From IMG/VR virus record IMGVR_UViG_3300020463_001848, positions 1 to 38,401 of that record: a DNA stretch of 38,401 nucleotides; one strand, written 5' to 3'. Below, piece after piece: positions 1 through 38,401 of the stretch. Source of the stretch: a virus. Below the pieces are notes generated by a model, which was not told the DNA's origin, made no database searches, and saw nothing but the letters and a program-made list of their open reading frames with translations. Position 1 is the first letter of the stretch. Every line of letters begins with the position of its first letter. A program made the translations under genes and the position numbers.

Positions 1-59
1 TAGGATTTATAGAGTTGCTGAATATCTATTACAAAGGAACAAAAGACATAAATGATTAA
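1..59 (+). CDS. 3' end of an upstream gene (partial)
   Basis: An open frame from base 3 to the TAA at 57-59 encodes a short C-terminal tail ending ...YYKGTKDIND and overlaps the uvdE start by 8 bases. A second frame is also open from base 2 to a TGA at 53-55, so the frame choice is uncertain. I prefer the first because its codons look more like the rest of the window. No function can be assigned from so few residues. Confidence 0.4.
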   Translation, partial: GFIELLNIYYKGTKDIND

Positions 60-1068
60 ACGTATAGGCTTTGCCTGTAAATATATGCACCCAGACCAGA
101 CTCAGAAGAAAAAACTTCTTGAGGAAATACAACGTCCTTTGAATACACGTTGTACAACAGTCGCTTGGTTAAACAGACAAACCAAAGAAGTTGCAGAACA
201 ACGACTGTGGGATATTATGGTGCATAATATTCAATCATTTAAAAACTTAATTGAATATGTAGGCGACTTACCTAATGAACTTAGAATGGTAAGACTTGGT
301 AGTGATTGTTTGCCTGTTTACACACAGGCAGATTGGTCTTACTATTGGAAGAAGCCTGACGTAATTGCATACTGTGAAAAACATTTTGCTACCGTTGGTG
401 AGATTGCTAGACAAAAAGATGTGCGTCTAAGTTTCCACCCAGGACAGTTTACAGTCTTAGCAAGTGACAATCCAGAAATAGTAAATAGAAGTATAGAGGA
501 GTTTGAATATCATGTTGACGTTGCAAGGTGGATGGGATACGGTAGACAATACCAAGACTTTAAAATCAATGTTCACATCTCAGGTAGGAAAGGTCCAGCC
601 GGTATCATCGACGCATACCCAAGACTATCTCCGGAGGCGAGAAACACGATTACGATCGAAAACGACGAAATGTCGTGGGGCATCGAAGCCAGTATTGAAC
701 TGCGTTCACGACTCGCCCTCGTTCTTGACATACACCACCACTGGGTTAAAACGGGTGAATACATTAAACCGACCGACGATAGATTTTTACGCATAGTAGA
801 AAGTTGGAGGGGTGTACGTCCTGTGATACATTATTCTGTATCACGTGAAGATCTACTTGTAGGCCATGATGTTGATACATTGCCCAACATGGAAGAACTA
901 CTAGAACAAGGCTTTAAGAAGGCTAAACTACGTGCTCACAGTGATTATATGTGGAATAATGCAGTAAATGACTGGGCAAGTACCTTTTGGGATCATGCAG
1001 ACATTATGGTAGAAAGCAAGGCTAAAAATCTTGCGAGCCATACTTTGCTAGATACATTTACACGATAA
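52..1068 (+). CDS. uvdE: UV damage endonuclease UvdE
   Basis: UvdE/UvsE-family UV damage endonuclease, a TIM-barrel metal enzyme that nicks DNA 5' of UV photoproducts and other lesions. The 338 residues are close to the usual family length. Family hallmarks are visible: SFHPGQF near residue 126, NVHISGR near 174, ENDE near 202, DIHHHW near 227 and a C-terminal AHSDYMW block, which supply the metal-binding His, Glu and Asp residues. It would act on phage or host DNA in the cytoplasm, giving light-damage repair in surface water. The stop codon lies inside the late promoter box of the next gene. Bases roughly 590-790 are clearly more GC- and CpG-rich than the flanks (see findings). Confidence 0.93.
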   Translation: MIKRIGFACKYMHPDQTQKKKLLEEIQRPLNTRCTTVAWLNRQTKEVAEQRLWDIMVHNIQSFKNLIEYVGDLPNELRMVRLGSDCLPVYTQADWSYYWKKPDVIAYCEKHFATVGEIARQKDVRLSFHPGQFTVLASDNPEIVNRSIEEFEYHVDVARWMGYGRQYQDFKINVHISGRKGPAGIIDAYPRLSPEARNTITIENDEMSWGIEASIELRSRLALVLDIHHHWVKTGEYIKPTDDRFLRIVESWRGVRPVIHYSVSREDLLVGHDVDTLPNMEELLEQGFKKAKLRAHSDYMWNNAVNDWASTFWDHADIMVESKAKNLASHTLLDTFTR

Positions 1069-1071
1069 ATA
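1064..1071 (+). promoter_or_regulatory. T4-type late promoter box GATAAATA
   Basis: A late box overlaps the uvdE stop codon and lies 4 bases before the ATG of the superoxide dismutase gene. By T4 geometry the transcript would start at about the start codon. Confidence 0.65.
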
Positions 1072-1075
1072 CAGT

Positions 1076-1645
1076 ATGACCTATACCAATGATATGCGAG
1101 AGTATATTTCTCTCTTTGAATCTAAAAGAGAACAATCGTTAACACTCGAAAAATTGCCTTATGGTACGGATGAATTATCTCCTGTACTGTCTAAGGAAAA
1201 TGTAGAATATCATTATAAGATATTGTCAAAAGGTTATGTCGAAAGATACAACAACAAAGAAGGCGATCCTGATTTTAATTATGGAGGCGCAAAGTTGCAC
1301 AATCTATGGTGGACACAATTACGAAAACCTAGTGGAGCAAACTTACCAGTAGGACCTATTAAAGAATTTATTAATAGCAAATTTAAAGATTATAATAATT
1401 TTAAAGACGAAGTGCTATTAGCAGGAATGAAATTACAAGGTTCAGGTTGGATTTATCTTTCAAAAAAAGGTGAAGTAAAGACTACACCGAATCAATCTTA
1501 TAAAACAGATATAATGATGCCAATAGATATGTGGGAACATTCTTTTTCAGACTATACTAAAGAAGGTAAGGAATGTAAGAAGAAGTATATCCAAAACATA
1601 ATGCGTATTATCAATTGGGACATCATAAATCAAAGATTAGCATAA
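1076..1645 (+). CDS. Iron/manganese superoxide dismutase family protein, Mn-type by sequence
   Basis: Converts superoxide to oxygen and hydrogen peroxide. All four family metal ligands can be placed: His46 (YHYK), His75 (KLHNLWW), Asp151 and His155 (DMWEH). A Gly four residues before His75 and a Gln in TPNQS match the Mn-type pattern rather than the Fe-type, whose active-site Gln sits at the first position. The domain starts at LEKLPYG, so about 24 extra residues lie ahead of it. An internal Met at residue 7 begins MREYISLFES, which resembles the short head-targeting N-termini seen later in the window. Either start is possible. The late box just upstream suggests late expression and perhaps packaging in the virion, which is inference. 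Confidence 0.87.
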   Translation: MTYTNDMREYISLFESKREQSLTLEKLPYGTDELSPVLSKENVEYHYKILSKGYVERYNNKEGDPDFNYGGAKLHNLWWTQLRKPSGANLPVGPIKEFINSKFKDYNNFKDEVLLAGMKLQGSGWIYLSKKGEVKTTPNQSYKTDIMMPIDMWEHSFSDYTKEGKECKKKYIQNIMRIINWDIINQRLA

Positions 1646-1671
1646 ATTAATATAGAATACGGAGAAGAAGA

Positions 1672-1890
1672 ATGTTTAATTGGATAAACAAGATTTTTGG
1701 TTCTAAACCTAAAGCAGTTAAAAAAGAAAAGCCTTTAGTATTAGTGCCAAGAAAAGTAGATCTAAAAAAGATGACTAAAAAGGCTTTGGAAGATCTAGGT
1801 AGAAAACATAAGATAGAATTGGATAGAAGGTTAACAAAAGATAAACTTGTTAACACTTTATACAAGCATATCAAAAGTTTAAACAACTAG
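1672..1890 (+). CDS. Small basic protein, possible SAP/LEM-like helix pair
   Basis: A 72-residue lysine-rich protein preceded by a good ribosome site (GGAGAAG) 6 or so bases before the ATG. The C-terminal half (KKMTKKALEDLGRKHKIEL, then DRRLTKDKLVNTLYKHI) has the spacing of two short helices around a turn, as in SAP-like nucleic-acid-binding motifs. That comparison is by eye only. It lies between the SOD gene and a conserved small membrane protein, probably in one transcript. Function unknown. Confidence 0.7.
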   Translation: MFNWINKIFGSKPKAVKKEKPLVLVPRKVDLKKMTKKALEDLGRKHKIELDRRLTKDKLVNTLYKHIKSLNN

Positions 1891-1900
1891 GAGAGATATA

Positions 1901-2074
1901 ATGGTAGACGGAATTAAAAATTGGGTATCAAAACGTTTTAATGAAAGAACTTCATGGGACGGTGCGTTACTGATAGCAGTTGGAGTAATTGTTCTAATTG
2001 CAGGTCCATTTGCAAAACTGGCGGCTTACGCGGCTATTGGTTATGGTGCATGGACTATTTGGAAGTCTGAATAA
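1901..2074 (+). CDS. Small membrane protein, 57 residues
   Basis: Starts MVDGIKNWVSKRFNERTSWDG, followed by a hydrophobic stretch from about residue 22 to 53 that can form one or two membrane helices, and ends WTIWKSE. A ribosome site (GGAGAG) lies 5 bases before the ATG. The protein resembles a small hydrophobic protein I recall as common in T4-like cyanophages, whose function is not known. It ends one base before the stop of the convergent zinc-finger gene. Confidence 0.75.
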   Translation: MVDGIKNWVSKRFNERTSWDGALLIAVGVIVLIAGPFAKLAAYAAIGYGAWTIWKSE

Positions 2075-2362
2075 TTATAGAGTATCTATAGTTACAAGGG
2101 TGTCGATTGTAGAATCAAGTGTTTTACGTTTTTCGACACCCTTTTTTTGTGCAAATCTTTTCGGATCACAACTAGGACACACATGGTAATATGCGTTGTC
2201 TAGACGCTTAGGATCAACCTTACCTTTGTCTCGTTTGAATTCTTCTTTACAATCATCACATTGAAATACTACAACGGTCCTCATACGTTTATACGTATGG
2301 TGTTTACCGCCTTTGCTACGGCGCATATAATACTTCACTTCTTGTTCAGTTCTTAAAAACAT
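2075..2362 (-). CDS. Small zinc-finger protein, two CxxC pairs
   Basis: A 95-residue minus-strand protein with CDDC at residues 35-38 and CPSC at 62-65, spaced as a four-cysteine zinc ribbon, in a strongly basic context (RRSKGGKHHTYKRMR near the N-terminus). Nucleic-acid or protein binding is likely, but the target is unknown. It has its own minus-strand TATAAATA late box 8 bases ahead of the ATG. Its last codons coincide with a forward-strand hairpin and T tract that looks like the terminator of the opposing genes. Its orientation is opposite to almost everything else in the window. Confidence 0.78.
   Translation of the reverse strand: MFLRTEQEVKYYMRRSKGGKHHTYKRMRTVVVFQCDDCKEEFKRDKGKVDPKRLDNAYYHVCPSCDPKRFAQKKGVEKRKTLDSTIDTLVTIDTL
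2096..2148 (+). terminator. Intrinsic terminator ending the 1076-2074 unit
   Basis: An 11-base stem (AAGGGTGTCGA at 2096-2106 with its complement at 2133-2143) encloses a 26-base loop and runs into an unbroken T tract to 2148 on the + strand. It lies just beyond the + strand gene ending at 2074 and inside the 3' coding end of the convergent minus gene. Confidence 0.75.
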
Positions 2363-2370
2363 ACTATAAC

Positions 2371-2378
2371 TATTTATA
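2371..2378 (-). promoter_or_regulatory. Late promoter box TATAAATA on the minus strand
   Basis: A perfect T4 late consensus when read on the minus strand, 8 bases upstream of the zinc-finger gene start at 2362. With T4 spacing the RNA would begin about 3 bases before the ATG. Confidence 0.7.
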
Positions 2379-2402
2379 TTACATTCGGTTTGTAAAATAA
2401 TA

Positions 2403-2410
2403 GATAAATA
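2403..2410 (+). promoter_or_regulatory. Late promoter box GATAAATA
   Basis: It precedes the IscA-like gene by 21 bases, with a ribosome site (AGAGGAC) between. Together with the minus-strand box at 2371-2378 it makes a divergent late promoter pair. Confidence 0.7.
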
Positions 2411-2431
2411 ACTTTATTAAGAGGACAAATT

Positions 2432-2758
2432 ATGTCAACAATAGTTACTTTGACAGAATCAGCAAAGGAGCATATGGCTAGTATGCTACAAGACAACAGT
2501 AAAAAAGCAGTACGTCTAGCATTAAAAGGCGGTGGCTGTGCAGGATTCAAGTACGAATGGAGTCTTGTGGATACTATTGCTGGCGAAGATGAAGTAGTTG
2601 ACTTTGATAAGGGTAAGTTTATTGTAGATCCTTCAAGTGTAATGTACTTGCTAGGTTCTGAAATAGATTATAAAAAAGAAGTGTTTGGTTCGTATTTTAC
2701 AGTTTCGAATCCAGCCTCAACATCAAGTTGTGGATGCGGTGAGAGTATAGGATTTTAA
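2432..2758 (+). CDS. IscA/HesB-type iron-sulfur cluster carrier
   Basis: A-type carrier/scaffold family that receives and delivers Fe-S clusters. The 108 residues are the usual length. The three ligating cysteines are in place: Cys36 in GGGCAGF, and Cys100 and Cys102 in the C-terminal SSCGCGES. Related genes are known in T4-like cyanophages. It stands just before the tail-fibre block and behind a late box, so it may support virion assembly or late metabolism. The window also encodes a 7Fe ferredoxin, a possible Fe-S client. Confidence 0.9.
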   Translation: MSTIVTLTESAKEHMASMLQDNSKKAVRLALKGGGCAGFKYEWSLVDTIAGEDEVVDFDKGKFIVDPSSVMYLLGSEIDYKKEVFGSYFTVSNPASTSSCGCGESIGF

Positions 2759-2761
2759 TAG

Positions 2762-5700
2762 ATGACAAAACAAGTAATTAATATCGGTGTTGAAGGGAAT
2801 GATGCTTCGGGTGATAGTATCAGAGATGCGTTTAAGAAAGCGAATGAAAACTTTACAGAACTATATGCAATTTTTGGTCAAGGCGGTGCTATTGGCTTTA
2901 CTGCATTATCAGACACTCCAAGCACACTAGGACAAAATAAAGTTCCTGTTACAGATGCCGCAGGCTCGGCCATCTTAATGAAAGATATTGTTGGTGGAGC
3001 AGGTATTGTTGTTGATAATACAAGCACAACACAACTTACAATTACAAACACTGGATCAAGTGTAGTACAAGATTTATCACCAACACTTGGTGGACATATG
3101 AACGCACAAGGTTTATATGGTATTGCCAAGATTGCTCCAGTATCAGACGCAACTGCTACTGCAATAGGTAACACGCATTCAACTGCAATTACAATTGATG
3201 ATTTAGTTATTGATAAAAAATTTGCTGACACAGAATATTTTGTAAAAGATGAACCTGTAAGAATTAGAACAGAACCAGCAGACGGAACAGGATACACACT
3301 TACCATTGGTAGTTTCATTAATGGCAATCTAATTACTGTATCACATGGTTTTGATAATAGTGTAAACGGAACTTCATTTAGATATAATTCAACAGGCACT
3401 GACGCAACTAATTTAACGTCAGGATTTACTTACTACGTAAGATTCATAAACAATACAACTTTAAGTATTCACAGTACTGAAGCAGGTGCAAAAAATAATA
3501 CTGCTAAAGTTAATGCACATGATGGTGTAAGTGGTATTCCAGCAGGAACACATACAATTACTGATACTGAATATGATACTGCATTAACAGGACAATTTTT
3601 AGACAGCGAAGCACTACCTAGAAAATTTGTTACACGTAGAGATGGTGACACAATGACTGGTGCACTTAACTTGCATGATCATCCAGGTGATTTAGCAGGA
3701 AAAGGTACACCGAATGGTGCTGATGATAAACAGGCGGCTACTAAATTTTATGTTGATAATTCAACGTTTACTTCTAATGTAGATTTATTTGTATCAGGAC
3801 AAGGTGACGATACACAGGCATTGACACCAGCAGGTAAGGAAGGTAGAAGTATTAACTATGCATTCAAGAGTATTAACAAGGCGGCGGAGAAAGCACAAGA
3901 GATTATGTTTGCATCTCCAAAAGAGCCAGGTGCATACACACAAACAATTACATTTAACAATGGCGCAAACAAATCAACAGTACAGTCAGGAACTATTATA
4001 ACTGTAAACTCGTTGGCGGCTCCGGCAGTAACATTATTAACTCCAAATAAAAATTTTGTACAAAAAGAAACAATTGGTTTCTTAAATGCTACGTATCCTG
4101 AATTAGTATATAATCAAACAAGATGTAAAACAGACTTGGGATTAATTATTGACGGTATGTTGTTAGACATACAAAATGATCAAAATGCTAACTTCCATGC
4201 TATACAATCTGGTGTAAGATATTTTAGTACGGTATCAGGACAGATAGCAAGAACAACACAAAGAACACAAACACTGGCGGCACTTAATCATGCTGAGAGT
4301 GTTATTAAAACACATATCCTTACAAACACAGCCGTAAATGCGGCATCAACATATCAAAATAGATTTGGTGTTAGACAAGCGAACCATAGTGCAAATACAT
4401 TAGAAATAAATGCAGGTCAAAACAGTTATGTTCACACTTATGTAAGTGGCGGTACAGTTGAATTTAATTCTGTAACACACAATATTACAACTGCGGTATA
4501 TGATAATGTAGGTGGTACTGTAAAAATTACTACTGCAACTCCACATGGTGCATCACCAGGTGACATTGTAAGAGTACAAAACATTTTATGGAACTGTTCT
4601 TTAGGAACAAAAACTTATCCAGAAGTTGTTACACAAACAACAGACAATACGCAAACTGTTGATCCAAGTGTTATTACTGCATTTGGTAATAAGTTTACAG
4701 TCATTGAAAATATTATTACAAATGGTTACACTTCAATACCTACACTAGTTGAGGGAAGTACTTATAGATTGACATTTAGTTCAGGAGCAACAGCAGTTGA
4801 CCAAGGTAAGGTTAACAACGTTGATATATTACCTGGTAAGATGGTTAGAGGTAAAACGTCTGGAGCATTAGGTAGAATTGTAAAATACACAAGACAATTT
4901 ACAAGTGGTAACGATGCAGTTGAAGTAGTATTAGAAGAACCAATTACTTTTAGTAACGGTGAGGAACTAGAGTACGGTAACTTTACAAAACAAACACAAA
5001 TTACTATTCACGTAGAAACAGGACAATACTACGAAGATTATCCGATTAAACTTCCTGCTAACTGTTCTATTAAAGGTTCAGACTTTAGACGTACAATTAT
5101 TAGACCAGCAAAAAGAGTTTCACTGTCTCCTTGGAGAACAAGTTACTTCTACAGAGATTACGAATTTGACGGCAATGAGTTAATACCTACAAATAATCCA
5201 AATGCAATTTCTTTCTTAAAAGCAAACAAAGAATATATTAAAGATGAAGCGGTTGCTTATGTTGATCAACAAGTGGCAACTAATGCAGGTATATGGAACG
5301 GCTTTAGTTACAGTAAACCTAATTATGAAAGAGACGTTGGTAGACTTATTGACGCACTCCAATTAGATACGAAATATGGCGGTAATGCATCAGTAACAAA
5401 AAGATCAACTGCATATTGGGTTGGTACAACTAGTACACTAGCAGGTCCACCAAACGAACAGCAACAGTTTTCTGCAATGATCGATTATGTTAAGATTTTA
5501 GTCAGAGATTATATTTTAACAAATACAGCATTTACAAGTTTACAGAGTGTTACAACACAAAGTATAGATTCAACTACTGCTGAGGCAGGTACCGCAACTT
5601 CGATCGCGGCATTAATGACAAATCATAGTACAGTTATTCTAAATGGTTTAGCACAATTAGATCCATTAAACGATCCGCGTTATGGTTATCATTATTTAAC

Positions 5701-8700
5701 AGATCCAACAAATCCTTCAAGTACTGCTAAGAACAACACTGAGATGGATGTGTTCTTAATGAATGATGCCAACAGAATTATGAACGTGTCAATTCAAGGG
5801 CACGGAGGTTTTGCACAGGTACTTGATTCAGAAGGACAAATTTTAATTAAATCACCTTACGTACAGGTTGCATCATCGTTCAGTGCAAGTGCTAATAAAA
5901 AAGCATTTAGAGGTGGAATGTATATTGATGCCTTTGTTGCAAATTTACCAGCAACGGTTGTAAGTAAGACAGATGCATTTACACTTAACGTTTCAAGTTC
6001 TACAGGCACAGGATTATTTAGACGTAAACCAGAAACTCCAGCACCATTCTATATTGATGGTATTAGATATCAAATTGATGCAGTTATAAATTATAATGGT
6101 CCGGCTGGCACGGCAACATTGTTACTTAACCCTAGTTCAAATAGTGGTAATGGATTTGTATTACCTGACAACACTGACATTGTCATACAAACTGCTGGTA
6201 ACAGAAGTATGTTGGCAAATGACTATACACAGGTTAACGATTTAGGTTATGGTATCGTTGTTAACAATGGTGCGTTATCAGAACAAGTATCTACGTTCAC
6301 ATATTACAACCACGTTGCTTATTATGTTAACAATGGATCAAGTATTAGATCATTAAACGGATCAAACAGTAATGGTGACTTTGGACTTGTATCAGCAGGT
6401 TCAGATCCAAACGAATTAGTTGACGAGATTACACTTGTTAAAAACATGGTTCAAACTGCAAGGGTTTTTGACAACGGAAGTACTTTTGTTAACACAGTAA
6501 ACAAAAATAAAGTTTACATTTACGATTACACAGACTTACCTCTTAACGTTTCTGAACTTGAAGTTGACCATGGTGGTTCAGTAGGTATTATTAGATACGA
6601 AATTAATAGTATTCAAAGCACAACTGCTCCTGGTCAATCAGCCACAAATGCAAGTAAGAGCGGAACAGTTATACAATTAAACATCGGCGGTACTGATGGA
6701 TTACAACAGGCGTTGGCAAATGGTGATAAGGTAACTATTAGAGCATTACAAAATTTTGAATTTGCTAACTTAATTGATGACATACCAACAAGACCTTCAA
6801 CTGCAATTATATTTGATGAAAACGAAGCCTTTACATACAGAAGTATTGCATTTGGTAAAACAGATAGTTTAGGTGGATCAGTTCCGGCAGGAAATAGTGT
6901 TATTACATTTGATGCAAGTTATGATTATGTAAGAGTAATTGTTGCAAACACAGAAGCGGCACTCAATACTTATGCAGGTGCTGGTGGTACTACAATGGGT
7001 GCAACGGCAGGTGATGATGTAATTGCTATTGCAAGACTTAACGAACAAAAAGATATTGACAGACTTAACAACGGTGATATGTTATTTGCACACGCAGGTA
7101 AACTACACAAAATTAACAACTACATTGATAGAGGTTCTTATGCAACCATTAGTATCACAGATATTGCTGACGGTGATGTAAGTGGAACGGGACAGACAGG
7201 ACTAGCGACATCAGTAGTTCAAACAAATGCAATTACAATTAGAGTAGGATTGGCGGCAAGTGAAAATGCTACATTAACAGTAAGTATTTCAACTTGTAGA
7301 GCAACAGGACATGACTTTAATCAAATTGGTACAGGTGGATTTAATACATCTAACTATCCAAGTGTAATTTACGGTGACCCACAAAGTCCTATACAAGCAA
7401 ATGAAATTGATGAACGTGGCAAAGGTAGAGTATTCTATGTAAGTACAGACCAAAATGGATTCTTTAGAGTAGGTAGGTTCTTTACAGTTGACCAAGGTAC
7501 AGGACAAGTTACGTTCGCGGCAAGTATTGCCTTAAGTAACTTAGATGGTATTGGATTTAAACGTGGTGTTGTTGTAACAGAATTTAGTTCAGACAGTTCA
7601 ATGAGTGACGAAGCGTCTGACTCAGTACCAACTGAAGAAGCAGTAGTTGGATACGTAAATGCAAGATTAGGCTTTGATAAAAATGGAGCGGCAGTAACAC
7701 CGTTGATAGGTCCAGGTGCACTAGCACTAGACGGAACTACTTCACCAACTGCAACAATTAGTTTTGGTTCTCAAAGACTATCTAATCTAAGTGATCCGTC
7801 AGTGGCAAGTGATGCCGCAAACAAATCTTATGTAGATGCTAGAACACCATTTGGCAATTCATTAATGTATGGAACTGGTACTAACGGTGCTAGAGTAACT
7901 AATGATATTATTGTATGGACAGGGTCGGCATGGGATACTGCTACGCCAACAGGCACAGTAGGATTTACTTATGATGCCGCAACAAAATCAGTTGCAATGG
8001 ATATTACAGACGGTAGCATTGAAAACGCAGATGTAAACACTAACGCACAAATATCACAAAGTAAACTTGCTATGCAGGCCGCTGGTACTAGAGCAAATGC
8101 AACAGGTATTTCACAAAGTAATTTAGGACTTGCAAGTTTTGATTCAGCAACATTTACTTCAACAAGCGGTTGGATTGAAATTGATGCAGGTGGGTTAAAA
8201 TTAGATAGAATTAAAAATATTGCTGATAACCATATACTTGGTAGAAATGATGGCGATAGTTCCGCATTAGGACCTATTACTGCTATTCCTTTCTCAACTA
8301 TTGTTAATACAGGTGGTGACTTTACTACAACTGGACAAGCAAGTAAAATTGTTAAAACACATACAGATGGATCAATTGATGGACAAATTATTAGAGTAGA
8401 TGGATTCCCAACTATTGATACATCAAGTTCAACTGTAAACTTTAAAACTCCAGGCACTGGAACATTTATGAGTGCTATTGGATCGACTGATGCTACAACA
8501 ACTGTATCATTCCCAGGAAGTATAGATTTAGGAGCAGTTGGTGTAACAGAAAGTTACTTCCAAGCAAACTCCACTTACCTTAATACAAGCAGACTTGCTA
8601 CTCCTTGGGTACTAACAAACTTCCTTGAAGCACAAAGTGAAAAAGATCAACAAGGTACAGGTATTGGTTTAGGTGCTGGTACAGGTTACAGTAACGCAGA

Positions 8701-9241
8701 TGAAGTAGCACTTGTATCAGGTGGTACAACGGTTGCTAAAGCAGTTACAACAGGATTTAATCCAGGTGGACATCAAACACATACACTAGGTACAAGTGGT
8801 ACTGGTGAATGGTTAAGTGTTCATGCAGTTACATTTAGTGGACAAGCAAGTACGGCTCTTTATGCTGACTTGGCAGAGAACTATAAAGCAGATTCAAAAT
8901 ATGAGCCAGGTACAGTTTTAATATTTGGTGGTGACGAAGAAGTTACAACAACACAACTTAAAGATGATACAAGAGTAGCAGGGGTTGTTTCAGAAAAACC
9001 AGGTTACTTAATGAACGACGGACTTAAAGGTGACAATGTAATTGCACTTGCACTTCAAGGTAGAGTTCCAGTTAAGGTAGTAGGAATTGTTAAAAAAGGT
9101 GACTTACTTGTATCAGCATCAACAAGAGGATATGCTATATCAAACAATAGAGCAGGCGTTGGTACAGTAATTGGAAAAGCAATTAGTTCAAAAGACGATG
9201 CGGGTGCAGGCACAGTTGAAGTAGTAGTGGGTAGAGTATAA
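2762..9241 (+). CDS. Giant tail-fibre-like structural protein, 2159 residues
   Basis: The largest gene in the window. The N-terminus (INIGVEGNDASGDSIRDAF, then NENFTELYA) is a module repeated at the start of two later genes, probably an anchoring domain. The middle is Ser/Thr/Asn/Gly-rich beta structure with helical insertions around residues 450-530 and 810-920 that share the pattern IDGxxxD...YILTNTAx. Near residue 1607 a module with EFSSDSSMSDEAS is shared with the gene at 9691. The C-terminal 130 residues begin ALYADLAENY and end in a GTVEVVVGRV strand, a fibre tip or chaperone-like end I recall from marine T4-like phages. Probably a distal fibre contacting the host. It overlaps the next gene by TAATG. 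Confidence 0.87.
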   Translation: MTKQVINIGVEGNDASGDSIRDAFKKANENFTELYAIFGQGGAIGFTALSDTPSTLGQNKVPVTDAAGSAILMKDIVGGAGIVVDNTSTTQLTITNTGSSVVQDLSPTLGGHMNAQGLYGIAKIAPVSDATATAIGNTHSTAITIDDLVIDKKFADTEYFVKDEPVRIRTEPADGTGYTLTIGSFINGNLITVSHGFDNSVNGTSFRYNSTGTDATNLTSGFTYYVRFINNTTLSIHSTEAGAKNNTAKVNAHDGVSGIPAGTHTITDTEYDTALTGQFLDSEALPRKFVTRRDGDTMTGALNLHDHPGDLAGKGTPNGADDKQAATKFYVDNSTFTSNVDLFVSGQGDDTQALTPAGKEGRSINYAFKSINKAAEKAQEIMFASPKEPGAYTQTITFNNGANKSTVQSGTIITVNSLAAPAVTLLTPNKNFVQKETIGFLNATYPELVYNQTRCKTDLGLIIDGMLLDIQNDQNANFHAIQSGVRYFSTVSGQIARTTQRTQTLAALNHAESVIKTHILTNTAVNAASTYQNRFGVRQANHSANTLEINAGQNSYVHTYVSGGTVEFNSVTHNITTAVYDNVGGTVKITTATPHGASPGDIVRVQNILWNCSLGTKTYPEVVTQTTDNTQTVDPSVITAFGNKFTVIENIITNGYTSIPTLVEGSTYRLTFSSGATAVDQGKVNNVDILPGKMVRGKTSGALGRIVKYTRQFTSGNDAVEVVLEEPITFSNGEELEYGNFTKQTQITIHVETGQYYEDYPIKLPANCSIKGSDFRRTIIRPAKRVSLSPWRTSYFYRDYEFDGNELIPTNNPNAISFLKANKEYIKDEAVAYVDQQVATNAGIWNGFSYSKPNYERDVGRLIDALQLDTKYGGNASVTKRSTAYWVGTTSTLAGPPNEQQQFSAMIDYVKILVRDYILTNTAFTSLQSVTTQSIDSTTAEAGTATSIAALMTNHSTVILNGLAQLDPLNDPRYGYHYLTDPTNPSSTAKNNTEMDVFLMNDANRIMNVSIQGHGGFAQVLDSEGQILIKSPYVQVASSFSASANKKAFRGGMYIDAFVANLPATVVSKTDAFTLNVSSSTGTGLFRRKPETPAPFYIDGIRYQIDAVINYNGPAGTATLLLNPSSNSGNGFVLPDNTDIVIQTAGNRSMLANDYTQVNDLGYGIVVNNGALSEQVSTFTYYNHVAYYVNNGSSIRSLNGSNSNGDFGLVSAGSDPNELVDEITLVKNMVQTARVFDNGSTFVNTVNKNKVYIYDYTDLPLNVSELEVDHGGSVGIIRYEINSIQSTTAPGQSATNASKSGTVIQLNIGGTDGLQQALANGDKVTIRALQNFEFANLIDDIPTRPSTAIIFDENEAFTYRSIAFGKTDSLGGSVPAGNSVITFDASYDYVRVIVANTEAALNTYAGAGGTTMGATAGDDVIAIARLNEQKDIDRLNNGDMLFAHAGKLHKINNYIDRGSYATISITDIADGDVSGTGQTGLATSVVQTNAITIRVGLAASENATLTVSISTCRATGHDFNQIGTGGFNTSNYPSVIYGDPQSPIQANEIDERGKGRVFYVSTDQNGFFRVGRFFTVDQGTGQVTFAASIALSNLDGIGFKRGVVVTEFSSDSSMSDEASDSVPTEEAVVGYVNARLGFDKNGAAVTPLIGPGALALDGTTSPTATISFGSQRLSNLSDPSVASDAANKSYVDARTPFGNSLMYGTGTNGARVTNDIIVWTGSAWDTATPTGTVGFTYDAATKSVAMDITDGSIENADVNTNAQISQSKLAMQAAGTRANATGISQSNLGLASFDSATFTSTSGWIEIDAGGLKLDRIKNIADNHILGRNDGDSSALGPITAIPFSTIVNTGGDFTTTGQASKIVKTHTDGSIDGQIIRVDGFPTIDTSSSTVNFKTPGTGTFMSAIGSTDATTTVSFPGSIDLGAVGVTESYFQANSTYLNTSRLATPWVLTNFLEAQSEKDQQGTGIGLGAGTGYSNADEVALVSGGTTVAKAVTTGFNPGGHQTHTLGTSGTGEWLSVHAVTFSGQASTALYADLAENYKADSKYEPGTVLIFGGDEEVTTTQLKDDTRVAGVVSEKPGYLMNDGLKGDNVIALALQGRVPVKVVGIVKKGDLLVSASTRGYAISNNRAGVGTVIGKAISSKDDAGAGTVEVVVGRV

Positions 9242-9669
9242 TGGCGCAAAAAAATATTAACATAGGTTCAAGTGCTAACAAGGGAGACGGTGATCCAATT
9301 AGAACCGCCTTTAGTAAGACCCAGGATAACTTTTCAGATTTATATACAAGATTAGTAGTAGTTGAAGGACAAGTTGGTATTGCTAATCCAGGTGGTAATA
9401 CAATACAACAAAGTATTATTGGAGACGTAATTGGTCAAGACTCTACTTTAATTGTAGATTCAGCAACAAGTAATGTTACTGCAAATGTTATAACTGCAAC
9501 TGCTATTACTGGTGATATTACTGGTTCAGTTTTTGCAGATGATTCAAGTTTATTAGTTGATGCGGTCAACAGTACAATACCAGGTTACATAAAATTAACA
9601 ACATTAAAATCAACAGTGGCGGCAAGTGTTGACTTTGCTGATTTTAAAACAAGGATAGCGGCACTATAA
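9241..9669 (+). CDS. Small fibre-associated structural protein
   Basis: 142 residues. The N-terminal 40 (INIGSSANKGDGDPIRTAF, then DNFSDLYTR) repeat the anchoring module of the giant fibre gene, with which it overlaps by one base. A short repetitive beta region follows (GDVIGQDSTLIVD, then GSVFADDSSLLVD), consistent with a duplicated turn of a beta helix. It may be a short fibre or connector. Its stop codon lies inside the next late promoter box. Confidence 0.78.
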   Translation: MAQKNINIGSSANKGDGDPIRTAFSKTQDNFSDLYTRLVVVEGQVGIANPGGNTIQQSIIGDVIGQDSTLIVDSATSNVTANVITATAITGDITGSVFADDSSLLVDAVNSTIPGYIKLTTLKSTVAASVDFADFKTRIAAL

Positions 9670-9672
9670 ATA
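9665..9672 (+). promoter_or_regulatory. Late promoter box TATAAATA
   Basis: A perfect T4 late consensus 18 bases before the ATG at 9691, with a ribosome site (TAGGAAAA) between. Confidence 0.75.
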
Positions 9673-9690
9673 TGTTAGTAGGAAAATACA

Positions 9691-11271
9691 ATGGCAAATA
9701 GAATACCTTTAGTAGTAGATACAGCAGACGGAAATAAAATAAAAGAATTACCTATAGGTGATAATTTAAATTTAACCGGTTCTGGTATTACAGGTGCTGG
9801 TAGTATTTCAGCAACAAGTTTAACTCTTAACGGTGTTGTTTATAATCCATTCAGTGGTGCTTATGCAGACCTTACAGGCAAACCAACCATTCCTGCAACA
9901 ACTGATGATATTACAGAAGGAAGTAAAAAATATTACACTGATGAAAGAGTAGACGATAGAATTGCTAATCTTTTCCAAGCAGGATCAGGCATTACTTTAC
10001 AATATAATGATGCAAGTAATTTGATGACTATTTCCGCAACAGGCGGAGGCGGTGGTGGTGGATCTAGCACACTTGCAGGATTAACAGATACAACTATCGT
10101 TGCACCAATTACTGATCAATTTTTAAAATGGAACGGTAGTGCTTTTATAAATTCAGGAATTGCTTATTCTAATGTTTCAGGAACACCAAATTTAGATACA
10201 GTGGCTACTTCAGGTAGTTACTTAGACTTATCAAACAAACCAAGTATTCCAAACGACATTGGTGATTTAACAGATGTGAACACTACATCTACTCCACCAA
10301 CTTCAGGACAAGTTTTAAAATGGAGTGGAACACAATGGGCACCTGCAGATGATATTACATCAGGTGGTGGAGGACTTAATGCAGATACACTTGATGGCTT
10401 TGATAGTACCTACTACTTAAACTTTACAAATTTAACTAACAAGCCAACGTATGGTCAAAACAATTTAAACGATACTACCATTGGTGGCAATCTTGCTACT
10501 GGACATTTATTACAGTATAATGGAACTGCATGGACAAATGTAAACTTCCAACCTAACTTTAGTATTTTACAAAACACACCAACAACACTTTCAGGTTATG
10601 GAATCACAGATTCACCAACTAACTTAACAGACTTAGGTGGCATTGCTTCACCAAGTGGTGCAAATAAATTATTAGTATCAACTGGTACTCCAAACAGTTA
10701 TGCTTGGCAAACATCAATAAGTGGATTAACATTAACTTCTGCAGGTAGCATTGGATTTAGTGCAGGAGTTTCTATAAACGAATTTAGTTCTGATACTACT
10801 ATGAGTGGAGCAAGTAGTTCTGCAGTTCCTACTGAAAGTGCTGTAAAAACTTATGTTGATAATTCAATAGCAGGTATAAGTGTAGATGGTTTAGAATCAA
10901 GAAGCACAATTACAACAACGACAAATAGTATTGCAACAGGCGTAACAGAAAATAAAAACTTAACAGGATTCAAAGCATATGGTTTGATGAGTATCACAGT
11001 AAACAATGCGGCATGGGTAAGAGTATATACCAATAGTGCTAAACGTACTGCTGATGCATCAAGAAATGAAGGCACTGATCCAGGAACTGACAGTGGAGTA
11101 ATTGCAGAAGTAATTACAACTGCTTCTGGTACAGTAGACTTTACTCCTGCTATCATTGGTTACAACAATGACGCAACTGTAGGCACTGACTTTTATGTTG
11201 CAATCACAAACAAAAGTGCCGGTACGGCTACAATAGAAGCATCATTTAAAATATTGAAACTGGAGAGTTAA
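9691..11271 (+). CDS. Tail-fibre-like protein with repeated turns
   Basis: 526 residues. Repeated phrases typical of phage fibres occur throughout: YADLTGKPTIP, LDLSNKPSIP, NLTNKPT and LADTL-like turns such as NADTLDGFDSTYYL. A Gly-rich linker lies near residue 115. Residues 364-390 (EFSSDTTMSGASSSAVPTE and on) are homologous to a segment of the giant fibre at 7580-7660. The C-terminal 110 residues look like a compact beta domain (VRVYTNSAKRTADASR...). Probably trimeric and part of the host-contact apparatus. It is transcribed from its own late box and followed directly by the subtilase gene. Confidence 0.83.
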   Translation: MANRIPLVVDTADGNKIKELPIGDNLNLTGSGITGAGSISATSLTLNGVVYNPFSGAYADLTGKPTIPATTDDITEGSKKYYTDERVDDRIANLFQAGSGITLQYNDASNLMTISATGGGGGGGSSTLAGLTDTTIVAPITDQFLKWNGSAFINSGIAYSNVSGTPNLDTVATSGSYLDLSNKPSIPNDIGDLTDVNTTSTPPTSGQVLKWSGTQWAPADDITSGGGGLNADTLDGFDSTYYLNFTNLTNKPTYGQNNLNDTTIGGNLATGHLLQYNGTAWTNVNFQPNFSILQNTPTTLSGYGITDSPTNLTDLGGIASPSGANKLLVSTGTPNSYAWQTSISGLTLTSAGSIGFSAGVSINEFSSDTTMSGASSSAVPTESAVKTYVDNSIAGISVDGLESRSTITTTTNSIATGVTENKNLTGFKAYGLMSITVNNAAWVRVYTNSAKRTADASRNEGTDPGTDSGVIAEVITTASGTVDFTPAIIGYNNDATVGTDFYVAITNKSAGTATIEASFKILKLES

Positions 11272-13959
11272 ATGGACTTTTCCAAATATGTAAAACTTCA
11301 GGTTTACATGGTTACATTAAAAGACCATACTGACTTAGATGCGTTTTACAATGACATGGAAACACCAGGCGGAGATCTGCACATACCTGATAGACAGGTA
11401 GGTGTCAACAATCGTAGAGATATAAGTCGTACAACAGAATATCATTTAACAGAACAAGAAGCAGAACTTTTAAAGAACGATGATAGAGTTGCTTTCGTAG
11501 AACTTAATCCTAAAGACAGAGGAGTAAATGTTTTAGAAAGTCATATCTCACAAACTGCAAACTTTCATAAATCACAAGGTGAATCATACACAAACAATAC
11601 TTGGAAGAATTGGGGACTATGGAGAGTTTGGGACGGTAATCCAGCCAGTAATGCATACCGTGGTAATAACACACAAACAATTAAATTAGGACTTACAGGA
11701 AAAAATGTTGATGCAGTAATCTGTGATGGTAATGGTGGTGCAGTAATGGACGATCACCCTGAATTCCAAAAAAATGCAGATGGCTCAGGTGGAACAAGAT
11801 TTTACGATTATAATTGGTATCAATGGAATCCGCAGGTAACAGGCGGAAGTGCAAGTACATACAACTATGCATCTAATACAAGTAATCATGCTCATCACGT
11901 TGCAGGAACAGTTTTAGGTAATACACAAGGTTGGGCCAGAGATGCAAATTTATATCACTTGTATTATTTTTCCGGTGGAGTAAATTACAATTTTCCATAC
12001 GTAATGGATTACATTAGATTATTCCACAACAACAAGGGCATTAATTCAGAAACAAAAGTAAAAAATCCTACTGTGGTTAATAACAGTTGGGGTATGAGTA
12101 TATTCCCAAGTGAATGGAGTTTTAATGATATTACAGAAGTTACGTATAGAGGAGTAGTACATCAAAGACCTGTAACTAGCATATCCGAAAATGGACAATA
12201 TGGTGTATATGGTACTGGTGCAGAACTTTCAAACTTTACTGACGTACTTGTAAACAAAGCGAATAGAATTACAACGTCAGGATCTGAAACTCCTGCAAAT
12301 GGAGACTTTGGATCAACACCAACTGGTTGGACAAGATCAGGTGCAGTAATGAACATAGCCATTAGTGCTAACCCTCCATCACAAGATACAGTACAGGTAC
12401 AAGGACCAGCAGTTATTGATGTACAATATGATTTAGCAAGTTCTAGTGTTAGTGGAATTCAAAGTATGTCATTAGAAATAGATATAAGAGATGCAGGCAA
12501 TAGTCCAATACAAACTAGTATTACAGGAACTGATGCATCTACAAATGATGGAGAAACTATTCAAGTCAATTTAGCACAGTCAAACATAAGTCTACCTAAC
12601 AACGAAGTGTATAATGTAATTTTTAACAGTACAACTTCATTAGGTAGTACACCTACAGTATCAGGTGAAAAGAAAGTTACAATAGTAGGTTACACGGCCG
12701 CTACTGCTCAGGCTTCTACAACAGACCTAGGAACTGTTGCTATTGCTAGTACAGATGGATTGACAGCATCAGTTACACCAACAACAGGAACAAATAATAA
12801 CGGTTATTGGTCAATAAGTATTCCGTTCAATATTAGTTACATATCACAAAATTATAATACAGTACACCTAGGTACAAATAGTTACTTAACATTTGGCGGC
12901 GGTTCAACAAACAGTACAAATATTTCTAGTACCAATCCAGGCTTTCCTAAAATTATGGTAGGTGGTGCAGATAGAAGTGCTCAAAGAGTTTGGTACGGAG
13001 TTACAGGTACAGGTGCTGATAGAATATTTAGATTAGTATATGAAGGGACAAGTACAACAACAGGTTCCGTTGGATCACCAACAGTCAGATATGAATATAA
13101 ATTTTATGAAGCAAATCCATCTAGAATAGATTTAATAGTTGAACAAAATTCAAATGTTACTACAACAACCGGAAACTTTAGTTCATCTCAATTAAACGCC
13201 TGGGGATTTATTTCAGGACAACGTATTCCTGTTAGAGTAAATGCTTTAGACAGTGACTTAGAAGATTTAGAACAAGCAGGTGTAATATTCTGTGGAGCGG
13301 CGGGTAATGGTTATTGGAAACACGATTTACCTGGAGGACCTGATTGGGATAACAAATTTAAAATGAATGACAGATATCCTGGACAAGAATATTATTACCA
13401 TAGAGGAACTTCACCGACTGCAAATGATAATGTTGCAGGAGGTGGTACACATAACATCACGAATATTTGTGTAGGTGCTACACAAAATGAAATAGGTTCA
13501 TTCCAAGAAAGTAGAGTTGACTTTAGTGATCACGGACCTGGAGTTGATATATGGGCACCTGGACATAATATTGTCAGTGCGTATTATTCAAACACAGGAG
13601 TAGGAGACACAAGAAACAATTCTAGATACTTAGGAAGAATAAGTGGTACATCTATGGCAAGTCCGCAAGTATGTGGAGTACTTTGTTGTCTTGCAGAAAG
13701 ATATCCTACATTAAATCAAGATCAAATGAAAGTATTATTACAAGGTATATCTAAAAGTGATCAAATCGAAGATGGCACAACTGGTAGTGGCAATGATGAT
13801 TATACAGATGTAAATGCATTGAATGGTGCACCTAATTTATATCTATTTTATCCTAAATTAAGACCAGATGATGGTGTAGCATTTCCTTACATAACGCATA
13901 GGGAAAGACCTACAAGCGGAGCAGTGTATCCAAGATCTAATAGAACATATAGAGGATAA
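11272..13959 (+). CDS. Subtilisin-like (S8) serine protease with a large internal insertion
   Basis: An S8 subtilase of 895 residues. Catalytic residues can be placed at Asp152 (ICDGNGG), His206 (NHAHHVAGT) and Ser794 (GTSMASP), with the oxyanion Asn at about 679 (GAAGNGYW). The blocks VVNNSWGM and APGHNIVSAYY also fit the family. About 360 residues lie inserted between NNSWG (271) and GAAGN (679). They are rich in beta strands, and part of them (LGTNSYLTFGGG...VWYGVTG) resembles a nidogen-like sandwich. No signal peptide is seen, so it probably acts as a virion component, processing fibre proteins or host-surface proteins. It starts directly after the preceding fibre stop. Confidence 0.9.
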   Translation: MDFSKYVKLQVYMVTLKDHTDLDAFYNDMETPGGDLHIPDRQVGVNNRRDISRTTEYHLTEQEAELLKNDDRVAFVELNPKDRGVNVLESHISQTANFHKSQGESYTNNTWKNWGLWRVWDGNPASNAYRGNNTQTIKLGLTGKNVDAVICDGNGGAVMDDHPEFQKNADGSGGTRFYDYNWYQWNPQVTGGSASTYNYASNTSNHAHHVAGTVLGNTQGWARDANLYHLYYFSGGVNYNFPYVMDYIRLFHNNKGINSETKVKNPTVVNNSWGMSIFPSEWSFNDITEVTYRGVVHQRPVTSISENGQYGVYGTGAELSNFTDVLVNKANRITTSGSETPANGDFGSTPTGWTRSGAVMNIAISANPPSQDTVQVQGPAVIDVQYDLASSSVSGIQSMSLEIDIRDAGNSPIQTSITGTDASTNDGETIQVNLAQSNISLPNNEVYNVIFNSTTSLGSTPTVSGEKKVTIVGYTAATAQASTTDLGTVAIASTDGLTASVTPTTGTNNNGYWSISIPFNISYISQNYNTVHLGTNSYLTFGGGSTNSTNISSTNPGFPKIMVGGADRSAQRVWYGVTGTGADRIFRLVYEGTSTTTGSVGSPTVRYEYKFYEANPSRIDLIVEQNSNVTTTTGNFSSSQLNAWGFISGQRIPVRVNALDSDLEDLEQAGVIFCGAAGNGYWKHDLPGGPDWDNKFKMNDRYPGQEYYYHRGTSPTANDNVAGGGTHNITNICVGATQNEIGSFQESRVDFSDHGPGVDIWAPGHNIVSAYYSNTGVGDTRNNSRYLGRISGTSMASPQVCGVLCCLAERYPTLNQDQMKVLLQGISKSDQIEDGTTGSGNDDYTDVNALNGAPNLYLFYPKLRPDDGVAFPYITHRERPTSGAVYPRSNRTYRG

Positions 13960-13962
13960 ATA
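13955..13962 (+). promoter_or_regulatory. Late promoter box GATAAATA
   Basis: It overlaps the subtilase stop codon and ends exactly 5 bases before the ATG at 13968, so the predicted +1 is the A of the start codon. No ribosome site lies between. Confidence 0.7.
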
Positions 13963-13967
13963 TTAGT

Positions 13968-14654
13968 ATGGCAATACAAACAATTAACATCGGAACAGTA
14001 GCAAACGACGGAACAGGTGATGATCTAAGAGAAGCATTTGTTAAAGTCAATGCCAACTTCGCAGAACTGGCGGCTAGAAATCCAGAACAAACTACAGGTG
14101 CTAACTTAGGAGCAAGTGGTGAAGGTGTTTTTGCACAATTAAATGGTGCTGAAATGCAGTTTAAGAAGTTAATTGGTGGCGGTAATGTTACATTAACTAG
14201 TGATGGTAATGCTATTACCGTTAATAGTGTAGGAGGATTACAAACTCTTACAGTTGAAACAGACAATGGCTCACAAACAGTCACAGACGGTGATACACTT
14301 AAATTTATAGGTGGCACAAACCTCAATACAAAAATAGCAGGTGGCGGAGTTACCCTTGATAGTGTTACAGAATTATCAAGCGATTTAACACCACAACTTG
14401 GTGCTAATTTAGATGGACAAAATAACAATATTATTAATGTTAATAATATCAATGCAAAAGTATGGTATAAGGACATTAGAGATATTGCTGGTTTCAACTT
14501 TGGTACAATTACAAAATCATATAACGATATGTTTGCTTGGTTACTAGATAATCAGGATATTGAGTTTGGATTGATTGATCAACCAGGCTTACAAGATGAT
14601 AGTACCGTATCCATAAGACTCGTAGATTTAGGTACTATTAGCAATCCTCTATAA
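13968..14654 (+). CDS. Fibre/baseplate structural protein with NIG-type N-terminal module
   Basis: 228 residues. The N-terminus (INIGTVANDGTGDDLREAF, then NANFAELAAR) is the clearest copy of the anchoring module shared with the genes at 2762 and 9241. A segment LTPQLGANLDGQNN parallels LSPTLGGHMNAQG of the giant fibre. The C-terminal 65 residues (WYKDIRDIAGFNFGT...) look globular. Probably a short fibre or adaptor. Predicted to be translated from a leaderless late transcript. Confidence 0.8.
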   Translation: MAIQTINIGTVANDGTGDDLREAFVKVNANFAELAARNPEQTTGANLGASGEGVFAQLNGAEMQFKKLIGGGNVTLTSDGNAITVNSVGGLQTLTVETDNGSQTVTDGDTLKFIGGTNLNTKIAGGGVTLDSVTELSSDLTPQLGANLDGQNNNIINVNNINAKVWYKDIRDIAGFNFGTITKSYNDMFAWLLDNQDIEFGLIDQPGLQDDSTVSIRLVDLGTISNPL

Positions 14655-14656
14655 CC

Positions 14657-14664
14657 GATAAATA
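14657..14664 (+). promoter_or_regulatory. Late promoter box GATAAATA
   Basis: It lies in the short gap after the gene ending at 14654, 19 bases before the ATG at 14684, with a TAGGAAAA ribosome site between. Confidence 0.72.
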
Positions 14665-14683
14665 TACATAGTTAGGAAAAACT

Positions 14684-17227
14684 ATGGCTAATATCTGGAC
14701 AGTAAAAACAAATCATGAATTAGGAGTATATGCTGAACGTGTTTCTACGACAATAGCATTGCCCCTAAATACTACCAATTTTACCATATCAAGTGTTACA
14801 CTTATTTCAGGCAGTTTACCTGCAGGATTAAGAATAGATGGTACTAACCTTATAGGTACTCCTTTTGAAGTTGAAAGAACAACACAAAGTAGATTTGTTC
14901 TTAGAGCAAAGACTTCAACAGGCACAATAGCAGATTGTACATTATCAGCAATAGTAGAAGGTCCAGATAGTCCAACGTGGGTCACACCTACAGGAATGTT
15001 AGCACCTGCAAATCCTTTACAATATTTTATATTAGATAATACACCAGTTGATTTCCAACTAGATGCCATAGATGCAGACTTACCAGCAGGCGATACATTA
15101 GAATACTTTATAGCAGATGGTGGCGGAACATTACCTCCAGGAATACAACTTACAACTGATGGTAGACTTGTTGGTGTTGTTGAGCCTATACTTGCACTAG
15201 ATAAATTTGCAAACAGTGGTAGATATGATACTAATGTTTACGGTACATTTCCATTTGATTTTGGAATAAGAAGTGCAAGTGGTTTTGATAGTTTCTTTTA
15301 CGATACAAGAATATATGACGATAACATTCCTACAAAGAGTCCAAGAAAATTAAATAGATATTATGAATTCACTGTAAGTGTAAGTGATGGAGATACAATA
15401 GCAACTAGAGACTTTAAAATTTATCTTGTTGGAGATGATTATCTAAGAGCAGACAATACAATTATGCAAGTAGCAAATGGATTGTTTACTGCTGACAACA
15501 CTTATATAAGAACTCCAATTTGGTTAACACCTGGTAACTTAGGATACAAAAGAGCAAATAACTTCTTAACAGTTTACTTGGATACTTTAGATCCTTCAAA
15601 TGTTGCAGGAGTAATTTCTTATTCTTTAAGAAGTTTGAATGATGATAATTCAACAAGTACATTGCCGCCAGGACTAACTTTAGATACAAGCACAGGTGAA
15701 ATAGCAGGTAGAGTACCGTACCAACCTGCGGTTACAAAAACATACAAATTTACAATTAGAGCAAATAGATTAGATGCACAGAGTACAATTGAATCCTATA
15801 AAGATAAAACATTTACACTTAACTTATTAGGAGAAATTGAATCTACAATTACATGGACAACGGCCGCTGACTTAGGCAGTATTAATGCAAACTTAATAAG
15901 CACATTCTTTGTAAATGCAACAACTAATGTTCCTAATGGTAAACTTGTTTACACATTGGCATCTGGAAAATTACCTCCAGGATTAAATTTAAGTTTATCA
16001 GGAGAGATAATTGGAAAAGTTAGGCAGTTCGGGGACGGTACATTAAAAGGACTTACAACTTTTGACAAAAGTGCCACAGAAACTACATTTGATAATAACG
16101 GAACTACAATAGATAAGGTTTATAAATTTACTGTAAATGCACAGGATAGATTTAAATTTAGTCAAACAACACGTGAATTTAAAATAACTATTTTAGATCC
16201 TGATGATAATTTATATAGTAACTTATATGTGAAACCATTCATTAAAGAAACAACAAGAAGTGTATTCAATACATTTGTAAGCGACCCAAATATATTTGTT
16301 CCGGAGTATGTTTACAGAAGTGGTGATCCAGAATTTGGCGTACAAAAAGATTTAAAAATGTTAGCATACGCAGGTATTATTACAAAAGATGTTAAGAACT
16401 ATGTGGCCGCGGCCACAAAACATCACAAGAGAAGAACTTATACTTTAGGTCAAGTTAAAACTGCAAAAGCAGTAAGACCTGGGACGAACACAACAATTTA
16501 TGAAGTAGTATATGTTGAAGTAATAGATCCTGCAATGCCTACAAAAGGGAACATACTTCCGACTATCAATGTAGGCAAAGCAAGGAAACTTACAGTTGAT
16601 AGTGTAGGTTTCGAAGCCAAAGATGATAACAGTAATTTAGGTAGTGGTGAAAGTATTATTACTTTTACCGGACAAGGACAAACTGCTATACAGGTTACTA
16701 GTAACGGAACTAATTTAGAAGTAGTAACTAGGAGTGGAGTAGTTGTTATTCCTACTGCTGGTACTGTAAAAGTTACATTATCAAATGGTACAACTGTATC
16801 ATCAGATCAACAGTTTATTACTAACTTGGCAGACCCTTATAGATTTAGACCAAAGAATTCAAACACTGTAAAAGTAAGTGACGGAAATGTAAAAATTAGT
16901 GAAACTAATAATCCAAGAAAACACGTTGTGAACACGCAAACAATGAGGAATCAAATTGCTACTTTAGGACTTACTGAAAGAGACTTTTTACCATTATGGA
17001 TGAGATCTGCTCAAGAGGCTAGTGTACAGGAATTAGGTTACATAACTGCATTACCATTATGTTACACAAAACCAGGATATTCCGATGATATATTACTTAG
17101 AATCCAAAATAGTAATTTCAACTTTAAACAAATTAATTTTGATATAGATAGATACATTATAGACAGTACAACAGGTAATAGTAATGAGCAATATATACTG
17201 TTTCCTAATTATGAATATAATGTCTAG
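14684..17227 (+). CDS. Large structural protein with putative Ig (He_PIG-like) repeats
   Basis: 847 residues. Four copies of a characteristic strand-turn motif occur near residues 44, 150, 326 and 429 (SLPAGLRIDGTNLIG, LPPGIQL, LPPGLTLDTSTGEIAG, LPPGLNLSLSGEIIG), as in He_PIG Ig-like cadherin-type domains. The C-terminal third changes character (around 520 onward, VKPFIKETTRSVFNTFV...) and looks like a separate fold, perhaps the virion attachment part. Ig-like domains in phage structural proteins usually bind surface carbohydrates. A 16-base GC palindrome lies in the coding sequence at 16402-16417. Confidence 0.83.
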   Translation: MANIWTVKTNHELGVYAERVSTTIALPLNTTNFTISSVTLISGSLPAGLRIDGTNLIGTPFEVERTTQSRFVLRAKTSTGTIADCTLSAIVEGPDSPTWVTPTGMLAPANPLQYFILDNTPVDFQLDAIDADLPAGDTLEYFIADGGGTLPPGIQLTTDGRLVGVVEPILALDKFANSGRYDTNVYGTFPFDFGIRSASGFDSFFYDTRIYDDNIPTKSPRKLNRYYEFTVSVSDGDTIATRDFKIYLVGDDYLRADNTIMQVANGLFTADNTYIRTPIWLTPGNLGYKRANNFLTVYLDTLDPSNVAGVISYSLRSLNDDNSTSTLPPGLTLDTSTGEIAGRVPYQPAVTKTYKFTIRANRLDAQSTIESYKDKTFTLNLLGEIESTITWTTAADLGSINANLISTFFVNATTNVPNGKLVYTLASGKLPPGLNLSLSGEIIGKVRQFGDGTLKGLTTFDKSATETTFDNNGTTIDKVYKFTVNAQDRFKFSQTTREFKITILDPDDNLYSNLYVKPFIKETTRSVFNTFVSDPNIFVPEYVYRSGDPEFGVQKDLKMLAYAGIITKDVKNYVAAATKHHKRRTYTLGQVKTAKAVRPGTNTTIYEVVYVEVIDPAMPTKGNILPTINVGKARKLTVDSVGFEAKDDNSNLGSGESIITFTGQGQTAIQVTSNGTNLEVVTRSGVVVIPTAGTVKVTLSNGTTVSSDQQFITNLADPYRFRPKNSNTVKVSDGNVKISETNNPRKHVVNTQTMRNQIATLGLTERDFLPLWMRSAQEASVQELGYITALPLCYTKPGYSDDILLRIQNSNFNFKQINFDIDRYIIDSTTGNSNEQYILFPNYEYNV
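16402..16417 (+). repeat. Perfect 16-base GC-rich palindrome
   Basis: TGTGGCCGCGGCCACA is its own reverse complement and contains the 10-base core GGCCGCGGCC. It sits inside the Ig-repeat gene, encodes part of VAAAT, and stands out in an AT-rich genome. Confidence 0.9.
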
Positions 17228-17232
17228 ACGTG

Positions 17233-17240
17233 GATAAATA
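17233..17240 (+). promoter_or_regulatory. Late promoter box GATAAATA
   Basis: 17 bases before the ATG at 17258, followed directly by a GAGAGG ribosome site. Confidence 0.72.
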
Positions 17241-17257
17241 CATTGAGAGGATAAATT

Positions 17258-17845
17258 ATGGCAAGTGCAATAGATGATGCTAGTATTAATGCTTTATACC
17301 CAGTAGCAGGACAGGATAACGACTCACAGGGTTTTAGAGATAATTTTAGCACAATTAAAACTAATTTTACGACAGCAAAGTCCGAAATTTCAACACTTCA
17401 GACTAATACTGCTAAAAAGAATGAAGCAAACAATTTCTTAGGAAATGACGTTAGCGGAGCAAACTTTGTTAACAATACTAAAAAATTACATCCTGCTTCA
17501 GGCGAAGTACAAAACTCTCAAAATATTAACTTCACAAACGGACACTATCAAGAATTTACAATTGGTGGTAACGTAACTTTAACACTTACTGAATGGCCTG
17601 CAGACAACAAGGTTGCAGAGATAAGAGTAGTATTAAAAAATGACGGAACGCAACGTGAAGTAACTTGGGCAACAGACGTAGGTAATGTTGTTAAGTATGA
17701 TAATGACTTTCCACATAAATCAGCCGCATCGGCAGATAAAGGTATAGTGAATATCATTAATGATCAAAACGTACAAGTTTTTGATTTCTTTACTATGGAC
17801 GGTGGGAGTGTTGTTTACGCAAAATACATAGGCTACTTTGCATAA
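17258..17845 (+). CDS. Tail-fibre-like structural protein
   Basis: 195 residues. The N-terminal 55 (NDSQGFRDNFSTIKTNFTTAKSEIS and on) form a helical variant of the DNF...NF module seen in the other fibre genes. The rest is a small beta domain (NITLTLTEWP-like strand, VVLKNDGTQREVTWATD, VQVFDFFTMDGGSVVYAKYIG). The C-terminal pattern is common in short virion proteins of T4-like marine phages. It overlaps the next gene by TAATG. Confidence 0.78.
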   Translation: MASAIDDASINALYPVAGQDNDSQGFRDNFSTIKTNFTTAKSEISTLQTNTAKKNEANNFLGNDVSGANFVNNTKKLHPASGEVQNSQNINFTNGHYQEFTIGGNVTLTLTEWPADNKVAEIRVVLKNDGTQREVTWATDVGNVVKYDNDFPHKSAASADKGIVNIINDQNVQVFDFFTMDGGSVVYAKYIGYFA

Positions 17846-18069
17846 TGTTACATCCATTAGACGACGATCTATCCATCTACAATAATCAACAATTAGAATC
17901 AAAGATTGCTGACTTAACCAAAAAGTTTGTAAGACAGAGAAATCCTCAAGTAAAAGACCAAATGATTCTTTTAATCAATAGTTACAAAATGGAACTAAGA
18001 GAACGTATTCAAAAAGAACAACGCCAAAAAACCAATTTAGATCTTGACAAATTAATTAATATCGAGTAA
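17845..18069 (+). CDS. Small helical protein
   Basis: 74 residues, nearly all charged helix (LESKIADLTKKFVRQRN, then MELRERIQKEQRQKTN), with probable coiled-coil character. It overlaps the preceding structural gene by one base, so it should be translationally coupled to it. The early promoter of the DnaE-like gene starts within its 3' end. Function not recognised. Confidence 0.72.
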   Translation: MLHPLDDDLSIYNNQQLESKIADLTKKFVRQRNPQVKDQMILLINSYKMELRERIQKEQRQKTNLDLDKLINIE

Positions 18070-18072
18070 AAT
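18044..18072 (+). promoter_or_regulatory. Sigma70-type early promoter, TTGACA-17-TAAAAT
   Basis: -35 TTGACA at 18044-18049, a 17-base spacer and -10 TAAAAT at 18067-18072. The -10 ends 6 bases before the ATG at 18079, so the predicted +1 is the A of the start codon and the mRNA would be leaderless. Confidence 0.68.
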
Positions 18073-18078
18073 AGTATT

Positions 18079-18600
18079 ATGAAGTTAGATAATCTAGGTT
18101 TGCCACGGTTCGCTGATCGCGATATTGTAGATTTGATTTACAAAGGCAACGCAGACAAATTAGGAAGAATATTCGCAGAGTCAAGTGTTGACGTGAAACT
18201 GTTCAATTCCATTATGGAAGATCTACGCAAAGGTGTTCAAATTAAACAATATGAACACATGGAAATTAAGCCAGAGGATCTTGATGCAGTATTACAAGGC
18301 GAATGGTTTATGCCAGAAAAATATAAAGTTTTAAATATAGAAGAATATCTAAGCACAATAGTATCAATTAAATCTCCAGAATGGAAAATAGTTGAAGAAG
18401 AATTAGCAGAATTTAAGAAACGTAATATGTACCCTTTATTACAGTTTTTGGTATATCTTGTAGATTTTATGAGAGAAAACAAAATAGTATGGGGTGTAGG
18501 AAGAGGCTCTAGTGTGGCTAGTTATGTATTGTATGCAATTGGTGTACATAAGATTAATCCAATTCAATACGGACTAGACTGGCGTGAGTTCCTTAGATAA
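18079..18600 (+). CDS. DnaE-like fragment (Pol III alpha palm-entry region)
   Basis: 173 residues. The C-terminal 60 align by eye with the start of the palm of bacterial DNA polymerase III alpha: YPLLQFLVYLVDFMRENKI corresponds to the FPxYFLIVxDFIxxAK helix, GVGRGSSVASYVLYAIGV to the GPGRGSAAGSLVAYxLGI nucleotide-binding loop, and INPIQYGLDWREFL to the DPLxYxLLFERFL block. It stops just before the catalytic Asp motif (PDFDxDF), and no such motif follows downstream. It is therefore not a complete polymerase. It may bind DNA, nucleotide or a partner, or interfere with host replication. It has its own early promoter. Confidence 0.75.
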   Translation: MKLDNLGLPRFADRDIVDLIYKGNADKLGRIFAESSVDVKLFNSIMEDLRKGVQIKQYEHMEIKPEDLDAVLQGEWFMPEKYKVLNIEEYLSTIVSIKSPEWKIVEEELAEFKKRNMYPLLQFLVYLVDFMRENKIVWGVGRGSSVASYVLYAIGVHKINPIQYGLDWREFLR

Positions 18601-18603
18601 ATA
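18596..18603 (+). promoter_or_regulatory. Late promoter box GATAAATA
   Basis: It overlaps the stop codon of the DnaE-like gene, 23 bases before the ATG at 18627, with an AGGAGAA ribosome site between. Confidence 0.72.
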
Positions 18604-18626
18604 TACGTACATAATAGGAGAAACAA

Positions 18627-18998
18627 ATGGCAGTAAGACAAACTGGTAGAAAAGTTTACAAATCCATGCAAGGTAAAAGCATTGATATGGATTTGCTACG
18701 TCAGAAAAATGAACTTACTCCGGCTGTAGGAAATGCTCGTGTAAATGCACGTGGTGATGAATTAGGCCCGGGTGGTAAAATTGTTCGTAAAAGAGAAGAC
18801 GTATTAGAAGACTACTATCGTGATACACCTAACCAAGTTCCAGATGAAGCACCTGTGGCTACAGGCGAGTCAGAGATTGAACACAAAGCAGATGCAGTCG
18901 AAGAAGAAATTGCAGAGCAAGTTCAAGATGAAGACGTTGAAAACTCAGAAAATTGGGTTGAAGACGATGATGGAAACTTTGTTAAAAAAGGTGAATAG
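18627..18998 (+). CDS. Conserved T4-like marine phage protein with acidic tail
   Basis: 123 residues. The basic N-terminal 65 (MAVRQTGRKVYKSMQGKSID, then ARGDELGPGGKIVRKRED) resemble a family I recall in T4-like cyanophages without a known role. The C-terminal half is highly acidic (EIEHKADAVEEEIAEQVQDE). It is driven by a late box and sits two bases before the co-chaperonin gene, so a role in head assembly or folding is possible but unproven. Confidence 0.72.
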   Translation: MAVRQTGRKVYKSMQGKSIDMDLLRQKNELTPAVGNARVNARGDELGPGGKIVRKREDVLEDYYRDTPNQVPDEAPVATGESEIEHKADAVEEEIAEQVQDEDVENSENWVEDDDGNFVKKGE

Positions 18999-19000
18999 AG

Positions 19001-19423
19001 ATGTTAACGAGTACAACTGTTCCAACAGTCAAGGGTAAAGTTAGACCTTTACACGATCGACTGATAGTAGCCGAAATGGAATTCGGTGAAGTTACCACTG
19101 CAGGTGGTATTATACTTCCAAGTGACGATGGCAAAGATGTAGGTATTAAACCTAGATGGGCCAAAGTTGTTGTGAAGGGGCATGAGAATAAAGAAGAATA
19201 CGGTGAAGGCGATTGGGTATTGGTAGTACATGGTCGTTGGAGTAGAGGATTCAAAGTTCAAGAAGAAGATGACAGCGAAACTGTTATTTTAAGAACTGTT
19301 GAAGCAGAAGGTGTGTTAGGTTGGAGCAAAGAGGCTCCAAGCGATTTAGCATACTATAACAACCAAGCCGTTGTAAATCTAGAAAACAATATCTCGGCTA
19401 AAGACTTTGCAAAAGAGGAATAA
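19001..19423 (+). CDS. GroES/gp31-like co-chaperonin
   Basis: 140 residues with the GroES beginning (VRPLHDRLIVAEME) followed by a mobile-loop equivalent (FGEVTTAGGIILPSDDGK), then AKVVVKG and GDWVLVVHGRWSRGF. T4 gp31 replaces host GroES on GroEL to fold the major capsid protein gp23, and this protein most likely does the same. Compared with bacterial GroES (about 95 residues) it has a C-terminal extension of about 45 residues (GWSKEAPSDLAYYNNQ and on). It is cotranscribed with the gene upstream from the late box at 18596. A perfect 7-base stem with a 6-base loop occurs in the coding sequence at 19321-19340. Confidence 0.85.
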   Translation: MLTSTTVPTVKGKVRPLHDRLIVAEMEFGEVTTAGGIILPSDDGKDVGIKPRWAKVVVKGHENKEEYGEGDWVLVVHGRWSRGFKVQEEDDSETVILRTVEAEGVLGWSKEAPSDLAYYNNQAVVNLENNISAKDFAKEE

Positions 19424-19837
19424 TTGGAAAAAGTAGATCTAAACAAATATAGTCAATTTGTTGAAAAAGTAACATCACAAGAAAGTAATCAACTATCACC
19501 AATGGCTAGGAGGCTATCCATTTTAGAAGGCACAGACGGCAAAATTAATATGGCGTTATTGCTAACAGGTGGAATTGGCTTATCATCAGAAACAGGAGAA
19601 TTTAATGAAATTATTAAAAAATGTATCTTCCAAGGTAAACCATTGGACGATGAAACTGTATTTCATGCTAAACGCGAACTTGGCGATATTATTTGGTATT
19701 GGATCAACAGTTGCCGTGCTTTGGGTCTTGACCCAAACGAAGTCATAGAAGAAAACGTACATAAGTTAAAAAGCAGATACCCAGGTGGGGAATTTGATGT
19801 ACATCATTCAGAGAATCGGAAAGAAGGCGACCTATAA
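19424..19837 (+). CDS. mazG: MazG-like nucleotide pyrophosphohydrolase
   Basis: 137 residues, starting with TTG directly after the co-chaperonin stop. The MazG helices are visible: GLSSETGEFNEIIKK (residues about 51-65) and HAKRELGDIIWYW (about 83-95) supply the ExxE and ExxD metal-binding pattern. The family hydrolyses NTPs or dNTPs to monophosphates. Marine phage MazG proteins have been proposed to alter the host's (p)ppGpp state or to recycle nucleotides. It ends just before the early promoter of the gp44 operon. Confidence 0.83.
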   Translation: MEKVDLNKYSQFVEKVTSQESNQLSPMARRLSILEGTDGKINMALLLTGGIGLSSETGEFNEIIKKCIFQGKPLDDETVFHAKRELGDIIWYWINSCRALGLDPNEVIEENVHKLKSRYPGGEFDVHHSENRKEGDL

Positions 19838-19842
19838 AATAC

Positions 19843-19871
19843 TTGACTTTTAGGTCTTTAGACTCTATAAT
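19843..19871 (+). promoter_or_regulatory. Sigma70-type early promoter, TTGACT-17-TATAAT
   Basis: -35 TTGACT at 19843-19848, a 17-base spacer and a perfect -10 TATAAT at 19866-19871. A leader of about 23 bases with an AAAAGGAT ribosome site leads to the ATG at 19901. It probably drives the whole run to 23665. Confidence 0.8.
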
Positions 19872-19900
19872 AATACTATAACTATGAAAAGGATTATAGA

Positions 19901-20083
19901 ATGGACGCAAGTATTGTTTTACTTCTTGAAGAAATCAAAAAAACAAATAAAAAAGTAGATAAACTTCAGAGTAGCATTGATGAACTTGATGCTAAACTAA
20001 CTAAACATATAGGCTTTATTGATAAGACATATGATGGACTACGTAATCCAATTGATGCGGCGAGGAGGTTTTTAGGCAAATGA
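19901..20083 (+). CDS. Small coiled-coil protein preceding gp44
   Basis: 60 residues, almost entirely heptad-like helix (LLEEIKKTNKKVDKLQSSID, then ELDAKLTKHI), ending in a short basic tail (AARRFLGK). It is the first gene of the early operon and overlaps the gp44 start by 4 bases (ATGA), so coupled translation with the clamp loader is likely. Function not recognised. Confidence 0.75.
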   Translation: MDASIVLLLEEIKKTNKKVDKLQSSIDELDAKLTKHIGFIDKTYDGLRNPIDAARRFLGK

Positions 20084-20997
20084 AAGAATTATGGGTAGAA
20101 AAATATCGTCCTAAGACTGTTGATGGTTACGTATTTAGAGATGAACATCAAAAGGCACAGGTCAAACAGTGGATAAAAGAAAAGACTATTCCGCACTTAT
20201 TGTTTAGTGGTAATGCAGGTATAGGTAAAACTACACTTGCAAAAATTTTGTTTAATGAACTTGAAACAAATGATCTAGATATACTTGAAATAAATGCAAG
20301 TAGAACAAATTCAGTAGAAGACGTTAGAGATAAAATTGTAAACTTTGTGCAAATGATTCCATTTGGTGCATTCAAAGTTGTACTACTAGATGAAGCAGAT
20401 TACTTATCTCCAAATGCACAGGCGGCACTACGTGGTGTGATGGAAGAGTATCATACAACAAGCAGATTTATTTTAACTTGTAACTATCCTAATAGAATTA
20501 TTCCTGCCCTGCATTCTAGATGTCAAGGCTTTCATATAGAACGTATTGATCAAACTGAATTTACTGCAAGGGTGGCCCAGATACTAATAGATGAAGGTAT
20601 AACTCCAGATCTTGATGTATTAGACACTTACGTAAAAGCAACGTATCCTGATTTACGTAAATGCATTAATATGGTGCAAATGAATAGTGTTGATGGTAAA
20701 CTTGTAAAGCCACAAAAAAGCGATACAGGTGATGCTGACTACAAACTAGAAATGGTTGAACTGTTTAAAAAAGGTGAAATAAGCAAGGCAAGAAAACTTG
20801 TTTGTAGCCAGGCAAGACCAGATGAAATAGAAGATATATACAAGTGGCTATATGATAATATAGACTTGTTCGGCGACGAACAAAAACAAGAAAGTGCAAT
20901 ATTAATTATTAAACAGGGGCTAGTAGATCATACACTTGTTGCTGACCCAGAAATAAATTTGGCGGCAACACTGATAAGATTATCCAGAATGGAATGA
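20080..20997 (+). CDS. 44: Sliding clamp loader ATPase subunit (T4 gp44-like)
   Basis: AAA+ ATPase that opens and loads the sliding clamp (gp45) for phage replication and, in T4, for late transcription. 305 residues. The N-terminus ([16 protein letters not shown]) is the RFC-family signature. Walker A is GNAGIGKT at 44-51, Walker B LLDEAD at 102-107, with an SRC arginine-finger motif in HSRCQGF. The C-terminal helical domain runs from about 205. In related phages the partner gp62 gene usually follows directly. Here a ferredoxin gene follows instead. Confidence 0.93.
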
Positions 20998-21329
20998 CAT
21001 ATCTCGTAAATGACAAATGTATCGGTTGCAAACATACCGACTGCGTGGAAGTTTGTCCGGTAGATTGTTTTTACGAGGGAGAAAATATGCTTGTTATTAA
21101 TCCTGACGAGTGTATTGATTGCGGTGTATGTGTTCCTGAATGTCCGGTAGATGCAATCATTACTGAATCAGAAGATCCCGAACAAAAGTGGTTTAACTTA
21201 AATTTAGAATTCAGCAACAAGTGGCCAAACATTACAGAGAAAAAAGATCCTTTACCAGAAGCAGAAGAACTTGCAGAAAAACCAGATAAGTACGAGCAGT
21301 TATTCAGTGAAAAACCTGGTGGAGATTAA
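20994..21329 (+). CDS. fdxA: 7Fe ferredoxin, FdxA type
   Basis: 111-residue electron carrier with one [3Fe-4S] and one [4Fe-4S] cluster. The cysteine order matches the Azotobacter FdI/FdxA layout: Cys9, 17 and 50 for the 3Fe cluster, Cys21, 40, 43 and 46 for the 4Fe cluster, plus the conserved free Cys25. The long C-terminal part ([20 protein letters not shown]) resembles alphaproteobacterial FdxA, suggesting capture from such a host. It overlaps gp44 upstream and the PPIase downstream (one-base overlap), so it is fully embedded in the early operon. The electron donor and acceptor are unknown. Confidence 0.9.
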
Positions 21330-21664
21330 TGGAAATAAAAAAACTTAGAGCAAGTCATATACTCTTAAGTCATGCAGAAGCAAAATGGACAACCAACCAT
21401 CGTGCTAAACCCCTAGCAGAACAAGAAGCATATAACGTAATACAAGATATCGCGGAAGGTTTACTTACATTCCATCAAGCGGCTAAAGAATTTAGTGCCT
21501 GCAGAGTAAGTGCAAAGAGCGGCGGGGATTTGGGTTGGTTTGACTATCCTGGAGAAATGGAATATCCACTTGCCCATGCAGTTAGTACTATGCAAAAAGA
21601 TACAATGTTAGGTGTGCCAATTGAAACAGAGTTTGGCTACCATGTTATTCTAAGGACAGGGTAA
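21329..21664 (+). CDS. Parvulin-type peptidyl-prolyl isomerase
   Basis: Single-domain rotamase of 111 residues without a signal peptide, so cytoplasmic. Family blocks are clear: RASHILLSH at the start, FHQAAKEFSACRVSAKSGGDLGWFD in the middle and ETEFGYHVILRTG at the end. It catalyses cis-trans isomerisation at proline bonds, probably to help fold phage proteins. It overlaps the ferredoxin gene upstream and the oxygenase-like gene downstream by one base each. Confidence 0.88.
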   Translation: MEIKKLRASHILLSHAEAKWTTNHRAKPLAEQEAYNVIQDIAEGLLTFHQAAKEFSACRVSAKSGGDLGWFDYPGEMEYPLAHAVSTMQKDTMLGVPIETEFGYHVILRTG

Positions 21665-22218
21665 TGTACGATATAAAAGAAATTATCGTAAGTGAATATT
21701 ACGAGGTAATTGAATCAGTCTATCCTGACTACAAAAATATCAATAAAGATTTAAAACAAATTATAATAGATAAAGGTGACGAAATGCAAAGAGTCACAAA
21801 TGTCAAAGCAGATATGACAAATTATAAGATGTTACGTAATCCTACATTTAAAATTATTTGTAAGTTTGTTGAAGAACTTATATACAATAAATTAGTAGAT
21901 GAACGTATGACAATAGAAGCAATGAAAGTTTTACAAGTAAAACATATAGACTGCTGGGGTATGAGATACAAGAAAGGCGATCACTGTGTGCCACACGCAC
22001 ATTGGCCGGCTACCTTTAGTTGGATTTATTATGTAGAAGGTTGCGATAATTGTGCGGAACTTATATTTGATAAGTCAAATTATTCAGTTCATTCAGCACC
22101 AGGTAAGTTAGTAATTTGGCCAGGACATTTAAGCCATACAGTACCAGAGCAAACTTGTGATCATGATAGGATTGCAATTTCAGGTAATATCCAAGTTGTA
22201 GTAAAGGAAAAGAAATGA
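21664..22218 (+). CDS. 2-oxoglutarate/Fe(II)-dependent oxygenase-like protein
   Basis: 184 residues. The C-terminal half has the double-stranded beta-helix pattern of phage 2OG-Fe(II) oxygenases: VPHAHWPATFSWIYYVEG (candidate iron ligands His111 or His113), LVIWPGHLSHTVPE (His155 or His158) and DRIAISGNI, whose Arg169 would bind 2-oxoglutarate. Such proteins are frequent in T4-like marine phages and may hydroxylate proteins or nucleobases; the substrate is unknown. It is part of the early operon and overlaps thyX by 4 bases. Confidence 0.75.
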   Translation: MYDIKEIIVSEYYEVIESVYPDYKNINKDLKQIIIDKGDEMQRVTNVKADMTNYKMLRNPTFKIICKFVEELIYNKLVDERMTIEAMKVLQVKHIDCWGMRYKKGDHCVPHAHWPATFSWIYYVEGCDNCAELIFDKSNYSVHSAPGKLVIWPGHLSHTVPEQTCDHDRIAISGNIQVVVKEKK

Positions 22219-22886
22219 ACGTAAAATTAATATCATACAGTAAGGCAAGTGAGTTTGAAACTTATGAAGACGGAGGCTTACTTAACTTACAAGATTTAAT
22301 TGCCTTTTGTGCAAGAGTAAGTAATCCATCTAATCAGATGAATAAGGAAACTAGTGAAAAATTAATCAAATATTTAATTAAACATAAACACTGGTCTCCA
22401 TTAGAGATGGTCAGTGCTTGTTTAGAAATAAACACTACACGTGATATTGCACATCAGATTGTAAGACATAGAAGTTTTAGTTTCCAAGAATTTAGTCAAC
22501 GATATGCAAATCCACAAGACATGGAACAAGCATTTACATATAGAGAACCAAGACTTCAGGATACAAAGAATAGACAAAATTCAATTGAAGTAAATGATCA
22601 ACAATTAGAAATGGATTGGGGACACTATCAAAAGAAAGTGATTGAAACTAGTAAACAAGCATATGATTGGGCAATAGCAAATGGAATAGCCAAGGAACAG
22701 GCTCGTGTTGTTTTACCAGAAGGACTTACAAAAACACGTTTATATATGAACGGCACTCTAAGGAGTTGGGTACACTATATAGAACTACGTGGAGCAAATG
22801 GAACACAGAAAGAACACATGGATATCGCTCATGAATGTGCCAAAGTAATAGCCAAAGTTTTTCCGTTGGTAACTAACCTTACATAA
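22215..22886 (+). CDS. thyX: Flavin-dependent thymidylate synthase ThyX
   Basis: Makes dTMP from dUMP using methylene-tetrahydrofolate and FAD/NADPH, supporting phage DNA synthesis. The 223 residues are a normal length. The signature RHRX7S is present as RHRSFSFQEFS at residues 84-94, followed by QRYANP. Residues LPEGLTKTRLYMNGTLRSW supply the C-terminal substrate-binding block. It is the sixth gene of the early operon, overlapping the preceding gene. Confidence 0.94.
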   Translation: MNVKLISYSKASEFETYEDGGLLNLQDLIAFCARVSNPSNQMNKETSEKLIKYLIKHKHWSPLEMVSACLEINTTRDIAHQIVRHRSFSFQEFSQRYANPQDMEQAFTYREPRLQDTKNRQNSIEVNDQQLEMDWGHYQKKVIETSKQAYDWAIANGIAKEQARVVLPEGLTKTRLYMNGTLRSWVHYIELRGANGTQKEHMDIAHECAKVIAKVFPLVTNLT

Positions 22887-22894
22887 GTATCATT

Positions 22895-23665
22895 ATGTTC
22901 AACAAACTTATAAACTTTTTTGTAAGAAAACAACCTGTAATTAATTTTGCTTGTAGAAGTTGGGGTGTCAGAAAATATGCACCAATACAACCAGCAGGTA
23001 AATTCTTTCCAGAAAAATTTAAAAAGATGAGTCCTTATTTTGAAGATGGAAAAGCAGAACACAATATTGATAATCATAAAACTGTTAGAGCCTGCCCTGG
23101 TATTACAGATTATATGAGTATGGGATTTGTTATTCCTGCTTGGTGTGATATTACAATAGAACCTACGCCAGACGGAAAACATATTATAACACGTTACAGT
23201 GATGAGCAATATAATGATGCATTTCATCCTGACGGACAGTTAGGTAAGTTTATGGAAGGTAAGTTTAAAGTTAGAGGTGCAGTTAAACTTGACAATCCTT
23301 GGTTTACTTGGAATAAGCCAGGTTGGAGTACTTTATATTTGCCAATGTATTATCATGAACGTAACTGGGAAGCAGTTCCAGGACTTATGGATCATGATTT
23401 AGGTGCACCACAAAGTCCTATTAATATTATGTTAAAGGAAATTAAAAAGACTGAAATAAAAATGGGAGAACCTATTGTACAGGCAATACCATTCAAACGT
23501 GAACCTATGGTTGCACGAACTATGGAACTTGACGAGTCAGCATGGAAACGTCAGTTAGCCATATCCAGCCTACACAAGATGAGTTATGCAGGCTGGCTTA
23601 AATGGGTCAAAGCAAAGAAACTTTATTCTGTAGATGCCCGGGATACTAATTTACCCGGCGATTAA
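22895..23665 (+). CDS. Unrecognised 256-residue protein at the end of the early operon
   Basis: I do not recognise the family with confidence. It has conserved-looking Trp, Pro and Tyr-rich segments (CPGITDYMSMGFVIPAW, GAVKLDNPWFTWNKPGWST, YLPMYYHERNWEAVPG) and a likely helical C-terminus. No membrane segment is seen. It resembles proteins seen next to thyX or phoH in marine T4-like phages, where the role is unknown. Its last 4 bases overlap the 3' end of the convergent phoH gene. Confidence 0.75.
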   Translation: MFNKLINFFVRKQPVINFACRSWGVRKYAPIQPAGKFFPEKFKKMSPYFEDGKAEHNIDNHKTVRACPGITDYMSMGFVIPAWCDITIEPTPDGKHIITRYSDEQYNDAFHPDGQLGKFMEGKFKVRGAVKLDNPWFTWNKPGWSTLYLPMYYHERNWEAVPGLMDHDLGAPQSPINIMLKEIKKTEIKMGEPIVQAIPFKREPMVARTMELDESAWKRQLAISSLHKMSYAGWLKWVKAKKLYSVDARDTNLPGD

Positions 23666-24384
23666 ACATCACCATATATTTCTAATACTTCTTTTACCGC
23701 TCTATGTCTTTCAATGTCTACATGATTAAATGAAGTCATTGCTAGTCTACTAGATCCGCTATGTGTACTGTAACATTGTATAAAGTCTAATAATCCATTG
23801 TCCTTTATTCGATCTGTTTGTGCTAAATCTCCAGTAACAGCCATATAAGATCCTGTGCCTAATCTAGTTAAAAGCATTTTCATTTGATTAGCAGTTGTAT
23901 TTTGCATTTCATCTGCTAAAATAAATGCACGTTTGAAAGTTCTACCACGCATATATGCTAATGGTGATATTTCAATTATGCCTTCTTCTATCATACCACT
24001 GATCTCTTTTGCAGTAAAATATTCACGTAGAACATCAAAAATAGGTCTTGTCCATGGTGCCATTTTTTCTTCTAGCGATCCTGGTAAAAATCCTAAGTCT
24101 TCATCTACACTTACTACTGGTCTTGTTACTATTATCTTATCTACCGCTTTTTCCTTAAACAGTTTTATAGCCACCTGTACCGCTATTAACGTCTTACCGG
24201 TTCCTGCTGGACCTACTCCGAAGACTATGTCTTTCTTTAGGTCAAGTAGTTTTAGCATATAATCTTCTTGATTTTTGTTTCTTGGAATAATTTTAACGTC
24301 TTTGTGTTTGTTTGGTAGGAATTGTTGAAATTGTACCACGTTTCCGTGATGTCTGTTCTTGCGAACACTTCTTTTTGCACCCAT
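23662..24384 (-). CDS. phoH: PhoH-family ATPase
   Basis: PhoH-type ATPase, 240 residues from the start chosen here. Walker A is GVGPAGTGKT (about residues 61-70) and a Walker B-like segment is FILADEMQN. The family occurs in many marine phages and is linked to phosphate limitation in bacteria, with proposed RNA or nucleotide functions. The frame is open further upstream to 24471, but the start at 24384 (MGAKRSVRK) is preferred because it has a strong ribosome site, AAGGAGGA, just before it. It is the only long minus-strand gene in the window. Confidence 0.93.
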   Translation of the reverse strand: MGAKRSVRKNRHHGNVVQFQQFLPNKHKDVKIIPRNKNQEDYMLKLLDLKKDIVFGVGPAGTGKTLIAVQVAIKLFKEKAVDKIIVTRPVVSVDEDLGFLPGSLEEKMAPWTRPIFDVLREYFTAKEISGMIEEGIIEISPLAYMRGRTFKRAFILADEMQNTTANQMKMLLTRLGTGSYMAVTGDLAQTDRIKDNGLLDFIQCYSTHSGSSRLAMTSFNHVDIERHRAVKEVLEIYGDV

Positions 24385-24440
24385 AGAGTCCTCCTTTATG
24401 TGTGGTCTTTTATGAAGGTTGTACTTCTTCTTCATAAAAA

Positions 24441-24459
24441 TATTTACCGTTTTAACGGT
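24441..24459 (-). promoter_or_regulatory. Possible phoH control region: GGTAAATA box plus inverted repeat
   Basis: Read on the minus strand, GGTAAATA (complement of 24441-24448) matches the variant late box used before the genes at 36959 and 37825. It partly overlaps an inverted repeat, ACCGTT (24446-24451) and AACGGT (24454-24459), separated by TT. The repeat could be an operator. No clear -35/-10 pair was found for phoH. Confidence 0.35.
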
Positions 24460-24491
24460 CCAAGTTATCATAGTTTATATCTCTAATCCTA

Positions 24492-24499
24492 GATAAATA
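24492..24499 (+). promoter_or_regulatory. Late promoter box GATAAATA
   Basis: In the 140-base divergent gap between phoH and the gene at 24525, 25 bases before that ATG. It probably drives the lysis-region block downstream. The ribosome site before 24525 is weak. Confidence 0.7.
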
Positions 24500-24524
24500 A
24501 GTATGTAAATATGGGATCACTGTA

Positions 24525-25052
24525 ATGCAAGACATTTTAGACGTAATTAAGAACGTAGAAAACATATACGATAGCGACACATCATTCACTGTTTTAAAGG
24601 ACTTTGAAAGGGTGTTAGACGAACTAGACTTATATGTGTACAAAAACTGGGAAGATGGCGAATTAGCATCTGGGCCTAACATCAAACGACATTGGATTGT
24701 ATGCTCATTTATGTGGCCAAGAGATAAAATGCCAGATCCTATGGGTGGCAAGAGATTATTAGATTACGACTGTAAAGTTACATACAAAAAAGATAGCATA
24801 ATTAAACCAAGAAAAATACGTACTCCAGACGATATTAGACCAGGAACTAAAAAAGGTAGACTAGATAGAGAACCTATTTGGATAGTTGAAATAATGATGC
24901 CTAAAAAATTAGTAATGGATATTTACAGTGGCTATAATGATATAATGGATAATACAGTAGATCCAGCGACACAACAACCTAACCCTACTCCAGAAGCACA
25001 GCCGGCAGATGATATAGCGGCCGCTGAAGCACCAGTTGAAGGAGCAGTATAA
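24525..25052 (+). CDS. Conserved hypothetical, 175 residues
   Basis: Not recognised beyond similarity to conserved proteins of T4-like marine phages. It has a helical N-terminal third (ILDVIKNVENIYDSDTSF, VLKDFERVLDELDLYVY), a compact central part (HWIVCSFMWPRDKMPDPMGG, KVTYKKDSIIKPRKIRTP, PIWIVEIMMPKKLVMDIY) and a disordered Pro/Ala/Glu tail. First gene after the late box. It overlaps the following gene by one base. Confidence 0.75.
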   Translation: MQDILDVIKNVENIYDSDTSFTVLKDFERVLDELDLYVYKNWEDGELASGPNIKRHWIVCSFMWPRDKMPDPMGGKRLLDYDCKVTYKKDSIIKPRKIRTPDDIRPGTKKGRLDREPIWIVEIMMPKKLVMDIYSGYNDIMDNTVDPATQQPNPTPEAQPADDIAAAEAPVEGAV

Positions 25053-25756
25053 TGGGATTACGTGAACACGATTTAAAAGATTGTATAGAAAACATTTTTG
25101 AAATAGATTCATATAAATCAAAAATGGGCGATGACAAAGACATTTGTGTATTAAGTTTTTCAGCAATTACAGAACAAAGTGCAAAAGATTTAGAAAACTT
25201 TTTTGAGAAAGGTTATCCTTTTGTACTAGATGCAGATGCAACATCAGGTGAACAAAAAGATGGAACTTACAAAGTATTTGTTGAAATCGAAAGAGGTAGA
25301 GAAACACCTGAAAGAATAGCAGAATTATTAGATGGTATTACAAAACTTACTGACCAAGAATATAAGTTTAGATACTACAAAGGTTTCAGAAGTATGCCGG
25401 CAACATTAGATACTTTCAATGAAACTATTCCATTAGACGCTGACTCATATGGTATCAAAGTCAACGAAAACAATATGGACAACTATAAGAATTTCTTTAA
25501 TAAGAGTTATGCAGAATCAATTGAAATGAAAGAGGATATTTTAACAGTGAAAAATACTTTTGCTGATCCGGTCTCTTTCAATGTGGTTGACTTCGGTAAA
25601 ATTGATAGTATAAATATCAATGAGGCGTTGAATGTCAATGATTTTGCAGAAGTAATTTGGTTAACAAAGTATCTAGGTGATTACAATGTAACCAAGTACG
25701 GAACAAAAATTGTTCTGGAAAATAACGGACATCAATTAATATTAACAAGGAGATAA
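25052..25756 (+). CDS. Conserved hypothetical, 234 residues
   Basis: A soluble mixed alpha/beta protein with two apparent halves: an N-terminal domain with ICVLSFSAITEQSAKDLENF and VFVEIERGRETPERIAELL, and a C-terminal part with repeated acidic helices and GTKIVLENNGHQLILT at the end. No catalytic motif is seen. It lies between another unknown and the first muramidase homologue in the late block, with TAATG overlap upstream, so a virion or lysis-related role is possible. Confidence 0.75.
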   Translation: MGLREHDLKDCIENIFEIDSYKSKMGDDKDICVLSFSAITEQSAKDLENFFEKGYPFVLDADATSGEQKDGTYKVFVEIERGRETPERIAELLDGITKLTDQEYKFRYYKGFRSMPATLDTFNETIPLDADSYGIKVNENNMDNYKNFFNKSYAESIEMKEDILTVKNTFADPVSFNVVDFGKIDSININEALNVNDFAEVIWLTKYLGDYNVTKYGTKIVLENNGHQLILTRR

Positions 25757-25759
25757 GAG

Positions 25760-26278
25760 ATGGCAACAGATAACTTTATTCCTTCCTTGGATATCGTCCT
25801 AGCAAATGAAAGCGGATATGTAGATAATGCAGATCCGATGAAATGTTCTAATTTAGGTATCACTAAAGAAGAATATGAAAATCACATGAATAAGGTGATT
25901 ACTAAAGACAAAGTAAAAGCATTTGTAAAAGCCGATGTAGCGGAAGTGTATAAGAATTACTGGACTGAAATGAAGTGTAATGATATTCCTAAGGGTATGG
26001 ATTTATGCGTATTTGATTTCGCAGTATATAGAGATCCAAGTATTGCACAAAGAGAATTACAATATATTCTTAATGCAAAAAGAGATACATGGATTGGTCC
26101 TATAACATTAGGATTATTAGACGGAATGATTGCAGAAAAAGGCATATCAGCAACTATTGATACATACCAAGATCATAGAAAAGCATGGATTGATAAATTG
26201 CAAATTACAGAAGCAGAAAAAACTACGTTTAAAGACCGTGTAGATGTAATTACGGCCGGCGCAAAAGGAATGTTATAA
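25760..26278 (+). CDS. GH108 muramidase homologue, divergent copy
   Basis: 172 residues, clearly paralogous to the next gene: LANESGYVDNADPMKCSNLGITKEEYE matches HHEGGYVNHPKDPGGMTNLGVTKRVYE, and GMDLCVFDFAVYRDPSIAQRELQ matches GLDLCVFDFGVNAGPGRAAKYLQ. The probable catalytic Glu17 remains, but the family DPGG turn and the N-x-GPGRA segment are altered. It may be a weak or inactive enzyme, a regulator, or specialised for another wall. It overlaps the next gene by one base. No signal peptide, so export would need a holin. Confidence 0.8.
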   Translation: MATDNFIPSLDIVLANESGYVDNADPMKCSNLGITKEEYENHMNKVITKDKVKAFVKADVAEVYKNYWTEMKCNDIPKGMDLCVFDFAVYRDPSIAQRELQYILNAKRDTWIGPITLGLLDGMIAEKGISATIDTYQDHRKAWIDKLQITEAEKTTFKDRVDVITAGAKGML

Positions 26279-26802
26279 TGGCACAAAATTTCAAACACTG
26301 TTTGGAAATAATTTTACATCATGAAGGTGGATATGTAAACCATCCTAAGGATCCAGGTGGTATGACAAACTTGGGTGTTACAAAAAGGGTTTACGAATCA
26401 TGGGTAGGCAAGGAAGTTAATGAGAGTGATATGAGAGCATTAACAGCCGATGATGTTGCTCCTATCTATGAAAAAAACTATTGGGATAAAGTAAAGGGAA
26501 ATGACCTTCCAGGAGGTTTAGACCTTTGCGTATTCGACTTCGGCGTTAATGCTGGTCCAGGTAGAGCCGCAAAATATTTGCAGACTATGATTGGAACAGT
26601 TGCAGACGGCGGAATAGGTCCAAACACATTACTTGCATTAGGAAACTATGTAGAAGAAGTAGGTGATGTGACGCAAGTAATAAAAGATTATCAAGAAAAA
26701 AGACAATCATACTACGAAGGACTGAGTACGTTTGCTACGTTTGGCAAAGGTTGGACACGCAGAGTAGAAGAGACCACTGAAGAAGCATTAAAGATTGTAT
26801 GA
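26278..26802 (+). CDS. GH108-type N-acetylmuramidase endolysin
   Basis: 174 residues. The GH108 catalytic block is HHEGGYVNHPKDPGGMTNLGV with catalytic Glu16. The second block is DFGVNAGPGRAAKYLQ, and a C-terminal peptidoglycan-binding part follows (GGIGPNTLLAL). It cleaves the glycan strands of peptidoglycan and is the likely main endolysin. It lacks a signal sequence and would depend on the holin. A 46-residue gene starts within its stop codon (ATGA). Confidence 0.88.
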   Translation: MAQNFKHCLEIILHHEGGYVNHPKDPGGMTNLGVTKRVYESWVGKEVNESDMRALTADDVAPIYEKNYWDKVKGNDLPGGLDLCVFDFGVNAGPGRAAKYLQTMIGTVADGGIGPNTLLALGNYVEEVGDVTQVIKDYQEKRQSYYEGLSTFATFGKGWTRRVEETTEEALKIV

Positions 26803-26939
26803 TAAAGTATTGCCAGAATTGTGGCAGGGCTCACGAAGGTAGATTAATCGAAGAATTCAAGGACGGTGATAACAAACCTATCGAAATAGTGGTTTGCGAA
26901 CACGCAAGATACGAGGAAGAAGATGGAAAAAGTAGTTAA
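26799..26939 (+). CDS. Zinc-ribbon microprotein, 46 residues
   Basis: ATG overlaps the endolysin stop (ATGA) and the TAA lies at 26937-26939, inside the start of the ACP-like gene. Residues CQNC (5-8) and CEH (33-35) suggest a small zinc site. Overlap at both ends and the Cys spacing support a real gene, although it is short. Function unknown. Confidence 0.6.
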   Translation: MIKYCQNCGRAHEGRLIEEFKDGDNKPIEIVVCEHARYEEEDGKSS

Positions 26940-27147
26940 AGCAATAGCAGAACATTTAGACGTTGATGCGTCTAAGGTCGTACCAGGAGCATCTTTGATA
27001 GATGACTTAGGTGCTGACGACTTTGATATCGTTGAACTTACCATTGCGATACAAAACGCAACAGGTACAAGCATTTCAACTGAAGAAGAAGCCAACGTAA
27101 AGACAGTTGGCGACTTTATTAAAATAGTGGAGAGCAAGAGTGTTTAG
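26923..27147 (+). CDS. Acyl carrier protein-like, phosphopantetheine serine replaced
   Basis: 74 residues with a clear ACP fold pattern: VVKAIAEHLDVD, then LIDDLGADDFDIVEL, and TVGDFIKIVE at the C-terminus. In normal ACPs the motif is GADSLD, and its serine carries the 4'-phosphopantetheine arm. Here the codon reads GAC, giving GADDFD with Asp at residue 33, so it cannot be charged in the usual way. It may bind ACP partners as a decoy or have a structural role. It sits between the endolysin group and the spanin-like gene. Confidence 0.83.
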   Translation: MEKVVKAIAEHLDVDASKVVPGASLIDDLGADDFDIVELTIAIQNATGTSISTEEEANVKTVGDFIKIVESKSV

Positions 27148-27625
27148 TTCTATAAAAATTGCATTAATGTTAGTGGTGTTAGCAGGTGCCGGTGGAGGCT
27201 TCATGTATGTTAAAGGACTTAAAGCAGACTTGGCAACATCAGAAGCAAATAATCTTAAATTGGAACAAAGTGTTGAAAGCCAAAAAGCAGTTATTCAACA
27301 GATGAAAGCAGACTTTGAAGCAATAACTAAAATAAAAGCAGAAATAGAAAATCAAAACAAAATCCTTAAAGCCGAGTTTGCGGCTTTGGATAAAAAATTT
27401 AATAAAATAAACGGAAAAGGCGAAGTGCGTGATATAGGTGATCTCGCAACGAAGAGGCCCGAGTCAGTCGAAAACATAATTAATAAAGGAAGTACCAATG
27501 CAAAACGATGTGTCGAGATTGCAATGGGAAGTCCGTTAACGGAGAAAGAGAAAAATGCAACTAAGAAGTCTGAAATCAATTCTGAGTGTCCTAGTATTGC
27601 TAACCCTAACTACGTTCCTTACTAG
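27140..27625 (+). CDS. Inner-membrane spanin-like protein (i-spanin candidate)
   Basis: 161 residues from a GTG start that overlaps the ACP-like gene by 8 bases. One N-terminal membrane helix (IALMLVVLAGAGGGFMYV, about residues 7-24) is followed by a long periplasmic coiled coil (residues about 25-95, KADLATSEANNLKLEQSVES and on), then a Cys-containing C-terminus. This is the architecture of Rz-type i-spanins, which with a lipoprotein partner fuse inner and outer membranes at lysis. The next gene, a lipoprotein, starts within it in another frame, as in Rz/Rz1. Confidence 0.72.
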   Translation: MFSSIKIALMLVVLAGAGGGFMYVKGLKADLATSEANNLKLEQSVESQKAVIQQMKADFEAITKIKAEIENQNKILKAEFAALDKKFNKINGKGEVRDIGDLATKRPESVENIINKGSTNAKRCVEIAMGSPLTEKEKNATKKSEINSECPSIANPNYVPY

Positions 27626-27947
27626 TTGTGGGACCGCAGTTAAGCAATTAGAAATTTTCACCAAAGAAGAGCCTAGACAGCCTCTCAATCTTCCTGAACC
27701 ACTAACACCTAAACTAGAAGAAATTAAATGGACAATAATTACATCTGATAATGCTGATGAAGTGTTTGCTAAACTTAAAGCAGGTGGCGTAGATCCTGTA
27801 TTGTTTGGTTTAACAGATGAAGGTTACGAAGCATTAAGTAAAAACTTTGCACAGATACGTGCTTATATGCTACAACAAGACGAAATAATCAAGTCTTATA
27901 AAGAATACTACGAATCAGAAAACGGCCCATCTAAAAAATCTAAATAA
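27555..27947 (+). CDS. Lipoprotein, o-spanin candidate
   Basis: 130 residues. Signal peptide with lipobox LTSC gives lipidated Cys25 after a hydrophobic core (SILSVLVLLTLTTFL). A Pro-rich spacer follows (RQPLNLPEPLTPKLEE), then a helical domain. The first 71 bases overlap the i-spanin candidate in another frame. It may be the outer-membrane spanin partner. It is larger than classical Rz1, so an independent outer-membrane lipoprotein is also possible. Confidence 0.7.
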   Translation: MQLRSLKSILSVLVLLTLTTFLTSCGTAVKQLEIFTKEEPRQPLNLPEPLTPKLEEIKWTIITSDNADEVFAKLKAGGVDPVLFGLTDEGYEALSKNFAQIRAYMLQQDEIIKSYKEYYESENGPSKKSK

Positions 27948-28114
27948 TGCACCATGTGTTCATACTTGTAATAGTCCTAATATTCTCTGGATGTGCGGCC
28001 AAAACAGAGTGTAGAGTAGATCCAAGTGTGAAAGTAAACGTGGATTCAAACGGAATACCTAAAACCAGCGATTTAGACATCACGCCTAAAGCAAATTTGA
28101 GTTGTAATTTTTAA
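27947..28114 (+). CDS. Small lipoprotein, 55 residues
   Basis: ATG overlaps the previous stop by one base (TAATG) and the TAA is at 28112-28114. The N-terminus is hydrophobic (VFILVIVLIFSGC) with a lipobox FSGC giving lipidated Cys16. The mature part is 40 residues with two more cysteines (22 and 53). It could be the true Rz1-like o-spanin, or an extra outer-membrane lipoprotein. Confidence 0.65.
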   Translation: MHHVFILVIVLIFSGCAAKTECRVDPSVKVNVDSNGIPKTSDLDITPKANLSCNF

Positions 28115-28122
28115 ACTGCCCA

Positions 28123-28130
28123 GATAAATA
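28123..28130 (+). promoter_or_regulatory. Late promoter box GATAAATA
   Basis: It follows the small lipoprotein gene and lies 26 bases before the ATG at 28157, with an AAAGGA ribosome site between. Confidence 0.72.
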
Positions 28131-28156
28131 CATATAATAAAAGCAAAGGATATTAT

Positions 28157-28405
28157 ATGTGGTTTTTCTTAATAAAATCAATAGTAGGTGCTATACTTGG
28201 ACAGGCTACAAATGCCTGGTTTAAGAAAACAGCAATGGGTAAATGGTTCTATGGAAAGATGGAATCATGGTACAACTGGGCGGCTGAAAGATATGATCTT
28301 AAAATATTGACTGCAGAAGAAAAGACAATGCAGAAATTTCCAGCATTAAAGAACAAGTTAGATGCTATGGAATCGAGAATTAAAAAGTTAGAAAAGAAGA
28401 AGTAA
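28157..28405 (+). CDS. Small membrane-associated protein with coiled-coil tail
   Basis: 82 residues. The N-terminal hydrophobic segment (WFFLIKSIVGAILGQA) could insert in the membrane. Aromatic and basic residues follow, then a C-terminal coiled coil (LKNKLDAMESRIKKLEKKK). First gene behind the second lysis-region late box. It may take part in lysis or membrane remodelling. Function unknown. Confidence 0.7.
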   Translation: MWFFLIKSIVGAILGQATNAWFKKTAMGKWFYGKMESWYNWAAERYDLKILTAEEKTMQKFPALKNKLDAMESRIKKLEKKK

Positions 28406-28406
28406 A

Positions 28407-28838
28407 ATGTTTGACCAATTAGGATTTGATCTAGCAGATGTACTAGCACCATGGATAGCAATTTTAATATCGCTATCAGCAGTCTTTTGGTTTAAAGACT
28501 TTGCCGTAAATTTAATGAGTGGATTAAAGTTTAAATTTAATCCTGCATTTAATGAAGGTGACCATATCATACTAGATGGTGAAGATGCAATAATTGTAAG
28601 AATAGGATTGAGAGAAACTGTATTTGGTGTGTATAGTGAGAAAGGTTATGTTTGGAGATTTATTTCAAACGATAGATTAAAATTACACAAACTAGAAAAG
28701 ATTATCAATAAAGATTTACACCTTGACAGCGATGCTGAAAAAGGACGAAGGTTACAGGCAATGATTGACGAGGCACAGAACGATAAAATTATTAAGAATA
28801 AACTTGAAATAGAAAAAATTAAAAATGGAAAAAAGTAA
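28407..28838 (+). CDS. Short MscS-like protein (one membrane helix plus beta domain)
   Basis: 143 residues. A membrane segment (VLAPWIAILISLSAVFW, residues about 12-28) is followed by FKDFAVNLMSGLKFKFNPAFNEGDHI, which aligns by eye with the MscS pore helix TM3 and the start of its beta domain. The segment EDAIIVRIGLRETVFGVYSE, then ISNDRL, matches the beta domain and its IPN-like turn. Full MscS has three membrane helices and a large cytoplasmic vestibule (286 residues in E. coli), so this is a minimal version ending in a charged helix. It sits between lysis-type genes and might act as a channel, a pinholin-like pore or an osmotic modulator. Confidence 0.72.
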   Translation: MFDQLGFDLADVLAPWIAILISLSAVFWFKDFAVNLMSGLKFKFNPAFNEGDHIILDGEDAIIVRIGLRETVFGVYSEKGYVWRFISNDRLKLHKLEKIINKDLHLDSDAEKGRRLQAMIDEAQNDKIIKNKLEIEKIKNGKK

Positions 28839-29181
28839 AGTCATAAAAGAAGATAAGTTATTAACCAAAGAAGGGGGCAAGCCAGTGGCAGATGTCACGA
28901 AGAAAGTAAACGTAGAATTAGAAGTTGACACTTCTGTAAAAGATTTAGGTCCTAATCCATATGCAAAATTAATACATCTTGCAAAAGCAGTAGACAGTTG
29001 GAGAATATTTCCAAGAATATTCATTACAACTTATATCTATTTGTTATACAAGGTAGTAATTTGGTATATGGCTATACCGCAACCAACAATGGAACAATCA
29101 GGTTTGGTATCTATAGTAGTTGGTGCTGGTGCGGCATGGTTTGGTTTATATACTGGGTCAAGTAAAAAGTCAGACAAATAA
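28825..29181 (+). CDS. Two-helix membrane protein, holin candidate
   Basis: 118 residues. About 60 charged N-terminal residues are followed by two membrane helices: IFITTYIYLLYKVVIWYMAI (about 65-84) and VSIVVGAGAAWFGLYTG (about 95-111), with a short lysine-rich tail. This topology, the size and the position after endolysin and spanin-like genes suggest the holin that releases the endolysin. It overlaps the MscS-like gene by 14 bases. The assignment rests on topology and context only. Confidence 0.6.
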   Translation: MEKSKVIKEDKLLTKEGGKPVADVTKKVNVELEVDTSVKDLGPNPYAKLIHLAKAVDSWRIFPRIFITTYIYLLYKVVIWYMAIPQPTMEQSGLVSIVVGAGAAWFGLYTGSSKKSDK

Positions 29182-29184
29182 TTG

Positions 29185-29213
29185 TTGACACACGCCTAGA
29201 ATAAGTATATAAT
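29185..29213 (+). promoter_or_regulatory. Sigma70 consensus early promoter, TTGACA-17-TATAAT
   Basis: Perfect consensus: -35 TTGACA at 29185-29190, a 17-base spacer and -10 TATAAT at 29208-29213. The -10 ends 6 bases before the ATG at 29220, so the predicted +1 is the start codon itself. It drives the DnaJ-like, def, clpA operon. Confidence 0.85.
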
Positions 29214-29219
29214 AATACT

Positions 29220-30092
29220 ATGGATTATTACGACACTTTAGGCGTTCCTCGAAACGCATCGCAATCGGATATTAAAAAAGCATACAAAAAACAAAGTATG
29301 CAACACCACCCTGATCGCACAGGTGGCGATGACACCAAATTCAAAGATGTAAATGAAGCCTATCAAGTATTAAGTAATTCAGAAAAGAAACAAATGTACG
29401 ATCAATTTGGAACTGCTGATCCTCAACAAGCAGGATTCAATCCAAACCAAGGAGGTCAACAGTTTCATTTTAATATGGGACAAGGCCAAGGCTTTGAAGA
29501 TGTATTTGCTTCATTTTTTGGAGGTAATCAAGGACCTTTTAGACAGCAAAGGCAAGTTAGAAATAGGGACATAACCATCGCTTGTGATATAGACTTATCA
29601 GATGTGTATAAAGGCAAAGGTGTCATAGCAACATTTAGAACACATTCAGGTAGAGAAGAAACAGTTAATATAGATATACCGGTTGGAGCAAAGGCAGGAG
29701 ATAATATTAGATTTGAAGGGTTAGGAGATGACAGTATTGCTCAAGCACCAAGAGGTAATCTAATAGTAAAAGTCCGTTTTAGAAGACACCCAGAATATGA
29801 TGTACATGGTATTAATTTAGAAACTACCAAAACATTAAACATATTTGATTTAATATGCGGTACAACCGTAAATATAGCAACACCTGAAGGCAGAGAGTTA
29901 AATATTAATGTACCGGCGGGCACACAACCTGGAACAACAATGAGTTTATCAGGTGCAGGACTTCCTGACTATCGCACTGGTACGAAAGGTAACATCTTCT
30001 TAAGGTTAAATGGAATGGTTCCAAAAAACATAACAGAAGAACAAAAAAAGATATTATTAAAGATTAAAAATGAAACTAATTTATCATCCTAA
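29220..30092 (+). CDS. DnaJ/CbpA-like Hsp40 co-chaperone (no zinc domain)
   Basis: 290 residues. The J domain (DYYDTLGVPRNASQSDIKKA, then HPD at 30-32) is followed by a Gly/Phe/Gln-rich linker (70-105) and two C-terminal substrate-binding domains. The CxxCxGxG zinc repeats of DnaJ are absent, so it is type B, like CbpA. It stimulates the ATPase of an Hsp70 (host DnaK), probably recruiting it for phage proteins or replication complexes. No ribosome site is seen, consistent with a leaderless transcript. The last 23 bases overlap def. Confidence 0.92.
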   Translation: MDYYDTLGVPRNASQSDIKKAYKKQSMQHHPDRTGGDDTKFKDVNEAYQVLSNSEKKQMYDQFGTADPQQAGFNPNQGGQQFHFNMGQGQGFEDVFASFFGGNQGPFRQQRQVRNRDITIACDIDLSDVYKGKGVIATFRTHSGREETVNIDIPVGAKAGDNIRFEGLGDDSIAQAPRGNLIVKVRFRRHPEYDVHGINLETTKTLNIFDLICGTTVNIATPEGRELNINVPAGTQPGTTMSLSGAGLPDYRTGTKGNIFLRLNGMVPKNITEEQKKILLKIKNETNLSS

Positions 30093-30594
30093 TAACTGGC
30101 TACAAGAAAAAGTTAAGCCTTTTGACTTTGAAAAACATGATGCTAAAAAGATATCTGAAGAGATGATTAGCATTATGGAAAAGAATAACGGTGTAGGACT
30201 TGCTTCAAACCAAGTTGAACTAGATGCACAAATTTTTATTATTAAACCTACAGGATTAAAAGACAATGAGGAAGATAAACCATTTGCAATTATTAATCCT
30301 AAGATAGCCGCAGTAACAGAAGACATGGAACAAGGTGTTGAAGGTTGTTTAAGTTTTCCAGGATTGTACTTAAAGGTAAACAGACCTAAGGGTTTGGTGG
30401 TAGAGTATCTTGACATTGACGCAAAAGAGTGTAAAATAGAGTTACAAGGTTGGAATGCTAGAATATTTGGTCATGAATATGATCACTTGTTTGGTATTAA
30501 TTTCATAGACAGAGTAAGCAAGTTGAGATTAGATATGGCTAAGAAGAAACAGAAAAAATTATTTAAGAAATATAAGGTGGATATTAAATGGTAG
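30070..30594 (+). CDS. def: Peptide deformylase
   Basis: Removes the N-terminal formyl group from nascent proteins. All three family motifs are present: GVGLASNQV at 41-49, EGCLSFP with metal-ligand Cys93 at 91-97, and HEYDH with His135, Glu136 and His139. Phage deformylases are known in marine phages and are thought to speed maturation of short-lived host or phage proteins. It overlaps the DnaJ-like gene upstream and clpA downstream (7 bases), giving strict coupling. Confidence 0.94.
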   Translation: MKLIYHPNNWLQEKVKPFDFEKHDAKKISEEMISIMEKNNGVGLASNQVELDAQIFIIKPTGLKDNEEDKPFAIINPKIAAVTEDMEQGVEGCLSFPGLYLKVNRPKGLVVEYLDIDAKECKIELQGWNARIFGHEYDHLFGINFIDRVSKLRLDMAKKKQKKLFKKYKVDIKW

Positions 30595-32828
30595 AACCAA
30601 GTGAAGGATTACAGTTAGTTTTTGATAAAGCATTAAGTGATGCCAAGAAGTTAAAACATGAATACGTCACTTTAGAGCATATGGTATATGCAATGCTTTG
30701 TGTAGAGAGTTTTGAAAAGATCGTAGAAGGTTACGGTGCTGACGTTAATCAAATGAAAGCAGGCCTAGAAGCATATCTAAAAGGTCCTGACTGTGAAGAT
30801 TTGAAAACAAATGCCGCTAAATTTAAACCTAAAAAGACTGCAACTGTAGAAAGAGTTTTAAACAGAGCATTTACTCAAGTATTGTTTAGTGGTAGACATT
30901 TAATTGAAATTACTGATGTATTCATAAGTGTTATGAATGAGAAAAAGGCATGGGCATATTATCATATTACTAAATCAGGAGTTGAAAAGGAAAAATTCGC
31001 TGAGTATATCAGCAGTGAAGTTGATGCACAATACGAAGACGAAGAACTAAGAGGTGTTGCATTAAGAGCCTTACGAGAATATACTTCCGATCTTAACAAA
31101 GAGGTTACAGATAGTAAAATTGATCCTGTAATCGGACGTAATGAAGAATTAGAATCGATAGCATTAGCATTAGGACGTAGACAAAAGAGTAATGTATTAC
31201 TAGTAGGTGACCCAGGTGTGGGTAAAACTGCTATTGCTGAAGGACTTGCATTTAATATTGTTAATAAAGCAGTTCCAGAGTTTCTGCAAGAGTACAAAGT
31301 TTATAATTTAGATATAAGTGCTATGTTGGCTGGATCTAAATACCGTGGAGACTTTGAAGAAAGATTTAAACTTGTTATGGCAGGTATTAAGAAGCAAGGT
31401 AAAACTATTGTATTCATAGATGAAGCACATATGATTAGTGGTGCAGGTGCAGGTGGACAAAATAGTTCAACTGATCTTGCTAATATGCTAAAGCCTGCAT
31501 TAGGAAAAGGTGATATTAAAGTCATTGCCTCAACTACTTGGGAAGAATATAGAAAGTATTTTGAAAAAGACAGAGCATTGATGAGAAGATTCCAACGTGT
31601 AACGGTTGATGAACCTACTAATGAAGTTACACTAGATATACTTAAAGGTATTAGAAAGTATTACGAAGACTATCATGCTACACAAATTACTGATGAAGCA
31701 TTGAAGAGTGCTATCAAACTATCAGTTAAGTACCAAGCAGATAAGAAACTTCCAGACAAGGCTATCGATTTGATAGATCTAGCCTGTGCAAGGTTCAAAC
31801 TTAAAAAGATTGAAGGACATAAAATTGTAGATACTGAACAAGTACAATTTGAATTAGCAAAAGCAGTTAAATTACCTGCGGAACAAGTACAACAAAAAGA
31901 AACAAGCAATCTTGCTAACTTAGACAGCAATCTTAAAAAGGTTGTGTTTGGACAAGAGAAAGCAATAGATGAAATTGTAGAAAAAATACTTGTTGCCCAA
32001 GCAGGACTTAAAGTAGATAACAAACCAATTGGGTCGTTTGTGTTTATGGGTCCAACTGGTGTAGGAAAAACTGAAACTGCAAAACGTCTAGCAGAAGAAC
32101 TATCTGTTAAACTTGTAAGATTCGATATGTCAGAGTATCAAGAAAAACACGCAGTCGCAAAACTTATTGGATCACCTCCAGGGTATGTAGGTTATGAAGA
32201 AAATGCAGGATTATTAATTACTAAATTACAAGAAAATCCAAACTGTGTCTTGCTTTTAGATGAAGTTGAAAAAGCACACCCTGATGTATCACAAATATTA
32301 TTGCAAATAATGGACAATGGAAAGATTACTGGAAGCAACGGTAAAGAAGCCGACGCAAGAAACTCGGTTCTAATCCTAACTACAAACTTAGGTGCGGAGC
32401 AGGCTGAGAAAAATGCGATCGGCTTCAATCAAGATTCAGATATGGATTACGAAGATACTGAACTAAAACGTTATTTTGCACCAGAGTTTAGAAATAGACT
32501 TGATGGTGTAATAGCATTTGGCAAACTTGACAAGAATGTAATGATTAAGATTGTAGGCAAGTTCCTATTAGAACTTAAAAATATGCTTGTTGATAAAGAT
32601 ATCAAAGTAACCATAGATGATACTGCAATAGATTACTTGGTAGAAAAAGGCTTCGATGCTAAAATGGGTGCAAGACCACTACAACGTGTAATTGATAAGG
32701 AGATCAAAACAGATCTAAGTAAAATGGTATTGTTTGGTGCTCTTAAAAATGGTGGTGTACTACATATTAACATTACAGATGACAAGATCGACTTGCAGGT
32801 CAAAGAAACTAAACTTGTAGAAGCATAG
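30588..32828 (+). CDS. clpA: ClpA-type AAA+ unfoldase
   Basis: 746 residues, the length of bacterial ClpA. An N-domain (1-145, EYVTLEHMVYAML) is followed by D1 with Walker A GDPGVGKT (about 207) and FIDEAHMISGAGAG, and D2 with Walker A GPTGVGKT (about 488) and LLLDEVEKAHPDV. The tripeptide IGF at 611-613 is in the ClpP-docking loop position (ClpA has IGL, ClpX IGF), so docking to host ClpP is plausible. No phage clpP is in the window. It could unfold host proteins for degradation or act as a disaggregase. Confidence 0.92.
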   Translation: MVEPSEGLQLVFDKALSDAKKLKHEYVTLEHMVYAMLCVESFEKIVEGYGADVNQMKAGLEAYLKGPDCEDLKTNAAKFKPKKTATVERVLNRAFTQVLFSGRHLIEITDVFISVMNEKKAWAYYHITKSGVEKEKFAEYISSEVDAQYEDEELRGVALRALREYTSDLNKEVTDSKIDPVIGRNEELESIALALGRRQKSNVLLVGDPGVGKTAIAEGLAFNIVNKAVPEFLQEYKVYNLDISAMLAGSKYRGDFEERFKLVMAGIKKQGKTIVFIDEAHMISGAGAGGQNSSTDLANMLKPALGKGDIKVIASTTWEEYRKYFEKDRALMRRFQRVTVDEPTNEVTLDILKGIRKYYEDYHATQITDEALKSAIKLSVKYQADKKLPDKAIDLIDLACARFKLKKIEGHKIVDTEQVQFELAKAVKLPAEQVQQKETSNLANLDSNLKKVVFGQEKAIDEIVEKILVAQAGLKVDNKPIGSFVFMGPTGVGKTETAKRLAEELSVKLVRFDMSEYQEKHAVAKLIGSPPGYVGYEENAGLLITKLQENPNCVLLLDEVEKAHPDVSQILLQIMDNGKITGSNGKEADARNSVLILTTNLGAEQAEKNAIGFNQDSDMDYEDTELKRYFAPEFRNRLDGVIAFGKLDKNVMIKIVGKFLLELKNMLVDKDIKVTIDDTAIDYLVEKGFDAKMGARPLQRVIDKEIKTDLSKMVLFGALKNGGVLHINITDDKIDLQVKETKLVEA

Positions 32829-32833
32829 ATTAA

Positions 32834-32841
32834 GATAAATA
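32834..32841 (+). promoter_or_regulatory. Late promoter box GATAAATA
   Basis: It ends exactly 5 bases before the ATG at 32847, placing the predicted +1 on the A of the start codon, with no ribosome site. Confidence 0.7.
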
Positions 32842-32846
32842 ATACT

Positions 32847-33188
32847 ATGCAAAGCAATAGTGAAACAATCTTATCAGCAAATACACACCCAGGTGATAGT
32901 ACGGTGCAAACTGTTACTGGATCTAACTTCAAAGGTGATGGATATTATGGTAGAGCAGACGGTGTACATACTGTACAAGCAACGTACACTGACTTTGTAG
33001 GTAGTATTACTATACAAGGTACACTTGCTACAACGCCAACTGACAGCGACTGGTTCACTGTACACACATTTACTGAAACAAGTGCTACAAAGAGCGTCTA
33101 TGCTAACTTTACAGGCAACTATACATACATTAGAGCCAAGTTAGTGTACACATCTGGTAGTGTAGGCAGTGTTTTATTGAACCATTAG
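32847..33188 (+). CDS. Small beta-rich, probable virion protein
   Basis: 113 residues, Thr/Ser/Gly-rich with alternating beta strands (VQATYTDFVGSITIQGTL, FTVHTFTETSATKSVYANFT, YIRAKLVYTSGSVGSVLL), similar to small head-decoration or fibre proteins of marine T4-like phages. No enzyme motif is seen. Predicted leaderless late expression. Confidence 0.72.
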   Translation: MQSNSETILSANTHPGDSTVQTVTGSNFKGDGYYGRADGVHTVQATYTDFVGSITIQGTLATTPTDSDWFTVHTFTETSATKSVYANFTGNYTYIRAKLVYTSGSVGSVLLNH

Positions 33189-33196
33189 GAACTATT

Positions 33197-33463
33197 ATGA
33201 GCCATTTTATTAATATTGTATTCAACAAACAAGAAGAGTTAGATGATATAGCAGTAGAATCAGTGCTTAATGGTGCTAATTTACCGCTTAATGAAGATGA
33301 AACTACATATTCAGCATACGACACCACAGGTGGCAAGACTGTATTAACTATTGATACCCATTTTGCTATGGATGAAGCAGAATCCAATCAACTAGCAGAG
33401 CATATTGCCAACAAATTCTTCGATCTAGGGTACGATAACTTCGACATAGAAATATCAGTCTAA
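33197..33463 (+). CDS. Hypothetical protein, 88 residues
   Basis: Acidic soluble protein (FNKQEELDDIAVESVLNGAN, then AEHIANKFFDLGYDNFDIEI). No recognised motif. It follows the beta-rich protein by 8 bases, likely in the same late transcript. The ribosome site is weak (AGGAAC). Confidence 0.68.
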   Translation: MSHFINIVFNKQEELDDIAVESVLNGANLPLNEDETTYSAYDTTGGKTVLTIDTHFAMDEAESNQLAEHIANKFFDLGYDNFDIEISV

Positions 33464-33475
33464 CTTCTATACAGT

Positions 33476-33483
33476 GATAAATA
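33476..33483 (+). promoter_or_regulatory. Late promoter box GATAAATA
   Basis: 23 bases before the ATG at 33507, with an AAGGGG ribosome site between. This favours that start over an upstream Met in the same frame at 33474. Confidence 0.72.
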
Positions 33484-33506
33484 CTCTATATAAGGGGAAT
33501 ATCGCT

Positions 33507-33866
33507 ATGAAAAATTTTAAAGAATATCTTTCAGAGTCAATCTACAAAGAAGAAACATATGAAGGTGATGACTTCTTTGAAACATATGGCGTATTATGGT
33601 TCAATGAAGATGATGTCGTTGATGAAGCAGAATATCAAGGACGTAAAGTAAAACTAGGCAAGCCAATGCGTGGCGATGTCAAAAAGTTTAAAGTTTATGT
33701 CAAAGATCCAAAAACAAAGAACGTTAAAAAAGTAAACTTTGGTGATCCTAATATGAAAATTAAAAAGTCTAATCCAGCACGTAGAAGAAGTTTCCGTGCA
33801 AGACATAATTGCGATAATCCAGGCCCAAGAACAAAAGCAAGATATTGGTCTTGCAGGAAGTGGTAA
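33507..33866 (+). CDS. Basic-tailed head protein candidate with targeting-like N-terminus
   Basis: 119 residues. The N-terminus MKNFKEYLSES resembles the T4 capsid targeting sequence (MKTYxEFIxE), and LSE followed by Ser fits the (I/L)xE prohead protease motif. The C-terminus is strongly basic with paired cysteines (RRRSFRARHNCDNPGPRTK, then ARYWSCRKW), suitable for DNA binding. An internal protein packed with DNA is plausible. The start at 33507 is chosen for the ribosome site. The frame is open to an earlier Met that would precede the late transcript. Confidence 0.75.
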   Translation: MKNFKEYLSESIYKEETYEGDDFFETYGVLWFNEDDVVDEAEYQGRKVKLGKPMRGDVKKFKVYVKDPKTKNVKKVNFGDPNMKIKKSNPARRRSFRARHNCDNPGPRTKARYWSCRKW

Positions 33867-33867
33867 T

Positions 33868-34203
33868 ATGAAACTAAAAGAATTTACCGATATCGATTTA
33901 GATAAAAAAAATGATATAGGATATGACATAGTTGATGACTTAAAATGTCATATGCGTGATGATCCTATGTTCTACAGAAAATTATACTATCCTTGTATGG
34001 CACAATTAAAAGATAGTTATGATAAAGGCGATCACAATTTTACTGGTGTTGCTGAAATGGTAGAAAAAGCAATACATCATTATTGTAAAAAATATGATCT
34101 TATCCAATCCCCAACAGAACTCTTGACAAAAGAAGATAAAGATGCTCTAATACAAGAAATATATAACGAAGAGTTAGAAGAAGTAAAAAAAGGCGAATAC
34201 TAA
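33868..34203 (+). CDS. Hypothetical helical protein, MKLKEF N-terminus
   Basis: 111 residues from the start at 33868, two bases after the previous stop and behind an AGGAAG ribosome site. An upstream Met in frame at 33796 would lie inside the preceding gene. Mostly helical and acidic (DIVDDLKCHMRDDPMFYRKL, AEMVEKAIHHYCKKYDLI, KDALIQEIYNEELEEV). The MKLKEFTD start follows the short N-terminal pattern shared in this region. Function unknown. Confidence 0.73.
   Translation: MKLKEFTDIDLDKKNDIGYDIVDDLKCHMRDDPMFYRKLYYPCMAQLKDSYDKGDHNFTGVAEMVEKAIHHYCKKYDLIQSPTELLTKEDKDALIQEIYNEELEEVKKGEY
34123..34151 (+). promoter_or_regulatory. Possible sigma70-type promoter, TTGACA-17-TCTAAT
   Basis: -35 TTGACA at 34123-34128 and -10-like TCTAAT at 34146-34151 with a 17-base spacer, inside the preceding gene and 52 bases before the nucleotidyltransferase start. 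It may be fortuitous. Confidence 0.25.
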
Positions 34204-35070
34204 ATGCTTTTAAGAGAGATAACATCACCTAATAAAACTGTCAGTTTTGCATTAGGAAGACTTAATCCTGCAACAACAGGACACGGACTTCTTGTTGAAG
34301 CAGTAAGACAAGGACCTGGTGATGCTATTTTATTCTTAACAGACCGTCCAGCAAAACTTCCTACAGATCCACTTAACCCAAATGAAAAATTAGATTGGGC
34401 AAGAAAAAGTTTTCCAGATATTAAAATAGAACTTGCAAAAAATATTATGTTTGCCGCTAGTGAGTTATATGCTAGAGGATATAGAGGTGTAACTTTTTTT
34501 GAAGGTGAAGATAAGTTAGGTAATCTATTAGAAAAATATAATGGACAAAAATCTGCACATGGTTTTTTTGAATTTGAAGAAATAAAATTTGAAAGGTTAT
34601 CACGTAATCCTGATGCCGAAGATGCCTCAGGCATGAGTGCAAGTAAATTAAGACAGGCAGTAATAGCCAAAGACTTTGATGCGTTTAATAAAGGCGTTAC
34701 AAAATCTGCACAACCATATGCCAAAAAAATGTTTGATAATTTATCAACTATATTAGGTAGCACAGAAGAAAACTTAGAAGAACTAGTAGTAAAACAACAG
34801 AAGCCTAAACTAGATGTACTTAATAACATAGCAAGTAGAAAAGATAATCAACCTTTTCCTTTAAGTTGGAATGCAGACGACAATGAAATCAAAGTAGGCG
34901 GTAAAGTATATGTTACACCACAAGAAGCAAATAAATTTTTACGTTTTTATGATGGCAGATCAGAAGACGAACAAGAACTTATGCAAAAAGCATTAAGAAG
35001 TGCAAAGACAACTGTTAATTTATTTAAAAATTTAAATTTTAAATTTACAACTGCACAAGAAAGTATTTAA
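34204..35070 (+). CDS. Nucleotidyltransferase (cytidylyltransferase-like fold)
   Basis: 288 residues. GRLNPATTGH at 18-27 is the adenylyl/cytidylyl transferase signature (GRFxPxTxGH), and MSASKLR at 144-150 is the second, phosphate-binding motif (ISSTxIR type). Members transfer AMP or CMP to small phosphorylated substrates, for example NMN adenylyltransferase. The exact substrate is not evident, and an NAD-related role is possible. The N-terminus MLLREITSPN matches the short motif of its neighbours, so it may be carried in the capsid. The C-terminal 100 residues form an extra domain of unknown role. Confidence 0.82.
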   Translation: MLLREITSPNKTVSFALGRLNPATTGHGLLVEAVRQGPGDAILFLTDRPAKLPTDPLNPNEKLDWARKSFPDIKIELAKNIMFAASELYARGYRGVTFFEGEDKLGNLLEKYNGQKSAHGFFEFEEIKFERLSRNPDAEDASGMSASKLRQAVIAKDFDAFNKGVTKSAQPYAKKMFDNLSTILGSTEENLEELVVKQQKPKLDVLNNIASRKDNQPFPLSWNADDNEIKVGGKVYVTPQEANKFLRFYDGRSEDEQELMQKALRSAKTTVNLFKNLNFKFTTAQESI

Positions 35071-35298
35071 ATGGATATTGCAGACTTAAAAAAACTAGCA
35101 GGTATTCCAGAATATACAGGACAACATCCTGTTACTTCTGAAGATATCAACATTAGTCATACTGCAACTGCACTGAAGCAGAAAGAAAGAGAACTTGGTC
35201 TTAAGCCAGGGGATCAAGAATGGTTCAAACTTTGGTTTGGACTTCCTAAAATGACAGGTATGAATATGCCTAAAGGTTTTAGAGGAAGGAAGAAATGA
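35071..35298 (+). CDS. Hypothetical small protein, 75 residues
   Basis: MDIADLKKLAGI followed by a small domain with KQKERELGLKPGDQEWFKLW and a basic tail (GFRGRKK). It starts directly after the preceding stop and overlaps the next lipoprotein gene by ATGA. The IADLKKLAGI start resembles N-termini of other marine phage proteins. No function assigned. Confidence 0.7.
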   Translation: MDIADLKKLAGIPEYTGQHPVTSEDINISHTATALKQKERELGLKPGDQEWFKLWFGLPKMTGMNMPKGFRGRKK

Positions 35299-35489
35299 AA
35301 ATATTAGCAATACTAATTACAGGATTAATGTTAGCATCTTGCAGTGGACATATTGTACCACCAAGTGTTAAATTAGGCAAAAAATGTACTGTTGCAGAGG
35401 ATGGACAAATAGTTTATTCTTATGTATGGTTACATAAAAAAGGTGAAGAACTTACCGCAAACGCAAAAACTTGTGAAAAGATAAAATAA
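35295..35489 (+). CDS. Small lipoprotein
   Basis: 64 residues with a typical lipoprotein signal: KILAILITGLMLASC, lipobox LASC, lipidated Cys16. The mature part is about 48 residues with two cysteines (CTVAEDGQIVYSYVWLHKKG...C). Presumably membrane-anchored facing the periplasm. Possibly superinfection exclusion or envelope modification, which is inference. Confidence 0.72.
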   Translation: MKILAILITGLMLASCSGHIVPPSVKLGKKCTVAEDGQIVYSYVWLHKKGEELTANAKTCEKIK

Positions 35490-35490
35490 A

Positions 35491-36954
35491 ATGAAATTAC
35501 GTGAACTTTATGAGCATGGTGGAAGAATTGTAAAAGGTGTAAACACTACTCCTGATGTTGGCGTGAATCAAATACCAATAGAAGCAGGGAAGTTTGGCTT
35601 TAAAGTAGACAAAGACGGACGACCTCCAGAACTTAATAAAAAGGCAAGAAAAAATTCTAGTCCAAACACATTATTTAATTTAGGTTTAGCAGAAAGTAAG
35701 ATAGACGAAATTAAAGCAAAGGAGTTATCAAGTTCATCAGAAATATTTGTAGATATGGATGGTGTGCTTGTTGATTTCTTTGGTGCATGGACTAAACTTA
35801 TGAAAGTTAAAAAGTGGTTTCAAATTAAAAATGTAGAAAAAGGTCTACAAAAAGTAAGAGATACCGAAGACTTTTGGCTGAACTTAAAACCTACTAAGAA
35901 CGCAGATAAATTATTAGGAATCATTAAAAACATTAAAGGTGAATATAATATTTTATCGGCTCCATTAGCAGATGATCCGAGAGCAGAACCAGATAAACGT
36001 GCTTGGGTAGAGAAATACTTAAAGGCATTTCCACCTAAGAAAGTTATCATTACTGCAAACAAACAAGCATACGCAAAACAAAAAGATGGAACTCCAAATA
36101 TCTTAATTGATGACTTTGGACAAAACGTGAAAAAATGGGAAGGCGCAGGTGGCGTGGGATTCAAACATAAAGACCATAAGTTCGAAAGAACTGCAAGTAG
36201 TCTTAAACAATACTTTGAAAAACCAGCAACTGAAGGCGACTTAATTCCACTTCCAAAAAATAGTGTTTCAGTAGATTCAGATGCTACTGATTACGACTTT
36301 ATGAAGTTAGGACGTAACATGGCCAATATAGCAACAACTAATCCAGATGATGCTAATATGGGTGACCAAGATATTATGTTAAACTTCTTCGGAGGTGAAA
36401 AAGAAAAGAAACATATGGTATCCAACCTTAAAAGATTAGGTTACAAGGTTGGTGATGTAAGTGGTTATCAAGACCACAACTTTGACCCAGAACCCACTAA
36501 AGGCAATCCGCCGCCACAAATACATTCCAAAGACGTGGACGGTAAACTTGGTAAAATGAAGATCGCTCTCATTACACCAGTACAAAAGGATAGATCCTTT
36601 AGTAAACTAGCGAAACAATATCGTAATGTTCAATTGGATGAATATAAACCGATCGTTGTTGACCGCAAAGGACGTATTTGTAACGGACATCATAGATACG
36701 ATGCACTACGCCTGCTAGATCACGAGTATGCTTTGGTAAAAATGGTAGATACATACTTGGAAGACATCATGAGCGAAAACTTTGCGGATGGCAAGAAGCC
36801 TGGACGGAAAGGCCTTAGCAAGAGAGTTGGAATACCAAAAAAGGCTTCCATAAGCCAACTGAGTAAAATTGCTAAATCTAGTTCAGGAGAGAAGAGGCGC
36901 ATGGCCCAGTGGCAGTTAAATATGCGTAGAGGCAAGGCAAAAAAAGGTAAATAG
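35491..36954 (+). CDS. HAD-phosphatase and ParB-like fusion with basic tail
   Basis: 487 residues. The N-terminus MKLRELYEHG carries the local targeting-like motif. Near 61-69 LFNLGLAES is repeated in the last gene of the window. Residues about 83-230 are a HAD domain of the 5'-nucleotidase type: EIFVDMDGVLVDFF with Asp88 and Asp90, ILSAPLADDP, and NILIDDFGQN. Residues about 385-415 contain a ParB/sulfiredoxin-like block (VVDRKGRICNGHHRYDALRL). The final 50 residues are very basic (GKKPGRKGLSKRVGIPKK). This joins a nucleotide phosphatase with a possible nuclease or nucleotide-binding domain and a DNA-binding tail. Confidence 0.8.
   Translation: MKLRELYEHGGRIVKGVNTTPDVGVNQIPIEAGKFGFKVDKDGRPPELNKKARKNSSPNTLFNLGLAESKIDEIKAKELSSSSEIFVDMDGVLVDFFGAWTKLMKVKKWFQIKNVEKGLQKVRDTEDFWLNLKPTKNADKLLGIIKNIKGEYNILSAPLADDPRAEPDKRAWVEKYLKAFPPKKVIITANKQAYAKQKDGTPNILIDDFGQNVKKWEGAGGVGFKHKDHKFERTASSLKQYFEKPATEGDLIPLPKNSVSVDSDATDYDFMKLGRNMANIATTNPDDANMGDQDIMLNFFGGEKEKKHMVSNLKRLGYKVGDVSGYQDHNFDPEPTKGNPPPQIHSKDVDGKLGKMKIALITPVQKDRSFSKLAKQYRNVQLDEYKPIVVDRKGRICNGHHRYDALRLLDHEYALVKMVDTYLEDIMSENFADGKKPGRKGLSKRVGIPKKASISQLSKIAKSSSGEKRRMAQWQLNMRRGKAKKGK
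36946..36953 (+). promoter_or_regulatory. Variant late promoter box GGTAAATA
   Basis: It ends exactly 5 bases before the ATG at 36959, the same geometry as at 13955, 32834 and 37812. It overlaps the stop of the preceding gene. Confidence 0.55.
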
Positions 36955-36958
36955 TAGT

Positions 36959-37816
36959 ATGAGACTAAGAGAATTAACATCAGTAAAGGAAAACCCTTTA
37001 GCACCAAAACCTACTATGGCTCAACAGGCCGCAGGTGCAGTCAAAAAAACTGTAAACAAAGTAGGACAAGGCGCTAAGATGGCCGCACAGAAGATGGGTG
37101 CAAAAGGTACTGGTGGTATGATGGCAAAAGGCTTAGATAAACTTGCTTCAGGTGGTGCATTAACAGGAAACTTATCCAAACAGATTGCTCCATTTGCCAA
37201 GCAACTATCTACTATATTAGCAGATACTACACTTAGAAACAAATTTATGATGCTTGTAAAACAAGCAGAAGCAGGTGCTAAAAAGCAGGCGGCACAACCA
37301 CAAGCGGGACAACCTCAAGCACAACCACAAGCAGGACAACCTCAAGCACAACCACAAATGCAAACACAAAGCATGGAGGAAGATCCTTTTAACGATGAAG
37401 TTAATAACATACTTAAAAAACATCCAGAAGCAACTGCAAAAATGAAATCAACAGGTGATGTAAATGATATTTACAACACTGATTTATACATGGATTTATT
37501 TACACACTATCAACAAGATATGCCATACGGCACACAAAAAGCAAGAGATGGTGATCCAGTACAATTTATACAAGACGAATTAGATGAATTAGGCATATTT
37601 GATGATAACGAAATGGCTGAAGCGGCAACACCAGGTGCCACTAGTGCAGGTTCAATAGCAACTGTGGCTAATCCTATAACTGCTTATGCTAAAGTTAAAA
37701 AAGATGGCAAAGGTGTTCCTAAAGCAGACCAAAAGAAAACTCCTAAAGGAACAGCCGTAAATGCACTTGATATGAAGGGTGCAAGTCTATTTGGCGGAAA
37801 CATACAAAAGAGGTAA
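36959..37816 (+). CDS. Head-internal protein candidate with Gln/Pro repeat
   Basis: 285 residues. MRLRELTSVKEN start, then a basic, Ala/Gly/Met-rich stretch (VKKTVNKVGQGAKMAAQKMG). A tandem AQPQAGQPQ repeat follows at about 112-133 and an acidic middle (EEDPFNDEVNNILKKHPEAT). EMAEAATPG near 219 and a low-complexity C-terminus complete it. It resembles packaged or prohead core proteins by composition and by the shared N-terminal motif. No enzyme motif. Confidence 0.72.
   Translation: MRLRELTSVKENPLAPKPTMAQQAAGAVKKTVNKVGQGAKMAAQKMGAKGTGGMMAKGLDKLASGGALTGNLSKQIAPFAKQLSTILADTTLRNKFMMLVKQAEAGAKKQAAQPQAGQPQAQPQAGQPQAQPQMQTQSMEEDPFNDEVNNILKKHPEATAKMKSTGDVNDIYNTDLYMDLFTHYQQDMPYGTQKARDGDPVQFIQDELDELGIFDDNEMAEAATPGATSAGSIATVANPITAYAKVKKDGKGVPKADQKKTPKGTAVNALDMKGASLFGGNIQKR
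37292..37357 (+). repeat. 27-base tandem repeat (AQPQAGQPQ), 2.4 copies
   Basis: Copies at 37292-37318 and 37319-37345 and a partial copy at 37346-37357, in frame inside the gene at 36959. The two full copies differ by one third-codon base (gcg versus gca), showing a recent duplication. Confidence 0.92.
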
Positions 37817-37819
37817 ATA
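37812..37819 (+). promoter_or_regulatory. Variant late promoter box GGTAAATA
   Basis: It ends exactly 5 bases before the ATG at 37825 and contains the stop codon of the preceding gene. Confidence 0.55.
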
Positions 37820-37824
37820 CTGTT

Positions 37825-38401
37825 ATGAAAGAGAAAGAACTTAAAAACGAAGGTTTAGCAGATTTGGCTTATAAGGCAGAAGCCGATCATGAAGTACAAA
37901 TGGCTCGTGCTGAATTGTACAAAATTGGAAAGTATGCAATCAAATTACATGAGATGCTTAAAGGTGTTTCAGAACAAGATGGTTTAGAAGGTTGGGTACA
38001 ATCTAAAATTACAAAAGCAGGCGATTACCTAAGCAGTGTATATCATCATATGGATTACGAACAAAAGTTCGAGCAAGTTCAAACTGAAGCAAAAGCGAAA
38101 CCAGACTTTTTAGACATGGACAAAGATGGCGATAAAAAAGAGCCAATGAAGAAAGCAGTCAAAGACAAAGAAGAGAAAAAAGATAAAAAAGAATCGACGG
38201 ATTATAAGTCCGGACTTGCAGAAGAACTAAACAAAGTTCTTTCAAAAAAAAAGACTGAACGTTCTCTAACTAAACCCGAAGAAAAAGTAAAAGGTTCTAA
38301 AACAAACGCACTGTTTAATTTAGGAATGGCTGAATCTGCACATAAAGAAATTAAAAAAGTAAAGTTTGATGCTGACTTGAAATTACCAAATGGTAAAAAT
38401 A
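37825..38401 (+). CDS. Lysine-rich head protein candidate (3' end missing)
   Basis: Open from ATG 37825 to the window end (192 codons, no stop). A helical N-terminal domain (MARAELYKIGKYAIKLHEML, SKITKAGDYLSSVYHHMDY) is followed by DMDKDGDKKEP, an EF-hand or dockerin-like calcium loop near residue 100, and a long lysine/glutamate tract. GLAEELNKVL and LFNLGMAES follow. The pattern resembles prohead-core-like proteins of T4-like cyanophages. The LFNLGxAES phrase recurs in the gene at 35491. It is driven by a GGTAAATA box with leaderless geometry. Confidence 0.75.
   Translation, partial: MKEKELKNEGLADLAYKAEADHEVQMARAELYKIGKYAIKLHEMLKGVSEQDGLEGWVQSKITKAGDYLSSVYHHMDYEQKFEQVQTEAKAKPDFLDMDKDGDKKEPMKKAVKDKEEKKDKKESTDYKSGLAEELNKVLSKKKTERSLTKPEEKVKGSKTNALFNLGMAESAHKEIKKVKFDADLKLPNGKN

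Follow-up and report, generated by a model that had tools for sequence, protein, structure and literature searches.

A phage superoxide dismutase with a predicted T4-type capsid-targeting sequence: candidate head cargo in environmental phages

The DNA analysed here, referred to as the window, is the whole 38,401-nucleotide stretch of IMG/VR record IMGVR_UViG_3300020463_001848. Near its left end lies a gene for a superoxide dismutase (SOD), with the following features (here and below a slash marks a predicted cut):

52..1068, + strand, UvdE-type UV endonuclease, direct upstream neighbour, outside the tag system (PF03851 6.6e-38, phrog_8420 5.5e-78)
1064..1071, + strand, late promoter box GATAAATA, ending 4 nt ahead of the first ATG (from sequence; conserved in relatives)
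1076..1645, + strand, superoxide dismutase gene, 189 aa (ORF call; PF02777 5.3e-17, PF00081 6.2e-10)
1076..1141, + strand, N-terminal extension, residues 1-22, MTYTNDMREYISLFESKREQSL (Pfam match from residue 23)
1094..1120, + strand, predicted capsid-targeting sequence MREYISLFE ((L/I)xE in homologous extensions; gp21 motif)
between 1120 and 1121, + strand, predicted prohead-protease site LFE15/S16 (T4 gp21-type motif)
1211..1213, + strand, metal ligand His46 (invariant in alignment A2, 34/34)
1223..1225, + strand, Leu50, in the place of the usual second-sphere His (Leu in 83/83 and 49/49)
1298..1300, + strand, metal ligand His75, 29 residues past His46 (invariant in A2)
1493..1495, + strand, Gln140, C-terminal water-coordinating Gln, Mn type (invariant in A2)
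1526..1528, + strand, metal ligand Asp151, with Pro149 as the D-2 residue (invariant in A2)
1538..1540, + strand, metal ligand His155 (invariant in A2)

Both Pfam profiles score above cut-off, with PF00081 covering only positions 3-41 of 82, and the domain begins at residue 23. The protein is alignable with solved SOD structures, and an AF2 model of the monomer, made from a 34-row alignment, has a mean pLDDT of 91 and 1qnn as its top Foldseek match (E 1.3e-13, TM 0.76). Family profile, fold and the three His and one Asp ligands place it in the Fe/Mn SOD family (PF00081/PF02777). The preliminary description of this DNA held the four ligands to be intact; H46, H75, D151 and H155 are indeed present and are invariant in all 34 rows of a phage SOD alignment (A2), in which the gateway-Tyr position (Y54) and the C-terminal Gln are likewise kept. 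Its assignment of Gly and Gln to the Mn type was also borne out, as G71 at the N-terminal and Q140 at the C-terminal position show the pattern of SodFM1/5, where the C-terminal Gln goes with mostly Mn-preferring, peroxide-resistant enzymes (PMC10172142, accessible part). The HXXXHH motif of SodFM1-5, of which SodFM4 has lost the last His (same part of PMC10172142), was not found in the window SOD, which reads H46-Y-K-I-L50-S. Judged by its residue pattern the enzyme is probably of the Mn type.

The position occupied by Leu50 is, in MnSOD numbering, presumably that of His30. This Leu for the first His of the HXXXHH pair was found in 83/83 SODs of a first sample of relatives and at all 49 novel loci of a second. 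The samples stem from IMG/VR scans with at least 544 and at least 595 confirmed relatives; 80 were kept from each of these overlapping sets, and the parsed relatives comprise 101 distinct SOD cores. Ligands 1 and 2 lie 29 residues apart in 141 of the 144 parsed entries (both samples, duplicates included; three unresolved), whereas in the bacterial matches, measured for six out of nine, the distance is 48 or 55. The D-2 residue is Pro in 77/83 SODs of sample 1 and Leu in 43/49 of the more distant sample 2. By sequence, the phage SODs are a distinct type, marked by the 29-residue spacing and the second-sphere His to Leu change. GenBank phage records gave 26 matches, namely 11 PA5oct-like Pseudomonas phages, one Vibrio phage and 14 others with 26-33% identity. 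A recent bacterial origin was considered, and is weakened by the finding of 10 relatives, at 23-33% identity, among 84,980 genomes in a scan that used phage-derived patterns and is no count of bacterial SODs in general. The best of these (L141, contig CAJIZS010000002.1) was binned in a Methylophilaceae MAG; its contig was taken as phage because the phage-type SOD frame is broken and the neighbours, read by eye, are HNH, ClpS and Suf-type genes. A tagged SOD, MRFQHILE/A, also occurs on a very large viral contig of 452,799 bases (L257).

The N-terminal extension had been given as 24 residues long. An extension is present, but it measures about 22 residues ahead of the Pfam domain. In the AF2 model residues 1-20 have a mean pLDDT of 52-61 per block, against at least 90 in later blocks, and residues 4-15 form a short, separate helix of low confidence; a second ATG at 1094 (MREY...) is an alternative possible start. 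T4 IpII and IpIII begin MKTYQEFIAEA and gp22 begins MLKEQLIAEA, while gp23 contains FLTEA. As described in the accessible part of PMC9026906, T4 gp21 cleaves after L/I-X-E, the first 10 residues of IPIII are enough for packaging, targeting depends on residues 4 and 7 and processing on residues 8 and 10, and foreign proteins fused to the capsid-targeting sequence (CTS) are packed and delivered. The propeptides of T4 internal proteins are 10-20 residues long (PMC5694885, accessible part), and the signal sequence has served to identify many ip genes (PMC12373910, accessible part). The fourth residue of the window tag MREYISLFE is Tyr, and with an L/I-x-E end at LFE15 the SOD N-terminus would qualify as a T4-type propeptide of 10-20 residues.

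Conservation of this site was scored in homologous extensions as (L/I)xE located 8-14 residues ahead of the SOD core. Sample 1 comprises 83 of 85 sequences, the window included and L138 and L139 omitted as their ORFs were not parsed, with 49 distinct extensions; sample 2, scored by the identical rule, adds 38 distinct extensions new relative to sample 1. In sample 2, 19/80 loci fall outside the count as the core pattern missed them (L199, L215, L220, L223-L226, L228, L230-L234, L243, L247, L248, L254, L264, L266), many of which show LxE by eye, and L216, without usable start, is scored as a miss. The site is present in 43/49 extensions of sample 1, against 10.9 +- 2.8 after shuffling (maximum 20 in 1000 shuffles), and is followed by A, S, T or G in 37/49 (shuffled 1.7 +- 1.3, maximum 7); the figures for sample 2 are 29/38 (8.2 +- 2.4, maximum 16) and 28/38 (1.3 +- 1.1, maximum 5), and because the sampled sequences are related these comparisons are not probabilities. 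When sample 1 is anchored on the site under a wider hydrophobic-x-E rule, which makes P1 Glu in 49/49 by construction, P3 is L or I in 43/49 and P1' is A, S or T in 38/49, with P2, P4 and P7 variable. A few script calls differ from the aligned site: IRE was marked in L005, where the alignment gives LLE/A, and IME in L010, L011 and L019, where it gives VTE. The misses of sample 2 include MKNFAHFVE/S, MKNFSHFIE/S and VIE/A, which still keep a hydrophobic residue. Over the 87 distinct extensions the strongest-kept element is the T4-type prohead-protease site.

The extensions themselves are exchanged more freely than the site. Nine tag classes assigned by eye, one of them mixed, undergo 19 changes (minimum 8) on a maximum likelihood tree of 74 SOD cores, and the site is mostly kept across these changes. 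An extension that acts as a targeting and cleavage signal would be expected to behave in this way, unlike one that is integral to the enzyme. For example, L203 (MLKELKDIIIE/A) and L213 (MKVNDFLTE/A) have close cores and unlike tags, at a fork with support 97/8, which is poor by SH-aLRT. Taken by sequence, these short, exchangeable tags look like the head-packing signal of T4. Extensions of the LAGI type lack the site in register (IGE in L014-L018, ITG in L134, ITD in L135). The LKKLAGI N-terminus was tried as a second cleavable tag (IGE, IPE) and dropped; cleavage is not claimed for this type because relatives carry ITG and ITD. The SOD of Vibrio phage 2.275.O (L021) has no N-terminal extension. 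Its C-terminus (L021 6469-6537) reads ...MLDESVNIRHLINFISK, that is LDE/S followed by a tag-like peptide, and perhaps the tag has moved to this end of the protein.

A late box before the gene had been proposed, and GATAAATA was found at 1064-1071. The window holds 12 NATAAATA sites on the + strand, 10 of which have G first, and one on the - strand; the site at 33476 lies just ahead of a group of tagged genes at the far end. In relatives TAAATA occurs in the 70 nt preceding the tag start at 40/48 distinct loci of sample 1 (3.8% of random windows) and 26/36 of sample 2 (5.0%). The eight loci without it in sample 1 are L095, L101, L104, L120 and the LAGI-type L014, L018, L134 and L135, for which an inner Met was used so that the search covered the region upstream of that Met. 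Going by this box, a sequence feature strongly conserved in relatives, the SOD gene is probably expressed late. As TAAATA begins 10-12 nt ahead of the ATG used in 29 of the 40 loci, the message may be almost leaderless. At L012, L013, L115, L116, L122 and L126 the box sits within a small palindrome (e.g., GCGATAAATATCGC) a few bases before the ATG. Upstream of SOD, a simple pattern search found the UvdE motif at 10/48 loci, which hints at a link to light and oxidative damage. The small gene 3' of SOD (1672-1890) weakly matches phrog_8608, prohead protease inhibitor (E 2.9e-4 over 37 residues), which may reflect just a common SAP-like domain.

At the far end of the window, five genes have N-termini that the preliminary description likened to MREYISLFES:

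33507..33866, + strand, protein starting MKNFKEYLSE/S, T4-IP-like N-terminus (phrog_7595 8.7e-13); the start is an internal ATG of ORF 33474-33866
34204..35070, + strand, cytidylyltransferase-like protein, tag-like start MLLREITS (phrog_3041 1.2e-32)
35071..35298, + strand, small protein MDIADLKKLAGIPE..., N-terminal type as in the SODs of L014-L018
35491..36954, + strand, deoxyribonucleotidase-like protein, start MKLRELYE (PF06941 7e-09)
36959..37816, + strand, protein with tag-like start MRLRELTS (rule R3)

The likeness holds for the type, i.e., short, basic or polar N-termini with hydrophobic positions and an LxE-like site in 3/5; it does not extend to close homology. Relatives of two of these proteins carry tags as well, MSLTKYISE/S in contig G020 (at 207823; phrog_7595 1.1e-11) and MFLRELFE/A in G009 (phrog_3041 5.8e-52). 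The 35491 protein has a C-terminal basic SGEK-M-W module, of a kind that a module scan also found in the L120 SOD. The latter starts MKIKEL and continues past the enzyme with CWxGYKQVG and SGE..M..W basic modules, kinds that recur in tagged proteins of the window (35491), G014, G009 and G018; among parsed SODs such a fusion was seen in 1/83 and 0/61. The genes directly 3' of the window SOD are untagged.

A suitable protease is encoded by the long relatives. Genes for an S77 protease and Gp23 were found in 3/3 searched IMG/VR SOD contigs above 240 kb (G018, 243 kb; G020, 300 kb; G021, 316 kb), and the protease also in PA5oct and Vibrio phage 2.275.O; no S77 protease was found in 27 other IMG/VR SOD contigs, all of 148 kb or less, and no PF03420 match in the window, a 38 kb fragment. 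Gp23 has the predicted cuts KHLAE/N (G020, G021), KYLAE/A (G018) and RFLVE/N (PA5oct), and the small proteins upstream of the protease, MKLFEFFE/A (G020), MRYKELKE/A (G018) and MKINDIITE/G (PA5oct), are read as gp67-like. In both G018 (227-237 kb) and G014 (113-121 kb), SOD belongs to a run of genes whose N-termini resemble the capsid-targeting sequences of T4, such as MRLYEIVE, MRYSEIINE, MRLTKLFE, MRISEITTE and MRYSELLE. Around SOD the anchored rule R3 fits 7/18 genes against 4/282 elsewhere in G018 (p 2e-7) and 9/16 against 4/164 in G014 (p 2e-8), p values that are post hoc because R3 was drawn from tags in those genomes, the run boundaries also having been picked after inspection. A plain LxE rule applied to whole proteomes was too weak, as the G018 count failed to exceed every shuffle. 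The genes around SOD in G020 and G021 have no capsid-targeting-like starts. Each of these contigs encodes a non-SOD protein with a start close to the SOD tag, MREYLDIITE in G020 (512 residues; no Pfam or PHROG match) and MREYVEIIAE in its G021 counterpart (511 aa). Other enzymes with capsid-targeting-like N-termini are a nucleotidase (NT5C), a cytidylyltransferase and a PAP2 phosphatase (G018 229504-230202), such enzymes lying at 33507-37816 in the window, 227-237 kb in G018, 113-121 kb in G014 and 1173-2201 in G009. Their N-termini suggest a wider set of packed phage enzymes beyond SOD.

The Pseudomonas jumbo phage PA5oct encodes a homologue of the window SOD, EST35_0261 (36.5% identity over 94% of the query), annotated 'hypothetical protein'. 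It starts MNDSIKKYISIAE/A, with the tag ending ISIAE/A, and a scan with this single protein as query returned one relative. Its record bears an 'ESI-MS/MS' note, as do 93 CDSs (transcribed count), among them, as far as seen, those named 'structural protein'; the mass spectrometry was reportedly performed by Lood et al. on virions. Soluble enzymes (RNR, thymidylate synthase, FtsH, ligase, ClpP) bear the note too, so SOD could be a contaminant. PA5oct provides an independent test of R3, which was derived from G018 and G014: the rule fits 8/93 MS-noted proteins against 4/312 other ORFs (p 0.0013). The PA5oct SOD itself does not fit R3, and plain LxE gives no separation in this phage (11/93 MS-noted against 42/312 others, p 0.72). 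For the related phage MIJ3 the accessible part of PMC6892783 lists four proteins as the major virion bands by MS, with SOD absent, and superoxide is not mentioned in the accessible part of PMC6950013. The PA5oct data support SOD packaging, short of proof.

We consider it likely that the window encodes a late-made Mn-type SOD that is packed via its CTS, trimmed at LFE15/S16 and ejected with the genome. SOD would be produced late in infection, and MREYISLFE would act like the T4 CTS and join the enzyme to the prohead core. A gp21-type protease would then cut after Glu15, leaving a mature SOD that begins at Ser16, accompanies the DNA inside the head and enters the following host cell together with it. 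In that cell, or while still in the particle, the enzyme may dismute superoxide and so protect early metabolism and the DNA being delivered. Of this scheme we infer the targeting, cleavage and packaging of SOD, its ejection, and that the enzyme is active and of benefit; the gene, its intact active-site residues, the conserved cleavage-type site and the late box stand in the sequence itself, as do the protease genes of long relatives and the tagged neighbours in two of them. Carriage of SOD in the capsid had been guessed from one sequence. It is now supported by the kept site (43/49, 29/38) and the late boxes, by the protease in the long relatives searched, by the tagged neighbours in two genomes and by the MS note on the PA5oct homologue, and can be called well supported by sequence, short of proof.

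The enzyme might instead be a late-made cytosolic SOD, an auxiliary metabolic gene product, with the extension as a dispensable helix and LxE as an amphipathic helix pattern. This would agree with the short helix in the model, the lack of a tagged gene adjoining SOD in the window, the soluble enzymes that share the MS note in PA5oct, and MIJ3 virion MS without SOD, which in the accessible part of its report covers four major bands only. It is nevertheless unlikely, as composition-preserving shuffles yield far fewer sites, the residue after the Glu is A, S or T in 38/49, and very unlike extensions retain the site. It is also conceivable that the protein is packed as a structural or DNA-binding core component in which the SOD fold is reused with little or no catalysis, as the replacement of the second-sphere His by Leu (83/83) and the basic C-terminal modules on one SOD (L120) could indicate; against this, 34/34 rows retain all four ligands, Y54 at the gateway-Tyr position and the Gln that coordinates water, and we find it very improbable.

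If packaging of an active SOD is taken as the preferred reading, a Mn rather than Fe centre next to DNA would avoid Fenton chemistry. It is tempting to extend this to a broader picture, to which we would give an even chance: that a phage-specific SOD class travels as head cargo in hundreds of T4-like phages, often of jumbo size, by means of interchangeable tags, within a larger packed-enzyme set of nucleotidase, cytidylyltransferase and PAP2 phosphatase, and that this DNA-associated Mn enzyme would guard the genome against oxidative injury at entry while avoiding the Fenton risk that iron brings. One may further suppose that in sunlit water it guards the genome against photo-oxidative superoxide. 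Among the literature matches listed, none dealt with a phage SOD that is packaged or carries a CTS, and both this SOD type and an Fe/Mn SOD as tailed-phage cargo appear new within the literature searched; the tag system itself is already known, and virion SODs have been published for giant eukaryotic viruses (PMC9405923, accessible part). Cargo of the T4 internal protein kind is known mostly for counter-defence, and packaged SODs mostly from giant eukaryotic viruses. If the interpretation is true, tailed-phage virions carry redox protection that is kept over hundreds of environmental phages, and N-terminal tags could predict the injected cargo of uncultured phages.

T4 IpI-IpIII and Alt are gp21-processed, injected head proteins, and Alt has enzyme activity. 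Like them, the SODs have a short N-terminal propeptide that ends in (L/I)xE, mostly before A, S or T, a late box, a gp21-type protease in the long relatives and a passenger unrelated to the tag. They differ in that the passenger is SOD, with predicted packaging and cleavage, whereas Ip1-3 are restriction inhibitors (PMC12373910, accessible part). With SodFM1-5 (PMC10172142, accessible part) the window SOD shares the fold, the four ligands and, as in SodFM1/5, the C-terminal Gln, but it lacks HXXXHH (H-Y-x-x-L-S) and has an N-terminal tag; compared with the bacterial matches it has about 19-26 fewer residues between ligands 1 and 2. EST35_0261 of PA5oct and sodB of MIJ3 are homologous SODs, that of PA5oct being tagged, but PA5oct has His where the window has Gln at the water-coordinating position, as is also the case in the Vibrio phage SOD. 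Giant eukaryotic viruses lack this tag and protease route, and the Megavirus enzyme cited in the accessible part of PMC9405923 is of the Cu,Zn type, unrelated to Fe/Mn SOD. Similar to the situation proposed here, superoxide dismutase is among the enzymes packaged by giant eukaryotic viruses and may protect early infection (same part of PMC9405923), and poxviruses also package redox proteins (PMC9282662).
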